Source: Rhodothermales bacterium
Lineage (GTDB): Bacteria; Bacteroidota; Rhodothermia; Rhodothermales; JANQRZ01
Assembly: GCA_039944855.1 (NCBI GenBank)
Contig: JBDUXZ010000020.1
Span: forward strand, 248,001 to 312,000
Direction of reading: 5' to 3'
DNA: 64,000 bases
Under the pieces are notes generated by a model. The model did not search any database and was not told the origin of the DNA. It saw only the letters and a list, made by a program, of their open reading frames with translations. The position numbers and the translations under genes are program-made. This document shows positions 1-64,000 of this stretch, one piece after another. Numbering within the stretch: the first letter of the stretch is position 1; every line of letters starts with the position of its first letter.

Positions 1-1759
1 CGCCGACGGCACTCGCCACGCGGTTCTGCGTGGTGGCGGCCTCCGCCGAGACGGACGCGGTGAGGCCGAGCCAGCGCGGGCTCGTCGCCGTCGCGCCGAC
101 GGTGAGCGGCAGCATCTCCGCGAGCGGCTCGTCGCGGTCGAGGTTGTGGCCCCACGTCGTCGAGGCGTCGAGGGCGAGGTGCGCCCACTCGGCGCGGGCG
201 TCGAAGCCTACGAGGAGGGCCTCCGCGTTCGCGTACGTGACGAAGCGGTCCATGCCGAGCGATGAGGGAACGAGGGTGACGGCGTCGTGAACGTACGCGG
301 CGAAGGCGTTGAGGCGCAGCCGTCGGGTGGTGAGCGCGCTGCGGACGGCCGCCTTCACCGGCTGCGCGAGCGTGGGGTTGGCGCTCCACGAGGGCGTCCC
401 CATCGCCCGCCGGACGCCGACGAAGAGCCGTTCCGGCGCGGGCGCTTCCGACGCGACCTCCGCTGTCAGCCCGGCCGTGGCGTTACGGCCGAGCGGCGCG
501 GCGTAGCCCGCGCTCAGCCCGAAGGGGATCGCCCAGCGAACGGCTACGGCGTTGGGGTAGAGCACGCGGAAAAAGGCGAGGCGCTCGGCATCTCCGACGG
601 CGGTGCGGGTGAGCCCGAGCTTCGCGCCGAACGCGAGCCGGCCGACCTCGACCTCGTGCGCGAGTGCGACGGCCGCGAGGCGGACGTCCGGGACGATGTG
701 CTGCTGCATCGGCATCGCCATCCCATCGCCCATCGGCGGCATCGTCATGGTGTTCCACGCATCCCAGCGGCGGACGTACGCCTCATACGTCGTCGCGCCG
801 TCGTGCCCGTCGCCGATGAGGCCGATCGTGAGGTTGGTGGCGTCGGTCTCCATCGGCATCCTTTCCGAAGCCGTGCGGAGGCCGTTGTCCATGAGGTGGC
901 GCGTCCGGTTCACGTAGAGCTTGTGCCCGCGCCATCCGAGGTGCGCGCTCGCCATCCGGTTGTCGCGCTCGTCCATCATGAGGAAGGGGAACGGGAGGTC
1001 GCGCGTGAGCGCGAGCGACGCCCCGTAGCGCCAGTCCCCACGCTCGCCCTGTGCCGACGCCTCGGCGAGGGTGTAGGCGATATCGGCGTCGGCGTAGCCG
1101 TAGCGCGCACCGAACGAGCGGCCGGCTCCGTCGGAGTAGGACTGGGCGCGGACGAGGCGAGCCGTGGCGCGGTGGCCGGCCCGCTCCGCCGAGAGCGCGG
1201 CGTCGGTGTTCATCCCGTCGGCGCCGGTCTGGGTGAGGCCGAAGCGTAGTCGCCCCGCCTCCGACGGCCGGGCGCGCGTAAACGACACGGACCCACCGAG
1301 CCCGCCCTGCACCGTCGCCGTGCTTCGGTCCACGCGGACATCGGCTACTTCGAGCGGGTTCACGCGGGAAGCGGGCGGGTCCATCCGGTTCGGGCACGAG
1401 CTCGGATACCGCTCACCATCGACGACGACCGCCACGTCGGCCCCGGCGAATCCGTCGAGGACGAAGTCACCGCCGAGCGGGACGCCCCGGCGGACGAGGC
1501 GCAGCCCGCCCCTCCGAAGGGCATCGTGGAGCGCCGTCTTCTCCACCGCGGCGTCGGTCTCGCTCAGCCGGAGCCGCTCGACCCCGACCGAGAGCGGGGC
1601 GAGCTGGTACGTCCACCCGGCCTCTTCGAAGAGGGTGGTGTCCACGCCCGCTGCGCCGGACGCCGGGCGGACGACGAAGAGGGTGTCGTGCTGGGCTGCG
1701 GCCGGCGCGGCCACGGCGAGAAGTCCGAGGAGGGCGGCGAGGAAGCGGGGGTGAGTCAT
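1..1759 (-). CDS. OprC/NosA-like copper TonB-dependent receptor (3' end outside window)
   Basis: About 586 N-terminal residues of an outer-membrane TonB-dependent receptor, read leftward from an ATG at 1757-1759 and still open at base 1. A signal peptide (residues 1-22, ending APAAAQ) is followed by a plug-like region with VVVDGERYP, then long alternating beta-barrel stretches. The plug carries CPNRMDPP with Cys122 and Met126. This CxxxM pair followed by DPP is the hallmark of the OprC/NosA copper receptor family, where it binds Cu together with barrel methionines. A Met-rich stretch (MTMPPMGDGMAMPM, residues 338-351) could supply further ligands. The gene lies beside an Rrf2 regulator and a nos operon whose product needs copper, and a shared palindrome precedes its start. 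The copper assignment is inferred from the motif and context. Confidence 0.85.
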   Translation of the reverse strand, partial: MTHPRFLAALLGLLAVAAPAAAQHDTLFVVRPASGAAGVDTTLFEEAGWTYQLAPLSVGVERLRLSETDAAVEKTALHDALRRGGLRLVRRGVPLGGDFVLDGFAGADVAVVVDGERYPSSCPNRMDPPASRVNPLEVADVRVDRSTATVQGGLGGSVSFTRARPSEAGRLRFGLTQTGADGMNTDAALSAERAGHRATARLVRAQSYSDGAGRSFGARYGYADADIAYTLAEASAQGERGDWRYGASLALTRDLPFPFLMMDERDNRMASAHLGWRGHKLYVNRTRHLMDNGLRTASERMPMETDATNLTIGLIGDGHDGATTYEAYVRRWDAWNTMTMPPMGDGMAMPMQQHIVPDVRLAAVALAHEVEVGRLAFGAKLGLTRTAVGDAERLAFFRVLYPNAVAVRWAIPFGLSAGYAAPLGRNATAGLTAEVASEAPAPERLFVGVRRAMGTPSWSANPTLAQPVKAAVRSALTTRRLRLNAFAAYVHDAVTLVPSSLGMDRFVTYANAEALLVGFDARAEWAHLALDASTTWGHNLDRDEPLAEMLPLTVGATATSPRWLGLTASVSAEAATTQNRVASAVG

Positions 1760-1766
1760 GGTGTTG

Positions 1767-1782
1767 GGGACATTTTTGTCCT
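1767..1782. promoter_or_regulatory. Putative Rrf2 operator, copy 1 (TonB receptor)
   Basis: GGGAC-ATTTTT-GTCCT, a perfect-spacing inverted repeat followed by AAATA, 7 bp upstream of the receptor start. It shares half-sites, the 6-bp spacer and A/T flanks with three other copies nearby. Its position next to the start suits repression by the neighbouring Rrf2 protein. Confidence 0.6.
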
Positions 1783-1823
1783 AAATAAGAAGGGGCCGAG
1801 TCCGGTGGCACGGCGAAGGGGGA

Positions 1824-2273
1824 TCACGCGAGGTCGGAGCGGAGCAGGGCGAGGCGGAAGTCGCCCTCGCTCATCCGCTCGGCCATCTCGGCGAGGCTCA
1901 CGTGGTCGAACATCCGGTGGATGCGGTCGCGGGCCGGCGCCCACTGTTCGTGGAGCGGGCACGGCTTCCGTTCGCCGCAGCCCGGCAGTCCGAGCACGCA
2001 CTCGGTAAAGATGTCCGTGCCGTCAATCGCGACGACGATCTCTTTGAGCTTGATCTGCGACGCCGGGCGGGCCAGCGCTACGCCCCCGCTTGGCCCCCGC
2101 GACGACGTGAGGACGTCGGCCTGCGCGAGGGTCTGGACGATCTTCGCGAGGAAGTGGTAGGGGATGCCGAGCGCGTCGCTGATGGAGCGGATGGGGACGT
2201 AGGCCCCGGTCCCGTCCTTCGTGAGGTAGAGGACCGAACGGATTCCGTATTCGCAGGCTTTCGAGAGCAACAT
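1824..2273 (-). CDS. Rrf2-family Fe-S transcriptional regulator
   Basis: A 149-residue winged-helix regulator starting MLLSKACEYGIRS, the usual Rrf2 N-terminus. An ATG at 2309 would add 12 residues, but it lies inside a putative operator (2303-2318), so 2273 is preferred. The recognition helix region (IPYHFLAKIVQTL, then SSRGPSGGVALA) is typical. Cys92, Cys99, Cys105 and His108 match the cluster-binding region of IscR (CX5CX5C..H) and NsrR (CX7CX5C), but with CX6CX5C spacing, so a [Fe-S] cluster sensing NO, O2 or iron status is likely. It sits between the copper receptor and the nos operon, with its own copy of the shared palindrome, so autoregulation and control of both neighbours are inferred. 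Confidence 0.9.
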   Translation of the reverse strand: MLLSKACEYGIRSVLYLTKDGTGAYVPIRSISDALGIPYHFLAKIVQTLAQADVLTSSRGPSGGVALARPASQIKLKEIVVAIDGTDIFTECVLGLPGCGERKPCPLHEQWAPARDRIHRMFDHVSLAEMAERMSEGDFRLALLRSDLA

Positions 2274-2302
2274 GGCAGCGGGGGCAGGGGGTGGTTCATT
2301 AT

Positions 2303-2318
2303 AAGACATTTGGGTCCT
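2303..2318. promoter_or_regulatory. Putative Rrf2 operator, copy 2 (autoregulation)
   Basis: AAGAC-ATTTGG-GTCCT followed by AATA, 30 bp before the preferred Rrf2 start. It overlaps the only earlier ATG (2309), which argues against that ATG as the start. Confidence 0.55.
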
Positions 2319-2428
2319 AATAGGGCAACCCCCTGTTCGTGCAGTTGTGGCGAAGGTGGGAGGGTGCCGTGTGAAGAGGGAGTGAGGTCGGTCGGGAGGG
2401 TGGATCCGGAAAGGGGGATTCTTATATT

Positions 2429-2444
2429 AGGACCAGTTGGTCTT
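2429..2444. promoter_or_regulatory. Putative Rrf2 operator, copy 3 (nos operon)
   Basis: AGGAC-CAGTTG-GTCTT with ATT before and TAAT after, giving a near-perfect 22-bp dyad. It lies in an A/T-rich break between the divergent Rrf2 gene and the cytochrome c/nosZ operon. Confidence 0.6.
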
Positions 2445-2491
2445 TAATAGATGGCTGAGATAACCACGACGGGCTCGTCTCATCTGTTAAT

Positions 2492-2507
2492 AGGACAAAT
2501 AAATCCT
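2492..2507. promoter_or_regulatory. Putative Rrf2 operator, copy 4 (nos operon)
   Basis: AGGAC-AAATAA-ATCCT flanked by TTAAT on both sides, 63 bp downstream of copy 3 (centre to centre) and about 150 bp before the cytochrome c ATG. Two copies in front of one operon suggest cooperative binding or two promoters. Confidence 0.6.
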
Positions 2508-2654
2508 TAATACGTGCCGGGCTTCCCCCTACATCCTCCACCAGAGCTACACCACCGGGCGAAGCGCCGGCTGCTGCCACCGACCGGCCGCCTCCGTGCC
2601 GTCCTTTACCGGACGGCCTCGGCCCACCCCTCCACCCACCCTCACCTTGCCCCC

Positions 2655-3095
2655 ATGAAGTCCTCCTTCCTCCCGGTGCTCGCGCTGCTCTTCGCCCTCG
2701 GCCTCGCGGCCTGCGGCGGCTCCGACGCGCCGGACTCCGCCGCATCCCCCACGCCTGCGTCCCCAGCGGTCGAACTCCCCGTCTCCTCCGTCGACGTCGG
2801 CCCGATCGACGCGGCGCTTGCCACGGAAGGGCAGGGCATTTACGAGACGCGCTGCACGACATGCCACAAGATGGACAGCCGATACATCGGCCCCCCGCTC
2901 GGTGACGTCGCCGCGCGCCGCGAGCCGGAGTGGATCATGAACATGATCCTCGCCCCAGAGAAAATGCTCCAGAGCGACGCCGACGCGCAGGCCCTCCTCG
3001 CCGAATACAGCGTCCCGATGACGAACCAGAACCTCTCCGAAGACGAAGCCCGCGCCATCCTCGAGTACCTCCGGCAGGTCCACGAAGGCGCATAA
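2655..3095 (+). CDS. nos-cluster c-type cytochrome lipoprotein
   Basis: A 146-residue monohaem cytochrome c with a lipoprotein signal (MKSSFLPVLALLFALGLAAC, lipid-modified Cys20), a Ser/Pro/Ala linker, then the haem site CTTCH (Cys67, Cys70, His71) and a candidate Met axial ligand in SVPM. The ATG at 2655 is chosen because it begins the signal peptide; the upstream in-frame sequence has no protein-like character. It is the first gene of the operon, 63 bp before nosZ. Clade II nos clusters usually carry such small cytochromes, thought to pass electrons from the quinol pool or bc complex to NosZ. That electron-donor role is inferred from position. Confidence 0.88.
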   Translation: MKSSFLPVLALLFALGLAACGGSDAPDSAASPTPASPAVELPVSSVDVGPIDAALATEGQGIYETRCTTCHKMDSRYIGPPLGDVAARREPEWIMNMILAPEKMLQSDADAQALLAEYSVPMTNQNLSEDEARAILEYLRQVHEGA

Positions 3096-3158
3096 TCCGG
3101 CCTGAGGGCGCGTAACGCCCCGCCCGTTCACCCACCCGCGACTCAACCTCGCAACGCC

Positions 3159-5126
3159 ATGAAAAACGTCAAGCCCCTCCTCCTCACGCTCGCCGTCATC
3201 GTCGGCCTCGGTGCCCTCGTGATGGCCTGCCGCACGACCGAAACCACCGCCATCGACGCCGACGTGGCGCAGGCCGTCTACGTCGCCCCCGGCGAGTACG
3301 ACGAGTTCTACGGGTTCATGTCCGGCGGCTACAGCGGGCAGCTCTCCGTCTACGGCATCCCGTCCGGCCGCCTCCTCCGCGTCATCCCCGTGTTCTCGCA
3401 GGACCCGGAGAAGGCCTACGGCTACTCCGAGGAGACCAAGCCGATGCTGATGACGACGCACGGCTTCATCCCGTGGGACGACGCCCACCACCCCGAGCTC
3501 TCGATGACCGACGGCGTGCCCGACGGCCGGTGGATCTTCATCAACGGTAACAACACGCCGCGCGTCGCCCGGATCGACCTCGACAGCTTCATCACCGATG
3601 AGATCGTCGAGATCCCGAACTCGTCGGGCAACCACGCCTCGCCGTTCGTGACGCCGAACAACGAGTACGTCGTCGCCGCGACGCGCTTCGCCGTGCCCGT
3701 CCCGAACGTGGACGTGGCGCTCTCCGAGCTTTCCGAGGCCCTCAGCGGTACGCTCACGTTCATCCGCGCCGACGTCGCCGACGAGATGGAGATCGCCTTC
3801 CAGATCATCGTGCCCGGCTTCAACTATGACCTCGCGCACAGTGGCAAGGGCGTCTCCGACGGGTGGGCCTTCTTCACGAGCTACAACACCGAGAAAGCCA
3901 CGACCCTCCTCGAAGTCAACGCCTCGCGCAACGACAAGGACTTCATTGCCGCCGTCAACTGGCGCCTCGCCGAGGAGTGCGTGGCGGGCGGCGCGGGCCG
4001 CGACGTGCCGGGTGCGTACTACCACAACTATATGGACGACCGCCACGTCGCCGTCTCCGAGGTGAAGGAGGGGACGCGGATGATCACGCCCGAGGACTGC
4101 CCCGGCATGGTCTTCTTCCTCCCCACGCCGAAGAGCCCCCACGGCGTCGACGTGGACCCGACAGGCGAGTACATCGTCGGCGGCGGGAAGCTGGCGACGG
4201 TGATCCCGGTCCACTCGTTCACGAAGATGATCGCGGCGATCGAGAACGAGGCGTTCGAGACGATCATCGACGGTATCCCCGTGCTCGACTACGAGGCCGT
4301 GCTCTACGGCGAGGTCGAGAACCCCGGCCTCGGCCCGCTCCACACCGAGTTCGACGGGCGCGGCAATGCCTACACGACGGCGTTCATCTCGTCCGAGATC
4401 GTGAAGTGGGACATCGAGTCCACGACGGTCCTCGACCGGATCCCCGTCTACTACAGCGTCGGCCACCTCATGATTCCGGGCGGCGACAGCCGGCAGCCCT
4501 ACGGGAAGTACCTCATCGCGCTCAACAAGATCACGAAGGATCGCTACCTCCCGACCGGGCCGGAGCTCGCCCACGCCGCGCAGCTCATCGACATCAGCGG
4601 CGAGAAGATGCGGCTCCTCCTCGACTTCCCGACGATCGGCGAGCCGCACTACGCGCAGGCCATCCCCGCCGAGATGCTGATCGACGATCAGGTGCGGATC
4701 TACGAGATCGGCGAGAACACGAACCCGCACGCGGCGAAGTCCGAGGCCGAGGCCCGCATCGAGCGCGACGGCAACGAGGTCCACGTCTACATGACGATGA
4801 TCCGGAGCCACTTCGCGCCCGACAACATCGAGGGCATCAAGGTCGGCGACGACGTGTACTTCCACCTCACGAACCTCGAGCAGGACTGGGACGTGCCGCA
4901 CGGCTTCGCCGCGATGGGGATGCAGAACGCCGAACTCCTCGTGATGCCGGGCGAGACGCGGACGATCCGCTGGACGCCGCAGCGCGAGGGCATCATCCCG
5001 TTCTACTGCACGGACTTCTGCTCGGCGCTCCACCAGGAGATGCAGGGCTACATCCGCGTCTCCCCGGCGGGCTCCGACGTCCCGCTCGCCTACGGCACGG
5101 CCGGCGAACTGACGACGGTTCCGTAG
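3159..5126 (+). CDS. nosZ: Nitrous oxide reductase, clade II
   Basis: A 655-residue NosZ that reduces N2O to N2 at a CuZ centre in a seven-bladed propeller, with electrons entering through CuA in a C-terminal cupredoxin domain. The CuA motif is complete (YCTDFCSALHQEM: Cys617, Cys621, His625, Met628). The propeller carries candidate CuZ histidines in contexts such as DDRHVAV, SPHGVDVDPTG and DVPHGF. The N-terminus is a plain Sec/lipoprotein signal (LALGVxMAC-like, Cys24) with no twin-arginine motif, which marks clade II. A hairpin with a T-run follows the stop at 5134-5183. Confidence 0.98.
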   Translation: MKNVKPLLLTLAVIVGLGALVMACRTTETTAIDADVAQAVYVAPGEYDEFYGFMSGGYSGQLSVYGIPSGRLLRVIPVFSQDPEKAYGYSEETKPMLMTTHGFIPWDDAHHPELSMTDGVPDGRWIFINGNNTPRVARIDLDSFITDEIVEIPNSSGNHASPFVTPNNEYVVAATRFAVPVPNVDVALSELSEALSGTLTFIRADVADEMEIAFQIIVPGFNYDLAHSGKGVSDGWAFFTSYNTEKATTLLEVNASRNDKDFIAAVNWRLAEECVAGGAGRDVPGAYYHNYMDDRHVAVSEVKEGTRMITPEDCPGMVFFLPTPKSPHGVDVDPTGEYIVGGGKLATVIPVHSFTKMIAAIENEAFETIIDGIPVLDYEAVLYGEVENPGLGPLHTEFDGRGNAYTTAFISSEIVKWDIESTTVLDRIPVYYSVGHLMIPGGDSRQPYGKYLIALNKITKDRYLPTGPELAHAAQLIDISGEKMRLLLDFPTIGEPHYAQAIPAEMLIDDQVRIYEIGENTNPHAAKSEAEARIERDGNEVHVYMTMIRSHFAPDNIEGIKVGDDVYFHLTNLEQDWDVPHGFAAMGMQNAELLVMPGETRTIRWTPQREGIIPFYCTDFCSALHQEMQGYIRVSPAGSDVPLAYGTAGELTTVP

Positions 5127-5133
5127 CTGAGGC

Positions 5134-5183
5134 AGCCGGAGGCCGGCGGGACCCACCACCCCCGCCGGCCCTCTGCGGCTTTT
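5134..5183 (+). terminator. Intra-operon hairpin after nosZ
   Basis: GGCCGGCGGG (5141-5150) pairs perfectly with CCCGCCGGCC (5161-5170) around a 10-nt loop, extended by GCCG/CGGC outside, then TTTT at 5180. It ends only 8 bp before the next start, so it is more likely a partial terminator or mRNA stabiliser that raises nosZ over the accessory genes than an operon end. Confidence 0.6.
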
Positions 5184-5191
5184 CTCTCTGA

Positions 5192-6310
5192 ATGGACAGA
5201 CCCATGACTACGCGCTCCCGCCTCCTCGTCGCCTTCGCGGCCGTCCTGCTCGGGCTGCTTTACGTCCTCCCGATCTGGCGCATCACGCTCGAAGCCCCGC
5301 AGTACCCCGAGGGCATCGGGATGCTGATCTGGGTGGACACGGTGACGGGGATGAAGCCGCACGACCTCCAGAACATCAATGGGCTCAACCACTACATCGG
5401 GATGAAGGAGATCGTGCCCGACGCGATCCCCGAGCTGAAGATCATGCCGTGGATCTTCGGCTTCCTCATCGCGCTCGGCCTCGGCGCTGCCGCGACGGGG
5501 AAGCGCTGGATGCTCAACGTCTGGGTCGGGCTCTTCGCCGTCGTCGCCGTGGCGGGGATGGTGGACTTCTACCTCTGGGAGTACGACTACGGCCATGACC
5601 TCAACCCCGACGCGGCCATCAAGGTGCCGGGGATGACGTACCAGCCGCCGCTGATCGGCTCGAAGCAGATGCTCAACATCACGGCACATTCGTGGCCGGG
5701 GATGGGGATGATCGCGGCATTCGTGTCGTTGATGCTCGGAGCGTGGGTAGCGTTCATGGAGTTCCGCCGAGCCCGCACGGCGCGCACGACTGAATCCGCT
5801 GCGACGCCGTCCGTCGCGTCCGCGCTCGCCGTGTTCGCCGCCGCCACGCTCCTCGTCGGCTGCCAGGTCGATCCGCAGCCGATCCGCTACGGCGAGGACG
5901 TCTGCGCCCACTGCCGGATGACGGTCTCCGACGCCCGCTTCGGCGCGGAGCTGCTCACGACGACGGGGAAAGCCTACCCCTTCGACTCGGTCGAATGCCT
6001 CGCGAGCTACGTCCACGACCGCCCCGAGGCCGAGGCGCAGACGCACTCGCTCTGGGTCACGTCGTTCGACGCGCCCGGCGAGCTGATCCCGCTCGCCGAC
6101 GCCTTCGTCGTCCACAGCCCGGCGCTCCGCAGTCCGATGGGCGGCGGCCTCGCCGCCTTCGGCCCCCAGTCCGACCAAGCCGACGCGCTCGCCCGATTCG
6201 ACGGCGGCGACGTGCTCGCGTGGGCCGACGTGCTCGCGCTCGCCGACAGCCCGATGCCTCGGGGCGCGAGCACGCCCGGCGATGCGCCGCAGCACACATC
6301 CACCCACTGA
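5192..6310 (+). CDS. nosL: Fused nos membrane protein-NosL copper chaperone
   Basis: A 372-residue two-part protein. Residues 1-190 are an inner-membrane module with about four hydrophobic segments (15-30, 87-103, 109-128, 172-189) and conserved-looking loops (WVDTVTGMKPHDLQNINGLNHYIGMK), resembling the separate membrane protein common in Bacteroidota nos clusters. Residues 225-345 are NosL, the Cu(I) chaperone for NosZ, with Cys238, Cys241 and Met243 in DVCAHCRM. At the junction, LLVGC (Cys224) looks like a former lipoprotein signal, which suggests fusion of two adjacent genes. ATG 5192 is used; ATG 5204 (MTTRSR) is an equally good start. Confidence 0.88.
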   Translation: MDRPMTTRSRLLVAFAAVLLGLLYVLPIWRITLEAPQYPEGIGMLIWVDTVTGMKPHDLQNINGLNHYIGMKEIVPDAIPELKIMPWIFGFLIALGLGAAATGKRWMLNVWVGLFAVVAVAGMVDFYLWEYDYGHDLNPDAAIKVPGMTYQPPLIGSKQMLNITAHSWPGMGMIAAFVSLMLGAWVAFMEFRRARTARTTESAATPSVASALAVFAAATLLVGCQVDPQPIRYGEDVCAHCRMTVSDARFGAELLTTTGKAYPFDSVECLASYVHDRPEAEAQTHSLWVTSFDAPGELIPLADAFVVHSPALRSPMGGGLAAFGPQSDQADALARFDGGDVLAWADVLALADSPMPRGASTPGDAPQHTSTH

Positions 6311-6345
6311 ACCTCCCGCGCACGGTGCGCTCCGCCACATCCCCG

Positions 6346-7584
6346 ATGCCTCGTCTCGCCGCCCTCCTCGCCGTCGTCCTGCTCGCCTGCGCGCCTGCGT
6401 GGGCGCAGCGGACGGTCACAGTGAGTCCGGGGACCTCGGCGCATCCCATCGCCGACGCCCTCGACCGCGCCCGCCCCGGCGACCGCCTCCTGGTCGCGGC
6501 GGGCACCTACCGCGAGTCCGGGCTCGTGGTGGACAAGTCCGTCGAACTGATTGCTCAGGGTGAAGCGATCCTCGACGGCGGCGGCGAGCCGATCCTCCGC
6601 ATCGAGGCGGACAGTGTGACTGTGCGCGGGTTTACGTTCCGCAACGTCGCCCCCTCGTTCGTCGAGGACCGGGCGGCCGTGCTCGTCGAGAAAGCGGCAG
6701 GCTGCGTGATCGACGGCAACCGGTTTGAGGACACGTTCTTCGGGGTCTACCTCGCCGAGACGAGCGGCTGCGTCGTCACCGGCAACACGCTCCGCGGGCG
6801 CGACGTCGGCGAGTCGAAGGCGGGCAACGGGATCCACCTGTGGTACAGCCGGCACGTCACCGTGCGCGGCAACACGATCCGCGGGCACCGCGACGGGATC
6901 TACTTCGAGTTCGTCGAGGACGGCGTGGTCGAGGACAACGTGAGCGAGGGCAACCTCCGCTACGGGCTCCACTTCATGTTCTCGGACCGGTGTCGCTACG
7001 CGCGCAACGCCTTCCTCGCGAACGGCGCGGGCGTGGCCGTGATGTACACGAAGCACGTCGAGATGGTCGAGAACCGGTTCGAGGACAACTGGGGGCCGGC
7101 ATCGTTCGGGCTCCTGCTCAAAGACATCACCGACAGCACGATCAGCCGCAACGTCTTCGCGCGCAACACGGTCGGGCTCTACGCCGAGGGCTCGAACCGC
7201 GTCGAGATCGCGGAGAACACCTTCGACCGGAACGGCTGGGCCGTGAAGGTCATGGCCGACGCCTACGAGAACGTGTTCACCCGCAACAACTTCGTCGCCA
7301 ACTCCTTCGATGTCGGGACGAACAGCCGGCAGAGCTACAGCACGTTCTCGGGCAACTACTGGGACGGCTACGAGGGCTACGACCTCGACCGCGACGGCGT
7401 GGGCGACGTGCCGTTCCGCCCGGTCCGCCTCTTCGCGCTCCTCGTGGAGCGGAACGAGCCGGCGCTGTTGCTGATGCGGAGCCTGTTCGTCCAACTCCTC
7501 GACGTGGCGGAGCGCGTCGCGCCCGTCCTCACCCCGGCGACGCTCGTGGACGAGCGCCCGGCCATGCGCCCCCTCCCGCTATGA
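6346..7584 (+). CDS. nosD: NosD periplasmic copper-site maturation protein
   Basis: A 412-residue exported right-handed beta-helix protein of the NosD/CASH family, needed for CuZ assembly. It has a signal peptide (residues 1-21, ending PAWAQ), then many helix turns with the N-x-(V/I/F) ladder (VIDGNRFED, VVTGNTLRG, VTVRGNTIRG, ISRNVFARN). Length fits the family. Its stop overlaps the nosF ATG (ATGA at 7581-7584), showing translational coupling. Confidence 0.95.
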   Translation: MPRLAALLAVVLLACAPAWAQRTVTVSPGTSAHPIADALDRARPGDRLLVAAGTYRESGLVVDKSVELIAQGEAILDGGGEPILRIEADSVTVRGFTFRNVAPSFVEDRAAVLVEKAAGCVIDGNRFEDTFFGVYLAETSGCVVTGNTLRGRDVGESKAGNGIHLWYSRHVTVRGNTIRGHRDGIYFEFVEDGVVEDNVSEGNLRYGLHFMFSDRCRYARNAFLANGAGVAVMYTKHVEMVENRFEDNWGPASFGLLLKDITDSTISRNVFARNTVGLYAEGSNRVEIAENTFDRNGWAVKVMADAYENVFTRNNFVANSFDVGTNSRQSYSTFSGNYWDGYEGYDLDRDGVGDVPFRPVRLFALLVERNEPALLLMRSLFVQLLDVAERVAPVLTPATLVDERPAMRPLPL

Positions 7585-8360
7585 ACGCTTCCGCTCTCGC
7601 TCCGATGCCCGCTGCCGCGCCGGTCCCGCACATCCACCGCATGACGCCGCTCGTGGAAGTGACGGGGTTGGAAAAATCCTTCGGCGCGCTCCGCGTGCTC
7701 GACGGCGTCGACCTCCGGCTGCGGCCGGGCCGCGTCACTGCCGTCGTCGGCCCCAACGGGTCGGGGAAGACGACGCTCATCAAGTCGATCCTCGGGCTCG
7801 TCCGGCCGGACGGCGGACGCGTCGTGTTCGACGGCGAGGAGGTTGGGCGGGACGAGGCGTACCGGCGGCGGATCGGCTACATGCCGCAGGCGGCGCGCTT
7901 CCCCGAGAACCTCACCGCGCGCGAGGTTCTCACGATGCTCCGCGATCTCCGCGGCAACCCGACGGCGACGGACGACGACCTCATCGGCGCGCTACGGCTG
8001 GAGCCCGAGCTCGACAAGCCGCTGCGGACGCTCTCCGGCGGGACGCGGCAGAAGGTCAACGCCGCCGTCGCCTTCCTCTTCCGCCCCGACCTCGTCATCC
8101 TCGACGAGCCGACGGCCGGGCTCGACCCCGTCGCCTCGTCCGCGCTCAAGGACAAGGTCCGCGCCGCGCAGGCGACCGGGACCACGTTCCTCCTCACCTC
8201 CCACATCATGAGCGAGCTCGAAGAACTCGCCGACGACGTGGCGTTCCTGCTCGACGGCCGCGTCCGCTTCCAGGGCACCGCCGACGAACTCAAAGCGCGC
8301 GGCGGCCACGACCGGCTCGAACGCGCCCTCGCTCACCTCATGACCGAGAACGACCGATGA
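7581..8360 (+). CDS. nosF: NosF ABC transporter ATP-binding protein
   Basis: A 259-residue ABC ATPase with Walker A GPNGSGKTT (residues 57-65), Q-loop MPQ, signature LSGGTRQ, Walker B LVILDEPTAGLDP and switch histidine TSH. Together with NosY it forms the NosFY transporter that works with NosD, probably supplying sulfur or copper for CuZ. ATG 7581 overlaps the nosD stop; ATG 7641 (MTPLVEV) matches the usual family start better and is a real alternative. The stop overlaps the nosY ATG. Confidence 0.95.
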   Translation: MNASALAPMPAAAPVPHIHRMTPLVEVTGLEKSFGALRVLDGVDLRLRPGRVTAVVGPNGSGKTTLIKSILGLVRPDGGRVVFDGEEVGRDEAYRRRIGYMPQAARFPENLTAREVLTMLRDLRGNPTATDDDLIGALRLEPELDKPLRTLSGGTRQKVNAAVAFLFRPDLVILDEPTAGLDPVASSALKDKVRAAQATGTTFLLTSHIMSELEELADDVAFLLDGRVRFQGTADELKARGGHDRLERALAHLMTENDR

Positions 8361-9163
8361 CCACGCTCTTCGCCCCCGCCGTGGGCAAAGTCCTCAAGTA
8401 CGAGCTCAGCGACGTCGTTCGGAGCAAGTGGATCGCGGCCTACGCCCTCTTCTTCCTCGTCGTGACGGACGCGCTGTTCCGGTTCGGCGGCGGGAGCGCG
8501 CACGTCGTGCTGAGCCTGATGAACGTGGTGCTCGTGCTGATCCCGCTCGTCAGCCTGATCTTCGGGACGATCTATCTCTACAGCGCTCGCGAGTTCACGG
8601 AGCTGATGTTGGCGCAGCCGGTCCGGCGCGGGCACCTCTTCGCCGGGCTCTACGGCGGGCTCGTCCTCCCGCTCGCGGCCGCGTTCGCGCTCGGCGTGAC
8701 CCTGCCGTTCCTGTGGCACGGCGGCGCGGCCGGGGCCGCGGGCGACACGCTCGCGCTCCTCGTGCTCGTCGGCGTGCTGTTGACGGCAGCGTTCCTCGCG
8801 CTCGCCCTCCTCATCGCCGTCCGCTTCGACGACCGGATGAAGGGGCTCGCGGCGGCGCTCGTCGCGTGGCTGTTCTTCGCCGTCGTCTACGACGGGCTCG
8901 TGCTCGTCGCCGTCCACGCTTTCAGCGCGTACCCGCTCGAACGGCCGCTCCTCGCGCTCACGCTCCTCAACCCCGTCGATCTCGGGCGCGTCTTGCTGCT
9001 GCTCAACGTGGACGTTGCCGCGCTCCTCGGCTACACCGGGGCTGTGTTCGAGCAGTTCTTCGGGACCGGGCTCGGGTTCGGCGTCGCCCTCCTCGCGCTC
9101 GGGGCGTGGTGCGCCGTCCCGCTTGCGCTCGCCCATCGGCTCTTCACTCGGAAGGATTTCTGA
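8357..9163 (+). CDS. nosY: NosY ABC transporter permease
   Basis: A 268-residue integral membrane protein with about six transmembrane segments, matching the ABC-2 type NosY permease. It starts at ATG 8357, overlapping the nosF stop by 4 bp, and ends the operon. The ELTELML-like cytoplasmic segment (SAREFTELMLAQPVRRG) is the usual contact with the ATPase. The nos operon appears complete apart from nosR, which clade II clusters lack. Confidence 0.93.
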   Translation: MTTLFAPAVGKVLKYELSDVVRSKWIAAYALFFLVVTDALFRFGGGSAHVVLSLMNVVLVLIPLVSLIFGTIYLYSAREFTELMLAQPVRRGHLFAGLYGGLVLPLAAAFALGVTLPFLWHGGAAGAAGDTLALLVLVGVLLTAAFLALALLIAVRFDDRMKGLAAALVAWLFFAVVYDGLVLVAVHAFSAYPLERPLLALTLLNPVDLGRVLLLLNVDVAALLGYTGAVFEQFFGTGLGFGVALLALGAWCAVPLALAHRLFTRKDF

Positions 9164-9262
9164 TACGGAGCGTGTGGGAGGATGGGAGTACGGGCGTGTG
9201 GGAGTAGCTCCGGCCTGGAACACGAAACCCTCCCGAACTCTCGTATCCCCGCACGTGCTCTG

Positions 9263-9459
9263 AACTGATCTCGCTCTGTTGAGAAGAGAAGCTCAAATGG
9301 ACATCATCCTGAGCGGAGGCCGCAGGCCGCAGCCGAAGGATCGTTCCGGGGAAGCTCACAGCAGACTATCGAAACCGTGCCCGCAGAGAGCCCTCGGCTC
9401 CACTTCGTTACGCTCGGGATGACAAAGCGGAGAGCTTCTCAATAGAGCAAACTGATCTC
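9263..9459. repeat. MITE-like element with TIRs and 10-bp target duplication
   Basis: GCTCTGTTGAGAAG (9273-9286) faces CTTCTCAATAGAGC (9435-9448), 13 of 14 bases inverted, and both ends are flanked by the identical direct repeat AACTGATCTC (9263-9272 and 9450-9459). The 177-bp interior has no gene but contains CATCCTGAGCGGAGG...GAAGGATC and CGCTCGGGATGAC, a REP-like inverted pair. It fills most of the 340-bp gap after nosY; nothing else was seen there. Confidence 0.7.
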
Positions 9460-9504
9460 ATTTCTAACCCCGAGGGCCTCGCGCCCTCCCCATCCCCGAC
9501 CGCC

Positions 9505-9951
9505 ATGCTACGCCGACTGCTGTTCCTCCTGCCGACCCTCGCCTTCGCCTTCATCGGGTGCGTCGATACCGACGTGGAGCCCGCCGACTCCGACCTCGAC
9601 ATGACGGAGGGCGCCGACGAACTCGATATGCGTGAGGAGGTCATGGCCGACCAACTCGCCGAGATGCCGCCGCTCCGCCGCGCGCTCCGCGGCGATTGGC
9701 GCGACGAGATCCACACGGCGCTCCTCGATTTCGAAGGCGGCCGGTACGAAGGCGTCGTCCCCTACGGCGGCGACCGCGGCTACGAGCGCGTCGAGGGCGA
9801 CCTCCGCGTGCTCGACGAGGGCGATGACTACGTCACGTTCGAGGTCGACGGCGCGCACACACTCACGGCGCGGCAGATCGACGATGACCAGATCATCATC
9901 ACGGCCGAGGGCGCGGACGAGCCCGAGGGCGTAACGCTGCGCCGGCGGTAG
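9505..9951 (+). CDS. Small acidic lipoprotein, unknown function
   Basis: A 148-residue protein with a lipoprotein signal (FAFIGC, Cys19), an acidic linker rich in Asp/Glu, then a compact domain (RGDWRDEIHTALLDFEGGRYEGVVPYGGDRGYERVEGDLRVL...VTFEVDG) resembling a small lipocalin- or META-like beta domain. No family was recognised. A strong hairpin (9978-10011) separates it from the protease gene downstream. Confidence 0.7.
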   Translation: MLRRLLFLLPTLAFAFIGCVDTDVEPADSDLDMTEGADELDMREEVMADQLAEMPPLRRALRGDWRDEIHTALLDFEGGRYEGVVPYGGDRGYERVEGDLRVLDEGDDYVTFEVDGAHTLTARQIDDDQIIITAEGADEPEGVTLRRR

Positions 9952-9977
9952 CAGGTTGCTCGGGCCGAGCGCGCCAC

Positions 9978-10011
9978 GTCGCGCCCCGCCGCAGAAACAG
10001 CGGGGCGCGAC
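9978..10011. terminator. Strong hairpin after the small lipoprotein gene
   Basis: GTCGCGCCCCGC (9978-9989) and GCGGGGCGCGAC (10000-10011) form a perfect 12-bp stem with a 10-nt A-rich loop. Only TCTCGT follows, so it is a GC-rich terminator without a real T-run. Confidence 0.6.
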
Positions 10012-10048
10012 TCTCGTATGCCCTCGCGTTCCCCAAGCGCCCGAGCCC

Positions 10049-11227
10049 ATGCCCCGCCCTGCGATCCGTCTGTCCACCGTCCTCCTCACCTTTCTCGTAT
10101 TTGCCGGGTGCCGCCAGCCTGCGCAGTCGCAGATCCCGCCGGGCACCGACATGCCGCCGCCGCAGCGCGTCGAGCCTCCAGCTGCGCCGGGCGTGGTGAC
10201 GGACGGGATCTACCAGCAGCGGCAGACGGCGATCACGCGCGCCGTCGAGCACGTCGCGCCCGCCGTCGTGTCGATCAACGTGATCGAGGTGCGGCAGGTG
10301 CGCGTCCGCGATCCGTTCTCGAACGACCCGTTTTTCGAATACTTCTTCGGGCAACGGCAGAGCCGCGTGCAGCAGCAGCAGGTGCAGGGCGTCGGCAGCG
10401 GCTTCGTGATCTCGCCCGACGGTTACATCGTCACGAACGACCACGTCGCGGGGAATGCGACGCGGATCACCGTCAGCTTCCCCGACGGGCGCGAACTCGA
10501 CGGGCGGCTCGTCGGGACCGATCCTGAGAGCGACGTGGCGCTCATCAAGGTCGAGCCCGACGCGCCGCTCGCCTACCTCGCCTTCACGGAGAGCGAGAAC
10601 CTCTACGTCGGCGAATGGGCGATCGCGCTCGGCAACCCGTTCGGGCTCTTCGAAGCGGCCGAGCCAACCGTGACGGTCGGCGTCATCAGCGCGGTCGGGC
10701 GGGACTTCGCGCCGCAGGAGGGCCGCGTCTTCCGCGACATGATCCAGACCGACGCCGCCATCAACCGGGGCAACTCGGGCGGCCCGCTCGTGAACGCGCT
10801 CGGCGAGGTGATCGGTGTCAACACGTTCATCTTCTCGCGCTCGGGCGGCTCGGTCGGCATCGGGTTCGCGACGCCGGCGTGGCGCGTCCGCCGCATCGTC
10901 GACGAGATCCGCGAGACGGGGCGTGTGGCGCGGCCTGCGCCGCCCGGGCTCAACGTCCGCGCGCTCAACGCCCGCGCCGCCCGGATGCTCGACCTCGACG
11001 TGGACGCCGGACTCCTCGTGATCAGCGTCGACCCGGACTCGCCCGCCGAGGCTGCCGGGATTCAGCCCTACGACGTGATCCTCGCCGTCGATGGGCAGGG
11101 CACGCCGGACTCGGCGACGGCGAGCGCGCTCCTCCGCAGCCGCCGCCCCGGCGAGACGGTCCAGCTCCGCGTGCTCCGCGACGGCGAGGAGCGCGAGGTG
11201 GCCCTCGTGCTCGCGGCGACGCCGTGA
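10049..11227 (+). CDS. HtrA/DegQ-like periplasmic serine protease
   Basis: A 392-residue S1C-type protease for damaged envelope proteins. It has a lipoprotein signal (FAGC, Cys21), a protease domain with triad His132 (TNDHV), Asp162 (SDVAL) and Ser243 (NRGNSGGPL), and one C-terminal PDZ domain (about 300-392), so it is the one-PDZ (DegS/HtrA-short) architecture. ATG 10049 begins the signal peptide and is chosen over an upstream in-frame ATG at 9956, which would put a hairpin inside the coding sequence. Lipid anchoring is less usual for this family and would tether it to a membrane. Confidence 0.93.
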   Translation: MPRPAIRLSTVLLTFLVFAGCRQPAQSQIPPGTDMPPPQRVEPPAAPGVVTDGIYQQRQTAITRAVEHVAPAVVSINVIEVRQVRVRDPFSNDPFFEYFFGQRQSRVQQQQVQGVGSGFVISPDGYIVTNDHVAGNATRITVSFPDGRELDGRLVGTDPESDVALIKVEPDAPLAYLAFTESENLYVGEWAIALGNPFGLFEAAEPTVTVGVISAVGRDFAPQEGRVFRDMIQTDAAINRGNSGGPLVNALGEVIGVNTFIFSRSGGSVGIGFATPAWRVRRIVDEIRETGRVARPAPPGLNVRALNARAARMLDLDVDAGLLVISVDPDSPAEAAGIQPYDVILAVDGQGTPDSATASALLRSRRPGETVQLRVLRDGEEREVALVLAATP

Positions 11228-11368
11228 CGGGCGGGAGAATAGAGGGTTGAGAATGGGGGCGGGCTCGCCGTCGCCCCGTGCCATCCGCTATCCTCTGTGC
11301 TCCCCCGCACCGACCCGCCTCCGATGCATTGCTCCCACCACCCGTCCCGACGCAGCACGAGACGCAGC

Positions 11369-12448
11369 ATGCTGCGTCTCTACGCCCTCTCGCCGCTCCT
11401 CGCCGCCGTGCTGCTCGCCGGCTGCCTCCCGTCGTCGAACCAGCGCAAGCTGAACCGGGAGCTGTTCGCCAGCGACTCGCTCTCGCGCACGATCGCCGAG
11501 GCGGTACCCGTCGACACGCTCGCGTTCGTGCGCCGCGTCGTCCCGCCGCCGGAGGCGATCCTCGAATTCCCGACGAGCTTCGCCCTCCTCCCCGACGGCC
11601 GGATCGTCGTTGCTGAGACGCGGCGCGGCGCGCTCGTCTATTTCGACACCGAGGGCGTGTACCGCAGCGCGTTCCAGTGGGAGTCGTTCAGCTTCCCGTT
11701 CCTCGCCGGGACGCGGGGCGACACCGTCGCCGTGCTGAACCGGGGGAGCTACCGCGTGGACCTCGTCGTGGGCGACGACGTGGTGCGGAGCGTGGCGGTG
11801 CCGGAGGAGCGGAACGGGAACGCGCTCCTGACCGAGCGCGGGCTGTTCTACAAAACGGCGCCCGAGGACGAGGGCGCGCGGCTCTACCACTTCGGGCCCG
11901 ACGGCGACGAGCGGGCGCGCTACGACCTCGCCGGGCCGTTCTGGCGGCACCTCGGCTTTCTCCGCTCGTGGGGCGACTCGCTCCTCGTGCTTTCCGGCTA
12001 CCGCCCCGTCGTCGACGTGCTCACGCCGGAGACAGCGCCGGGTGCGGTCCTCGATACGCTCACCCTCGCCGGGTTCGACTCGCCGCAGCTTGAGCGGAGC
12101 CGGCTCTGGGCCGTCGGCGACGTGGACGAGCCGCCGCTGCTCTCGCCCGCCGCCGCCGCCGTCGGCGACCGCCTCTTCGTGCTCAACGCCCGTCCCGGCT
12201 GGGTCCACATCGATGTCTTCCGCCGTGACGCCGGGCCGGACGGGCCGCGCCTCCTCTTGGAGCGGAGCCTGATGCAGCCCGACCCCCGCGTCGACAACGA
12301 CTTCTACGCCGTCGACCTCGCCGCGCGCCGCGTCGCCGGGGGCATCGAGTTCGTCGTCCTCACGACGAAGCCGGCGCCGGGACTGACGTTCCTCCGCTGG
12401 ACGCCGGACGGGGACGCCGCGGCCTCACTCGATCGTGTCACCCGATAG
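11369..12448 (+). CDS. Lipoprotein with beta-propeller-like domain
   Basis: A 359-residue exported protein with a lipoprotein signal (VLLAGC, Cys19) and repeated blade-like segments (FALLPDGRIVVAETRRGALVYFDTEG, FLAGTRGDTVAVLNRGSYRVDLV) that suggest an NHL/6-bladed propeller. No catalytic motif was seen. ATG 11369 begins the signal; earlier in-frame ATGs (11297, 11324) give an Arg-rich non-signal extension. Its 3' end overlaps the convergent gene by 24 bp (12425-12448). Confidence 0.75.
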   Translation: MLRLYALSPLLAAVLLAGCLPSSNQRKLNRELFASDSLSRTIAEAVPVDTLAFVRRVVPPPEAILEFPTSFALLPDGRIVVAETRRGALVYFDTEGVYRSAFQWESFSFPFLAGTRGDTVAVLNRGSYRVDLVVGDDVVRSVAVPEERNGNALLTERGLFYKTAPEDEGARLYHFGPDGDERARYDLAGPFWRHLGFLRSWGDSLLVLSGYRPVVDVLTPETAPGAVLDTLTLAGFDSPQLERSRLWAVGDVDEPPLLSPAAAAVGDRLFVLNARPGWVHIDVFRRDAGPDGPRLLLERSLMQPDPRVDNDFYAVDLAARRVAGGIEFVVLTTKPAPGLTFLRWTPDGDAAASLDRVTR

Positions 12449-12955
12449 GTAGGGATACGAGGTGTAGCCGTCGCCTTGGGAGACGTGGACGGTGACGGCA
12501 TCGGCGCGGGCGTTCACGAGCGTGCGAAAGGCGTCGGCGTCGAGGTGGTAGCTCGCCTGATCTACGACGGCGCCCTCCGGTTCGGTGAACCGTGCCGGGC
12601 CTGCCGTCAAGGGCACGGTGAGGGTGTCGCCGTCCACGACGAGGAGCAGCGGAGCGTCGCCGCTGACCGCCACGCCAGTGTCCGAGCGGAACGTGAGGTT
12701 CGCCGTCGCCCCGTCGCCCTCGCGGAACGTGGTGAGCGTTGGGGGCGAGGAGGCACGTGTGGCCGGTGCAGTGCTGGGCTCGGCCGGGTCGGGCTCGCTA
12801 TGGCTCATCTCAGCGGGCGTTTCGGTTTCCGCGCTGGGAGCGGGCGGATCTTCGGACGCGCCGGGCTCCGGCACGCGCGCGCACGCGGCCACGGTGAGCC
12901 CGAGCAGCAAGACGTACGATAGGAGAGGCACGGGGCGAAGGAGACGAGGGCGCAT
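12425..12955 (-). CDS. Hypothetical lipoprotein
   Basis: A 176-residue protein with a lipoprotein signal (LLGLTVAAC, Cys25), a Pro/Glu/Ser/Thr-rich linker (residues 30-70) and a small C-terminal domain (LTTFREGDGATANLTFRSDTGVAVSGDAPLLLVVDG) resembling a beta-sandwich. Function not recognised. An ATG at 12976 would add 7 residues. It is convergent with, and overlaps, the propeller lipoprotein gene. Confidence 0.7.
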   Translation of the reverse strand: MRPRLLRPVPLLSYVLLLGLTVAACARVPEPGASEDPPAPSAETETPAEMSHSEPDPAEPSTAPATRASSPPTLTTFREGDGATANLTFRSDTGVAVSGDAPLLLVVDGDTLTVPLTAGPARFTEPEGAVVDQASYHLDADAFRTLVNARADAVTVHVSQGDGYTSYPYLSGDTIE

Positions 12956-13048
12956 AGGGGCGGAGGGTAGATACATGGCGACGGCGACGGCCCCGAGGAG
13001 CCGCCGCCGTCTGAAATGCCGTAGGCACGTCGAAGTGCCGCGGGACTG

Positions 13049-16000
13049 TTAGTTCACGACGGTGATCCGTCGAGCCCCGACGAAGGCGTCGGCCTCGACC
13101 CGCAGGAGGTAGGTCCCGCTCGCCAGGCTCCGCGCGTCGAAGTCGACGGTGTGGGCGCCGGCTTCGAGCGTCTCATCGTCGAGGAGGACGGCCACGCGTT
13201 GCCCGAGCACGTTGAACACCGTCACCGTCGCCCGCGCCGCGCTCGGGAGGTCGAACCGCACCGTGGTGCGGGCCGCGAACGGGTTCGGGTAGTTCTGGTG
13301 GACGGCGAAGGCGGTCGGGAGCGTGGCGCCCGCCTCGGCCGGCGTCCCCATCTCCACGATGATGTCGACGGTGGTCAGGGCGATGCGGATGTCGGGGTTG
13401 TTCGTGAGGAACGCCACCGATTCGGTGTAGCTCCCCGGCTCCAGCCCGCGCGGCGAGACGACGAGGTCGAACGCCTCGCTGTCGCCGGGGTCGAAGCCGA
13501 CCCCGTAGAGCGGCTCGCCGGCCTCGACGATCGCCCGGGTGTAGACCGGGAGGTCCGTCGGGTCCACGCCGACGACGCGGACCTCGCCGCCGCCCGGCCG
13601 CGTGAGGTAGTAGAACACGCCGTCGGGGTCCCGCGTGCTGCGGAGGAAGCCGTTGATCCGCTGCGACCCACCGAGGCGGGTGAGCGGGACCTCCACCTCC
13701 TCGCTCTCGGCGAAGAGCCGGCCGAACTGGTCGACCTGGGTGTAGAGCCGGTTATCGGTGAGGACTTCGAGCACGCCGTCCGTCACCGTGATGCCGGGGA
13801 CGACGCCGCCGCGGCTCGGGGTCTCGACGGGGTAGCCCGGGAGCACCTCGCCGTCGCTATCGACGGCGTAGACGAGCGTGGACTGCCGCTGCGCGATGAA
13901 GAAGGCGTCGAGCTCGGGGCTGTAGGCGATGCTGCCCGCGGAGAAGTCCACGGTGAACGAGCGCCCCGTCGGCTCGATCGTCGCGCCGAAGGTGGCTTCG
14001 AAGACCTCGCCGCCGGAGGTGGCGTACCACAGGGTTTCGTTCTTGTCATCGTACGTGAGCCCGAGGACCTGGCCGCTGGCGCCGCTGTCTACGAACCCGT
14101 CGAGGACGGCGTCGATGGCGCTGAGGTCGGAGCGGATGACGTAGGTCGGCCCGTCGTTAGCGTCGGCGACGAGGAGGGGGCCGTCGGGGATCAGCGCGAT
14201 GGCTGCGGCGGTGGAACTGGCGTCGGGAAGTACGATCGCGAAGAGCGAGTCCCCGACAGCACCGCGAGCGGCGCTCTTCGTCCCTCGCGCCGCGTTAGTC
14301 GCGCGGAGGAAGTCGGAGAGGTCCGTGGGGGCCGCGTCGGCTCCAGCCAGCGCGTCGGCGGAACGGGGGATGGGGATCGTGAAGCTGCTCAGCGCCGGCT
14401 CCAGCACGCGAACGAACGTCAGCGGGGCCTGGCCCGTGTTCTCGACGGTGAGCTCCGTGGGGGCCGTCCGGTCGGCGGGAACGGAGACCGGGGCGGGATC
14501 GTCCGTGACCGCGAGGATCGGCGGCAGCGGGTCGCCGACGGTGAGCGTGAACGGCAACGTCTCGACCACCTGGATGACCCGGTTGCCCTCGCTGTCGGTG
14601 AACCCGCGCGGGACGCCGGCCGCCGAGAACTCCAGCGAGTTCGTGACGATCTCGACCTCGCCGCGGTAGAACCCCTGCGCGAGCAGGCCGCCCTCCACGG
14701 TGACGGTGATCTCCTGCGAGGCGTCCGCGTCGAGCGAGCCGGACGAGGGCGTGACGAAGATGGGGTCGCCGCTGCCGCTGAACCCGTTTGAGGGGTCGAA
14801 GGGGAAGGGGTTGCCGTCCGTCTCGAGGGAGATGTTCACCTCGTAATCGAGGACGAGGCCACCGTCGTTCGTGAGCGTGATGAGGGGCCGGCTCTCACCC
14901 GCGTCGTCGTCGAAGTCGCCGAGGTCGCCGATCGTCTCCGACGAGAGGGCGAGGAGGGGCGGCGTGGCGCCGCCGACGGAGTACGTGAAGGGCACCTCGA
15001 AGAGGAGTACGCCGTCGATGTTGGTCTCCACGCGGAGCGTGCCGTAGAAGACGCCCGGCTGCGAAGCGCCGGCCGACAGCGTGATCGTCTCGCTGGCGCC
15101 CGGGGCGACGTCGCCGCCCGTCGAGCTCAGCACGAGGGACTGCAGGGCGTCGGCCGGGAACGACACCGCGACCTCGACCTCAGCGGAGTAGTCGAGCGTC
15201 TCGCCGGTGCTGGTGTTCGTGAGCCCGACCTCGAGGTCGACCGAGCCGCCGGGAGCGGCGTCACCGAGGTCGAGGTAGACGAGGGAGTCGGGGAGTTGGA
15301 CGTCGTAGGGCACGCCGTTGACGGTGACGTCCGCAGTGACGAGCGGCACGTCAAAGGTCACCTGATAGCCCATCGTCTGGAAGGCGCGGAGGTCGTTGTC
15401 GTTGTAATCCCCGACCGTCCCGGAGGCGAAGTCCGGGTCCATGATCCCGATGTAAGGCGTGCCGAGCGAGTTGTTGCGCCAGTGCGAGGCCTGCTCGCCG
15501 TCGCCACCTTGCCGCCCGCCCGTAGCCGTCGAGAGGGGGAGCTCCTGGTTCCCATCGAAGAAGACCTGGACGACGTCGGGGCTCGGCGGGCCCGGCGTGA
15601 CGACGCGCGGGGCCACTTCCCACCCGAGCCCGTCATCGAGGGGCTCGCCCGGCGTGACGGCGTCGGGGCGCACGCGGAAGAGGTCGAACACAGCGAAGCG
15701 GTTCTGCGGCGGGCCGCCCTGGCCGATGATGCTGCGGAACCCGAGGGAGTGGCCCATCTCGTGCACGGCGACGGCCTCGAAGTCGAACTGCCCGGTCGTG
15801 ACGCCGTCGGTGGGGTCGAAGTCCCACGTGAACGCGGCGTTGAACCCGATCGTCGGGAACTCGCCGAAGGGGTTTGCGACGGGGTCGGGGTCGGCCTCGG
15901 CGGGGAGGTACCCGAACGCCTGCGCGATGGGGCGCGCGACGACGGCCGTCTGGAGGGCGGGGCCGGCCGTGGACGGCGTCGGGAGGGGGATGCCGTTGTA

Positions 16001-16582
16001 GAGGGCGGCGAGTTGAGGGTCGCTGCCGTTCTGCGCGAGGAGCGCGTCCACGATCTGGGCCGGGCCGATGCCGGCGAACGTCCGCTCCGCCGTCGTCGCA
16101 CTCGCGAGGACGTTTTCGGGGAAGGGGCCCCCGCTGAACCGATTCAGGCCGAAGTCGACGTCGATCACCGTGGTGATGGGGGTCGAGATCGCGCGCTCCC
16201 ACCGGGCCGCGGCGCGGCGGAAGGCGAGGAGGGCGGCGGGGAACTCGAGGATCTGGTCCGTCCCGCGGAGGAGGATGCGCATCCCCGTGATGTCGCGCTC
16301 TTCGTTCGTCGAGGTGAAGACGGTGAAGTTCGGCGAGGCGGCGGCGCGGCTGAGGGCAGCGACCTCGGTCTCCGTCGCGCTCTCGCAGACGAGGTTGCCG
16401 TCGGGGCCGGCCTTGAGGACGAACGTGCTGCCCTCGACGTGTTCGGCGGCGCTGTGACCGTTGTGGGGCGCGCTCTGCGCGAAAGCGGGCGCGCCGAAGA
16501 GTGCGAGCCCGAGGAGGACTGCGGCTACCTGAGCCAGCCGGCGGCGGAAGTCAAGCCTGGTTGGGAGAAGCGAAAGCGACAT
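13049..16582 (-). CDS. Large secreted metzincin-type metalloprotease with T9SS sorting domain
   Basis: A 1177-residue secreted protein. It has a signal peptide (residues 1-36, ending APAFAQ), then a metalloprotease region with the zinc motif HEMGHSLGF (His274, Glu275, His278), as in the NF038122-like metalloproteases, followed by several choice-of-anchor/immunoglobulin-like beta domains (about 420-700), a second beta-rich half, and a C-terminal type IX sorting domain (NYPNPFAARTTVRFDL... to the end). ATG 16582 begins the signal peptide; an ATG at 16699 would add 39 residues with no signal character. It is divergent from the AAA ATPase gene. The substrate is unknown; an extracellular or surface proteolytic role is inferred. 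Confidence 0.85.
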   Translation of the reverse strand: MSLSLLPTRLDFRRRLAQVAAVLLGLALFGAPAFAQSAPHNGHSAAEHVEGSTFVLKAGPDGNLVCESATETEVAALSRAAASPNFTVFTSTNEERDITGMRILLRGTDQILEFPAALLAFRRAAARWERAISTPITTVIDVDFGLNRFSGGPFPENVLASATTAERTFAGIGPAQIVDALLAQNGSDPQLAALYNGIPLPTPSTAGPALQTAVVARPIAQAFGYLPAEADPDPVANPFGEFPTIGFNAAFTWDFDPTDGVTTGQFDFEAVAVHEMGHSLGFRSIIGQGGPPQNRFAVFDLFRVRPDAVTPGEPLDDGLGWEVAPRVVTPGPPSPDVVQVFFDGNQELPLSTATGGRQGGDGEQASHWRNNSLGTPYIGIMDPDFASGTVGDYNDNDLRAFQTMGYQVTFDVPLVTADVTVNGVPYDVQLPDSLVYLDLGDAAPGGSVDLEVGLTNTSTGETLDYSAEVEVAVSFPADALQSLVLSSTGGDVAPGASETITLSAGASQPGVFYGTLRVETNIDGVLLFEVPFTYSVGGATPPLLALSSETIGDLGDFDDDAGESRPLITLTNDGGLVLDYEVNISLETDGNPFPFDPSNGFSGSGDPIFVTPSSGSLDADASQEITVTVEGGLLAQGFYRGEVEIVTNSLEFSAAGVPRGFTDSEGNRVIQVVETLPFTLTVGDPLPPILAVTDDPAPVSVPADRTAPTELTVENTGQAPLTFVRVLEPALSSFTIPIPRSADALAGADAAPTDLSDFLRATNAARGTKSAARGAVGDSLFAIVLPDASSTAAAIALIPDGPLLVADANDGPTYVIRSDLSAIDAVLDGFVDSGASGQVLGLTYDDKNETLWYATSGGEVFEATFGATIEPTGRSFTVDFSAGSIAYSPELDAFFIAQRQSTLVYAVDSDGEVLPGYPVETPSRGGVVPGITVTDGVLEVLTDNRLYTQVDQFGRLFAESEEVEVPLTRLGGSQRINGFLRSTRDPDGVFYYLTRPGGGEVRVVGVDPTDLPVYTRAIVEAGEPLYGVGFDPGDSEAFDLVVSPRGLEPGSYTESVAFLTNNPDIRIALTTVDIIVEMGTPAEAGATLPTAFAVHQNYPNPFAARTTVRFDLPSAARATVTVFNVLGQRVAVLLDDETLEAGAHTVDFDARSLASGTYLLRVEADAFVGARRITVVN

Positions 16583-16810
16583 GGCGGAATCGAGCGAGTG
16601 GTAGAGGCGGGCGGGGCGGAGCCGGGCGGCCCCGATGACGTTCGTGTGAACGAGTATGCCGGGGATAATACTCCCTCGGATGCCTGCTGTCAAAACCATG
16701 TGTCTGACCTAAATGCCGGTGGCGATAGTCCGGGGCGCAGCGGACGGAACAGCCTCGGTTGCGTCGCGTGGTAGCGGTGACGTTTTCAACCCGCCTTGAA
16801 AGATTGCCGT

Positions 16811-18331
16811 ATGGCTTCCCCTCCCGACCTCTCGACCCTCGGCGCGCTCCGTGAATCCGGCTACCGGAGCCGCTCCGTCAAAGACGAACTCCGCGGCAAC
16901 CTGATCGCGAAGCTGCGCGCGGGCGAGGACGTATTCCCCGGTGTCCTCGGCTACGACCGCAGCGTGATCCCCCAGGTGCAGAACGCCCTCCTCGCCCGGC
17001 ACGACATGATCCTGCTCGGCCTGCGCGGCCAGGCCAAGAGCCGGATCGTCCGCCTCCTCGCGAACCTGATGGACGAGTGGCTCCCCATCGTCGCCGGCTC
17101 CGAGATCCACGACGACCCGTTCGCGCCCGTCTCGAAGTTTGCCCGCGAGCGCGTGGCGGAGGCCGGCGACGACACGCCGATCGCGTGGGTCGACCGGCAC
17201 GCCCGCTACGGCGAGAAGCTCGCTACGCCCGACACGAGCATCGCCGACCTCATCGGCGACATCGACCCGATCAAGGCGGCGACGCAGAAGCTGACGTACG
17301 CCGACGAGGAGGTGATCCACTTCGGCATCATCCCCCGCACGAACCGCGGCCTCTTCGCCATCAACGAGCTGCCGGACCTCCAGCCCCGCATCCAGGTCGG
17401 CCTCCTCAACATCATGGAGGAGCAGGACATCCAGATCCGCGGCTTCAACGTCCGCATCCCGCTCGACCTCGCGATGGTGTTCACGGCGAACCCGGAGGAC
17501 TACACGAACCGCGGCAACATCATCACCCCGCTCAAGGACCGGATCGACAGCCAGATCATCACGCACTACCCGCGTACGATCGAGATCGGTGTGGCGATCA
17601 CGAAGCAGGAGGCGTGGCAGGAGCGCGGCGACGACGCCGTGACGGTCCACGTCCCGCACTATTTCCGCGAGATCGTCGAGCAGATCGCCTTCGAGGCCCG
17701 GGAGAGCGAGTTCATCGACCAGAAGTCCGGCGTGTCGGCGCGGCTGACGCGGGCCGCGCTCGAAGACCTCATCTCGGCCGCCGAGCGCCGCGCGCTCCTC
17801 AGCGACGAGGCCGAGACGACGGTCCGCATCGGCGACCTCGTCGCCGTCGAGCCCGCGATCACAGGGAAGGTCGAACTCGTCTACGAGGGCGAGCAGGAGG
17901 GGGCGCAGAGCGTCGCGCAGCTCCTCATCGGCAAGGCCGTCAGCTCGATCTTTACCCGCTACTTCCCCGATCCGGCGGACAAGGAGCAGGGGCGACAGAG
18001 CTACCAGCCCGTGCTCGGGTGGTTCTCGAAGGGGAACACGCTCGACCTCGGGCCGGAGATGCCGTTCGACGCCTACGCGAAGGCGCTCGACGCCGTCGAC
18101 GGGCTGCGCGAGATCGTAAAGAAGCAGACGAACCCGACGACGCCGGCCGAGACGGCGAGCGCGATGGAGTTCGTCGTCGAGGCGCTGCACCAGCAGTCGC
18201 TCATCGGGAAGGACCGCGTGGACGCGCGGCTGAAATACGCCGACATCATGGGCTCCGTCCTCGGCTCCATCGGCCGCTTCGACGACGATGACGACGACTT
18301 CGAGGACTACCGCCGCCGCTTCGGCGGGTGA
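16811..18331 (+). CDS. MoxR/Mg-chelatase-like AAA ATPase
   Basis: A 506-residue AAA+ ATPase of the magnesium-chelatase/MoxR branch, soluble. The P-loop is GLRGQAKSR (Lys76, Ser77), about 80 residues then separate it from the helix-2-insert region, and FAINELPDL provides the Walker B-like acidic residue, followed by FTANPEDY (sensor 1 Asn). MoxR-type ATPases usually work with a VWA-domain partner, and none is next door. ATG 16811 is chosen over 16796 (MKDCRM), which would add five residues. Confidence 0.88.
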   Translation: MASPPDLSTLGALRESGYRSRSVKDELRGNLIAKLRAGEDVFPGVLGYDRSVIPQVQNALLARHDMILLGLRGQAKSRIVRLLANLMDEWLPIVAGSEIHDDPFAPVSKFARERVAEAGDDTPIAWVDRHARYGEKLATPDTSIADLIGDIDPIKAATQKLTYADEEVIHFGIIPRTNRGLFAINELPDLQPRIQVGLLNIMEEQDIQIRGFNVRIPLDLAMVFTANPEDYTNRGNIITPLKDRIDSQIITHYPRTIEIGVAITKQEAWQERGDDAVTVHVPHYFREIVEQIAFEARESEFIDQKSGVSARLTRAALEDLISAAERRALLSDEAETTVRIGDLVAVEPAITGKVELVYEGEQEGAQSVAQLLIGKAVSSIFTRYFPDPADKEQGRQSYQPVLGWFSKGNTLDLGPEMPFDAYAKALDAVDGLREIVKKQTNPTTPAETASAMEFVVEALHQQSLIGKDRVDARLKYADIMGSVLGSIGRFDDDDDDFEDYRRRFGG

Positions 18332-18407
18332 GGCGGAGGCACGGTAGAATGCCCTTGCACATGAGGGGTGGCTAACCGTTCTTGGAGCACACCTTCCGCG
18401 CTCCGCT

Positions 18408-20417
18408 ATGTCGCCTCGCCTGCTCGTCTGCGCGCTCGTCGCGTTCGCTACGACGCTCCCGGTATCGGCTCAGACCTTTACGAATGCCTCGAATCTCTTG
18501 CCCGACGGGCTGGTCAGTGGAGGCTTTGGGGGAGGGGCCGTCGTAGATGTTGACGGCGACGGGCGGACGGACCTCGCGAACACGCACACGTTGCTGCTCC
18601 AGCGCGACGGAGGCTTCGAGCCCGTCGCGTTCGACGGGGCGTTCCCGCTCGGTTCCATCCATGGGGATGTGGACGGGGACGGGCTCCTCGATGTGCTCGT
18701 GCTCGAGGCCCAGGAGCCGGAGATTTACCGGTACACCCCGGCCCACGAGGCGCTCCGGCCCTTCACAGGCCGAGGAGGGCTGAACATTTCGATCCCTCTC
18801 GTGCAGGGGTCCGTCTTGCTCGACTACGACCGCGACGGCACGCTCGACGTCCTCCTCGGCAACGATGTCGGCATCGATTTCCTGCTCCGGGGGCTCGGGG
18901 ACGGGGCATTCGCCGACGTTAGTAGCGAGGCGCTCCCCCAGCTCAATCGAGGCGATTACGGGATGATGGCGGCCGATTACGACCGCGACGGGGACACCGA
19001 TGTGTACGTGGGACTGTGCGCGGGGACGACGGAGAACCTCCTGTATCGGAACGACGACGGCGTTTTCAGTGAGGTCGCTCCGGCAGCCGACGTGGACGAT
19101 GCGCGCGCGACGTGGGGCGTCGCATGGCTCGACTACGACAACGACGGCTGGCTCGACCTCTTCGCGAGCAACATGCCGAGCCACCTGGCAGGGACGAATG
19201 GTCTCTTCCACAACAACGCCGATGGCACCTTCACCGACGTAGCAACGGAGGCCGGCGTGGCTGGACCGACGGAAGACAACAGTTGGACCGTCACCGCGTC
19301 CGACTTCGACAACGACGGCTGGGTCGACCTCTTCGTCGTCAACGACCCGGAAGGCTCGCGGCTCTTCCGCAATAACGCGGACGGTACGTTCACCGACATC
19401 ACCACGGCGGCGCGGATTCCCTCCCTCGTCGGGCTACCCGTAGCCTCGGGCGATGTGGACGGCGACGGCTGGTCGGACCTCTACATGCCCGCCGCGAGGG
19501 ATAACCGGGGGCAAACCTTTGACGCGCTTCTCCTCAACGACGGCGGGACGAACGGCTGGCTCACCGTCGATCTCACCGGCGTCGCCTCCAACCGCGATGG
19601 TGTCGGCGCGCGTGTCGAGGTCGCGGCAGGCGATCTCTCGATGGTCCGCGAGATCACGGCGGGCGACGGGTTCATGGCGCAGAGCCACGGCCTCCGTGCC
19701 CACTTCGGCCTCGGCACGGCGACCACGGCTGACGTGACGATCCGCTGGCCGAGTGGCACCGTCGAGACGATCTCGGGCGTCGCCGCCAATCAGGCGATCA
19801 CGGTCGTCGAAGGGCTCGGCCTCAACGGGCCACCCGCGATGTTCGGCCTCACGAGTCCGGCGAATGGAGCCGCGGTCCCGCTCGGCGAAGCGGTGACGCT
19901 CGCCTGGGACGCCGCGACCGATCCCGAGGCCGGTGCGGTGAGCTACACGGTCCATCTCGCCTCGCCCGACGGCGCGGACACGACATTTGAGACGGCGGAG
20001 CCGACGCTCACGGTGCCCGCCACGATGCTCTCGCCCGAGGGGGAATATCGATGGGCCGTGGTGGCGAGCGACGGGCACACGCCGCGCACGAGCCTCGACC
20101 CGTTCCGCTTCACGAACAATCCGGACGTGGCGAGCCAAGCCGGACCGGAGAGGGACGCGCTCTCGCTAGAGGTGTGGCCGAATCCGGCACGCACGGAAGC
20201 GACGGTAGCCTTCGAGCTAGAAACCACCGAGTCGGTGTGGCTGGAGGTCTACGATGCGCTCGGGCGGCGCGTGGAGCGGTCTGCGCTCGGTGTGCGCGGT
20301 GCGGGCGCTCACGCGGCACAACTCGATCTCGGCCGATACCCTGCCGGGATGTACGTGCTCCGGCTGTTCGGGGGCCGAGGCGAGGTGGCCACCGTGCGTA
20401 TGATGCGCATGGACTGA
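18408..20417 (+). CDS. FG-GAP/ASPIC-UnbV repeat surface protein with T9SS sorting domain
   Basis: A 669-residue secreted protein: signal peptide (ending PVSAQ, residue 23), then FG-GAP/VCBS repeats over about residues 45-390 with calcium-loop motifs (DVDGDGRTDL, DYDRDGTLDV, DYDNDGWLDL, DFDNDGWVDL), an ASPIC/UnbV segment (GVGARVEVAAG...WPSGTVETISGV, about 395-465), a fibronectin III-like domain (about 475-570) and a C-terminal sorting domain starting WPNPARTEATVAFEL. Such proteins form beta-propellers that bind ligands or carbohydrate at the surface; the partner here is unknown. Confidence 0.85.
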   Translation: MSPRLLVCALVAFATTLPVSAQTFTNASNLLPDGLVSGGFGGGAVVDVDGDGRTDLANTHTLLLQRDGGFEPVAFDGAFPLGSIHGDVDGDGLLDVLVLEAQEPEIYRYTPAHEALRPFTGRGGLNISIPLVQGSVLLDYDRDGTLDVLLGNDVGIDFLLRGLGDGAFADVSSEALPQLNRGDYGMMAADYDRDGDTDVYVGLCAGTTENLLYRNDDGVFSEVAPAADVDDARATWGVAWLDYDNDGWLDLFASNMPSHLAGTNGLFHNNADGTFTDVATEAGVAGPTEDNSWTVTASDFDNDGWVDLFVVNDPEGSRLFRNNADGTFTDITTAARIPSLVGLPVASGDVDGDGWSDLYMPAARDNRGQTFDALLLNDGGTNGWLTVDLTGVASNRDGVGARVEVAAGDLSMVREITAGDGFMAQSHGLRAHFGLGTATTADVTIRWPSGTVETISGVAANQAITVVEGLGLNGPPAMFGLTSPANGAAVPLGEAVTLAWDAATDPEAGAVSYTVHLASPDGADTTFETAEPTLTVPATMLSPEGEYRWAVVASDGHTPRTSLDPFRFTNNPDVASQAGPERDALSLEVWPNPARTEATVAFELETTESVWLEVYDALGRRVERSALGVRGAGAHAAQLDLGRYPAGMYVLRLFGGRGEVATVRMMRMD

Positions 20418-20501
20418 GTCGGGAAAGCGGGGCGGAGAGAGAACGGGAGCGGGGGCGGAACGTAGGTTAGACCGGCCCCTCTCCATTCGCCCTTCTCCCC
20501 G

Positions 20502-21578
20502 ATGCGCCTCCTCCTCGCCGCCGTGGCTTGCTGCGGCCTCGTCCTCCCTGTCGTCGCTCAGCCCACGGACTCGGTTGCTACGCCTGTTGCGCAACGCCTC
20601 GTGGCTGCCGTGCACGAGGCCCCACCGTTCGCCATCAAAAACGACGATGGGACGTGGGATGGCATCGCCGTCGAGCTGTGGCGCGAGATCGGACGGGCCG
20701 AGGGGTTCGAGGCCGCGCTCGACGAGGTGCCCGACGGCGGCGTGCTCGACGCCGTCGCGAGCGGGCGCGCCGATGTCGGGCTGACGGCCCCGGCCTCGGC
20801 CGAGGCCGAGCGCCGCGTGGACTTCACGCTCCCGTACTACACCGCCACCCTCGGCATCGCCGAACCACGGGCGGACGGCGCGTGGGCCGTCGCCAAGCGG
20901 CTGTTCTCGCCGACGTTTCTCAAGTTCGCACTCGGCATCGCCGTCCTCCTCCTCCTCGTCGGCGTCATCGCGTGGCTCGTCGAGCGGAGCGACAACGAGG
21001 ACGATTTCCGGCAGAGCATCGGCGGCGTGTGGGACGGGTTCTACTGGGCGGGCGTCACGATGTCGACGATCGGCTACGGCGACAAAGCGCCGAAGACGAC
21101 GGGCGGGCGGGCGCTCGCCCTCGTGTGGATGCTGATCTCGATGGCGGTGACGGCCGCGCTCACCGCCGCGCTCGTCTCCGCGCTCGGGCTGAAGTCGGGC
21201 TCGGCGTCAGCCTCGCTCCCGGCCGATGTGCGGGGGCAGACGGTCGGCGTCGTCGAGCGCACCGTCGCCGCGGACTTCCTCGACGCGGAGCGCGTGCGGG
21301 TCCGCCCGTTCCCCACGCTCGCCGCTGCGCTCGACGCGCTCGACCGCGACAGCATCGACGTGGTTGTGGACGCGACGCCGGTGTTGGAGAACGCGATCAG
21401 CGAACGGGGGATGCAGTCGCTGAAGGTGTCGGCGACGAAGGCGGAGCCGCAGCAGTGGGCCCTCGCCGTGCCCGCGGGCTCGCCGCTGCGCGAGCGCTTC
21501 AGCCGCGCCGTGCTCGAACGCATCGACGGCCCCGCGTGGCAGGCGACCCTCGACCGCTACCTGCAGGGCGCGCGATAG
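20502..21578 (+). CDS. GluR0-like ligand-gated potassium channel
   Basis: A 358-residue prokaryotic ionotropic glutamate-receptor homologue. Order: signal peptide (1-20), first lobe of a solute-binding domain (about 30-125, including VDFTLPYYT), TM1 (139-160), pore loop with K+ filter TIGYGD (189-194), TM2 (203-225), second lobe (about 240-358), with no third transmembrane helix. This split-binding-domain layout is that of GluR0. The residue pattern before the ligand arginine is APASAEAERR rather than the usual T-x4-R, so the ligand may not be glutamate. TAGGTTAG about 30 nt upstream may be its -7 element. Confidence 0.92.
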   Translation: MRLLLAAVACCGLVLPVVAQPTDSVATPVAQRLVAAVHEAPPFAIKNDDGTWDGIAVELWREIGRAEGFEAALDEVPDGGVLDAVASGRADVGLTAPASAEAERRVDFTLPYYTATLGIAEPRADGAWAVAKRLFSPTFLKFALGIAVLLLLVGVIAWLVERSDNEDDFRQSIGGVWDGFYWAGVTMSTIGYGDKAPKTTGGRALALVWMLISMAVTAALTAALVSALGLKSGSASASLPADVRGQTVGVVERTVAADFLDAERVRVRPFPTLAAALDALDRDSIDVVVDATPVLENAISERGMQSLKVSATKAEPQQWALAVPAGSPLRERFSRAVLERIDGPAWQATLDRYLQGAR

Positions 21579-21589
21579 CGCCGGCGACG

Positions 21590-21622
21590 AAAAAAACGGG
21601 CGCCCCGAAGCCGGGACGCCCG
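21590..21622 (-). terminator. Rho-independent terminator of the lmo0937-like gene
   Basis: A GC-rich stem at 21597-21606/21613-21622 with an AAGC-type loop and one mismatch, followed on the minus strand by T7 (21590-21596). It lies 28 bp past the small membrane gene and could also serve the convergent channel gene. Confidence 0.8.
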
Positions 21623-21650
21623 CGCGGAAGACGGGGGGCGGTGGATCGGA

Positions 21651-21797
21651 CTACACCGCCTTACGTCCCGTGACGAGGTTGTAGATCAGCACGATAAGCG
21701 CGATGACGAGCAAGAGGTGGATGAGGCTACCACCGACGCCGCCGAGGAAGCCGAGCAGCCACAGGATGATGAGGATGACGAGGATCGTCCACAACAT
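21651..21797 (-). CDS. Lmo0937-family small membrane protein (48 aa)
   Basis: A 48-residue peptide, MLWTILVILIILWLLG...LIHLLLVIALIVLIYNL then a basic tail (TGRKAV), matching the lmo0937 family of tiny membrane proteins in length, opening MLWTIL, central GG-V-GGSLIHLLL and basic end. Two hydrophobic segments are separated by a GGVGGS turn. The start is supported by GGAGG on the minus strand (21805-21809) 7 nt before the ATG, unusual in this genome where Shine-Dalgarno sites are rare. A T-run terminator follows. Function is unknown; related genes are often stress-induced. Confidence 0.88.
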   Translation of the reverse strand: MLWTILVILIILWLLGFLGGVGGSLIHLLLVIALIVLIYNLVTGRKAV

Positions 21798-21894
21798 GCG
21801 CAAACCTCCAGAGGAAGAGAAAGGAGAAGGGGATGTCGGTTCGTATGCTGCACGGAGTCCGACATTTTTGAGAGACTAACCTTTAAAGTCGCAT

Positions 21895-22380
21895 ATGCCG
21901 GTTCGTTCCGCCACGCCCGACGACGCCCCGCTCCTGCGCTCGCTCATCCTCGCGCTCGCGGCGTACGAAAAGCTCCTCCCTGAAGCCGAGGCCGGCTGTC
22001 GTGAGGACGCCCTCAGCGCCCACCTCCGGCCCGACGCTAATCCCCGGCTCGACGGCTTCATCGCCGAGACCGACGACGGCGAGCCGGCCGGCTTCGCCCT
22101 CTCCTTCCCGGTCTACTCCACGTTCCACACGAACTGGGGCGTCCACCTCGAAGACCTCTTCGTGCGGCCCGAGCACCGGGGCGCGGGGTTCGGCCTCGCC
22201 CTCATGCGGGCGGTCGCGGCGGAGGCCGTGCGGCGCGGGTGCGTGCGGATGGAGTGGGCCGTGCTCGACTGGAACGCGCCCGCCATCGCCTTTTACGAAC
22301 GCCTCGGCGCGCAGGCGATGGACGAGTGGACGACGATGCGCCTCACCGGCGACGCGCTCGCTTCCCTCGCGGCCGACTGA
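21895..22380 (+). CDS. GNAT-family N-acetyltransferase
   Basis: A 161-residue single-domain acetyltransferase with the acetyl-CoA loop LFVRPEHRGAGFGLALM (about residues 88-104) and the C-terminal NAPAIAFYERLGA motif. The pattern resembles diamine/spermidine acetyltransferases (YSTFHTNWGVHLEDLFV), so a small polyamine substrate is possible but not proven. It lies between the terminator region and a MITE-like repeat. Confidence 0.9.
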   Translation: MPVRSATPDDAPLLRSLILALAAYEKLLPEAEAGCREDALSAHLRPDANPRLDGFIAETDDGEPAGFALSFPVYSTFHTNWGVHLEDLFVRPEHRGAGFGLALMRAVAAEAVRRGCVRMEWAVLDWNAPAIAFYERLGAQAMDEWTTMRLTGDALASLAAD

Positions 22381-22408
22381 CTCCTCAGGTCCGGACGGCC
22401 CCACCCTT

Positions 22409-22521
22409 CCTGTCATTGCGAGCGGAGCGAAGCAATCTCCACAGGGCTAGCAGACCGGAGGAGATGGGCTGCGCCGAGCCCTGCGGGGTTGCCACGTCGC
22501 TGCGCTCCTCGCAATGACAGG
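22409..22521. repeat. Dispersed palindromic repeat (113 bp)
   Basis: CCTGTCATTGCGAG (22409-22422) and CTCGCAATGACAGG (22508-22521) are a perfect 14-bp inverted repeat. The interior carries the common bacterial dispersed sequence GCGGAGCGAAGCAATCTCC and its GCTGCGCTCCTC complement. There is no coding capacity. It occupies almost all of the 147-bp gap between the acetyltransferase and the beta-helix gene. Confidence 0.75.
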
Positions 22522-22527
22522 GCGAGG

Positions 22528-24345
22528 TTAACGCACGGTGGTCACGCGCTGCGCTGCGCTGAAGCCGTCGCCGATGGCGCGGATGAGGTAGAGCCCGGCC
22601 CCAAGCCGCGACGCGTCGAACGCCAGCGCGTGGTGGCCTGCGGCGAGCGGGCCGTCGTGGAGCCGCGCTACCCGGCGACCGAGCACGTCGTAGACCGTGA
22701 CCTCCACCCGCTGCGACCGACCGAGCGCGAGCGACACGCTGACCGGGCCGCGCGCCGGGTTCGGGTAGGCGCCGAGTGTGACGGCATCTGGGCCTGCAAG
22801 CTCTGACTCGGCGGCGACCGGGGCCGGGCGCTCGTAGGCCCCGAGGTCCACCGACGCGCCGACCACGCGCGCCTCGCCAGCCAGGTCGAGCGGCAACGGC
22901 TCGGCGGTGTTGCCGTCGCCGTCGAGGTCGAAGGCGTCGGACGGGAGGAAGCTCGTGAGGCCGAAGTCAATCGCCGGACTGTCGTCTCGGAGGCGGAGGT
23001 CGCCGTAGTCGTCGTCGGCCGTGCCCCACGCGCCGTCAGGGCCGGGGTCGGGCACACGCACGAAGCGCGGGTCGGCGTCGAGGAGGGCTTCGCACGTCGC
23101 CTCCGGTGGGCAGCCGCCTGCGACGAGGACGTGGCGGAGGGTGGAGGTTCCGGCCACTTCAGCGATCTCGTCGCCGTTGCCCCAGAGTACGGAGTTCCGC
23201 AGGAGGAGGTCGGACCCGCTGGAGATGCGGACGGCCCCGCCCTCAACGAGGGCCTCGTTCGCGGCGAACGTGACGTTCGTGAGGAGGTAGCCGTCGTTCC
23301 CCCCGGCCGAGAGCCCCGCCGCCTTCTCAGCCATGTTGCCGACGAACGTCACGTTCGTCGCCGTGAGGGGGCCGGAACTGTTCACGCCCGCCCCGAGGCT
23401 CAGGCCGAAGGCGCCGCCGGGCTCGGCCACGTTCCCGTAGAACCCGGCGTTGAGGAGGTGCGTGCTCCCGATGAGGACGGAGATCCCGCCTCCCCCGCGA
23501 TCCGCCACGTTCCGAACGAAGGACGTCCCGACGACGGTCAGCGTGGATTGGTTGCTGTTGATCCCGCCGCCGGAGTCGGCCGTGTTCTCCACGAAGGCGG
23601 CGTCGACGACGACGGCGTCCACGCCCTCGAACAGCCACAGGCCGCCCCCGAGCGCCCCGTCGTTCCGCTCGAACGCCACCCGCTCGAACCTAGGCGTCCC
23701 CCCGCTCCCGAAGAACGCGCCGCCCCCACCGCCCTCGCCGTCGGTCTGCACGACGCGGTTCTCGATGATCCGGCAGTCGCGCACGACGAGGCTGCTGTTC
23801 TCGGCGTAGATCCCCCCGCCGCGGTTGCGTGGGCTCGCCCCGTTCCCGTTGCCGCCCGTCACGGTGAACCCGTCGAGCACCGTGCTCTCATCTACGCCGC
23901 TCGCCACGACGACGTGATAGGCGTTGTCGCTGAGATCATCGGGCACGCCGAGGTCGCCCGATAGAATCGTCACGTTCACTTCAGGGTCCCGCTCGTCGCG
24001 GGCGCCTTCAGTGCCGTCGAACCCGCCGTAGAGCGCGGTGCCGGAGACGAGCACGAACGAGGCGTCGCGGTCGACCACGCCGCCCTCGGCCGGGAGGTAG
24101 GTGCCCTCGGCCACCCACACCTCGTCGCCGGCTGCGGCCACGGCGAGCGCTTGCTGGAGGTCGGGGAAGGCGTCGGCCCACGAGGAGCCGTCGGCCGTGC
24201 CGGTGGCGTCGGCGTCCACGAAGAGGACGGAACCGATGGGTTGAGCGACGGCGGCGGGACCGCCCGCGACGGCGAGCAGCGCGGCGAGAGCACAGGCGAG
24301 GCGACGGAGCAACAAACGGTCAGAGGTCGGGTGGCGTCGCAACAT
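22528..24345 (-). CDS. Secreted parallel beta-helix protein with T9SS sorting domain
   Basis: A 605-residue exported protein: signal peptide (residues 1-35, ending PAAVAQ), VFVDADATGTADGSSWADAFPDLQQAL (the usual opening of right-handed beta-helix/choice-of-anchor Q proteins), then ladder repeats (FTVTGGNGNG, FVENTADSGGGINS, FVRNVADRGGGG, FVGNMAEKAAG) to about residue 430, and a C-terminal sorting domain (AYPNPARGPVSVSLAL...). Beta-helix members include polysaccharide lyases and adhesins; no active site was identified. ATG 24345 starts the signal. Confidence 0.83.
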   Translation of the reverse strand: MLRRHPTSDRLLLRRLACALAALLAVAGGPAAVAQPIGSVLFVDADATGTADGSSWADAFPDLQQALAVAAAGDEVWVAEGTYLPAEGGVVDRDASFVLVSGTALYGGFDGTEGARDERDPEVNVTILSGDLGVPDDLSDNAYHVVVASGVDESTVLDGFTVTGGNGNGASPRNRGGGIYAENSSLVVRDCRIIENRVVQTDGEGGGGGAFFGSGGTPRFERVAFERNDGALGGGLWLFEGVDAVVVDAAFVENTADSGGGINSNQSTLTVVGTSFVRNVADRGGGGISVLIGSTHLLNAGFYGNVAEPGGAFGLSLGAGVNSSGPLTATNVTFVGNMAEKAAGLSAGGNDGYLLTNVTFAANEALVEGGAVRISSGSDLLLRNSVLWGNGDEIAEVAGTSTLRHVLVAGGCPPEATCEALLDADPRFVRVPDPGPDGAWGTADDDYGDLRLRDDSPAIDFGLTSFLPSDAFDLDGDGNTAEPLPLDLAGEARVVGASVDLGAYERPAPVAAESELAGPDAVTLGAYPNPARGPVSVSLALGRSQRVEVTVYDVLGRRVARLHDGPLAAGHHALAFDASRLGAGLYLIRAIGDGFSAAQRVTTVR

Positions 24346-24421
24346 ACACCGGTCCTCGCACTCTCGGCAGGGCACGGCGCGGGGCCCTGCGAAGCGGATG
24401 GGGCGTGGCGAGGGCGCGTGC

Positions 24422-24429
24422 TATCTTTG
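24422..24429 (+). promoter_or_regulatory. Bacteroidota -7 promoter element
   Basis: TATCTTTG matches TAnnTTTG exactly and ends 25 bp before the TonB receptor ATG. No clear -33 TTG was found at the expected distance. Confidence 0.5.
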
Positions 24430-24454
24430 GGGCCGCTTTTCGATCATCGCCCCG

Positions 24455-26653
24455 ATGCGCCTCCTGCTCCCTGCTCTCCTGCTGTGCTGTGCCGCCGTGT
24501 GGGGCCCCGCCGCGTTCGGGCAGCGGGCGGCGGTGGTGGGCGTCGTCGCGGACGCCGAGAGCGGCGAGGGGCTCGCGGGCGTCAACGTGGTCGTCGAGAG
24601 CGAGGACGGGCGGCAGTTCGGGCGGGCGACGGACCGGGACGGCGGCTTCGCGTTCGCGGGCCTGCTGCCGGGGCGCTACACGCTCGCGGCGACGTTCCTC
24701 GGCTACGAACCGTTCGCGGACACGCTCGCGGTGGACTTCGGGGACCGGGTCGAGCTGGCGATCACGCTGAGCCCCGACGAGGCCGAGCTGGCGGCCGTCA
24801 CTGTCGAAAGCGAGGGCCTCGCGCCGACGGCCTCGCCCGCCGGACTGATCCGCGTCCGCCCGGCCGATATCGCACTCATCCCCTCGCCCGACCTCAGCGC
24901 CGACCTCGCGAGCTTCCTCACCGTGCAGCCCGGCATCGTCACCGTCGGCGACCGCGGCGGGCAGCTCTACGTCCGCGGCGGCACGCCGACGGAGAACCTC
25001 GTGCTCGTCGACGGGATGCGGCTGTTCCAGCCGTTCCACATCGTCGGGTTCTATTCCGCGTTTCCGGCCGAGATCGTGCAGACGGCCGACGTCTACGCCG
25101 GTGGCTTCGGCGCGCGCTACGGCGGGCGGATCTCGTCGGTGATCGACGTGCAGACGCGGAATGGCGACAAGCAGCGCTTCGGCGGGGCGGCGTCGGTGGC
25201 CCCGTTCCTGACTTCGATCCGCGTCGAGGGGCCGGTCGTCCGCGACGAGGCGTCGTTCGTGGTGAGCGTGCGCGAGTCCGTCGTCGAGCGCGTGGCGGAG
25301 GAGGTCCTGGGAGAGCCGCTCCCGTACCGCTTCGGCGATGCCTTCGCCAAGTTCCACGCCTTCACCGGGCCGGCCTCGTTCGTCACCTTCTCCGGTCTCC
25401 GCACGACGGATTCGGGCGACATCAGCGGTTCCGCCGACGAGCGGACCCGCGTCGACTGGACGAACGAGGCCGCCGGCGCCCGCTTCTTCTACCTCCCGAC
25501 CTCGCTCGCGGCCGCGCTCGACGTGACGGTGAACTACTCGGCCTACCGCTCGTCGTTCGAGCCCGAGCGCGCCCCGGCCCGCGACGCCGACGTGAAGAGC
25601 TTCGGCGGGACGTTCGGCCTCGCCTACTTCCTCGACCGCGCCGACGTCCGCCTCGGCTTCGGCGGGCAGACGCTGAACTTCGACTACACCTTCGACCGCG
25701 CCGGCCGCCCGGCGGCGGAGAACACGACGGAGGGCCACGCCTTCATCGAGGCCGATTTCGACCTCGGGCGCGGGGTGCGCGTCGAGCCGGGGCTGCGGAT
25801 GCAGTCGTTCCCCGCGCAGCGGCGGTCCGTCTCGCTGGAGCCGCGCCTCCGCGCCTCGTGGGCGGCGAGCCCGGCGACGACGCTCAGCGCCGCGTTCGGC
25901 GTCTACCGGCAGGAGATCATCGGGCTCACGAACGAGCGCGACATCGGCGACGTGTTCCTCGCGTGGGCCTCGATCCCCCAGGGTGCGCCGACGCCGCGCG
26001 CGCTCCACGCGATCCTCGGCGTCGAGACGCGGCCCGTGGCGGGGCTGGAGCTGAGCGCCGAGGGCTACGCCAAGCAACTCGCCGACGTGCAGGTGCTCCT
26101 TGGCGACCGCGGGCTCGTGCGCTCGCACGGCGAGGTCTACGGGCTCGACCTGCGGGCGACGTGGCGCCGCGCCCCGCTCTACCTCTACGCCGGCTACGGC
26201 CTCTCCGCCTCCGAATACCGCAACGCGCGCGAGGACTACCGCCCGCCGCACGACCGCCGCCACCGCTTCAACCTCGTCGGCGAGTGGACGCGCGGGGCGT
26301 GGCGGCTGGCGGCGCGCTGGCAGCTCACGTCCGGCCGCCCGTTCACCCGCCTCCTCGGCGTTTACGACGACCTCGGGACGGTCGAGCAGAGCGGCGGCTT
26401 CGTCACCGAGCCCGGCGCGCCGACCGTCCTGACCGAAGCGGCGCCGTTCCGCGGCCTCACGCCCGCGTACTACCGGCTCGACCTCTCGCTGGAGCGGGAC
26501 TTCGCCTTCCGCGCCGCCCTCCTCACGCTGCAGGCCAGCGTCATCAACGCCACCGACCGCGCCAACTTCTTCTACTACGACACCTTCCGCGCCGACCGCG
26601 TCGACCAGTTCCCGCTCATCCCCTCGCTCGGCCTCCGCGTCGAAGTCCGATGA
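24455..26653 (+). CDS. TonB-dependent receptor with carboxypeptidase-like regulatory domain
   Basis: A 732-residue outer-membrane receptor: signal peptide (residues 1-23), carboxypeptidase-D-like regulatory domain (about 25-105, VGVVADAESGEGLAGVNV...), plug (about 120-260, with QLYVRGGTPTENLVLVDGM), then a beta-barrel ending in an aromatic strand (LGLRVEVR). It is translationally coupled to the next lipoprotein gene by ATGA at 26650-26653. Such pairs import nutrients of unknown type; no substrate motif was recognised. Confidence 0.92.
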   Translation: MRLLLPALLLCCAAVWGPAAFGQRAAVVGVVADAESGEGLAGVNVVVESEDGRQFGRATDRDGGFAFAGLLPGRYTLAATFLGYEPFADTLAVDFGDRVELAITLSPDEAELAAVTVESEGLAPTASPAGLIRVRPADIALIPSPDLSADLASFLTVQPGIVTVGDRGGQLYVRGGTPTENLVLVDGMRLFQPFHIVGFYSAFPAEIVQTADVYAGGFGARYGGRISSVIDVQTRNGDKQRFGGAASVAPFLTSIRVEGPVVRDEASFVVSVRESVVERVAEEVLGEPLPYRFGDAFAKFHAFTGPASFVTFSGLRTTDSGDISGSADERTRVDWTNEAAGARFFYLPTSLAAALDVTVNYSAYRSSFEPERAPARDADVKSFGGTFGLAYFLDRADVRLGFGGQTLNFDYTFDRAGRPAAENTTEGHAFIEADFDLGRGVRVEPGLRMQSFPAQRRSVSLEPRLRASWAASPATTLSAAFGVYRQEIIGLTNERDIGDVFLAWASIPQGAPTPRALHAILGVETRPVAGLELSAEGYAKQLADVQVLLGDRGLVRSHGEVYGLDLRATWRRAPLYLYAGYGLSASEYRNAREDYRPPHDRRHRFNLVGEWTRGAWRLAARWQLTSGRPFTRLLGVYDDLGTVEQSGGFVTEPGAPTVLTEAAPFRGLTPAYYRLDLSLERDFAFRAALLTLQASVINATDRANFFYYDTFRADRVDQFPLIPSLGLRVEVR

Positions 26654-27483
26654 GCGCTGACCGCCTGCGCCCCTTCCCCGCGCTCGTCCTCCTCGCTGCC
26701 CTCCTCGCCGCCGGGTGCAGCGACGCCTTCGACCCGTTCGTGGAAGCGGAGCCGGCGTTCGCGCTTTACGGCTTCCTCGACGCGCGGCGGGACACGCAGT
26801 TCGTCCGCGTACAGCCCGTCACCGACTTGGATACGAACCGCGTCACGGCCCGCGTGACCTCGACGGCGCTGGGGACGGGAGAGCGGATCGCGTGGCGGGA
26901 CTCGCTCGTGCTGCTCGATGACGGGACGCTCGGGACCGTGTTCTACGCCCCGTTCCGCCCCGAGCCGGGCGTGCGGTACCGGGTCGAAGCCGCGCTGCCG
27001 GGTGTGCCCGGCGTGGGGAGCGCCGCCGAGATCACGGTTCCCGCGGAGGCGGATCTCCGCGTCCCCGCGCCGAGTGTGGTCGACGGGATCGTGACGCAGG
27101 GGCTGGTGCTGGAGGGCGACCTGCGGCCCCGCGACGTGCGCGTCACGTACACGGTGCAGCGGGTCAGCGGCGGCGAGCCCGTCCCGTTCAGCTTCGAGTA
27201 CGTCTCCCGCTCGGTCCCGTCGGCGGGGGGCTTCGAGGTCGTCGTGAACCTCCTGCGCGATGCGCGGGCGATCCGCACGGTGCTCGGCGTCGAGCCGGGG
27301 GACGGGCAGAGCGTCGCCCTCGTGGACCTCCAATTGAATTACGACCTCGTCGACGAGCGCGGCGGCGTCGTGTCGAGCGGGCTGGGCGCGTTCGGCGCGG
27401 CGGCCTGCTTTGAGACCGGGTGGACGCTCGCGCCGGCGGCGGTCGAGGCCATCGGCTTCGTGGACGCGCAGGGCGGGGCGTGA
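26650..27483 (+). CDS. DUF4249-like lipoprotein partner of the TonB receptor
   Basis: A 277-residue lipoprotein (AAGCSD, Cys23) with a beta-sandwich-rich body (VRVQPVTDLDTNRV..., VYYRVEAALPGVPGVGSAAEITVPAE). It overlaps the receptor stop by 4 bp (ATGA), so both proteins are made together. DUF4249 proteins act as surface lipoproteins paired with receptors lacking SusD; that assignment rests on position and overall shape, not on a clear signature. Confidence 0.72.
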   Translation: MSADRLRPFPALVLLAALLAAGCSDAFDPFVEAEPAFALYGFLDARRDTQFVRVQPVTDLDTNRVTARVTSTALGTGERIAWRDSLVLLDDGTLGTVFYAPFRPEPGVRYRVEAALPGVPGVGSAAEITVPAEADLRVPAPSVVDGIVTQGLVLEGDLRPRDVRVTYTVQRVSGGEPVPFSFEYVSRSVPSAGGFEVVVNLLRDARAIRTVLGVEPGDGQSVALVDLQLNYDLVDERGGVVSSGLGAFGAAACFETGWTLAPAAVEAIGFVDAQGGA

Positions 27484-27545
27484 GGGCATCGCGAGGAACG
27501 GCGGCCCGCTGTGCGGTAGCTTGCGGCTCCCGATCCCCCGACCCC

Positions 27546-28262
27546 ATGCGCACGCTCGTCATCATCCCCGCCTTCAACGAGGCCCGCTCGATTGGCCGCG
27601 TCATCGGCGACATCCCCGACCACGTCGCCGAAGTCGTCGTCGTCAACAACGCGTCGACGGACGAGACGGAGCGGAACGCGGCGGCGGCCGGTGCGACCGT
27701 CCTCCGCGAAGACCGGCAGGGCTACGGCTGGGCCTGCCTCCGCGGCATCGATTACGCCCGCACCCGTACCCCCGACGTCGTCGTCTTCCTCGACGGCGAC
27801 TACAGCGACCACCCCGACGAACTCGACCTCCTCCTCGCCCCGATCCGCCGCGGCGAGGCCGATTTCGTCGTCGGCTCCCGCGTGACGGGGGAGCGGGAGC
27901 CGGGCGCGATGCTGCCGCAGGCGCTCGTCGGCAACCGGCTCGCGTGCGCGCTGATGCGCTGGCTGTGGGGCGCGCGCTTCACCGACCTCGGCCCGTTCCG
28001 CGCCATTCGATTCGCCGACCTCCTCGCGCTCGGGATGCAGGACACGACGTATGGCTGGACCGTCGAGATGCAGATCAAAGCGGTGCGGGCGGGGCTGCGC
28101 TGCGCCGAGGTGCCGGTGTCGTACCGCCGCCGCATCGGCGTCTCGAAGATCACGGGCACGCTCGCCGGCACGGCGAAAGCGTCGGCCAAGATTCTGTGGA
28201 CGATCGGGCGCTACGCCGTCGCCCCGGCGCCCGGGCGTCGCGTGCCGGGCGCCGGGCGCTGA
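27546..28262 (+). CDS. Family 2 glycosyltransferase (polyprenol-phosphate type)
   Basis: A 238-residue inverting glycosyltransferase with the GT-A fold start RTLVIIPAFNEARSIGRVI, NNASTD, the DxD-type DGDYSDHPDEL and the C-terminal TVEMQIKAVRAGLRCAEVPVSYRRRIGVSKI signature. It resembles dolichol-phosphate-mannose/undecaprenyl-phosphate glucosyltransferases but lacks C-terminal transmembrane helices. TAGCTTG 22 nt upstream could be a -7 element. Confidence 0.9.
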   Translation: MRTLVIIPAFNEARSIGRVIGDIPDHVAEVVVVNNASTDETERNAAAAGATVLREDRQGYGWACLRGIDYARTRTPDVVVFLDGDYSDHPDELDLLLAPIRRGEADFVVGSRVTGEREPGAMLPQALVGNRLACALMRWLWGARFTDLGPFRAIRFADLLALGMQDTTYGWTVEMQIKAVRAGLRCAEVPVSYRRRIGVSKITGTLAGTAKASAKILWTIGRYAVAPAPGRRVPGAGR

Positions 28263-28403
28263 AAAGGGCTGTCGGGGGTGGCGCGACGGCGACGGAGGCG
28301 TTATCCTATGGAAGCGCTTCCGAAACTTTGGGTCGCCCCGATGCTTCTGTATCTTGGCGGGCCCGGCCCCGTCCCATCGCTCATCTTACCTGACCCCGCG
28401 TAC

Positions 28404-29342
28404 ATGAAGTATAAGATCTGGTTCAACGGCGAACTCGTCGCCTACGAAGACGCGACCATCCACGTCCTTTCCCACGTCGTCCACTACGGCTCCTCCGTGT
28501 TCGAGGGGATCCGCTGTTACAACACCGAGAACGGCCCCGCCATCTTCCGCCTTCGTGAGCACATGAAGCGGCTCGTGGACTCGGCGAAGATCCACCGGAT
28601 GGAGATCCCGTATTCGCTGGACGAGCTCTGCGACGCCTGCGTCGCGACCGTGGCCGAGAGCGAGCTGAAGGCGTGCTACCTCCGGCCGATCGTCTTCCGC
28701 GGGCACGGGCCGATGGGCGTGAACCCGCTGAACAACCCGGTCGAAACGGTGATCGCGGTGTGGGAGTGGGGGAAGTACCTCGGCCCCGAAGCCCTCGAGC
28801 AGGGCGTCGACGTGCAGGTGTCGTCGTGGAGCCGGAACGCGCCGAACACGACGCCGTCGTTAGCGAAGGCGGGCGCGAACTACCTCAACGCCTCGCTCAT
28901 CAAGATGGAGGCGATCAAGAACGGGTATTCCGAAGGCATCGCCCTCTCCGTGGACGGCCTGCTCTCGGAGGGCAGCGGCGAGAACCTGTTCATCGTCAAG
29001 AGCGGCAAGCTCTACACGCCGCCGACCGGCCTCTCCGTGCTGCCGGGCATCACGCGGGACACCATCATCACGCTCGCGAAGGAGCGCGGCTATTCGGTCG
29101 AGGAGAAGCTGATCCCGCGCGAGGCGCTCTACATCGCCGACGAGCTGTTCTTCACCGGCACCGCCGCTGAGGTCACGCCCGTCCGCTCGGTCGATCAGAT
29201 CACCGTCGGCGCGGGCCGGCGTGGGCCGATCACGGCGGAGCTGCAGGCCGCGTACCTCGACGTCGTCGAGGGCCGCTCCGAGCACACCGAGTGGCTGCAG
29301 GTCGTCGAGCCGAAGGCGAAGGCCGAAGAGATCACGGCCTGA
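28404..29342 (+). CDS. ilvE: Branched-chain amino acid aminotransferase
   Basis: A 312-residue class IV PLP aminotransferase for the last step of Leu/Ile/Val synthesis. Lys155 in SLAKAGANY is the PLP lysine, with the flanking [20 protein letters not shown] and [16 protein letters not shown] motifs of IlvE. ATG 28404 ([12 protein letters not shown]) is the family start. A strong terminator follows at 29379-29410. Confidence 0.96.
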
Positions 29343-29378
29343 GCGCCGCCGGCAAGCGCCGAAGGCAGCAAGCGTTTC

Positions 29379-29410
29379 GAGGGCGGACCGGGGCATCCCG
29401 GTCCGCCCTC
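29379..29410 (+). terminator. Terminator after ilvE
   Basis: GAGGGCGGACCGGG (29379-29392) and CCCGGTCCGCCCTC (29397-29410) form a perfect 14-bp stem with loop GCAT, 37 bp past the stop. No T-run follows, as for most hairpins here. Confidence 0.75.
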
Positions 29411-29523
29411 CGTCGTGTCTGGCGGCGCAGCGGATCCGGCAAACGCTGTTGTTTTTTAAGGATTGAGTGGAGTAGGTTGATACTTTCCAGCGTCGCGTCG
29501 ACCCTCCCCTATCCGGTACTCCC

Positions 29524-30426
29524 ATGCTGAAGCGTGCGCTCGCCCTGCTCGTCTGCCTCCCCGTTCTCGCACTTCCGGCGCTGGCCCAGCCCGACATCGG
29601 CGCGGCCCCGCTCTACGGGACGGCCAACCTCAGCGCGGGCTTCTCCCCGGACCCGTTCGTGACGCAGGTGGTGGCCGGCGGCAACAGCCAGAACCCAATC
29701 AGCGGGACGGGCTGCGTCGGTTACCTCAACATGGTGCAGCCCGACATCGACCTCAACTACACGGCGGGGAGCTACCCGCTCACGATCTCGGCTGACTCGG
29801 CGACCGATACGGCCCTCCTCATCAACCAGCCCGACGGGACGTGGGTCTGCGACGACGACAGCGGCGACGGCTCGAACCCGAGCGTCCGGTTCACGAGCCC
29901 GCAGAGCGGCAACTACAACATCTGGGTGACGACGTACAACGCGAACGCGCAGGCCCCCGCGACCGTCCGCATCACCGAGCAGAACACGGCCGCCGTTACC
30001 CCGACCGCGACTACGTCGAGCCAGCCGAACATCGGAGCCACGCCGCTCTACGGCACGGTGAACCTCGCGGCCGGCTTCAACCCCGACCCGCAGATCACGA
30101 ACGTACAGGCGGGCGGCAGCGATGCGAACCCGATCTCCGGGGCGGGGTGCGCGGGCTACATCAACGCCTCGCAGCCGGACATCGACGTGAACTACTCGGC
30201 GGGCTCGTACCCACTCTACATCTACGTGCGGGCCTCGTCCGACACGACCCTCCTCGTGAACCTCCCCGACGGCTCGTGGGTGTGCAGCGATGACGCGAGC
30301 GGGCGCGATCCGGTGATCCACCTCGCGCAGCCGCAGTCGGGCAACTACAACGTGTGGGTCGGGACGTACAGCGCGGGGACGACGCAGCAGGCCGGGATCT
30401 ACCTTTCCGAAGTGGCGCCGAAGTAG
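29524..30426 (+). CDS. Secreted protein of two tandem duplicated domains
   Basis: A 300-residue exported protein: signal peptide (residues 1-22), then two near-identical units at about 22-157 and 166-300. Each starts QP(D/N)IGA(A/T)PLYGT and contains GAGC(V/A)GY(L/I)N, QPDID(L/V)NY and SGNYN(I/V)WV. A pair of conserved cysteines per unit (GTGC...WVC; GAGC...WVC) suggests one disulfide each. The repeated PQSGNYNVWVGTY end resembles a pre-peptidase/PPC-like beta-sandwich. No catalytic residue was seen; function unknown. Confidence 0.8.
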   Translation: MLKRALALLVCLPVLALPALAQPDIGAAPLYGTANLSAGFSPDPFVTQVVAGGNSQNPISGTGCVGYLNMVQPDIDLNYTAGSYPLTISADSATDTALLINQPDGTWVCDDDSGDGSNPSVRFTSPQSGNYNIWVTTYNANAQAPATVRITEQNTAAVTPTATTSSQPNIGATPLYGTVNLAAGFNPDPQITNVQAGGSDANPISGAGCAGYINASQPDIDVNYSAGSYPLYIYVRASSDTTLLVNLPDGSWVCSDDASGRDPVIHLAQPQSGNYNVWVGTYSAGTTQQAGIYLSEVAPK

Positions 30427-30440
30427 CGCCACAGCGAGCG

Positions 30441-30959
30441 CTACACCGCCTCCGAGCTGCGGAGCTTCTCCAGCAGGTCCGAGAGCGTGCGGTGCTCCTC
30501 CTCGGTGAGGGTGGCGGTGAGGTGGCGCGTCACCTCGCCGACCGGCCGGTCAGCTTTCTTCAGTCGCTGCAACCCCTCATCGGTGATGCAGACCTCGACG
30601 ATGCGGCGGTCGTGCGCGGCGCGGCGACGGTCGATGAGGCCGGCGCGTTGGAGGCGGTTGAGCAGGCGCGTCACATCGGGCGTCCGGTCCAGCAGGCGCT
30701 CGCCGATGTAGCTGCACGTGGCGCGGTCGGGGTGCCGCCCGCGCAGGATGCGGAGGACGTTGTACTGCGCCGGCGTGAGGTCGACGTCGGAGAGGGCCGC
30801 GGCGAGCTCGCCCATGAGCCACGGGTACGTCACCATCACGTTGAGCATCGCCTCTTGTGCGGGCGATTCGAAGTGGTCCTGCTTGATGAGGTCGGACAGC
30901 GTGCTCACGGCGTCGGCGTCGGATGGGGGAGGGGGCCCTGTGGAGCGCGGAAGATACAT
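30441..30959 (-). CDS. MarR-family transcriptional regulator
   Basis: A MarR winged helix-turn-helix regulator. The conserved body is IKQDHFESPAQEAMLNVMVTYPWL...LTPAQYNVLRIL...LLDRTPDVTRLLNRLQRAGLIDRRRAAHDRR. ATG 30959 gives 172 residues with a Pro-rich non-conserved lead; a GTG at 30906-30908 gives 155 residues starting just before the conserved part and is more likely, because TATCTTCC (30950-30957, minus strand) then sits at a -7-like distance. An IS5-type element has inserted 24 bp upstream of 30959 (target TTA at 30981-30983), which must have changed upstream regulatory sequence. Confidence 0.9.
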   Translation of the reverse strand: MYLPRSTGPPPPSDADAVSTLSDLIKQDHFESPAQEAMLNVMVTYPWLMGELAAALSDVDLTPAQYNVLRILRGRHPDRATCSYIGERLLDRTPDVTRLLNRLQRAGLIDRRRAAHDRRIVEVCITDEGLQRLKKADRPVGEVTRHLTATLTEEEHRTLSDLLEKLRSSEAV

Positions 30960-30983
30960 GATTGTTCCGACGACTAGTGGTTA

Positions 30984-31848
30984 GAAGCTGTTTGGGATTA
31001 GCGGATGCGGTTGAGCATCAGCCGCGTCATGGCGAGTTGGATCATCGCTTCGCTCGTCGCGCAGAGCCGCTCGTGATCCTTCGAGAGCCGGCGATACCCC
31101 TCCAGCCAAGCGAACGTCCGCTCTACGACCCACCGCTTCTCGAGCACGGAGAACCCCCGGCGCCCCGGCTCCCGCTCGACGACGTGCCACAGCCACCCGA
31201 ACACGCGCCAGACCAACCCCGGCGGCGTGCCCCGGTAGCCCGCATCGGCGAAGACGACCTCCAGGCGCGGCACTCGCCCTTGTATCCGGTCGAGCACGCG
31301 CGGGGCGTACTGGCTGTCGTTCCCGCCGGCCTCGTGGACGAGCACCGCCAAGAGCAACCCGAGCGTGTCGGTGACGATGTGGCGCTTGCGCCCCTTGACG
31401 AGCTTGCCGCCGTCGAAGCCGCGCTCGCCCCCTTGCAGCGTCGTCTTCACCGACTGGCTGTCGATGATCACGGCCGAAGGGCTCGCCTCACGCCCTGCAC
31501 GCCGGCGAGTGAGGCGTCGCATCCGCTCGTGGATGGCGGCGATCACCCCGGCGTCTCGCCAACGGCGGAAGTGGTAGTAGACGCTCTGCCAGGGCGGGAA
31601 CGGCTCGGGGAGCATGCGCCACTGGCACCCGGTCTTCGTGAGGTAGAACACGGCGTCGAGGACGAGGCGGAGGTCGTGCTTGCGTCGGCGTTGGGTATCG
31701 AGCAGCGGAGCGATAGCTTCCCACTGAGCGTCCGTCAGGTCGGAGCTAAAGCGCCGCCGTGGAGGGCGGGGCATGGCTTCGGGCGTCGTGTGAGGGGGAA
31801 CTCACAGGACGCCTGGCGGGCGCTCAGGGTCAAAGTCAAAACAGCTTC
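30984..31848. mobile_element. IS5-family insertion sequence (IS1031-like), 865 bp
   Basis: Terminal inverted repeats GAAGCTGTTT at both ends (30984-30993; complement at 31839-31848) with a TTA target duplication on each side (30981-30983, 31849-31851). TNA target sites are typical of the IS1031 group of IS5. One intact transposase gene lies on the minus strand. Ends and target duplication are intact, so the insertion is recent or still active. Confidence 0.9.
30998..31774 (-). CDS. IS5-family DDE transposase
   Basis: A 258-residue transposase in one uninterrupted frame. DDE residues are in VIIDSQSVKT, FADAGYRG and WVVERTFAWLEGYRRL, the last being the Y(2)R(3)E(6)K-like IS5 signature region. 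The N-terminal DUF4096-like domain (LTDAQWEAIAPLL, DAVFYLTKTGCQWRMLP) is present. It fits inside the inverted repeats with its stop 14 bp from the left end. Confidence 0.95.
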   Translation of the reverse strand: MPRPPRRRFSSDLTDAQWEAIAPLLDTQRRRKHDLRLVLDAVFYLTKTGCQWRMLPEPFPPWQSVYYHFRRWRDAGVIAAIHERMRRLTRRRAGREASPSAVIIDSQSVKTTLQGGERGFDGGKLVKGRKRHIVTDTLGLLLAVLVHEAGGNDSQYAPRVLDRIQGRVPRLEVVFADAGYRGTPPGLVWRVFGWLWHVVEREPGRRGFSVLEKRWVVERTFAWLEGYRRLSKDHERLCATSEAMIQLAMTRLMLNRIR

Positions 31849-31871
31849 TTAGCGTCGCACATCGACCGACG

Positions 31872-32993
31872 TCACGGCGTGTCTTCGGCCGAGCCCTCGG
31901 TCGCGGCCTCGGTCACCCCGACAGCCCGCGTCTTCCCGACGGGCAGCTCGAACGAGAACGACGAGCCGTAGCCCGGCCGGCTCTCAATGCGGAGCCGGTG
32001 CCCGTGCGCTTCGAGGATGTGCTTCACGATCGCGAGGCCGAGCCCGGTGCCGCCCTGCGCCCGGCTCCGGCTCCGGTCCACGCGGTAGAAGCGCTCCGTC
32101 AGCCGAGGGATCTCCTCCGCCGGAATCCCGATCCCGTCGTCCACGACCGCGACGCGGACGGCGCCGTCCCCCGTCATGCGTGCGGTGATCTCGACGCGCC
32201 CACCGTCGCGGTTGTACTTGATGGCGTTGTCGATGAGGTTGACGAGCACCTGCCGGAGTTGGTCGCGGTCGCCCGCGACGGGGGGGAGGTCCGGCGGGAG
32301 ACGTGGCACGACGGCGACGCCCTGCGCCTCGGCGATCGGCTCCAGCGCCTCGGCGACGTCTTCGATGAGGAGGCGCAGGCTGAAGGGCACGAACGTCATC
32401 CGCAGCTCGCCGCTCTCGATCCGCGAGATCGCGAGGAGGTCGCGGGAGAGGGTGTCGAGCCGGGTCGCGTTGCGCCCGATCTTCTCCACGAACCGGCGGT
32501 TGACGGCGGGGTCGTCGAGCGCGCCGCCGAGGAGCTGTTCGGCGAAGCCGGAGATGACGAAGATGGGCGTCTTCAGCTCGTGCGAGACGTTGCCGAGGAA
32601 GTCGCGGCGGTAGTTCTCCAGTTGCTCCAGCCGCTCGATCTCTTTCTGGAGGACGCGGGCGGCGCGGTAGACCTGCCACAGCAGCTCGTCGAGCTCGTCG
32701 CGGGCCTCGGCGGCGCGGATCTGGCCGAGGGCATCGAAGCGCCGTTTCCGCGCCTGCCGCAGCGTCGCCCGCGCCAGCTCCAGCCGCCGCGCCACAAGCG
32801 TGTGCACCGCGCCGTACGCCGCGAGCCCGGCCGCGAGCCCAACGATCGGTGCCGCGATCCACCCCGAGGGCTCCACCACGAAGAGGGCGAGGAGGGCCGC
32901 GACCGTCGTCGCCGTGGCGGTGAGCACCGCCGTTCGGAAAGCGAGCCGATTGAGCCGGCGCGCCGGGAGCGGGGCAGGGAGGGCGTCGGGCAT
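31872..32993 (-). CDS. phoR: PhoR-like membrane sensor histidine kinase
   Basis: A 373-residue sensor kinase. Two transmembrane segments (about 22-40 and 47-66) with almost no periplasmic loop are followed by a linker, the dimerisation/phosphoacceptor helix (His138 in NVSHELKTP), and an ATPase domain with N box NLIDNAIKYN, G boxes DDGIGIP and GGTGLGLAIV. It precedes, in transcription order, no gene but follows the response regulator gene by 46 bp on the same strand, so the two form an operon. PhoR is assigned by resemblance to phosphate-type kinases; the signal is not shown by the sequence. Confidence 0.88.
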   Translation of the reverse strand: MPDALPAPLPARRLNRLAFRTAVLTATATTVAALLALFVVEPSGWIAAPIVGLAAGLAAYGAVHTLVARRLELARATLRQARKRRFDALGQIRAAEARDELDELLWQVYRAARVLQKEIERLEQLENYRRDFLGNVSHELKTPIFVISGFAEQLLGGALDDPAVNRRFVEKIGRNATRLDTLSRDLLAISRIESGELRMTFVPFSLRLLIEDVAEALEPIAEAQGVAVVPRLPPDLPPVAGDRDQLRQVLVNLIDNAIKYNRDGGRVEITARMTGDGAVRVAVVDDGIGIPAEEIPRLTERFYRVDRSRSRAQGGTGLGLAIVKHILEAHGHRLRIESRPGYGSSFSFELPVGKTRAVGVTEAATEGSAEDTP

Positions 32994-33039
32994 AGCGGAG
33001 GGCGAGCGCAGGATGAGGCCAAGCTACGACGCCCGCTCC

Positions 33040-33765
33040 CTACGCCATCGACTCGTTGAGCTTGTAGCCGACGCCTTTCACGGTCTCGATGTAGTCGCTC
33101 CCAATCTTCTCCCGGATCTTGCGGACGTGCACGTCGACGGTCCGGTCCACGACGTAGACGTCCGGCCCCCAGACCTGGTTGAGCAGGTCCTCGCGCGTGA
33201 ACACCTTGCCGGGGTGCGAGGCGAGGAAGTAGAGCAGCTCGAACTCCTTGCGCGGCAGGCGGAACGTCTCCTCGGCGTCGGTTCCCGGCTCGCGCGTGAC
33301 GAGGTAACGGTCGCGGTCGACGACGAGGTCGTGGACGCGGAGCTGGCTCGTGGTGGCGGCCTCGGTGCGCTCGGTGCGGCGGAGGAGCGCGCGGACGTGG
33401 GAGACGAGGAGGTTCGGCGAGGTCGGCTTCGTGAGGTAGTCGTCGGCGCCGGCGTCGAGGCCGAGGATCTCGTCGCGCTCGTCGCTCCGGGCGGTGAGCA
33501 TGAGGATGGGCGTGAGGCGGAGGTTCGCGTCCTCGCGCAGGCGCTGGCACGTCTCGAGCCCGTCCATCTTCGGCATCATGATGTCGAGCACGACGACGTC
33601 CGGCCGCTCGGCGCGGGCGATGCGGAGGCCTTCGGCGCCGTCCTGCGCGGTGAGCACGTCGAAGCCCTCACGCCGGAGCGCATACGAGAGCAGCTCCAGC
33701 AGGTCCTCTTCGTCGTCGACGAGGAGGATCGTACCGGAGGTGAGGTCGAACGAGGGGTCGGCCAC
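33040..33765 (-). CDS. phoB: PhoB-like response regulator
   Basis: A 241-residue OmpR-family regulator: receiver domain (ILLVDDEEDL...VVVLDIMMPKMDG, phosphoacceptor Asp61, then DEILGLDAGADDYLTKP) and winged-helix DNA-binding domain (LPRKEFELLYFLASHPGKVFTREDLLNQVWG). The start is taken as GTG 33763-33765 because a -7-like TACTTTG (33795-33801) lies inside the longer alternative beginning at ATG 33822. The partner kinase is 46 bp downstream. Confidence 0.9.
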   Translation of the reverse strand: MADPSFDLTSGTILLVDDEEDLLELLSYALRREGFDVLTAQDGAEGLRIARAERPDVVVLDIMMPKMDGLETCQRLREDANLRLTPILMLTARSDERDEILGLDAGADDYLTKPTSPNLLVSHVRALLRRTERTEAATTSQLRVHDLVVDRDRYLVTREPGTDAEETFRLPRKEFELLYFLASHPGKVFTREDLLNQVWGPDVYVVDRTVDVHVRKIREKIGSDYIETVKGVGYKLNESMA

Positions 33766-33794
33766 AGCGGTGGGAGTTGGACGGCACAGAACCG

Positions 33795-33801
33795 CAAAGT
33801 A
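33795..33801 (-). promoter_or_regulatory. -7 promoter element of the two-component operon
   Basis: TACTTTGCGG on the minus strand, identical over 10 bases to the element before the gene at 43535, and 29 nt before the proposed GTG start. No TTG at -33 distance. Confidence 0.45.
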
Positions 33802-33915
33802 CTCGCCGGTCCGTTCGCCCACTTTACCGCAGCGTTAAGAGAAGAGGGCGGGGAGGGGAGAAGGAGGGAAAGGAGAGAGGGGAGGGGACGAGCGCGACCG
33901 ACGGCGGCTAGCTTC

Positions 33916-34055
33916 CGTCCACACGTCCACACGTCCACACGTCCACACGTCCACACGTCCACACGTCCACACGTCCACACGTCCACACGTCCACACGTCC
34001 ACACGTCCACACGTCCACACGTCCACACGTCCACACGTCCACACGTCCACACGTC
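33916..34055. repeat. Octamer VNTR (CGTCCACA)17 abutting the ruvA stop
   Basis: Seventeen perfect copies of CGTCCACA (33916-34051) plus a partial copy reaching into the ruvA stop codon (34054-34056). On the minus strand it is open in all frames as (WTCGRVDV)n, so read-through would add a repeat tail to RuvA. No unit varies, which implies recent expansion by slippage. The same octamer occurs near 62864 between sdhA and sdhB. Confidence 0.95.
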
Positions 34056-34647
34056 AGCGCAGCGCGAGGCGGATCAGCTCCTCGGCCGTGACGGCGCCGT
34101 CGTGGTCGCGGAGCGCGGTGCGGATGCGCTTCTCCGCGTCGGCCCGGCTGAAGCCGAGCGATTCGAGCGCGGACCGCGCGTCGGCCCGCACCGACGCCGT
34201 CTCGCCGGAGCCGCCGACGGCCGTCGCCCCCTCGAACCCGTCGAGGGTGGCGAGCCGGTCCCGCAGCTCGACGACGAGCCGCTCGGCCGTCTTCTTGCCC
34301 ACGCCGGGGATGCGCGTGAGCACGCTCGCGTCGCCTTCGAGGATGTGGTCGCGGAGCGTCTCCGGCGGCATCGCCGAGAGCGCCGCGAGGGCGAGCTTCG
34401 GCCCCACGCCCGAGACGCCGACGAGGGTGCGAAAGAGCGTGCGCTCCGCCTCCGTCGCGAAGCCGAAGAGCGTGACGGCGTCCTCGCGGACGTAGTGGTG
34501 CGTGAGCAGCTTGACGTTCTTGCCCGTCGCGGGAAGCTTCTCGTACGACGAGGCGGGGATGAGCAGTTCGTACCCGAGCCCCTGCACGTCGATGACGGCG
34601 TCGGTGGGGGACTTGTGGGCGAGGGTGCCGGAAACGTACGTGATCAC
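34054..34647 (-). CDS. ruvA: Holliday junction helicase subunit RuvA
   Basis: A 197-residue DNA-binding subunit that targets the RuvB branch-migration motor to Holliday junctions. Domains: OB fold (1-65, MITYVSGTLAHKSP), tandem helix-hairpin-helix (about 70-145, GVSGVGPKLALAAL and IPGVGKKTAERLVVEL) and a C-terminal RuvB-binding three-helix domain (about 155-197). Its stop is fused to the octamer repeat. Confidence 0.96.
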   Translation of the reverse strand: MITYVSGTLAHKSPTDAVIDVQGLGYELLIPASSYEKLPATGKNVKLLTHHYVREDAVTLFGFATEAERTLFRTLVGVSGVGPKLALAALSAMPPETLRDHILEGDASVLTRIPGVGKKTAERLVVELRDRLATLDGFEGATAVGGSGETASVRADARSALESLGFSRADAEKRIRTALRDHDGAVTAEELIRLALR

Positions 34648-34822
34648 AGGAATCGCGGTGGAGACGCGACGCGTCGCGCCGGTCTGTACGGGAGGGAGAG
34701 TCGGGAAAAGGTACCATCGGCGGGTGACAGCGGGCAGTCATCGCAGAGCCGGTCTCGGGCTCCGAACCGTGGCTGAGGCTACGCATTCCACTCGTCCGCC
34801 CCGCTCCTCTCTCCCTTCCGCT

Positions 34823-35293
34823 ATGCCTGCCCGCCTCGGCCACCTCCGCCTCGACGTCGACGACCTCGACCACGCCACCGCCTTTTACACCGACGTCCTC
34901 GGCCTCGCCGTGAGGGAACGCGCCACCGACGACGCGAGCCACTACGCCTTCCTCACCGACGACCTGGAGGACGGGATGCACCACCGCCTCGTCCTCCGTC
35001 AGTCCCGCGATACGTCGAAGCGTGACCTCGGCGAGACGACGCGGCTCGACCACTTCGCGTGGGAGGTCGACAGTGCCGAGGAGTGGATCGAGATCGTGGA
35101 GAACCTCGAAGCGCGCGGGCTGGAGCTGGAGTTTGGCGAGGCCGGGATCGCGTGGCAGGTCTACTTCCACGACCCCGAAGGCGTCAAGCTCGAAGTCTAC
35201 CTCGACCGCCGCGACGCGCCGGGCGGACGCGCCCTCTGGCACGGCAAGCAGGAAACGCTCGACCCCGAGACGGTCCGCGAGGCAACAGGCTGA
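34823..35293 (+). CDS. VOC-superfamily (glyoxalase/extradiol dioxygenase-like) protein
   Basis: A 156-residue two-module VOC protein starting MPARLGHLRLDV. Likely metal ligands are His7, His in DHFAWEV and Glu in GVKLEVYLD. The layout resembles catechol-2,3-dioxygenase-like proteins more than glyoxalase I. Substrate unknown. ATG 34823 matches the domain start. A terminator hairpin (35353-35381) follows. Confidence 0.88.
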   Translation: MPARLGHLRLDVDDLDHATAFYTDVLGLAVRERATDDASHYAFLTDDLEDGMHHRLVLRQSRDTSKRDLGETTRLDHFAWEVDSAEEWIEIVENLEARGLELEFGEAGIAWQVYFHDPEGVKLEVYLDRRDAPGGRALWHGKQETLDPETVREATG

Positions 35294-35352
35294 CCCCCCG
35301 CCGCGCTTGCGGTCGCTCTGACTCTGCGAGTCTGTGCTCCCAGCAACACGCG

Positions 35353-35381
35353 GCTGTCCCCCTTGAAGGGGGACAGCTTTT
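35353..35381 (+). terminator. Terminator after the VOC gene
   Basis: GCTGTCCCCC (35353-35362) and GGGGGACAGC (35368-35377) pair around TTGAA and are followed by TTTT. The sequence resembles a dispersed palindromic repeat; the rest of the 154-bp gap is GC-rich with no gene. Confidence 0.75.
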
Positions 35382-35447
35382 CGGTCCCTGAGCGTAGGGA
35401 CGCAGTCCCGTAGCGATGGATCGGAAAGCGGGGGGTCCCGACGGGGG

Positions 35448-37124
35448 TCAGCCCGTCGCCTCCGTCACCACGTCATCGCGCGTGCGCTTCATCACGATCG
35501 GGATGCGGCGGCCGTGGCCGAACGCCTTCGGCGAGACGCGGATGCCGGGCGCGGCCTGTCGGCGCTTGTATTCGTTCCGGTCCACCATCTTCAGAATCCG
35601 GGCGACGAGCTGCGGCGACTCACCGGTGCGGTGGACGATCTCGCGGAGGTCGAGCAGCTCCTCGATGTAGAGCTTAAGGATCACGTCGAGCACGTCATAA
35701 GGCGGGAGCGAGTCGGAGTCCTGCTGCCCCGGCCGGAGCTCGGCACTCGGCGGCTTCGTGATCGTGTTCTCGGGGATGAGCGGGCGGCCGGCGCGGGCGT
35801 TGATGAAGCGGGCGAGGGCGTAGACCTGCTGTTTGAACACGTCGGAGAGCACGGCGAGGCCGCCGCTCATGTCGCCGTAGAGCGTGGCGTAGCCGACGGC
35901 CATCTCGCTCTTGTTGCCCGTCGTGAGGAGGAGGTAGTTGAACTTGTTCGAGACCGCCATCAGCGTCACGCCGCGGCTCCGGGCTTGAATGTTCTCCTCG
36001 GCCACGCCTTCGTCCATCCCTTCGAAGAGCGGCGCGAGCATCGTCTCGAAGGCGCTCACGGCGGGGACGATCGGTATTTCGTGGAAGTCGATCCCGAGGT
36101 TGTCGGCGAGCAGGCGGGAGTCGTCCACCGAGCCCGACGACGAGTACTTCGACGGCATCGTGATCCCGACGACGCGCTCCGCGCCGAGCGCTTCGACGGC
36201 GAGCGCGCACGTCACCGCCGAGTCGATCCCGCCGCTGAGGCCGACGAGCGACTTGGCGAACGCGCCGGTCTTCTCGAAGTAGTCGCGGATGCCGAGGACG
36301 AGCGCGTCGTGGAGGTCGGCCGTCGTCTCGTGCTTCATCGGGCACGGACCGGAATCCGCCTCCGTATCCCAGATCAGTAGCGCCTCTTCGAAGCTCGGCG
36401 CGCAGAGGATGCGCGTGCCGTCGGCGGCGTGGACGCGGCTGTCGCCGTCGAACACGATCTCGGTGTTCGCGCCGACCTGATTGACGAGGACGAACGGGAG
36501 GCCATGCTCGCGGCAGCTCTCGGCGATCACCGCGTTGCGCATGGTGTGCTTGCCGAGGGCGAACGGGCTGGCCGAGATGTTGACGTAGAGCTCGGCCCCG
36601 GCCTCGGCGAGCGCGTCGATGGGGTTGGCGTCGTAGAGGTGGACCTCGGCCTGCTCCTCGTTATTCCACATGTCCTCGCAGACGTGCAGCCCGAGCCGGA
36701 CGCCGCGGAAGTCGAGCGGGCGGCACACGTCGCCGGGCTCGAAGTAACGGTACTCGTCGAACACGTCGTACGTCGGGAGGAGGACTTTGTGCACCTCGCC
36801 GACCTTCCGGCCGCGGTGGAAGAGCAGCGCCGCGTTGAAGAGCCGCTTGCCGACGCGGTCCGGGTTCCGCACGGGGGCTCCGATGATGACGCCGATCTCG
36901 GCCGGCACCTCGGCGGCGATGCGTTCCACCGTCGTCTCCACGTCGTCGATGAAGGCCGAGCTTTCCAGCAAGTCGAGCGGCGGGTAGCCCACGACGCATA
37001 GCTCGGGGAAGACGGCGAGGTCGGCGCCCTGCGCGGCGGCGCGGCGGGCGAAGTCCACGATCTTCGCGTGATTCCCGGCGAGGTCGCCGACGGTGGGGTT
37101 GATCTGGCAGAGGGCGATCTTCAT
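35448..37124 (-). CDS. nadE: Glutamine-dependent NAD+ synthetase
   Basis: A 558-residue two-domain enzyme making NAD+ from deamido-NAD+, ATP and glutamine. The N-terminal nitrilase-type glutaminase has triad Glu41, Lys113, Cys149 (GLHVCEDMW), and the C-terminal synthetase has the ATP-PPi loop SGGIDSAVTCAL (about 295-307). The length is normal for the two-domain form. It is divergent from the AbiGi-like gene. Confidence 0.97.
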   Translation of the reverse strand: MKIALCQINPTVGDLAGNHAKIVDFARRAAAQGADLAVFPELCVVGYPPLDLLESSAFIDDVETTVERIAAEVPAEIGVIIGAPVRNPDRVGKRLFNAALLFHRGRKVGEVHKVLLPTYDVFDEYRYFEPGDVCRPLDFRGVRLGLHVCEDMWNNEEQAEVHLYDANPIDALAEAGAELYVNISASPFALGKHTMRNAVIAESCREHGLPFVLVNQVGANTEIVFDGDSRVHAADGTRILCAPSFEEALLIWDTEADSGPCPMKHETTADLHDALVLGIRDYFEKTGAFAKSLVGLSGGIDSAVTCALAVEALGAERVVGITMPSKYSSSGSVDDSRLLADNLGIDFHEIPIVPAVSAFETMLAPLFEGMDEGVAEENIQARSRGVTLMAVSNKFNYLLLTTGNKSEMAVGYATLYGDMSGGLAVLSDVFKQQVYALARFINARAGRPLIPENTITKPPSAELRPGQQDSDSLPPYDVLDVILKLYIEELLDLREIVHRTGESPQLVARILKMVDRNEYKRRQAAPGIRVSPKAFGHGRRIPIVMKRTRDDVVTEATG

Positions 37125-37240
37125 GGGCGCGGTCGGTTTCGCGGAGGGCTACGCCGGACACGCCGCACGCGCCGGGCCGTTCCACCTGCGCATATCACTC
37201 ACGTCTCAACCATCGGAGAAAATAGCGGACGGTGTACGTT

Positions 37241-37261
37241 GTGAAAGCGCAAGCCTTTCAC
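37241..37261. promoter_or_regulatory. Palindrome upstream of the AbiGi-like gene
   Basis: GTGAAAG-N7-CTTTCAC, centred 37 bp before the ATG at 37288 in an A/T-rich stretch. It could be an operator or a leader hairpin; there is no nearby regulator gene to match it with. Confidence 0.35.
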
Positions 37262-37287
37262 ATCAGCAAGTCAACTTGGGAAATACT

Positions 37288-37860
37288 ATGCCTGGAGACT
37301 CCAATTATTTAGCTCACTTCACGAAGGGGGGTGACGCGTGTGCCAACTTAGTATCCATACTTCAAGAACAGGTAATTCGAGCCGGGAGACTTCCCTGGAC
37401 TAATCGTCCCGCCGTCTGCTTCACCGAGTGTCCCTGGTCCAGCTTGTTAAATCATGCGCGGAATTATTCCCCCTACGGTGTCGGCTTTGGGAAGCATCAC
37501 GTCTTTGCCGCAGGCGGTGGACCAGCTTACTACGTTAGAGCCGATCATTTTAACGCGCAGCGGTGGGCAGAGGAAGTGTACCCCTTCATCACCCCCTTCT
37601 GGCCGGGCTACCGCCCTGATAATCTTCGGACAGACGATCACCTCGGAGGAAGAACAGTTGACTACGCGCATGAGCGAGAGTGGCGCGTCCCACACAACTT
37701 CACTTTTGACAGGAACCGGACAGCGTTTGTTATTCTTGACACGTACGAGGACATGGCTCGCTTCCCCACGGACCTGAAAGACGACATCGGGAGAGACAAC
37801 TTTATACTAATGGACGTGTACAGGAAAATCGAAGAACTATGGCCTACACACGTATTGTAG
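37288..37860 (+). CDS. AbiGi-like putative phage-defence protein
   Basis: A 190-residue protein beginning MPGDSNYLAHFTKGGDAC, followed by LVSILQEQVIR, RPAVCFTECPWSSL, YSPYGVGFGKHHV and GPAYYVRADHF. The HFTK...L..IL..., CFTE/CFCD-P and YG.(G)..K...PV.Y pattern is that of the AbiGi abortive-infection family and its relatives. Base composition drops clearly compared with nadE and the downstream genes, which points to transfer. The ATG at 37288 is chosen because upstream in-frame sequence has high-GC nadE-leader character. Function is not proven; a metabolic role cannot be excluded. Confidence 0.5.
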   Translation: MPGDSNYLAHFTKGGDACANLVSILQEQVIRAGRLPWTNRPAVCFTECPWSSLLNHARNYSPYGVGFGKHHVFAAGGGPAYYVRADHFNAQRWAEEVYPFITPFWPGYRPDNLRTDDHLGGRTVDYAHEREWRVPHNFTFDRNRTAFVILDTYEDMARFPTDLKDDIGRDNFILMDVYRKIEELWPTHVL

Positions 37861-38087
37861 AGAGGGAATCAGGAACAAGTCATGCGTCCAACAGGATATC
37901 TGAGCGGATCCGGCCGAATGTATAATTTGCCTCTACTGCCCGGTGATTCGGTCCCGGACCTACCGCTCTGAGGAAGCCACGATTGAAACGAGGATGATAG
38001 GAATGAAGCCGCTTCCCGAAGAGGGCTGGCCGTCCAGACCGGAACGCTCCGCCTCGCTCGGACGTGGGACGCAGAAACGCTAGGGCC

Positions 38088-38297
38088 ATGACGACTACGG
38101 AAACTCAGTTCGTGACGGATGACCGAGGTGAGCGTATCGGCGTTCTCATCGGCCTCGACCGGTATCGCCAGCTTCTCGACGCGGCCGAAGAAATCGAGGC
38201 GATCCGCGCCTACGACGAAGCAAAAGCGAGCGGCGATGAGGCCATCCCGTTCGACGAGGCCGTGCGGGAAATCGAGCGCGACCGGGAAGCCGGGTGA
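38088..38297 (+). CDS. Antitoxin of a RelB/Phd-like type II TA module
   Basis: A 69-residue protein with the Phd/RelB-type N-terminal pattern (QFVTDDRGERIGVLIGLDRYRQLLDAAE) for dimerisation/DNA binding and an acidic C-terminal tail that would neutralise the toxin. The stop overlaps the toxin's GTG start (GTGA at 38294-38297), so the genes are translationally coupled. Confidence 0.85.
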   Translation: MTTTETQFVTDDRGERIGVLIGLDRYRQLLDAAEEIEAIRAYDEAKASGDEAIPFDEAVREIERDREAG

Positions 38298-38548
38298 ACT
38301 ACCGCGTCGAGATCCTCCGGCGTGCGGCGAAGGCCCTCGCGAAGCTGCCGGGGCGGGACTACGAGCGGGTCCGTGACGCCATCCGCGCGCTGGAGTCAGA
38401 GCCTCGCCCGCCGGGATGCAAGAAGTTGGTCGGACGGGATGGTTGGCGCCTCCGCGTCGGTCGCTACCGCGTGATCTACGAAGTCGCCGATGTGATCCGC
38501 GTGGTCACGGTGCTCGATGTCGGCCACCGCAAAGACATCTACGAGTAG
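38294..38548 (+). CDS. RelE/ParE-family toxin
   Basis: An 84-residue toxin starting with GTG: YRVEILRRAAKALAKLPGRDYERVRDAIRALE...LVGRDGWRLRVGRYRVIYEVADVIRVVTVLDVGHRKDIYE, the compact RelE mRNA-endonuclease fold with the usual GxYRVIYEV and HRKDIY end. It targets ribosome-bound mRNA in known members. Paired with the upstream antitoxin. Confidence 0.93.
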   Translation: MNYRVEILRRAAKALAKLPGRDYERVRDAIRALESEPRPPGCKKLVGRDGWRLRVGRYRVIYEVADVIRVVTVLDVGHRKDIYE

Positions 38549-38805
38549 CCGCCCTCGACGGATGAAGGACTCCGGGCTGGATCGACGCGCTCGGGCTGGA
38601 GCCGCTGTCCGAAGAGGGCGGCTGATACCAAAAGGTCTGAGGCCTACCGCGCCGCTACGTGCCTCGTGCCGTTCCTCGAGCGCGAAGCTCTCATTCGGCT
38701 GTTGTTGTGATTCGTCGGGCCCCACGGTTCGGAGGGCAACGGTACCTTGCGGGCGAGCCGCTGCGCTCTCCTTTCGTCTCCAATCCGACCGCCGAGGTCT
38801 TGCTC

Positions 38806-39351
38806 ATGCATCCGTCCCGACTCTGTACCCTCCTGCTCCTCCTCATCTCCGGCGCGGCCCTGGCCCAAGATGACATGATGGTCGAGAAAGCGATCGCTGA
38901 GCCTGTCACGCGCAGCCTCGAAGGCATCCACAAGATGACGTCGGGTACCATCGTGCAGACGGCCGAGATGCTGGACGACGCGATGTACGCCTACCGGCCC
39001 ACCGAGGACGTGCGCACGGCCGGGCAGATGCTCGCGCATATCGCGAATGCTCAGTACTTCTTCTGCTCGACGGCGGCCGGCGAGCCCAGCCCGAACGAGG
39101 TGAACATCGAGGAGACGGCCACGACGAAGGATGAGATCGTCTCGTCGCTCAAAGAGGCCTTCGCCTACTGCGACGGCGTCTACGCCGCCATGACCGACGC
39201 GCAGGGCGCCGAAGCGCGCAGCATGTTCGGCAACGATCTGACCACGTCGGGTGTGCTGGCCTTCAATACGACCCACAACTACGAGCACTACGGCAACCTC
39301 GTGACCTACATGCGGATGAACGGGATCGTGCCGCCGTCGTCGCAGCAGTAG
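38806..39351 (+). CDS. Exported DinB-family protein
   Basis: A 181-residue protein with signal peptide (residues 1-21, ending GAALAQ) and a four-helix DinB/YfiT domain. The metal triad is His in MLAHIANAQ and two His in NTTHNYEHYGN. The C-terminus YMRMNGIVPPSS is typical of Bacteroidota DinB proteins. Known members include thiol-transferase-like enzymes; substrate here unknown. An exported copy is less common. Confidence 0.88.
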   Translation: MHPSRLCTLLLLLISGAALAQDDMMVEKAIAEPVTRSLEGIHKMTSGTIVQTAEMLDDAMYAYRPTEDVRTAGQMLAHIANAQYFFCSTAAGEPSPNEVNIEETATTKDEIVSSLKEAFAYCDGVYAAMTDAQGAEARSMFGNDLTTSGVLAFNTTHNYEHYGNLVTYMRMNGIVPPSSQQ

Positions 39352-39374
39352 CGTCGCCGAGGCGGCGCGCGGCG

Positions 39375-39382
39375 TAGCTTTA
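39375..39382 (+). promoter_or_regulatory. -7 element before the S15 peptidase gene
   Basis: TAGCTTTA (one mismatch to TAnnTTTG), 30 nt before the ATG at 39413. No TTG in the expected -33 window. Confidence 0.4.
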
Positions 39383-39412
39383 AGCACCGCCCCACTTTCG
39401 ACCCCACTCCCG

Positions 39413-41269
39413 ATGCGCCGACTGACCGCCCCGCTCGCTCTCTTCTTCCTGCTGATCGGCGTGCCCGATGCCGCGCACGGCCAAGCCGCGCCGCGCTTCG
39501 AGGACGGGCAGGCGCAGGTGGTGCCGGAGTTCGAGGATGCCGAGGCGTGGATCCGCGAGGAGCTGTGGGTGGAGACCGAGTTCGACTCCGACGGCGACGG
39601 GATGCCCGACCGCGTGCACGTCGCCGTGGTGCGGCCCGCGCAGACGGAGACGGAGGGACTCAAGGTGCCCGTGATCTACGCGACCAGCCCCTACTTCGCG
39701 GGCACGGCGGGGGACGAGCCCGGCCTCTTCTGGAACGTGGAGCACGAGATCGGGGCCACGCCGCCGCCGCGCAACGCCGGCCCCGAGGTGACGCTCCGCC
39801 TCCAGCCCGGCATCTCCAAGAGCGAGGTGGACCGGTGGGTGCCGCGCGGGTTCGCCGTCGTGCACTCGTCGTCGCCGGGCACGGGGCTCTCGGAGGGTTG
39901 CCCGACGGTCGGCGGGCCGAACGAGTCGCTCGCGCCGAAGGCCGTCATCGACTGGCTCAACGGGCGGGCGCAGGGCTACACGGCCGTGCGCGGCGGTGAC
40001 GAGGTGACGGCTGACTGGAGCACGGGCAAGGTGGGGATGACGGGCACGTCATACAACGGCACCCTCCCCCTCGCCGCCGCGACGACGGGCGTCGAGGGCC
40101 TGGAGGCGATCATCCCGATCGCGCCGAACACGTCGTACTACCACTACTACCGCGAGAACGGCCTCGTCCGGCACCCCGGCGGCTACCTCGGCGAAGACAT
40201 CGACGTGCTCTACGACTTCATCCACAGCCGCGATTCCGACCGCCGCGCCTACTGCGACGCCACCGTCCGCGACGGCGAGATGGCCGGCGGACAGGACCGC
40301 CTCAGCGGCGATTACAACGCCTTCTGGGCGGGCCGCGACTACCTCAACGAGGTGGACGGCGTCCGCGCCGCGACGCTCATGGCGCACGCGTTCAACGACT
40401 GGAACGTGATGCCCTTCCACAGCTTCCGCATTTCGGAGGCGCTCAAGGCGCGCGGCGTGCCCGTGCAGGTCTACTACCACCACGGCGGCCACGGCGGCCC
40501 GCCGCCGCTGGAGCGCATGAACCGCTGGTTCACCCGCTACCTCTACGGCGTCGAAAACGGCGTCGAGGACGACCCGAAGGCCTGGATCGTCCGCGAAGGC
40601 GACGAGCTCGATGCGCCCACGCCGTATGCCGATTACCCCAACCCCGAGGCCGCGCCGGTGATGCTCCACCCCATCGCTGGGGAGGCGAAGGACGGGCGGC
40701 ACGGCGTCGGCACGCTCGCGCTCACGGCGGCCCCGCAGCAGGGCACCGCAACCGTGGTCGACAACGTCTCGTTCGGCGGGCAGGCGCTCGCGGGGGCGGA
40801 GTGGACCGAGCACCGGCTGCTCTTCGTGACGCCGCCCCTCGCCGCGCCGCTGCACCTCTCCGGCGAAGCGCGCATCCGGCTCCGTGTGGCGTCCGACAAG
40901 CCCGCCGTCAACCTCTCCGTGTGGGTGGTGTCGCTGCCGTGGACGGAGGGCCGCGGCGCGCAGGGCGGCATCGTCACGCGCGGCTGGGCCGATCCGCAGA
41001 ATTACGTCACCTCTGCCGAGGGGACGCTCACCGAGAGCGCGCCGCTGGAGCCGGGCACGTTCTACGACCTCGCCTTCGACCTCCAGCCCGACGATCAGAT
41101 CCTCCCGGCGGGCCAGCGCCTCGGCCTGATGGTCTTCGCCAGCGACCGCGACTTCACCCTCTGGCCCGCGCCCGGCACCGCGCTCCTCGTGGACCTCGAC
41201 GCGGCCGCGCTGGAACTGCCCGTAGTGGGTGGCGCGGACGCGCTACAAGCGGCGCTGGGCGGCGAATAG
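39413..41269 (+). CDS. Secreted S15 X-Pro dipeptidyl-peptidase-like hydrolase
   Basis: A 618-residue exported enzyme: signal peptide (residues 1-23, ending AHGQ), alpha/beta-hydrolase domain with nucleophile Ser213 in GMTGTSYNG, helical cap, and a C-terminal jelly-roll (PepX_C, about 440-610). The family includes Xaa-Pro dipeptidyl-peptidases and acyl/cocaine esterases; the length and the GTSYNG elbow favour the PepX type. It likely trims proline-containing peptides outside the inner membrane. Confidence 0.9.
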   Translation: MRRLTAPLALFFLLIGVPDAAHGQAAPRFEDGQAQVVPEFEDAEAWIREELWVETEFDSDGDGMPDRVHVAVVRPAQTETEGLKVPVIYATSPYFAGTAGDEPGLFWNVEHEIGATPPPRNAGPEVTLRLQPGISKSEVDRWVPRGFAVVHSSSPGTGLSEGCPTVGGPNESLAPKAVIDWLNGRAQGYTAVRGGDEVTADWSTGKVGMTGTSYNGTLPLAAATTGVEGLEAIIPIAPNTSYYHYYRENGLVRHPGGYLGEDIDVLYDFIHSRDSDRRAYCDATVRDGEMAGGQDRLSGDYNAFWAGRDYLNEVDGVRAATLMAHAFNDWNVMPFHSFRISEALKARGVPVQVYYHHGGHGGPPPLERMNRWFTRYLYGVENGVEDDPKAWIVREGDELDAPTPYADYPNPEAAPVMLHPIAGEAKDGRHGVGTLALTAAPQQGTATVVDNVSFGGQALAGAEWTEHRLLFVTPPLAAPLHLSGEARIRLRVASDKPAVNLSVWVVSLPWTEGRGAQGGIVTRGWADPQNYVTSAEGTLTESAPLEPGTFYDLAFDLQPDDQILPAGQRLGLMVFASDRDFTLWPAPGTALLVDLDAAALELPVVGGADALQAALGGE

Positions 41270-41308
41270 GCCGGGCAACGCAAACGACGTTCACGTCTGG
41301 GGCTCGCC

Positions 41309-41716
41309 ATGAACGACCTGCTCGATCTCGCCACGTTCCGCTCCGGCCGGTTCGCGCCGGTGCTCCCCGAAGACAGCCAGGTCAACCCCGGCTGCTACGG
41401 GGCCGAACTGGCCTACTGGCTCTGCCTCCGGCTCGCCGAGCGCGGCGTCGTCACGAGCTATCCCGACGCCGAGGATTGGGGCTGGATGCTTGGCTATGCG
41501 ACGGACGCGGGCGACGAGTTCGCCCTGCTCTGCGGCAACGTGGACGGGGTGAACGACGCGTGGGTGCTCGCGCTCCGGCGTTTCGGCCGCAAGCTGTTCG
41601 GCCGCGACAAGCCGCCGTTCGCCCACGCCGAGCCGCTGATTCTCGCGTTGCGCGCCGTGCTCGACGCGGAGGAGACGATCACTGCGCTCGAATGGCAGAT
41701 CCCGACGGCCTCGTGA
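41309..41716 (+). CDS. Hypothetical protein (135 aa)
   Basis: A 135-residue soluble protein with no signal peptide or motif. Conserved-looking core: CYGAELAYWLCLRLAERGVVTSYPDAEDWGWMLGYAT...ALLCGNVDGVNDAWVLALRR. Family not recognised; such W-rich cores occur in small immunity- or ligand-binding-like proteins. It is 13 bp from the convergent transporter gene. Confidence 0.7.
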   Translation: MNDLLDLATFRSGRFAPVLPEDSQVNPGCYGAELAYWLCLRLAERGVVTSYPDAEDWGWMLGYATDAGDEFALLCGNVDGVNDAWVLALRRFGRKLFGRDKPPFAHAEPLILALRAVLDAEETITALEWQIPTAS

Positions 41717-41729
41717 CGGGCATTCCGGC

Positions 41730-43373
41730 TCACACCAGGAGGACGAGCAGGAGTTGGGCGAAGAGGATCTTGGCGATCGTGGCGATCGGGAAGACCGTCG
41801 CGTAGCCGATGTTCGGCAGCTCGTTCCGGCTCTGGTCGAGGGCGTAGCTGAGCACGGCGGGCTGGGTGTGGAGCCCGGCCAGCATCCCCACCAGCAGGCC
41901 CATCGGGATGCGGAACAGCTTGTAGCCGAGCCACAGCATGAGCAGGGCGGTCGTACACGTGATGACGGCGCCCGCCGCGAAGACGGCGAGGCCGCCGCCC
42001 TGCGAGAGCGTCGAGAAGAACGCGTAGCCCGCGCGCGTCCCGACCCCGGCGAAGAAGAGCACGAGCCCGAGCTGCCGCAGTAAGAGGTTGGCGCTGTACG
42101 GGAGATACCACGCCAGCGGCCCCGTCCGCCCGAGCCGGCCGAGCACGAGCCCCGCGATGAGCGGGCCGCCCGCCAGCCCGAGCCGGAACGTGATCCCGCC
42201 CGGCAGCGGGAGGGGGATCATCCCGACAAGCAGGCCCGCGAGCAGCCCGAGGCTCAGCGTCAGCAGGTTCACCTCGCTCAGCGCCTTGTAGGAGTCGCCG
42301 AACTGCTTGCTGATGGCGGCCATGTCCTCCGGCCGCGCGACGACGCGGACGCGGTCGCCCGGCTCCAGCACGGTGTCGCCGTCGACGAGCCACTCGACGT
42401 CGCCGCGGCGGACGCGCGTGATGATGGCGTCGTAGGACTTCAGGACGCGGAGGCTCCGCACCGGCCGCCCCGTCACGCCGGATTTGGAGACGAAGATGCG
42501 GCGGAAGTCGTACTGGCTCCGGTCGGACTCGAGCCGCTCGCTCGCCGGCTCGCCGAGGTACGCGACGACGGGGCCGAAATCTTCCTCGGCCGCGACGACG
42601 CTGACGAGGTCGCCCACCCGCAACCGCGTGTCGGCCTCGACGAGCGCCTGCGCGCCGTCGCCGTGTTGGACGCGGCCGAAGCGGACGTCCCACCCCTCGC
42701 CCTCGACGAGGTCCTGCACGGTGCGGGCCGCCGCGTCCGGCCGCGTCACGCGGATCGAGTAGCTCTTCAGCGCCTGCCCCGACGGGCCTACGTCGTGGAG
42801 TGCCGCGGCCTCGGCGGCGTAGTCGACCTTCCACAGCCGCTGCGTGAAAAAGATGGCGGCGATCACCCCAACGACGCCAACGGGATACGCGATCGAATAG
42901 CCGATGACGGGCTCGTCGATCACCGCCTGCACAAGCTCCGGCGGCAGCGTCGCACGGACGTACTCCAGCAGGCCGGCGAGCGCAGGCGTGTTCGTCAAGC
43001 TCCCCGCGTAGAGCCCCGCCGCGACGGCCGCCTCCAAATCGAGCACGTACCACGCCGCGATCGTCAGCCCGAATGCGAGCGTGAGGACGCCGAGGACGAG
43101 GAGGTTGTCGCGCAGCCCCTTCCGCCGAAACGAGGCGAAGAAGCCGGGCCCGCTGCTCAGCCCGACGGCGTAGACGAAGAGGACGAGGCCGAGGAGCGTC
43201 GTGAACTCGGGCAGCTTCAGCGCGGGGTCGAGCGCGCCCACGGCGAGCCCGGCGAAGAGCACGCCCGCCACGCCGAGGCTGCTGCCCTTGACCTTCACCT
43301 GGCCGATCAGATACCCGAACGCGGCCACGACCACGAGCAGGAGCAACTGGTTGTCGATGAGCAGTTGCAGCAT
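41730..43373 (-). CDS. AspT/YidE-type transporter with RCK domains
   Basis: A 547-residue membrane transporter of the aspartate:alanine exchanger (AAE) family. Two membrane halves (about 1-165 and 385-547, each about five helices) flank two cytosolic RCK/TrkA-C domains (about 195-370, LVSVVAAEEDFGPVVAYLGEPASERL and VRVVARPEDMAAISKQFGDS). Start: ATG 43373 (MLQLLIDNQLLLLVVV) is the family start, not the upstream in-frame ATG at 43523. Substrate (Asp/Ala, succinate or other) cannot be read from the sequence. Confidence 0.88.
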   Translation of the reverse strand: MLQLLIDNQLLLLVVVAAFGYLIGQVKVKGSSLGVAGVLFAGLAVGALDPALKLPEFTTLLGLVLFVYAVGLSSGPGFFASFRRKGLRDNLLVLGVLTLAFGLTIAAWYVLDLEAAVAAGLYAGSLTNTPALAGLLEYVRATLPPELVQAVIDEPVIGYSIAYPVGVVGVIAAIFFTQRLWKVDYAAEAAALHDVGPSGQALKSYSIRVTRPDAAARTVQDLVEGEGWDVRFGRVQHGDGAQALVEADTRLRVGDLVSVVAAEEDFGPVVAYLGEPASERLESDRSQYDFRRIFVSKSGVTGRPVRSLRVLKSYDAIITRVRRGDVEWLVDGDTVLEPGDRVRVVARPEDMAAISKQFGDSYKALSEVNLLTLSLGLLAGLLVGMIPLPLPGGITFRLGLAGGPLIAGLVLGRLGRTGPLAWYLPYSANLLLRQLGLVLFFAGVGTRAGYAFFSTLSQGGGLAVFAAGAVITCTTALLMLWLGYKLFRIPMGLLVGMLAGLHTQPAVLSYALDQSRNELPNIGYATVFPIATIAKILFAQLLLVLLV

Positions 43374-43476
43374 GGCGGCGGGGCAGGGAAAGGGAGGAGA
43401 CGGCAAGGTAGAAGTGCGGCCCGTGGCGTGCGCTCCGGGGCGCGTGCAGAAGTGGAGGAAAACGAGCGGCCTCGCC

Positions 43477-43506
43477 TTGCCTCGCCCCGGCTGGCCCGCT
43501 ACTTTG
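43477..43506 (+). promoter_or_regulatory. Bacteroidota-type promoter (TTG-N20-TACTTTG)
   Basis: TTG at 43477-43479, a 20-bp spacer, then TACTTTG at 43500-43506, followed by CGG and the ATG at 43535, 28 nt later. This is the clearest complete -33/-7 pair seen here. Confidence 0.55.
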
Positions 43507-43534
43507 CGGCCCCTCTTCCCCAATCCCGTCGCCC

Positions 43535-43921
43535 ATGTCCGATCCCCTCGCCCGCTGGCACCGCGTCGTCGCGAGCCAAGACCCTCGGTGGATCGCTCCC
43601 CTGCTCGCCGATGAGGTCGTGTTCCACTCGCCCGTCGTGCACACGCCGCAGGTCGGCCGGGCGATCACGGCGATGTATCTCACGGGGGCCCTCCACGTGT
43701 TCTCCGCCGGCTCGTTCCGCTACGTCCGCGAGATCATCGGCGAGCGGGACGCCGCGCTGGAGTTCGAGGTCGAGATCGACGGCATCCACATCAACGGCAT
43801 CGACCTCATCACGTGGGACGCCGACGGGCAGATCGTCGATTTCAAGGTGATGATCCGCCCGCTGAAGGCCGTCAACCTCATCCACGAGAAGATGGCGGCG
43901 CTGCTGCGCGCGAGACAATGA
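43535..43921 (+). CDS. SnoaL/NTF2-like protein
   Basis: A 128-residue cone-shaped NTF2-like domain (WIAPLLADEVVFHSPVVHTPQVG...FRYVREIIGERDAALEFEVEIDGIHINGIDLITWDADGQIVDFKVMIRPL). Members are polyketide cyclases, isomerases or binding proteins; no catalytic pair is recognisable. It overlaps the next gene by ATGA, so they are co-expressed. Confidence 0.85.
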   Translation: MSDPLARWHRVVASQDPRWIAPLLADEVVFHSPVVHTPQVGRAITAMYLTGALHVFSAGSFRYVREIIGERDAALEFEVEIDGIHINGIDLITWDADGQIVDFKVMIRPLKAVNLIHEKMAALLRARQ

Positions 43922-44634
43922 CTCGCCTTCTCCGCTCGCTCCGTCTGTCGCCCGTCCTCGCCCTCCTGCTCTGCGCGGGCTGCGTCCCCACGGGGCAAGT
44001 CGAGCGGGGGCTCGAACGCGAACTGCCGAAGCTCCTCGGCCCGGCCGACCGCTACGACGTAGAGATCGACGGGCTGCGGGCGCGTTCGGGCGAGGCCGAG
44101 CACGTCACCGTCGTCGGCGAGCGGGTGCGGGCTGAGGGCGCGCCCGTCGTGGACCGACTCGAACTCGACCTGCGCGGCGTGGTCTATGACCGGGACGAGG
44201 AGCGGCTGGAGCGCGTCGACAGCGCCCACGCGACGGCGCGGATTACGGCTCTGGATCTCGCCGACTTTCTGGAGACGCAGCGCAACGTGCGCGATGCCGA
44301 GATCACGTTTCGCGCGCCCGACGAGGCGACGATCCGCGTCCGGCCCGAGTTCGGCGGCGTGGCGCTTCCGCGCGGCGTCGCGGCTGTGGTGACAGGACGA
44401 CTCGAAATTGTCGACGGCCGGGTGTATTTCGCCGTGGAAGAGGTGAAAGCGGCCGGATTCGACCTCGGCGCGGCCGTGGCGCGGCGGCTCTCCGAGTCCA
44501 TCAACCCGCTCGTCGACCTGACCGATATGGCGGCGGGCCTGCGGGTCACCGACGTCCGCGTCGAAGACGGTGTCGTCCGGCTCGATGCGGCGGGCGACAT
44601 CACCGGGCTGCGGCTGCGGAAAGACGATTCGTAA
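43918..44634 (+). CDS. LmeA/DUF2993-like lipoprotein
   Basis: A 238-residue lipoprotein (LLLCAGC, Cys21) with a repeated beta-rich pattern (VEIDGLRARSGEAEHVTVVGERVRA..., LDLRGVVYD...) resembling the DUF2993/LmeA fold of envelope lipid-binding proteins. Translationally coupled to the NTF2-like gene. The family call is tentative. Confidence 0.65.
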   Translation: MTRLLRSLRLSPVLALLLCAGCVPTGQVERGLERELPKLLGPADRYDVEIDGLRARSGEAEHVTVVGERVRAEGAPVVDRLELDLRGVVYDRDEERLERVDSAHATARITALDLADFLETQRNVRDAEITFRAPDEATIRVRPEFGGVALPRGVAAVVTGRLEIVDGRVYFAVEEVKAAGFDLGAAVARRLSESINPLVDLTDMAAGLRVTDVRVEDGVVRLDAAGDITGLRLRKDDS

Positions 44635-44654
44635 TTCCAAAAACCCCGAACACG

Positions 44655-45593
44655 ATGATGGACACGCTCCGGCTCGGCGACGACATCGAAGCCTCGCGCA
44701 TCGCCTACGGCTGCATGACGCTCGGCGGGCTGGACCGGCAGGCAGACGCCGACGCCGCTGTCGGCGCGGCACTCGACGGCGGCATCACGCTCTTCGACCA
44801 CGCCGATATCTACGGGCGCGGCCGGTCCGAAGAGGTGTTCGGCCGCGTCCTCGCCGACCGCCCCGGCCTCCGCGATCGCATCGTGCTCCAGTCGAAGTGC
44901 GGCATCCGCTTCGCCGACGACCCGGCGGGCGCACCCGCGCGGTACGACCTCAGCTACGATCACATCGTCAGCTCCGTCGAGGGGAGCCTCCGGCGGCTCG
45001 GCACCGACCGGCTCGACGTGTTCCTGCTCCACCGGCCGGACCCGCTCATGGATCCGGCCGAGGTGGCGCGCGCCTTCGCCGACCTCCACGCCGCCGGGAA
45101 AGTCCGCGCGTTCGGCGTCAGCAACTGCTCCGTCGCCCAAGTGGATCTCCTGCAGGCCGCGCTCGACCGGCCACTCGTGGCGAACCAAGTCCAGCTCAGC
45201 CTGCTCCACCTCGGGCCGATCGACGCCGGGGTCGAGGTCAACCGGCCCGGCGGGGCGACGCACGCGGCGGGGCTCGTGGAATCGTGCTGGCAGCGCGGCC
45301 TCCGCGTCCAGGCCTGGGCGCCGACGGCGGGCGGCGCGCTCTCGCGAGCGGAGCCGGACCCGGCGCACCGCGCCCTCGCCGAGCACGTCCGCGCCGTCGC
45401 CGACCGCTTCGGGGCGTCGCCCCTCGCCGTCGTCATCGCGTGGCTGCTCCGGCACCCGGCCGGGATTCAGCCTGTCGTCGGCACGACGAACCCGGACCGG
45501 ATCGCGGCGGCGTGCGCGGCCACCGAGGTCACGCTCTCGCGAGACGACTGGTACGGGTTGTTCATCGCTGCGCGCGGACGGCCGCTCCCCTGA
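44655..45593 (+). CDS. Aldo/keto reductase (YdhF-like)
   Basis: A 312-residue NADPH-dependent TIM-barrel oxidoreductase. Catalytic tetrad candidates: Asp in FDHADIYGRG, Tyr in the same segment, Lys in QSKCGIRF, His in FLLHRPDP. YGCMTLGGL near the N-terminus and VGTTNPDRI near the C-terminus mark the E. coli YdhF-like branch. ATG 44658 is an equal start. Confidence 0.92.
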   Translation: MMDTLRLGDDIEASRIAYGCMTLGGLDRQADADAAVGAALDGGITLFDHADIYGRGRSEEVFGRVLADRPGLRDRIVLQSKCGIRFADDPAGAPARYDLSYDHIVSSVEGSLRRLGTDRLDVFLLHRPDPLMDPAEVARAFADLHAAGKVRAFGVSNCSVAQVDLLQAALDRPLVANQVQLSLLHLGPIDAGVEVNRPGGATHAAGLVESCWQRGLRVQAWAPTAGGALSRAEPDPAHRALAEHVRAVADRFGASPLAVVIAWLLRHPAGIQPVVGTTNPDRIAAACAATEVTLSRDDWYGLFIAARGRPLP

Positions 45594-45619
45594 GGAGATC
45601 GTCTGTGAAGTCTGAGAAG

Positions 45620-45750
45620 GAGCCCCCCTCCTGGTCAGGAGGGGACAGGGGTGGTCGAAAAAGGGGTGATGCCACGCCGGGTCTACCCCCTCCCCCTCCG
45701 GGACACGTCCCTCCGGGGACTCCCCCTGTCCAGGGGGAGGACTCCCAATA
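45620..45750. repeat. Cluster of CCCC(T)-type palindromic repeats
   Basis: Contains CCCCTCCTG-GT-CAGGAGGGG (45625-45644) and TCCCCCTG-TC-CAGGGGGA (45721-45738), both perfect, separated by further CCCTCC/GGAGGG arms. It resembles dispersed intergenic palindromes of other bacteria and may act as a terminator or mRNA-end stabiliser for the reductase gene. No gene in 45594-45863. Confidence 0.7.
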
Positions 45751-45863
45751 AGCCTCCGTACACCTTCGCAGGCATACTCTGAAACCGCCGCGCATACGAA
45801 CGAAATCCGGCTTTCGCTGCGTTGATCGGTCGTAAATTCAAGCCCCCATCGCACGCCGCCGCC

Positions 45864-47576
45864 ATGTCCCTCGATCTCTCCGCCGCGCTCCGCCGCCACC
45901 TCCTCCAGCGCTTTCCCCCCACCCGCGACTACCCCCGCGCCGCCCTCCGCGCCGCCGGGATGCCCCCGCTCATCGGCGGCTTCCTCGACCGGACGCTCGA
46001 CCGCTGGGTCGAGATCGAGCGGGCGCAGATCCACTCCGACTGGTTCGACTTCGCGATCGCCGACGTGGCCGAGGCCGAGGAGCGCTTCTTCGGCGCGCTC
46101 TCCCGCACCGCCCGCGTCCCGGCCGCGGCGTGGAAAGGCACGCTCGGCGGCACCGTCGACCTCGTCGTGCGCTACCTCACGACGCCGGCCCGCGCCCTCA
46201 CCGACGCCATCTTCGAAGGCTCGGCCGACCCGCTGCCCGCCGACGCCGTCCGCGCCCGGCTCCCGATGTTCGACGCGTATCCCTACTTCGCCGACATCGG
46301 CGGGGCGTACCTCGAACGGAAGCGGACGGAGACGCTCGAACCCCCGGACCTCTTCGGCCTCCTCGACCGGATCGACCGGCGCTTCGTGAGCGAGTTCGGC
46401 CCCGACGAATGGGTCGACCTCCTCGCCCCGCTCTTCGCCCTCGCCCGGCAGGTGCCCGAGTTCGACGGCGTGCCTGCGTCCTTGCTCAAGCGGTTCTTCG
46501 AGATGAAGGGTGAGCCCGACCTCGCGATGCCGCTCGGCAAGCTCGCCGGCACGGCGCTCGACGAGGCCGCGCTCCACGCCCTCATCGCCGACGTACTCGA
46601 CGAAGACCCCGTCGGCGTCGCCCCGGTCCGTACGAACGGCCACGCCCATGCCTCGGCCCCCGCTCCCGAGCCCGCTGCCGAGGAGGCAGAGGAGATCGAC
46701 GACGAGCCGCTAGCGGCCGACGCGGAGGAAACGGTCGGTGAAGGGCAGGCAGAAGCCGACGAGCCCGATGCCGACGAAGTGGAAGCCGTCGAGATGAAGT
46801 CGGAGGTGCCCGAGTCGGACGAGCTAGAGTTGGAGGAGCTAGAATTGGACGAGCCGGAAGCGAGCGACGAAGCGCTCGGAGTAGCGAGCGAGGATTTAGA
46901 GCCCGAGCCCGAGGCCTACCTCGTCGAGCCCGACCTTTCCGAGCCCGACCTCCACGCGCCCGACCTCACCGAACCGGAGCTGTCGCTTGCGGACGCGGAC
47001 GACGAGGCGCCCGTCGCCGACGAGCGTCTCGCCGATGAGGGCGCGGCCGAAGCGGAGGTCGAAGACGCCGTCCCCCTCTGGCAGCGCTTCGCCGCGAGCG
47101 GCGACGCGAACGTCAACGCCCAGTTCAGCGACGATCTCGCCGAGGCCCCGGCCGATGTGGACGAGCCCGAAGCGGAACCCGACGCCGCTCCGCTGTGGAA
47201 ACGGTTCTTCGGCCGCCCCGACGAGCGGCCGGCCGCGCCCCCGCTGCCGGCCCGTTCCGACTCCGTATCGCCCGATCTCGTGCCGCAGGAACCTGCTCGG
47301 CCCGAGCGCCCGGCTCGCGCGTCGTCGCTGGAGGAGCTGGAGCGGCGCGTGCTCGGCGCTTCCACGTCCGGGCAGCGCACGCGCTTCGTCAAGCACCTCT
47401 TCGCCGGGGACGCCGGGAAATACGCCACCGTCCTCCACACCCTCGACGATGTCGATACGTGGACGGAGGCGTCGCAGGTCATCGCCCGCGACGTGTTCCG
47501 CCCGTTCCGCGTCAACATCTACAGCGAGCACGCCGTCGCCTTCACCGACGCCGTCGAAGCGCGGTTCAGGGCCTAG
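45864..47576 (+). CDS. Uncharacterised protein with long acidic linker
   Basis: A 570-residue soluble protein in three parts: an N-terminal helical domain (residues 1-260, RRHLLQRFPPTRDYPRAALRAAGMPPLIGGFLDRTLDRWVEIERAQ), a low-complexity Asp/Glu/Ala/Pro linker (about 268-480, with EPDLSEPDLHAPDLTEPEL-like repeats) and a conserved-looking C-terminal domain (about 485-570, LEELERRVLG...RTRFVKHLFAGDAGKYATVLHTLDDVDTWTEASQVIARDVFRPF). Family not recognised. The charged linker suggests a flexible scaffold. ATG 45864 is used (45822 would add 14 residues). Confidence 0.75.
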   Translation: MSLDLSAALRRHLLQRFPPTRDYPRAALRAAGMPPLIGGFLDRTLDRWVEIERAQIHSDWFDFAIADVAEAEERFFGALSRTARVPAAAWKGTLGGTVDLVVRYLTTPARALTDAIFEGSADPLPADAVRARLPMFDAYPYFADIGGAYLERKRTETLEPPDLFGLLDRIDRRFVSEFGPDEWVDLLAPLFALARQVPEFDGVPASLLKRFFEMKGEPDLAMPLGKLAGTALDEAALHALIADVLDEDPVGVAPVRTNGHAHASAPAPEPAAEEAEEIDDEPLAADAEETVGEGQAEADEPDADEVEAVEMKSEVPESDELELEELELDEPEASDEALGVASEDLEPEPEAYLVEPDLSEPDLHAPDLTEPELSLADADDEAPVADERLADEGAAEAEVEDAVPLWQRFAASGDANVNAQFSDDLAEAPADVDEPEAEPDAAPLWKRFFGRPDERPAAPPLPARSDSVSPDLVPQEPARPERPARASSLEELERRVLGASTSGQRTRFVKHLFAGDAGKYATVLHTLDDVDTWTEASQVIARDVFRPFRVNIYSEHAVAFTDAVEARFRA

Positions 47577-47654
47577 CCTACAGCGCGGTTCGGTAGCCCT
47601 TCGTTACACTCCGCGACGCGCCCCATCGCTCTCGTCATTCCAACACCCCGATCC

Positions 47655-49202
47655 ATGTCGCACGACCTCATCGAAGACCTGCATCAGCGCCGCGCCGAGG
47701 CCCAACTCGGCGGCGGCGAGGCCCGCATCGCAAAGCAGCACGAGAAGGGGAAGCTCACCGCCCGCGAGCGGCTCGACCTCCTCCTCGACCCCGGCTCATT
47801 CCAAGAGCTCGGCGCGTTCGTCCGCCACCGCCGCACCGACTTCGGGCTGGAGAACAACCGGCCCTACGGCGACGGCGTCGTGACGGGGTGGGGGACGGTC
47901 AACGGACGGCTCGTCTACGTCTTCAGCCAGGACTTCACCGTCTTCGGCGGCTCGCTCGCCGAGGCCCACGCCGAAAAAATCCAGAAGGTGATGGAGCTCG
48001 CGCTCGAGAACGGCGCGCCCATCATCGGGCTCAACGACAGCGGCGGCGCGCGCATCCAAGAAGGCGTCGACTCGCTCGGCGGCTACGCTGACATCTTCCT
48101 CCTCAACACGCTCGCGAGCGGCGTCGTCCCGCAGATCTCCGCGATTATGGGCCCCTGCGCGGGCGGCGCAGTCTACTCGCCCGCCATCACCGACTTCGTG
48201 TTCATGGTCGAGGGGACGAGCTACATGTTCGTCACCGGCCCGAACGTCGTCAAAACAGTGACGAACGAGGAGGTCACGCAGGAAGAGCTCGGCGGCGCGG
48301 CGGCGCACGCTGAGAAGAGCGGCGTCTGCCACGTCGTCGCCCGCAACGACGCCGACTGCCTGCTCCGCATCCGCGACCTCCTCGCCTACCTCCCGCAGAA
48401 CTGTGAGGACGGCGCGCCCGACCGCCCCACCGACGATCCGGCGGACCGCGAGGACGAAGCGCTCGACACACTTGTCCCGGAGAACCCGAACAAGCCCTAC
48501 GACATGCACGACGTGATCACGCGCATCGTCGACGAGGGCCGTTTCTACGAGATCCACAAAGACTACGCGCAGAACCTCATCGTTGGCTTCGCCCACCTCG
48601 GGGGCCGCTCGGTCGGGATCGTGGCGAACCAGCCGGCCGTGCTCGCGGGCGTGCTCGACCTCAACACGTCGATCAAAGGCGCGCGGTTCGTGCGGTTCTG
48701 CGACGCGTTCGGGATCCCGCTCGTCGTGTTCGAGGACGTGCCCGGCTTCCTTCCGGGGACCGACCAGGAGTGGCGCGGGGTGATCCGCCACGGGGCTAAG
48801 TTGCTCTACGCGTTCTGCGAAGCCACCGTCCCCAAAGTCACCGTCATCACGCGGAAGGCCTACGGCGGGGCCTACGACGTGATGAACTCGAAGCACATCC
48901 GGGGCGACCTCAACGTCGCGTGGCCGACGGCCGAGATCGCCGTGATGGGGCCGAAAGGGGCCGTCGAGATCATTTACCGCAACCAGATCGCCGAGGCCGA
49001 CGACCCGGCCGAGGCCGAGGCCCGCTTCACGGAGGAGTACCGCGAGAAGTTCGCCAACCCCTATGTCGCCGCCGGGCGCGGCTTCATCGATGACGTAATC
49101 GAGCCTAGAATGACACGAAAAACGTTGATTCGGGCGCTTAATATGCTCCGTAACAAAGTCGATACCAACCCGCGCAAGAAGCACGGAAACATTCCGTTGT
49201 AA
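47655..49202 (+). CDS. pccB: Acyl-CoA carboxylase carboxyltransferase (beta) subunit
   Basis: A 515-residue biotin-dependent carboxyltransferase of the PccB/AccD/MmdA group: N-terminal half with [13 protein letters not shown] and [35 protein letters not shown]-terminal half with [29 protein letters not shown] and [18 protein letters not shown]. Whether it carboxylates propionyl-CoA, acetyl-CoA or decarboxylates methylmalonyl-CoA is not decided by the sequence; no biotin carboxylase gene is adjacent. Confidence 0.95.
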
Positions 49203-49230
49203 CGTGCCCGGGAGGTGGATGGGGAATACC

Positions 49231-49316
49231 CTGAGCCCTCTGTAACGGCGGCTCAGAGAAAAACTATAACTTTCTACGTGGGTGGACTTGAGCCGCCTCG
49301 CTTCAAGTTATAGTTT
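49231..49316 (+). promoter_or_regulatory. Pseudoknot-like leader or terminator/antiterminator region
   Basis: Four interlocked complementary segments: GGCGGCTCA (49247-49255) with TGAGCCGCC (49289-49297), and AAACTATAACTT (49261-49272) with AAGTTATAGTTT (49305-49316). The order A-B-A'-B' is that of an H-type pseudoknot. The A segment can alternatively pair upstream with CTGAGCC (49231-49237) as a terminator-like hairpin. It ends 38 nt before the transglycosylase ATG. Confidence 0.5.
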
Positions 49317-49354
49317 AAGGGGGTCGCTCCCGCACCCCCTTTTCCCACAGCCTT

Positions 49355-51046
49355 ATGCCGCGCTCGATCCTCCTCCTCGCCCTGGTCTGCCTCCTGCCTC
49401 AGCTCGCGCTCGCGCAGAGTCCGGCAGACGACGCGAAGCTCTCGGCCCGCCCCGCCGAACTCCTCCCGCCGACCCCGGCCGGGCAATGGATCGAGGACAA
49501 CCTCACCGAGAACGGCGCCCTCGTCGACGGCGACTCCCTCTCGGCACCGGATCTGGCCCGCCGCGTGGCCCGGCTCTACGCCAACCAGTCCGAGATGCTC
49601 GTCGCTGAGGTGGAGGGCGACATCGACCGCTACGAGGACCTCCTCGACGCGACGATGCGGGACCTCCGCCAGCTCGCCCAGCGGCCCGGCGTGCTCGAGC
49701 AGCCGCGCTTTCGCGAGCTCTACCGCTCCGTGATGACGGAGCACGAGCAGTACTACGGCCCCGACACCGACCTCGCGCTCGAGCGCGGCGACATCTTCGC
49801 GATCCGCGCCGCCATGTTCGCCGCACTCGACAGCGTCGACGAGCCGCTCCTCGAAGACGTCGAGCTCCCGACCTCGGTGATGGCGACGTTCCCGATGGAG
49901 ATCAACCGCGCCGTCGAGAGCCACATCCAGTTCCTCCTCCGCAAGACGGGCCACCTCCGCGCCGTCCGCAGCCGGGCCGAGACGTACTTCCCGATGATCG
50001 AGCAGATCCTCGCCGAAGAGGGCGTGCCGGACGAGCTGAAGTACCTCGCCGTGATCGAGAGCGCGCTCAACCCCCGCGCCCACAGCTGGGCCGGCGCCTC
50101 GGGCATGTGGCAGTTCATCCCGGCGACGGGCCGCCACTCCGGCCTCACCGTCACGCGGGAGTACGACGAGCGGCTGAACCCGGAGAAGGCCACGCGCGCC
50201 GCCGCCCGCCACCTCAAAGAGCTCTACGCCATGTTCGGCGACTGGCAGCTCGCCATCTCGGGCTACAACTGCAACCCGGCCAAGATCCGCCGCGAGCTGG
50301 CCCGCGCCGAAGCCCGCCTCGGCCGGAAGGCGACGTTCTGGGACATCTACAACAACATCCCGCGCGAGACGCGCGGCTACGTCCCGGCCTTCATCGCGAC
50401 GGCCCTGATCATGTCGAACCCGGACGCGTTCCACCTCCCGGACGTCGAGGCCGGCCCGCGCTACGAGTTCGACCTCGTCCCCGTCCGCGGCGGCACGACG
50501 CTCGCGACCGTCGCCGAGCACGCCGGGACCGACCTCCGCACGCTGCAGGCGCTGAACCCGGCGTACCGCCGCTCCCTCGTCCCGCAGTCCGCCGGCACGC
50601 AGATGGTCCGCATCCCCGCCGGCCACTACACCCGCCACGCGAGCCGCGTCGACCGCCTCGCGGGCCGCTCGAACACCACGGCGCCGCGCACCGTCGCCTA
50701 CCACGGCAGCAACCGCCGCATCATCGCCTTCGCCTCGGCGCAGGACAACGCCCGGCTCAGCGCGTCCGGCCCGTCGGCCCCGATGATCCCCGTCAGCGAG
50801 GTGGCCGCGAACGTGCGCGGCGACCGCTCCGCCACGCCGAGCCGCTCTACGGCCTCCACGCGGTCGGCGGCCCCGACGACGCAGCGCATCCGCTACCGCG
50901 TCCGGCGCGGCGACACGCTCACCAAAATCGCCCGCCGCTACGACGTCACGCTGAGCCAACTCCGCGACTGGAACAGCATCCGGGGGTCGAAAATCCGCAT
51001 CGGCCAGCAGCTGACGATCCACCAGCCCCGCAGCACGCGCGGCTAA
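49355..51046 (+). CDS. mltD: MltD-like lytic transglycosylase with LysM
   Basis: A 563-residue exported peptidoglycan-cleaving enzyme: signal peptide (residues 1-21), helical N-terminal region, transglycosylase SLT domain with catalytic Glu235 (LAVIESALNPRAHSWAGASGMWQFIPATG), a degenerate LysM-like segment (about 365-425) and a clear C-terminal LysM (about 515-560, YRVRRGDTLTKIARRYDVTLSQLRDWN). Not an obvious lipoprotein, unlike E. coli MltD. Preceded by an unusual leader and followed by a terminator (51076-51105). Confidence 0.92.
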   Translation: MPRSILLLALVCLLPQLALAQSPADDAKLSARPAELLPPTPAGQWIEDNLTENGALVDGDSLSAPDLARRVARLYANQSEMLVAEVEGDIDRYEDLLDATMRDLRQLAQRPGVLEQPRFRELYRSVMTEHEQYYGPDTDLALERGDIFAIRAAMFAALDSVDEPLLEDVELPTSVMATFPMEINRAVESHIQFLLRKTGHLRAVRSRAETYFPMIEQILAEEGVPDELKYLAVIESALNPRAHSWAGASGMWQFIPATGRHSGLTVTREYDERLNPEKATRAAARHLKELYAMFGDWQLAISGYNCNPAKIRRELARAEARLGRKATFWDIYNNIPRETRGYVPAFIATALIMSNPDAFHLPDVEAGPRYEFDLVPVRGGTTLATVAEHAGTDLRTLQALNPAYRRSLVPQSAGTQMVRIPAGHYTRHASRVDRLAGRSNTTAPRTVAYHGSNRRIIAFASAQDNARLSASGPSAPMIPVSEVAANVRGDRSATPSRSTASTRSAAPTTQRIRYRVRRGDTLTKIARRYDVTLSQLRDWNSIRGSKIRIGQQLTIHQPRSTRG

Positions 51047-51075
51047 GCACGACGGTCAGGGGAGAGGTAAACACG

Positions 51076-51105
51076 GCGCGGGCGCTCTCGACGGAGCGCC
51101 CGCGC
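51076..51105. terminator. Terminator between mltD and the convergent surface-protein gene
   Basis: GCGCGGGCGCTC (51076-51087) and GAGCGCCCGCGC (51094-51105) form a perfect 12-bp stem with loop TCGACG, then TTTCT. It lies between convergent genes and could serve both. Confidence 0.8.
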
Positions 51106-51128
51106 TTTCTCGTGCTAAGTCGACGGAC

Positions 51129-53870
51129 TCAGCGGACGAGGAGCACTTTCGTCGCCTGCCGCTGCCCGTCCGCGTCGAGCACGACGAAGTAGACGCCCGT
51201 CGCGAGGCGCGAGCCGTCGAGCGTCGCCCGGTGCGGACCGGCGGCCACGTCACCGTCGACGAGCGTCGCTACCCGCCGTCCGAGCACGTCGAAGACGGAG
51301 AGCCGGACCGAGCCCGCGCGCTCGACCTCGAACGGCACCGTCGCCGTCGCGGCGAACGGGTTGGGGAACGCGGACCCGAGCCGGAACGCCTGCGGGGCCG
51401 CCGGCGCGTCGCCCTCGGCGTCGACGAAGAGCCGGTCGTTCGAGACGAAACGGATCGTGGTGCCGGGGGGCGGCGTGGTGCCGTCGCCGGCGAGGTCGGC
51501 GAGGACGATCCCTTCGAGCCCGCCAACCGGGGCGACGATGCGGTTGCTGTTGCCCCGGTAGCAGAAGTCGGCGTAGAAGTTCTGGCTGCGGCAGTCGCTC
51601 CCGTCAGCCGGGTTCGGGTCGATCTGCTCGTCGCCGTCGGTCGCGGGGTCGTAGGTCGCGCCCGGCCCGCCGAAGCCATTCGCGGCGGCTTCGAAGAGGG
51701 CGTAGCCGTTCGGGCGGTCCGGCATCAGTCCGAGCACGCGGTTCGTCACGGGGAGCATGAGGGTGTCCTCGCCTGCGATCACGTCTTGCTCGGCGGGGAA
51801 CGTGTCGGCCCATTCCGCGACAGGCTCGGTGCCGGTGAGGGCACGGAGGAGCGGGATCATGCGGACGTCGTCGGCCGCGTCGTCGCTCTCGCGCAGGCCG
51901 CGCCGGACGTTCCACAGCTCGAAGGGCACGCTCGTGATGAGGTTCGCGTCGGCGAGCGGGAACCAGTACGTGCCGAGGCAGGCCCCGGGCGTGGCGCACG
52001 CTTCGGTGAAGCGGATCTCGAAGTCGTCGTCGTCGACCACCTCCACGTCGCGAAGGAGGTCGGCGAGGTCGTTGTCGGGGGTCGTGAGGACGTAATCGGA
52101 GGTGCTGTTCGGATCGCGCCAGACGGTGTTGCCGGGGGCGCGCTCGTCGGCGCAGCCGGGGTCGTCGGGCGCGTCGGCGCAGACGTCCGTGACGGCGGGG
52201 TGCGCGGTCTCGACGATCCGCTGGCCTGCCTCGCCGAAGTACTCCGGGGCGAACTGGTAGATCGTGTACGAGCGGGCCTCGGAGGGGAAGCTCTGCTCCA
52301 GCCCGGCGACAGCCTGCACGCGCCAGTAGTACGTCACGACTTCGTTCGGGGTGGGCGTCGTGGCTCCGGCTTGACCGCTGCCGTTGCCGTACCACGTCGT
52401 CCGGTCGGAGAAGTCGGGCTCGGTGGCGAAGTCGACGCGGTAATACTCTGCGCCCGGCACCTCCGTCCACTGCAGGTTCGCGTTGCCGACGATGAACGCG
52501 CCGTCCTCGGGCGCGAGCAGTTCCGGCGTGGCGAGTGTGCCGGGCGGGGCGGGTTCGAGCGGGCTCGGCGCGAAGAGGTCGCCTGCGTCGTAGCGCGCCT
52601 GCACGGCGTCGGAGATCGCTTGCAGCTCCGCGACGGAGTCGAGGTTGTCCTCGCCCTGCGCGAAGAGGAGCGCGAAGTCGAACGTGCGGGATTCGCCCGG
52701 CGCGAGCGTGAAGGCAGGCGAGGCGATCGTGTGGCGGCGGTCGCCTGGCGGATTGCTGTTCCCCTCGCTATTGATGTTCAGCTCGCTCCAAAAAGCTTCG
52801 GTGACAGGGTCGCCGGGGTAAGCCCATGTGAGGACAGGGCCGCCGCCGCCGTAACCATCGCCTCCCTCCGTCAGCGGCACTCCGTCCCGCCAGCGCGCAT
52901 TCATTGAGAAGTAGATCTCTTCGCCGTTGTTCGGGTCCGAATTGGGAGTGCCGGGTGCGCTTATAAAGAACATCGACACCTCGCCTCCCGAAAGAAAGTC
53001 ATAGCCGAACGCAGGTGGAGAATCCCCGTAGCCGCCGCTGAGCCCTCCATTGTCGTCGTTATCAGCGTTGTAGACGAACGCCATGCTCCGCGTCGAGTCA
53101 CTCCCGACGTAGTCGTCGGCGGGGTCGCCGAGGTCGGAGTCCATGAAGAGCCCGAACCGCGCGGCTTCGAATGGCTGGCTGTTCCGGTTCACGACCTCGT
53201 AGCGGTAGAACGTGTGCTGGTCGAGCCCGGCCTCCAGCGACGTGAACGCCGTCACGCGGACTTCCAGCCCGATCGGCTCCGTCAGCGAGTTGCGGTGCTC
53301 GTTCCCCACGTCGTTCATCACCCAGAACGCCGTCTGATGTCCGTAGACCTCGGGCCGGTCGCCGCCCGCGAGGTTGTAGTTCCCCTCGACGCCGTCGCCG
53401 TCGATGACGGGCGCGCCGAGGTCGACGGGCCAGTTCAACAGATCGCCCGTCGCCTCGCCCGTCGCGTCGTACAGCGCGAGGTCGAAGGGGTCGACGAGCC
53501 AGAAGCGGTCGAAGGTGGAGCAGTCGTCGGGATTCGGGAGCGAGCCGTCCTCGTCGAGGGGGCCGGGCCAGAACTCGAAATCGTTGTACGTGGCCGCTGC
53601 CACGCGCACGTCGCCGCCGATGAGACCGCCGATCCAGATCCCGGCGGCGAAGACGGGCGATGTGCCTTCGTTTTTCGGGACGAGGTAGCCGTCACCGCTG
53701 ACGGTGGTATTCCCGAAGAAGAGGCTGCCGGTGTTGAAAAGGCGGGCCAGGACGTCCGAGATCGCGAGGTCGAGTTCGGCCGAGCCGGTCTCGCAGGTGC
53801 CGGGCGTTTGCGCGAGGCCGGGCGCGGCGCAGAGGCCGCAGAGGACGAGGACGAGCGTAGCGAGGCGCAT
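51129..53870 (-). CDS. Large secreted/surface protein with T9SS sorting domain
   Basis: A 913-residue exported protein: signal peptide (residues 1-20, ending PGLAQ), a long beta-rich body with GIWIGGLIGGDVRVAAATYNDFEFWPGP and HTFYRYEVVNRNSQPFEAARFGLFMDSDLGDPADDYVGSD, a fibronectin III-like segment (about 460-545, ELLAPEDGAFIVGNANLQWTEVPGAEYYRVDFA), and a C-terminal sorting domain (GSAFPNPFAATATVPFEVERA...). The D-x-D-N-D loops suggest calcium binding. No enzyme motif; function unknown. Confidence 0.8.
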   Translation of the reverse strand: MRLATLVLVLCGLCAAPGLAQTPGTCETGSAELDLAISDVLARLFNTGSLFFGNTTVSGDGYLVPKNEGTSPVFAAGIWIGGLIGGDVRVAAATYNDFEFWPGPLDEDGSLPNPDDCSTFDRFWLVDPFDLALYDATGEATGDLLNWPVDLGAPVIDGDGVEGNYNLAGGDRPEVYGHQTAFWVMNDVGNEHRNSLTEPIGLEVRVTAFTSLEAGLDQHTFYRYEVVNRNSQPFEAARFGLFMDSDLGDPADDYVGSDSTRSMAFVYNADNDDNGGLSGGYGDSPPAFGYDFLSGGEVSMFFISAPGTPNSDPNNGEEIYFSMNARWRDGVPLTEGGDGYGGGGPVLTWAYPGDPVTEAFWSELNINSEGNSNPPGDRRHTIASPAFTLAPGESRTFDFALLFAQGEDNLDSVAELQAISDAVQARYDAGDLFAPSPLEPAPPGTLATPELLAPEDGAFIVGNANLQWTEVPGAEYYRVDFATEPDFSDRTTWYGNGSGQAGATTPTPNEVVTYYWRVQAVAGLEQSFPSEARSYTIYQFAPEYFGEAGQRIVETAHPAVTDVCADAPDDPGCADERAPGNTVWRDPNSTSDYVLTTPDNDLADLLRDVEVVDDDDFEIRFTEACATPGACLGTYWFPLADANLITSVPFELWNVRRGLRESDDAADDVRMIPLLRALTGTEPVAEWADTFPAEQDVIAGEDTLMLPVTNRVLGLMPDRPNGYALFEAAANGFGGPGATYDPATDGDEQIDPNPADGSDCRSQNFYADFCYRGNSNRIVAPVGGLEGIVLADLAGDGTTPPPGTTIRFVSNDRLFVDAEGDAPAAPQAFRLGSAFPNPFAATATVPFEVERAGSVRLSVFDVLGRRVATLVDGDVAAGPHRATLDGSRLATGVYFVVLDADGQRQATKVLLVR

Positions 53871-53968
53871 GACGAAGAGCGGTGAATGAGCAGGACCCTC
53901 AACGTAAAACCCCGCCCATTAGGAAGTAGTCCAATCTTCCGTGCCCAATCCGTCCGCTCTGCCCGTGA

Positions 53969-54005
53969 CCCGTCGCCGCGCCGGAGCGTTCAGCGCGGCG
54001 ACGGG
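53969..54005 (-). terminator. Hairpin after the TonB receptor gene
   Basis: CCCGTCGCCGCGC (53969-53981) and GCGCGGCGACGGG (53993-54005) make a perfect 13-bp stem, 18 bp beyond the stop on the minus strand. No T-run follows. It ends the four-gene cassette. Confidence 0.65.
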
Positions 54006-54022
54006 CGAGCCGGGAGCCTCGG

Positions 54023-56320
54023 TCAAAATCGCCAGGTGACGGAGAGTCGAGCGGTGCGGGGGATGACCGGGTGGAAGTGCACGTCCTCGACACCGTCGGC
54101 CGATTCGCCCGGCAGCCGCGATGCGTAGAAGTAGCTGACGTCGGCATCGGCGGCGTCGGTGAGGTTGAGCACGTCGAGGGCTACGGCGACGCGGCGGAAT
54201 CGGTAGGCGGCTTTCACGTTCAGCAGCGTCGTCGCCTCGGCTTCGATCCGTCCGTCGGCCGTGAGCGGGCGCGGGCCGAAGTGCCGAAGCTGCACGCTCC
54301 CGAGCCACCCCGTCGCCCGGCCGACGTAGACGCCGCCGCTGACGATGCGCCCGATCGAGTTCTCGATCTCCGTGCCTTCCCCGTCGTCTTCGGTGAAGCG
54401 GGACTCGGTGAGCGCCACGTCGAGCGTGAGGTCCAGCCAGTCCGTCACGTCGTAATGGTTGGTCCACTCGGCGCCGTAGTGCTCGCTCGCGCCGCTCGGC
54501 TCAGTGCCGCCGGCGTCGCCGACGAAGACGAGTTCGGACTCCAGTCCGATGGTCCAGAGCGCGAGCGTGGACTGGAGTCCCGAGATCGCCGCCGTCCGCA
54601 CGCCGACTTCGGCGCCCCGCGTCCGCACGAGCGGATCGACCCGGTCCACCGCGTCCCCCGTCGCCGGATCGACGCGGATCGTCGTGCCGCGCGCGTCGTT
54701 GCTGTGGTAGCCGAGGCCGAGGTTGACATAGACCTCGGTGTCGCGCCACGGACCGAGGGCGAGGCTGGCCTTTGGGCTGGCGATAAACGCCGTCTCCACC
54801 CCGGAGTTGACCTCGCGGTCGCTCGCCACGTCGAACCGGAACACGTCGCCGCGCACGCCGAGCGTCGTGCGCAGCCAGCCGCTCCACCGGGTCTCGTTTT
54901 CGAGGTACGCGCCCACGCTCGTCTCGGCGACTTCGTCGTCGCGCACCGTGCCGATGCGCGCGCGGCTGCGGGTGTTGAACAGCCCGACGCCGAAGATCTG
55001 GTCGTGCCGCAGCGCCGCGCCGACGGTGTTCGTGTTTTGCTGGCCGAACCACCGTGAGAACCACGCGTGCGAGACGTTCGCCCCGGCGTAGAGCCGGCGG
55101 TCGGCCTGCTCGAACTGGTCGCCGTCGGTGGGGTTGTCGAGGAAGTAGGTGAAGTTGGAGAACAGGTTGAGGTGGTAGTACGCGGCGTAGGCATTCGCCC
55201 GCGTCCGCCCGCTCCCCGGCGTCGTCTGCTGCCACGCGCCGACGAGCGTGTAGCGGCCCGTCGTCCCGCCGTTGCTCGGGTCGAGCGTGCCGAGGCGCGA
55301 GACTTGGCCGCGTTCGACGGCGCGGCGGGCGATCTGATCGGTGGCGTCCCACACGTGGTGGTAGCCCATCGCCGCGAGGGAATAGCCGTCGGACGCCGTG
55401 CCGGCGGAGTACTTCACGACGCCGCTGACGAGGCCGCTGTTCTCCGGGTTGATCCACGGCCCGTCGTAGTAGCGGCCCCGCACGGCGAAGAGCAGATCAC
55501 CGCCGCCGAGCGGAGACGAGTCGGCGATCAGGCCGCCGTAGTAATCGTCGATCCCGCTCTCGGCCTTCGCGATGCCCACGTCGAGCCGTCGCGCGAGCCG
55601 GATCTGCGCGCGTCCGGCCGTAGCGAAGTCGCCTGCCGCTACGTCCTGCGGCCCCTTCGCGAAGGCGACCTCCTCGATCAGCTCGGGAATCAGCCAGTTC
55701 AAGTCGAGGTAGCCCTGTCCGTGGGCGTGCGTCGGGAGGTTGATCGGCACGCCCTCGACGGAGGCGGCGAAGTCGGTGCCGTGGTCGAGGTTGAAGCCGC
55801 GGAGGAAGAACTGGTTGGCCTTGCCCGATCCGCTGTGCTGCGTCACGATCATCCCCGGCACGGTCTCCAGCACTTCGCCGACACGGAGCAGGGGCCGCGC
55901 CGCGAGTTGCGCCTGCCCGACGCGCCCTTCCGACGCCGCCCCGGCGGTGCCAACGAGGTTCGCCGCCCGGCCTTCGACGACGACCTCGCGGAGACTCGTG
56001 CTGCGCGGGGTCAGGGCCAGGCTCGCGCGCGTGGCTTCACCGGGCCGTACCGCGACGGACTGCGCAACGGTCTCGTACCCGATGAAGCTGGCCTGGAGCA
56101 CGTACGTGCCCGGAGCGACGCCGAGGAGTTCGAACCGCCCGTCCGGTCCGGTGACGGTGCCGCGCTCCGTCGGCAGCAGCGCGACGTTGACGCCTGGAAG
56201 CGGCGATCCATCGTCGGCGTCGCGGACGGTGCCTTCCACCGCGCCGGTGGGTTGGGCGTGAGTGAGAGGGGCGATGCCGACGAACAGCATCCAAAGGAAA
56301 AGTGGAGGTAGGGTCTTCAT
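54023..56320 (-). CDS. TonB-dependent receptor of the DUF4331 cassette
   Basis: A 765-residue outer-membrane receptor: signal peptide (residues 1-23), carboxypeptidase-like regulatory domain (about 26-105, VEGTVRDADDGSPLPGVNV), plug (about 120-245, with NQFFLRGFNLDHGTDFAASVEGVPINLPTHAHGQGYLDLNWL), barrel to the C-terminal aromatic (LSVTWRF). The plug region is rich in His/Asp (HGTDF, THAHGQG), compatible with a metal or metal-chelate ligand. It is the last gene of a leftward group whose previous gene encodes a His-rich protein. Confidence 0.92.
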   Translation of the reverse strand: MKTLPPLFLWMLFVGIAPLTHAQPTGAVEGTVRDADDGSPLPGVNVALLPTERGTVTGPDGRFELLGVAPGTYVLQASFIGYETVAQSVAVRPGEATRASLALTPRSTSLREVVVEGRAANLVGTAGAASEGRVGQAQLAARPLLRVGEVLETVPGMIVTQHSGSGKANQFFLRGFNLDHGTDFAASVEGVPINLPTHAHGQGYLDLNWLIPELIEEVAFAKGPQDVAAGDFATAGRAQIRLARRLDVGIAKAESGIDDYYGGLIADSSPLGGGDLLFAVRGRYYDGPWINPENSGLVSGVVKYSAGTASDGYSLAAMGYHHVWDATDQIARRAVERGQVSRLGTLDPSNGGTTGRYTLVGAWQQTTPGSGRTRANAYAAYYHLNLFSNFTYFLDNPTDGDQFEQADRRLYAGANVSHAWFSRWFGQQNTNTVGAALRHDQIFGVGLFNTRSRARIGTVRDDEVAETSVGAYLENETRWSGWLRTTLGVRGDVFRFDVASDREVNSGVETAFIASPKASLALGPWRDTEVYVNLGLGYHSNDARGTTIRVDPATGDAVDRVDPLVRTRGAEVGVRTAAISGLQSTLALWTIGLESELVFVGDAGGTEPSGASEHYGAEWTNHYDVTDWLDLTLDVALTESRFTEDDGEGTEIENSIGRIVSGGVYVGRATGWLGSVQLRHFGPRPLTADGRIEAEATTLLNVKAAYRFRRVAVALDVLNLTDAADADVSYFYASRLPGESADGVEDVHFHPVIPRTARLSVTWRF

Positions 56321-56559
56321 GGGGATTCTCTTCTCGCGTAGTCAGAGGGGGCAGGCCGCTCGCGGAGCGCGCCGCGTGGACGCACCGATTCCGCATCACG
56401 GACCGATCTGGGCGTGCGGTGCCGACATGCACCGCGCGACCACGGCCTCGGCGTGCCCGGACGGAGGGGTCCGAGGGCAGCCGAAACCGGGCTGAGGTCA
56501 GGCACGCCGCGTCCGCGGCCGAGACGGCGTCTCGTGATTCGGCGTGCGGCGGGGTGGTG

Positions 56560-57027
56560 TCAGCTCAGTGCGCGAGGAGGCAGCACTTCGACGGGAGGTG
56601 CCGTGGAGAAAAGGGCCGCCGTGGGACGGACGTCGTCCCGGTCCCGGACTGGAAGTGGGGGAAGTGCCGCGCCCGAGAACAGGCAGTGTTTGTCGAGCGA
56701 GACCGTCAGCACGGCCGGAGCGTCCGGGTCGGCGTCGCGGTCGCGCTCGTGGGTGTGTGTGCGGCCGTCGTGCTCGTGCGGTGCGTCACCGTGCGCATGG
56801 TTGCCGTGCGCGTGTCCGGAGCCGGGGTGTGCATGCGGAGACGCCGCGTACGCGGCAACCGACTCGGCCTCGTGGCGCTCGGTCACGAGGTGCACGAGCA
56901 GGCTCCACCCATGCCCGGCGGACGAGCCCGCGAGCACGAGCGCGTACCCGACGAGTACGAGCACGGCGAGTGCGCGCTGCACGGACAGGCGCGTGAGACG
57001 AAAGGAATACGTGCATCGTCGAGGCAT
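56560..57027 (-). CDS. His-rich putative metal-binding protein
   Basis: A 155-residue protein with an N-terminal hydrophobic segment (about 18-38, VQRALAVLVLVGYALVLAGSSAG, signal anchor or signal peptide), then a His-rich run (HAHPGSGHAHGNHAHGDAPHEHDGRTHTHERD, about 65-97) with more than ten His, and a tail with one Cys (LDKHCLFSG). This is the pattern of periplasmic Zn/Ni/Cu buffering proteins next to TonB receptors. The metal is not determined. The gap 56321-56559 to the receptor holds no gene and no riboswitch that I could recognise. Confidence 0.7.
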   Translation of the reverse strand: MPRRCTYSFRLTRLSVQRALAVLVLVGYALVLAGSSAGHGWSLLVHLVTERHEAESVAAYAASPHAHPGSGHAHGNHAHGDAPHEHDGRTHTHERDRDADPDAPAVLTVSLDKHCLFSGAALPPLPVRDRDDVRPTAALFSTAPPVEVLPPRALS

Positions 57028-57061
57028 CGTAGGAGGCGCAAAGACACGCTACGTCGGTTCG

Positions 57062-58426
57062 CTACTCTCCGATCGCGGCTTGCTGAACCGTCCCAGCCGC
57101 GCCGTCGAGCGATGCCAGCACGGTTTGCGCTTCCGCTGCTGCCGTCGGGCTCTCGACGCGGAGGTGGTTGGCGAGGGAGAGTTGGAGGTGGCGTGCGGCC
57201 TCTGCCCGGTCGCCGGCGGCTTCGTAGATCCGCGCCGCGCGGTAGTGCACCATCGCGTCGCCCGTGTCGAGCCGCATCGCCCGCTCGATGTACGGAATCG
57301 CCTCGCGCGAGCGCCCGTTGTGGTGGAGCGCCCACGCATACGTCTCGTTCGCGTGGAGGTGGCCGGGCCGCCGCGCCTGCTGCTGTCGCGCCATTTCGAG
57401 CGCCTGCTCGACCTCGATGCCGTTGTCGAGCATGAAGTCGGCCTCTTCCATATCCACGATCTCTCCGAAGGCGCGGACGGCGGCGAAGTCTTTGCGGACG
57501 CCGTCGAGCGCCTTGTTCGCGGCCCGCTCGTCGCCGGCGGCGGCGAGGGCCTCGGCGAGCCCTTCGAGGTACTCGGCGCGCGGGGCCATGCCGTGCGCGG
57601 TGCGGTACTGCTCGGCGGCCCGCTCGTAATCGCCCGTGGCGAGGGCGGCGTGGCCGAGCCCGGCGACGGCGTAGGCGTAGTCCGGCCGTTCCGCGAGAAT
57701 GCCCTTGAAGATGAACGCGGCGGTGTCGGGCTTGGCGTCGGCGAGGTAGAGCGTGCCGAGGGTGTAGAGCGCCCACGCGCGGTCGGCGTGTCCGCTCGCG
57801 CCGGCGTCGGCAGCGAGGCGCATCGCGGCGATCGCGCCGTCGGTGTCGCCGTGGAGCTCGCGGAGGTACGAAGCGCGGGAGTATGACGCGAGGCTAGGCT
57901 TGATGGCGAGCATCGCGTCAGACGCGGCGATCGCGGCGTCGTACTCCCCGAGTTCGACGAGGGCGTCGGCGAGGATGCCGTGGGCGTACGCATTCTGCGG
58001 ATGCTGCGCGATCAGCCGCTCGGCGAGGTCGCGTCCGTCCTCGAACCGGTGGAGCTTGTTGAAGAGCGTGCCCTGCAACAGGAGGGCGTGGTAGTTATTG
58101 GGTTCCTGCCGGAGCGCGGCGGCGAGGGCCTCGCGGGCGGCGGGGATGTACTCGGCCTCGCGGCCCGTCGCGTTCGCCTGCTGGAGCAGGGCCTGCGCGA
58201 GCGCGACCCGACTCTGGACGTCGCGGGGCTCGCGGCGGAGCTTCTCGCGGTAGTAGGCGATGGACGCCTCGGCGTTGATGAACTCGGACGAGGGGAGGAC
58301 CTCGCGCGGGCCTTCGGGGAGATCGGCAACGGGGGCCTGCTGGGCGTCCCAGAGCGAGTAGCCGGCGAAAGCCGCTGCCGCGACGAGCGCGACGAGGAGG
58401 AGGGAGCGGAGAGGGGATTTCATCAC
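57062..58426 (-). CDS. TPR-repeat protein of the DUF4331 cassette
   Basis: A 454-residue protein with a single N-terminal membrane anchor (residues 8-25, LLLVALVAAAAFAGYSL) and about ten tetratricopeptide repeats (VQSRVALAQALLQQAN, NYHALLLQGTLFNKLHRFEDG, AYAHGILADALVELGEYDAAIA, AYAVAGLGHAALATGDYERAAEQYR, MVHYRAARIYEAAGDRAEAARHLQ). TPRs bind protein partners, so it may scaffold the cassette in the periplasm. ATG 58423 is an equal start. It is 34 bp upstream of the His-rich gene. Confidence 0.88.
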   Translation of the reverse strand: MMKSPLRSLLLVALVAAAAFAGYSLWDAQQAPVADLPEGPREVLPSSEFINAEASIAYYREKLRREPRDVQSRVALAQALLQQANATGREAEYIPAAREALAAALRQEPNNYHALLLQGTLFNKLHRFEDGRDLAERLIAQHPQNAYAHGILADALVELGEYDAAIAASDAMLAIKPSLASYSRASYLRELHGDTDGAIAAMRLAADAGASGHADRAWALYTLGTLYLADAKPDTAAFIFKGILAERPDYAYAVAGLGHAALATGDYERAAEQYRTAHGMAPRAEYLEGLAEALAAAGDERAANKALDGVRKDFAAVRAFGEIVDMEEADFMLDNGIEVEQALEMARQQQARRPGHLHANETYAWALHHNGRSREAIPYIERAMRLDTGDAMVHYRAARIYEAAGDRAEAARHLQLSLANHLRVESPTAAAEAQTVLASLDGAAGTVQQAAIGE

Positions 58427-58474
58427 AGAAGGGGTGCGTGCAGAAGAGTGGGTGCGTCAGGTCACAACAACGAG

Positions 58475-58520
58475 CGAGCCGCCGCCCCTTCGATCCGGGG
58501 GAATCAGGGGCGGCGGCTCG
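58475..58520 (-). terminator. Hairpin between DUF4331 and TPR genes
   Basis: CGAGCCGCCGCCCCT (58475-58489) and AGGGGCGGCGGCTCG (58506-58520) form a perfect 15-bp stem with a 16-nt loop. On the minus strand the sequence after it is CTCGTTGTTGTG, only weakly T-rich, so it may give partial termination that makes DUF4331 the most abundant product. Confidence 0.6.
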
Positions 58521-58561
58521 TCGGTCCCCGTAGCCACAGCGTGCGCTACAGGAGAGGGAGG

Positions 58562-60775
58562 CTACCGGATGACGGTGGCCTTTTTCGTCGAGACGGGGCG
58601 GCCGTCCACGGCGAGGCGGTAGAAGTACGTCCCGCTCGCGAAGCGGCTCGCGTCCCACTCCACCTCGTAGGTGCCCTGCGGACGCGCGTCATCGACGAGC
58701 GTGTCCACGAGCCGGCCGCGGATGTCGTAGACGGCGAGCTGCACCGTGCCGGGCGAGGAGACGTGGTACTCCACGGTCGTCCGCGCGCCGAACGGGTTCG
58801 GGTAGTTCTGGTCGAGGATGAACCCCTGCGGCACGCCGACGCCGATGCCAGGCTCGGCGTTGACCGGGAACGGCGGCGCGTCGGCCGTCACGTCGCGGAC
58901 GTAGTCGAAGCCGCGCTGCGGATTCGCGAGGTACGGGAAGTCGTCGCGGAGCGCGATGTCGTTCTTCGTCGGCCCGGCCACGAACGTCAGCTCGCTCACG
59001 AGCTGCGGCGAGGCGAGGTCGGAGTAGTCCCCGGCCGTCGCGTCGTCTTCCGGCAGCCCGACGGCGGCGAGCACGAGCCCGGCCACGGCCTGCAGTTCGA
59101 TCGTCGTCACGTCATCCTCGAGGCGGCGGCCGTTCGGGAAGCCGTCCATGTGCGGGATGAACTCGAGCATCTCGCTCTCGTTGAACGGCGCGGCGGTGAG
59201 GCCGAGCGCGGCGGCGCGGATGAGGCCCTGGAAGGCGTACGTGCCGAACTCCTCCGTGCCGCGGTCGGTCGTCGGCGTGGCCATGTTGAGGCGGAGCATG
59301 TCGCCGCCCCAGAGCCCGCCGTCGGGCGTCTGCGTGATCGGGAGGAAGTTGTGGATGAATGGCTTGCCCGTCGAGAGCGGCCCGCCGTCTTTGCCCGTCG
59401 CGAGCTGGTACGGGACGGCGTTCGGGACGCCGAAGTAGAAGATGGGGAAGATGTCCACGAGGCGCGGCTTGCCGGGGGCGGCGAGCGCCGTCGGGCTGCC
59501 GTCGAACGTCGGCCGCGTCGGCACGGCGAAGGCCGTCCCGCTGAGGTCCACGCCCGCTGCGGCGACTTCCCACACGCCGTCGGCGCCGTTCGTGAAGTCG
59601 AGCCCGTTGTCGCCGTCGCCGTCGAGGTCACCGACCGCGGGGTACGAGTTCGTCTGGATCTCGAGGGCGTTGCTGAGGCCGGGCACGGCCGGGCCGAACT
59701 GCCCGTTGCCCATGTAGAGCCCGAGCTCGGGGTTCGCGAAGTACGTCACGAAATCCTGCTCGTCGGCGTCGTACGGGGAGATCGAGTTCCATCGGTCCTT
59801 CTCGCCGATCGGGACGATGACCTCGTTCGTCAGCGGCATCCCGAGGCGGGAGACCTGCACCCACGGCCCGGAGTACGTCGGCGCCGAGCCGTCAGACTGG
59901 AGCGTCCGAATCTGCGGGCGGCTGGCCGAGGCCCACACGCCGATCACGAAGTTCGGGTCGAGGATGTTCTCGGCCTGATCCACGCCGAGCCCGTCTTTCT
60001 GGAGGCTGGAGATCGGGAGGCGCAGGACGATGGCGTGCGTGTTGAAGCCGGCCACCTCGTCGCGGGCGTTGTTCGGGTTCGACGGGTCGTCGCCGAAGTC
60101 GCTGCGGAAGTTGCCCACGTCGAAGACGCCGCCGAGGTCGACGAAGAACGGGTCGTCGCGCGGACCGACGAAGACGCTGCCGCCATCGGCGGCGGTGACA
60201 GCCTGCTGCGTGAGGGCCTCGTACGACGTCCCGAGCCCGACCGTCCCGTCCTCGATCGACCGGGGGCCGATGTTGACCGGGGGCACGTAGCCGTCGGTGA
60301 CGACGGTCTGGAAGGAGATCCCGCCGTCCGTGCTCTTTTCCATCGTGTACGTCGCCTTCAGGTTCTCCGCGCCGAGGCGGATCTTGAAGAACGTGGACGG
60401 GTCCTCGTTCTCGAGCTCGAACGTGAAGCGGTACGTGATGTCGTCAGTGGCGCTGCCGAGCGGACCGGCGGACGTCTGGTTCTTGACGTGGATCTCGTAG
60501 CGGACGTTCTCGCCGAAGTTGTGGTAGTTCGGCCCGCCGGACGGCAGTTCGAGCGGGATGTAGTTGGCGACGATGACGACGCTGTTGGCGTCGTTGGGGT
60601 CGCGGAAGGCGTAAACGTCGGTGTTGTCCGCGAGCGGGTCGCTGGAGATCAGCGGGGCTTCGCGGTGGCTGGAGGCGTCGGTGAAGCTCGGCGCGGCGAG
60701 GCCGACGGCGAGGAGCCCGACGATGGCGGCCACGAGGGCGAGCGCAGACCGTCGAGCGGAGGTAGCGGTAGACAT
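58562..60775 (-). CDS. DUF4331 surface protein with T9SS sorting domain
   Basis: A 737-residue exported protein: signal peptide (about residues 1-35), DUF4331 domain (SSHREAPLISSDPLADNTDVYAFRDPND... through about residue 560, with YHNFGENVRYEIHV and GFNTHAIVLRLPIS), then a type IX sorting domain (NYPNPFGARTTVEYHVSSPG...). DUF4331 proteins are common beside TPR proteins, and their role is unknown. The first gene of the leftward cassette. Confidence 0.9.
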   Translation of the reverse strand: MSTATSARRSALALVAAIVGLLAVGLAAPSFTDASSHREAPLISSDPLADNTDVYAFRDPNDANSVVIVANYIPLELPSGGPNYHNFGENVRYEIHVKNQTSAGPLGSATDDITYRFTFELENEDPSTFFKIRLGAENLKATYTMEKSTDGGISFQTVVTDGYVPPVNIGPRSIEDGTVGLGTSYEALTQQAVTAADGGSVFVGPRDDPFFVDLGGVFDVGNFRSDFGDDPSNPNNARDEVAGFNTHAIVLRLPISSLQKDGLGVDQAENILDPNFVIGVWASASRPQIRTLQSDGSAPTYSGPWVQVSRLGMPLTNEVIVPIGEKDRWNSISPYDADEQDFVTYFANPELGLYMGNGQFGPAVPGLSNALEIQTNSYPAVGDLDGDGDNGLDFTNGADGVWEVAAAGVDLSGTAFAVPTRPTFDGSPTALAAPGKPRLVDIFPIFYFGVPNAVPYQLATGKDGGPLSTGKPFIHNFLPITQTPDGGLWGGDMLRLNMATPTTDRGTEEFGTYAFQGLIRAAALGLTAAPFNESEMLEFIPHMDGFPNGRRLEDDVTTIELQAVAGLVLAAVGLPEDDATAGDYSDLASPQLVSELTFVAGPTKNDIALRDDFPYLANPQRGFDYVRDVTADAPPFPVNAEPGIGVGVPQGFILDQNYPNPFGARTTVEYHVSSPGTVQLAVYDIRGRLVDTLVDDARPQGTYEVEWDASRFASGTYFYRLAVDGRPVSTKKATVIR

Positions 60776-60974
60776 GGGGAGTGGGGCAAGTGAGAGGTGC
60801 GGGAGCGTTCAGAGGGAGACTCGTTCGCGCTATGTCCCAAGAAACCAGGCGCTCGGCGGCCCCACAAGACCAACCGTTGTTCAACCTCTGCTCACCCCGC
60901 GCCCGCACTGCTCAGCGACTGCTCACGCAGGCAGCCTCGTCCCCACGACCTCCGTGGCCGGTCACCGTAGTCCC

Positions 60975-61015
60975 TAAAAACGCCTCCGCCGCGACCGGAG
61001 ACTCCGGCGCGGCGG
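60975..61015 (-). terminator. Terminator of the sdh operon (pre- and post-insertion)
   Basis: A stem of CCGCCGCG-CCGGAG (60986-61000, one bulged A) with CTCCGG-CGCGGCGG (61002-61015), followed on the minus strand by GAGGCG then T5A (60975-60980). It lies 98 bp beyond the stranded sdhB end, the place expected for the original sdh terminator. The rest of the 367-bp gap 60776-61142 holds no gene; the DUF4331 promoter must lie in its left part. Confidence 0.75.
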
Positions 61016-61117
61016 GACGTGCAAGCAGTGAGGAAGGATTTTCGTGTCGCTCGGTGTCGAGCGTGTCCCGAAGGACGGTCTCAATATACCGCGGCGGGGC
61101 GGTCGGTTCCCGATCAG

Positions 61118-61143
61118 TACCGCATCGTGACGGACTTCCGCTT
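61118..61143 (-). repeat. Stranded copy of the sdhB 3' end (partner at 62084-62109)
   Basis: This 26-bp segment matches 62084-62109, inside sdhB, at 25 of 26 positions. On the minus strand it reads KRKSVTMRY followed by its own stop TGA (61114-61116), the same last nine residues as SdhB, whose stop is TAG. Codons differ at Leu, Arg, Tyr and the stop but the peptide is identical, so the copy was once coding. It is the old end of sdhB, displaced by the islet between the repeats. Confidence 0.9.
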
Positions 61144-61697
61144 CAACCGTCCGCTTCCGGTGGGTAGAGGCGGGTGCGATCAGAATGCCGGCCGCTCGCA
61201 TGGTACGGGTGCTCCCAGAATATCTTTACTTCGTCGAGCACTCCCAGATTCTCCAGCAAGCTTGCGATTTCGTTGCGAGCGAAGTCAAGGTCTCGTAGTC
61301 GACACGTCAGCGATGGAGAGCTGAGATTTCCGAAGCTGATGCTTCCCATCTGTCCGGCTTCCTGCGTTTGGATGAGTTCCTCGATTGCAGCAGAGATCCC
61401 TAAATACTCCTGTCGAGCGCGCGAACGGGCTGCGTGAAACTCGATCCACACCTCGTACAGTCCCGACACGACGATGATGTAGACGCCCGTCTCTAAAAGG
61501 ATCTCTGTGGCACGCTCGGCGGCAAACTCTGCGAAAGCTTCCTCTCGCTCGTCGTCACCAGGCAGGATGACGCTCACGACGGTCAGGTTGTCCGTTTCAG
61601 GGCTTGGCCCGATCCCCACCAATTCCACGTCCGGGTACCGTTCGCACACCTCGTTGAACAGCTCCTCCGCAGCTTGGTATCGCTCGTCAACGATCAT
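61143..61697 (-). CDS. Unrecognised partner of the HEPN protein
   Basis: A 184-residue protein: MIVDERYQAAEELFNEVCERYPDVELVGIGPSPETDNLTVVSVILPGDDEREEAFAEFAAERATEILLETGVYIIVVSGLYEVWIEFHAARSRARQEYLGISAAIEELIQ then a C-terminal part containing LTCRLRDLDFARNEIASLLENLG. HEPN toxins usually pair with MNT nucleotidyltransferases, but the GSx(10)DxD signature is absent. No family recognised; an NT-like or PIN-like scaffold without catalytic residues is possible. It starts 11 bp inside the HEPN gene and its base composition is lower than sdh. Confidence 0.75.
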   Translation of the reverse strand: MIVDERYQAAEELFNEVCERYPDVELVGIGPSPETDNLTVVSVILPGDDEREEAFAEFAAERATEILLETGVYIIVVSGLYEVWIEFHAARSRARQEYLGISAAIEELIQTQEAGQMGSISFGNLSSPSLTCRLRDLDFARNEIASLLENLGVLDEVKIFWEHPYHASGRHSDRTRLYPPEADG

Positions 61698-62083
61698 TTC
61701 TCAACTCCTCGTGGATAGCGGTTACAAACGCTTCAGCTTTCCGTACACCTCGGGCTGCTTGCTTGGCAGTGACGCTCTCTGCTCTGTAGTCCGCCTTGTG
61801 TCTCAACGTCATCAAATCGAGCAGCGCGCCTTGCTTGCCGGGATATACTTTGCGTCGGTTAACAAGTTCTTCGGCGAAAGCAGCCTGAACTCGGTCGTGC
61901 TTGTCCTCACCGCGACCGATGCCCAATAACGCCGCACGCGCCGCCAAGTATGCAGCGTAGTAAGCGCGACTGACCGCGGCATCGTACAGCTCCTGTTTTA
62001 ATAGAAGCTGTGCTGCCCGGAAGTTTTGGAGCGCTTTTGCGAGAAGCAGAGGTTGGTCGGAAGACACGAGCGGGATCGTCTAA
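61144..62083 (-). mobile_element. Islet inserted at the 3' end of sdhB
   Basis: The repeat unit (61118-61143 and 62084-62109) repeats at a distance of 966 bp, so 966 bp were gained. The gained DNA holds only the HEPN gene and its partner, both in sdh orientation, and its composition is lower in G+C. The right repeat restores the sdhB ending. No integrase, inverted repeats or transposase are present. Gain by gene-end-targeted site-specific integration, or by homologous exchange, both fit. Confidence 0.75.
61687..62067 (-). CDS. HEPN-domain protein
   Basis: A 126-residue all-helical HEPN protein starting with GTG at 62065-62067. The diagnostic helix AAVSRAYYAAYLAARAALLG is intact, as is the C-terminal LMTLRHKADYRAE segment, which carries the Rx-H-type residues (Arg, His) used by HEPN ribonuclease toxins in related proteins. 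It overlaps its downstream partner by 11 bp and starts 13 bp after the sdhB stop, so it may be co-transcribed with sdh. It is either a toxin or a nucleic-acid-binding partner. Confidence 0.85.
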   Translation of the reverse strand: MSSDQPLLLAKALQNFRAAQLLLKQELYDAAVSRAYYAAYLAARAALLGIGRGEDKHDRVQAAFAEELVNRRKVYPGKQGALLDLMTLRHKADYRAESVTAKQAARGVRKAEAFVTAIHEELRNDR

Positions 62084-62790
62084 TACCGCATCGTGACGGA
62101 CTTTCGCTTGAGCGCGCTCAGCCAGCGCGTGATGTCGATCCCCTTCGGGCAGGCCTGGACGCAGTTGAAGATGGTGTAGCACTTCCACAGCCCATCCTTC
62201 GAGTCCACGATCTCCAGCCGCTCCTCGGTCCCCTGGTCGCGGGAGTCGAAGGTGTAGCGGTAGGCCTTGAGCATGGCAGCGGGGCCGAGGTAGTCGGGAT
62301 CGGCCCAGGTGCTCGGGCACGAGTGCGTGCAGGCGCCGCACATGATGCACTTCGTGGCCTCCTCGATGACGGCGTGCTGCGCGGGGCTCTGCTGGCGCTC
62401 CTTCTCCGGCGGCGGCGTGTGGTTGACGAGCCACGGCATCACCGCGCGGTACTTGTCGAAGAACCGCGTCTGGTCGACGACGAGGTCTTTGATGACGGGC
62501 GCGGCGGGGAGCGGCGCGAACGAGATCGTCCCGCCCTTCGCGCCGACGAGGTCCTGCACGAGGATGGAGCAGGCGAGCTTGTTCTCGCCGTTGATCTGCA
62601 TGGCGTCGGAGCCGCAGATGCCGTGGGCGCAGCTCTTGCGGAACGTCAGCGTTCCGTCCACGCTCCACTTGATGTGGTTGAGGAGGTCGAGCGCCCGGTC
62701 CATCGGGTCGGCCTCGAGCTTGTACTCCTCCCAGTGCGGCTCCGTGTCCAACTCCGGGTTGTAGCGCTGAATCTTGACGGTGAGGTCCAT
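62080..62790 (-). CDS. sdhB: Succinate dehydrogenase iron-sulfur subunit
   Basis: A 236-residue electron-transfer subunit of complex II. [2Fe-2S] region: Cys54, Cys59, Asp62 and Cys74 (CAHGICGSD...LAC, with Asp instead of the third Cys as in E. coli SdhB). The [4Fe-4S]/[3Fe-4S] region is CIMCGACTHSCPS and CVQACPKG. The last residues KRKSVTMRY were restored by the inserted islet's repeat, since an older copy of this ending lies at 61114-61143. Stop TAG. Confidence 0.97.
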   Translation of the reverse strand: MDLTVKIQRYNPELDTEPHWEEYKLEADPMDRALDLLNHIKWSVDGTLTFRKSCAHGICGSDAMQINGENKLACSILVQDLVGAKGGTISFAPLPAAPVIKDLVVDQTRFFDKYRAVMPWLVNHTPPPEKERQQSPAQHAVIEEATKCIMCGACTHSCPSTWADPDYLGPAAMLKAYRYTFDSRDQGTEERLEIVDSKDGLWKCYTIFNCVQACPKGIDITRWLSALKRKSVTMRY

Positions 62791-62805
62791 GTACGAGGTG
62801 GGGCT

Positions 62806-62873
62806 GTGTGGACGTATGGAGGTGTGGAAGCAGAGGCGCGCGACCGCACGTCCCTACTCCCACACGTCCACAC
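62806..62873. repeat. Inverted octamer pair between sdhA and sdhB
   Basis: GTGTGGACGT (62806-62815) and ACGTCCACAC (62864-62873) are perfect inverted copies. The right arm abuts the sdhA stop (62874-62876), exactly as the CGTCCACA array abuts the ruvA stop. The 83-bp gap holds nothing else. Confidence 0.7.
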
Positions 62874-64000
62874 TTAATACTTGCGGACTTTCGGCTCGAA
62901 GCGGGTGATGACGACGCTCTTGTAGTCGAAGCGGTAGTCGCCGTTGTCGGCCCAGTAGAGCGTGTGTTTCAGCCAGTCATCGTCGAGGCGGTCGGTGTAG
63001 TCCTCGCGGAGGTGGGCGCCGCGGCTCTCGGTCCGGTGGTGCGCGCTCGCCGCGATCGACTCGGCGTAGTCCACCATGAACCCGATCTCGACGGCGTCCA
63101 TGAGGTCCGTGTTGAACTTCACCCCCTTGTCGCCGACGACGACGTTCGCGGCGCGCTTCCGAAGCTCCTTCAGGTCAGCGAGGGCCGTCGAGAGCGTCTC
63201 GTCGTTGCGGAAGACGGAGACGTTCGTCATCATCGTCTCCTGCAGGTCGGTGCGGACGGTGACGGCCTTCTCGCCCGTCGTCCGCGCGAGGAGGTCGTCG
63301 AGCATCTTCCGCGTCGTGGCCTCGGGGTTCTCGGGGAGCGGGCGCTTCTTCTTCCCGTCGCGCCCGATCTCCTCCGCCATCGCGATCCCGGCGCGGCGGC
63401 CGAACACGACGAGGTCGAGGAGGGAGTTCGTCCCGAGCCGGTTGGCGCCGTGGACGCTGACGCACGCGCACTCGCCGACGGCGTAGAAGCCGGGGACGGC
63501 GTCGTTCTCGCGGTCCGGCCCGGCGACGACCTGGCCGTCGGCGTTCGTCGGGATCCCGCCCATCGCGTAGTGGCACGTCGGCGCGACCGGGATCGGCGTC
63601 TTGATCGGGTCGACGCCGAGGTAGACGCGGCTGAACTCGGTGATCTCAGGCAGCTTGTGTTCGAGCACGTCGCGGCCGACGTGGGTCATGTCGAGCACGA
63701 CGTGGTCTTTGCCGTTGATGCCACGGCCCTCGCGGATCTCTTTATAGATGCACTGCGAGACCATGTCGCGCGGGGCGAGGTCCTTCACGGTCGGCGCGTA
63801 GCGCTCCATGAAGCGCTCGCCCTTGGAGTTGCGGAGGATGCCGCCCTCGCCGCGTGCGCCCTCGGTGATGAGGATGCCGAGCCGGTAGAGCCCCGTCGGG
63901 TGGAACTGCACGAACTCCATGTCCTCGAGCGGGAAGCCCCGGCGAAGCGCGATCGCGAAGCCGTCGCCGGTGCCGGCGTGCGCGTTCGAGGTCGTCTTGA
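62874..64000 (-). CDS. sdhA: Succinate dehydrogenase flavoprotein subunit (5' part outside window)
   Basis: The C-terminal ~375 residues of SdhA, open to the right edge. Visible motifs: MEFVQFHPTGLY (active-site His region), CHYAMGGIPTNADGQV, SVHGANRLGTNSLLDLVVFGRRAG (substrate/FAD binding) and the C-terminal RTESRGAHLREDYTDRLDDDWLKHT. It oxidises succinate and passes electrons to SdhB, 83 bp downstream. Confidence 0.97.
   Translation of the reverse strand, partial: KTTSNAHAGTGDGFAIALRRGFPLEDMEFVQFHPTGLYRLGILITEGARGEGGILRNSKGERFMERYAPTVKDLAPRDMVSQCIYKEIREGRGINGKDHVVLDMTHVGRDVLEHKLPEITEFSRVYLGVDPIKTPIPVAPTCHYAMGGIPTNADGQVVAGPDRENDAVPGFYAVGECACVSVHGANRLGTNSLLDLVVFGRRAGIAMAEEIGRDGKKKRPLPENPEATTRKMLDDLLARTTGEKAVTVRTDLQETMMTNVSVFRNDETLSTALADLKELRKRAANVVVGDKGVKFNTDLMDAVEIGFMVDYAESIAASAHHRTESRGAHLREDYTDRLDDDWLKHTLYWADNGDYRFDYKSVVITRFEPKVRKY

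Follow-up and report, generated by a model that had tools for sequence, protein, structure and literature searches.

In Helicobacter pylori, FrpB4/TonB2 provides a TonB-dependent outer-membrane nickel route that feeds urease (PMC13367063), and the locus described here is likened to it by description only; the excerpt of that source on which the comparison draws mentions no DUF4331 or TPR partner. A second described system, PqqU (YncD), is a TonB-dependent receptor for PQQ whose plug residues Q84, Y99 and Q121 contact the ligand, with Y99 stacking on PQQ (PMC12124388). Nickel ligands formed by an N-terminal amine together with His3 or His2 are described for RcnR, NmtR and HypA, and the His-rich stretch of HypB-type proteins is a proposed nickel store (PMC7055735). 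At a free N-terminus, the sequence X-X-His constitutes the ATCUN motif, which binds Cu(II) and Ni(II) (PMC12509749). The DUF4331 family (PF14224) is named in no paper found among 5.4 million open-access texts.

The window, a 64,000-nucleotide stretch of a Rhodothermales genome (contig JBDUXZ010000020.1, positions 248,001 to 312,000), contains a DUF4331 gene (58562..60775, 737 aa), a TPR gene (57062..58426, 454 aa), a small His-rich gene (56560..57027, 155 aa with 14 His) and a TonB-dependent receptor gene (54023..56320, 765 aa). A preliminary description had read these as a cassette that would form a complete uptake path for a metal or metal complex. All four genes are real, all lie on the minus strand, and the coordinates given for them hold.

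Cassette layout and conservation of gene order

The 34-bp gap described between the TPR and His-rich genes is correct; the other two gaps measure 135 and 239 bp. The single end hairpin described earlier is present on the minus strand 3' of the receptor gene (53969..54005, perfect 13-bp arms) and probably marks the transcript end. It carries no T run, and a consensus terminator scan gave no terminator call there. A second perfect hairpin (58475..58520, minus strand, 15-bp arms) sits between the DUF4331 and TPR genes, so that a single transcript for all four genes is predicted as likely. Neither riboswitches nor other Rfam elements turned up in an Rfam search of 20 kb of the window and of six loci.

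Directly downstream of the cassette and on the same strand is a separate 913-aa T9SS-sorted protein (51129-53870), whose non-tail part does not recur among the loci examined. To the right of the DUF4331 gene lie a 184-aa ORF without a family (61143-61697), a HEPN-domain gene that overlaps it (61687-62067) and an ORF reading as sdhB, with the overlapping genes placed between sdhB and DUF4331. The HEPN gene and the 184-aa ORF are possibly a toxin-antitoxin-like pair.

Of 296 genomes sampled from the phylum, 38 have DUF4331 and 45 the receptor subfamily. The two occur together in 25 genomes against 5.8 expected (p = 5e-15), and at genus level the corresponding values are 19 and 5.4 (p = 5e-11). 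Gene order was examined at 80 named loci, of which 76 were eligible for the DUF4331-TPR comparison and 61 offered at least 6 kb of downstream sequence. Of the 76, 75 have a TPR gene next after DUF4331 in the same orientation, at a median gap of 116 bp. Downstream, the 61 loci hold the receptor subfamily in 44 cases and HupE/UreJ in 31, with at least one of the two in 51. This arrangement is far beyond chance, and the absence of co-occurrence, named in the preliminary description as grounds for abandoning its proposal, is rejected. One family of the window's class has DUF4331-TPR with neither receptor nor HupE, next to an MMPL gene; in one genus (L061-L065, L067) a split DUF4331-TPR is found near an MMPL-family transporter, and no receptor of this subfamily is close by. 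At L038 and L048 a secreted DUF6702-like protein, matched by Pfam in the L038 copy, stands between the TPR gene and HupE, and at L032, L038 and L043 a NACHT/AAA-like gene of 700 aa (cluster c23) is found near DUF4331 on its upstream side.

The conserved order does not extend strictly to the fourth gene. The window His-rich protein is small and exported-looking, carries an SLDKHxL motif and a PP near its C-terminus, and matches no Pfam or NCBIfam family; a clear relative adjoins DUF4331 in Rhodothermales loci only. At 25 of 86 loci (antisense control, 0 of 86) the gene before the receptor encodes a small, exported-looking protein that contains His and ends in a PP motif; these proteins are unlike the window protein in appearance, and NCBIfam found nothing of note among the small proteins of relatives. 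Pfam and NCBIfam confirm the TPR repeats of the window TPR protein, which begins with a hydrophobic anchor or signal and has no lipobox. Several of its relatives resemble lipoproteins and the window copy does not share the lipobox, so that its assignment as a periplasmic scaffold is a guess.

The core of the cassette is found outside the phylum as well. On annotated plasmids of Marinobacter and Lichenicola, a TPR-like gene and then HupE/UreJ come after DUF4331, and in one member of the Comamonadaceae the order is DUF4331, a hypothetical gene, HupE/UreJ. A Streptomycetaceae locus combines DUF4331 with a sortase, a TPR protein and a NicO-type 'nickel transporter', and a Nostoc locus combines it with a TPR protein and a NicO-type protein annotated as TauE/SafE. 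With permease families at these wider loci assigned by Pfam, the DUF4331-TPR-permease trio is present in Pseudomonadota with HupE/UreJ and in Actinomycetota and Cyanobacteriota with NicO. That two permease families fill one slot makes a nickel/cobalt-type substrate likely. An outer membrane of this kind is lacking in Actinomycetota, so that the receptor appears to have been added to suit the Gram-negative envelope.

The receptor, its plug histidines and urease

Homology of plug and barrel identifies the window protein as a TonB-dependent receptor: it has CarboxypepD_reg and Plug domains, the Plug match scores 51.5 bits (cut-off 23.9), and the profile aligns along PqqU over positions 122-712. 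It is the sole member of its subfamily in its own genome, where the next match scores 70 against 1,724 bits and covers the N-terminal part only. The plug cluster of His and Asp noted in the preliminary description is real and conserved across relatives. Within the plug motif (residues 162-213; 55682..55837, minus strand), His162, His180, His198 and His200 are invariant in 65 receptors from DUF4331 loci, and elsewhere in the protein His539 is invariant as well. The same histidines are kept in 20 receptors from loci without DUF4331, save two changes at position 198.

Comparison with PqqU, the closest solved structure by receptor profile (E 5e-19, nearly full length), places these residues. PqqU Q84, Y99 and Q121 align with receptor Lys167, His180 and Tyr204, and His198-Ala-His200 is inserted just ahead of Tyr204. 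By this alignment the invariant histidines lie at the relative's ligand site while the PQQ contacts are lost, and from the aligned sequences we infer that the plug histidines may form one metal site in space. Uptake of PQQ itself was considered and rejected, as the three contact residues are replaced by K, H and Y. Two extra histidines beside the ligand residues further set the receptor apart from PqqU, and the relative L146 scores 51 bits against the PqqU equivalog NF041535, far under its cut-off of 1200; for the window protein no match to this equivalog was reported.

Twenty receptor neighborhoods from genomes lacking DUF4331 indicate which metal may be carried. In three such genomes (G186, G206, G210) the receptor closes an operon holding ureC, ureE, ureF, ureG, ureD and a urea transporter, where the urease operons were assigned by Pfam in one genome and by the same gene clusters in the remaining two; in G203 and G222 the receptor adjoins HupE/UreJ. 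Urease genomes carry the receptor in 8 of 10 cases, where 1.5 would be expected (p = 6e-6, or 0.004 at genus level), with weak PF00449 matches of about 25 bits in other genomes counted as other amidohydrolases rather than urease. In the receptor tree the urease-linked receptors fall into two separate lineages, both embedded among the DUF4331-linked ones, and they share the plug histidines of the window receptor, which itself clusters with the HupE-linked L169 and two further DUF4331-linked receptors from Rhodothermales. One urease operon (L175) also encodes, directly before the receptor, a 162-aa exported-looking protein with 27 His and the SLDKHxL motif. That motif is common to this protein, the window His-rich protein and Rubrivirga L073, with TLDKHRL in L046, and its occurrence in a urease operon connects the His-rich gene with the same function.

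From these data we assign nickel as the metal of the cassette with moderate confidence. The direction of the earlier proposal, uptake of some metal or metal complex, is thereby supported by co-occurrence and urease linkage and is narrowed to nickel, perhaps cobalt. The path is not complete here: the HupE/UreJ and NicO nickel/cobalt permeases that fill the slot after TPR in many relatives are absent from the window's genome (98% complete), in which no HupE_UreJ_2, NicO or CbiM permease was detectable. The linkage of receptor to nickel enzyme is likewise present in three other genomes and absent from this one, which encodes no urease, NiFe hydrogenase or LarA; a search for Ni-SOD matched no control, and the nickel-enzyme negative covers the three enzymes named.

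The missing nickel enzymes lend weight to the same uptake system serving another substrate, such as copper, cobalt, zinc or a metallophore. ATCUN sites, predicted below for DUF4331, bind Cu(II) too (PMC12509749). Three receptors (L177, L178, L185) have a changed His748, two of them a changed His198 as well, and one with a changed plug His adjoins DUF3347; these receptors are perhaps for another metal. The HupE and NicO families, moreover, include cobalt carriers. The urease operons, reached in two receptor lineages that keep the plug histidines of the window receptor, favor nickel, and we regard a different metal as the metal of the cassette as unlikely.

A system for metal or envelope stress under ECF sigma/anti-sigma control would assign the parts differently, with DUF4331 and TPR maintaining the envelope or sequestering excess metal and the permease exporting it. 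Near DUF4331 in 37 loci of the phylum, ECF sigma genes appear at 14 and RskA-type anti-sigma genes at 12, and the same neighbors are found in Pseudoalteromonas. Some NicO proteins, RcnA for example, are exporters. A TonB-dependent receptor is an importer, however, linkage to urease means supply rather than detoxification, and no sigma gene adjoins the window cassette, which together make a stress function improbable.

The DUF4331 protein and its predicted tip

The window DUF4331 protein consists of a signal peptide, a DUF4331 domain (residues 35-619) and a T9SS sorting tail. It matches PF14224 along the entire profile (1-421 of 421; E 1e-118, 397 bits, cut-off 27). The C-terminal type A sorting domain (residues 658-732; 58580..58804, minus strand) exceeds the cut-offs of both PF18962 (31.4 against 27) and TIGR04183 (36 against 23), which predicts a T9SS-sorted protein. 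Bacteroidota DUF4331 genes often occur as a tandem pair (many loci, among them L036, L100, L103 and L110-L147), and in aligned pairs the T9SS tail is missing from the first copy. At L049-L067, comprising one large family and one family of the window's class, DUF4331 is divided into adjacent genes for an N-terminal half (~220 aa) and a C-terminal half (~185 aa), and this fission of the gene is suggestive of two modules that can exist apart.

A consistent feature of the family lies directly after the predicted signal-peptide cleavage site. An X-X-His sequence stands there in 115 of 115 counted DUF4331 proteins (99 full and 16 split), a count that leaves aside a few loci whose sequence is gapped, is truncated at an end or carries a variant motif (L055, ADHIDTP). 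In the window protein this is Ser35-Ser36-His37 (codons 60665..60673, minus strand), preceded by Ala. All 99 distinct full-length forms have the predicted mature start SSHREAP (SSHRDAP in one), with Ala (92), Ser (4) or Gly (3) immediately ahead and a small or aliphatic residue at -3. All 16 split forms start with ADH-x-DAP after an Ala. The cleavage site was placed by the -3/-1 rule alone, and the split forms mostly have Leu or Val, not Ala, at -3. The predicted mature start is again SSH in proteobacterial and actinobacterial DUF4331 proteins and SDH in Nostoc, and His37 is the sole histidine conserved in 14 of 14 sequences of a four-phylum alignment. As a control, X-X-His follows any allowed site in 4 of 133 other exported-looking ORFs of the same loci. 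Both structure models assign very low confidence to the first 11 to 15 residues, as would be compatible with a free tail.

These observations suggest that DUF4331 itself is probably metal-binding, a role that is new and was not part of the preliminary description. The predicted site resembles those of RcnR, NmtR and HypA in pairing an N-terminal amine with a histidine, at position 2 or 3 in those proteins and in X-X-His here. Those proteins are cytoplasmic and need no signal-peptide cleavage, whereas the DUF4331 site would arise by cleavage outside the cytoplasm. The residues next after SSH, R-E-A-P, are conserved to the same degree as the histidine, more than an ATCUN site requires, so that the tip may also dock somewhere.

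DUF4331 could instead be an enzyme or a structural protein of the surface with no connection to metal, its neighbors being hitch-hikers. Identity across aligned loci is 52-72%, which is unusually high for a secreted protein, and many invariant residues are not ligands. No fold match indicates a function: Foldseek found no significant match for the DUF4331 model (pLDDT 76) or its N-terminal half (pLDDT 75), and a PDB sequence search returned none. The best VIA matches (Z = 5.3 and 6.9, respectively) were nearly all antibody Ig domains, suggesting an Ig-like arrangement only, with no relative identified. Gene order and co-occurrence link DUF4331 to metal permeases across four phyla, and in two of these the permease belongs to a different family, which argues against hitch-hiking; we consider a function unrelated to metal highly improbable.

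A proposed route for nickel

On balance, we favor reading the cassette as an envelope system that captures nickel, possibly cobalt, and carries it across the outer membrane. What the sequences show directly is the order of the genes, their co-occurrence, the motifs and the linkage of the receptor to urease. In the mechanism that we infer, for metal binding, direction of flow and each division of labor alike, DUF4331 would be exported by Sec and, in the window's organism, delivered to the surface by T9SS. Cleavage of the signal peptide would expose Ser-Ser-His, in which the free amine, two amides of the backbone and His3 may bind Ni(II) or Cu(II). DUF4331 would collect the metal and hand it to the TonB-dependent receptor, whose plug apex would present the invariant histidine cluster at the place where the ligand sits in the distantly related PqqU. 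The small His-rich protein would buffer metal in the periplasm; it resembles HypB-type nickel buffers in its His-rich content and differs from them in its export-like N-terminus and in matching no known family. The TPR protein may hold DUF4331 or the receptor together. HupE/UreJ or NicO would complete inner-membrane uptake in many relatives, and another importer would do so in the window's genome.

A wider proposal is tentative, and we hold it with less conviction than the reading of the cassette itself. DUF4331 may found a family of 'nickel-catching' proteins that are exported and would gain their metal site, Ser-Ser-His or Ala-Asp-His, through signal-peptide cleavage. They would work alongside a TPR protein and with permeases that can replace one another across Bacteroidota, Pseudomonadota, Actinomycetota and Cyanobacteriota, and in Bacteroidota also with a His-cluster TonB receptor. 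On this proposal DUF4331 would act for nickel as a metallophore made of protein.

To our knowledge, outer-membrane nickel acquisition in Bacteroidota and many other bacteria has been little studied outside Helicobacter. We conclude with moderate confidence that the cassette is a TonB-linked nickel uptake system with an unstudied and widely shared extracellular core. DUF4331, an unstudied and widespread family, would thereby gain a specific, testable function.
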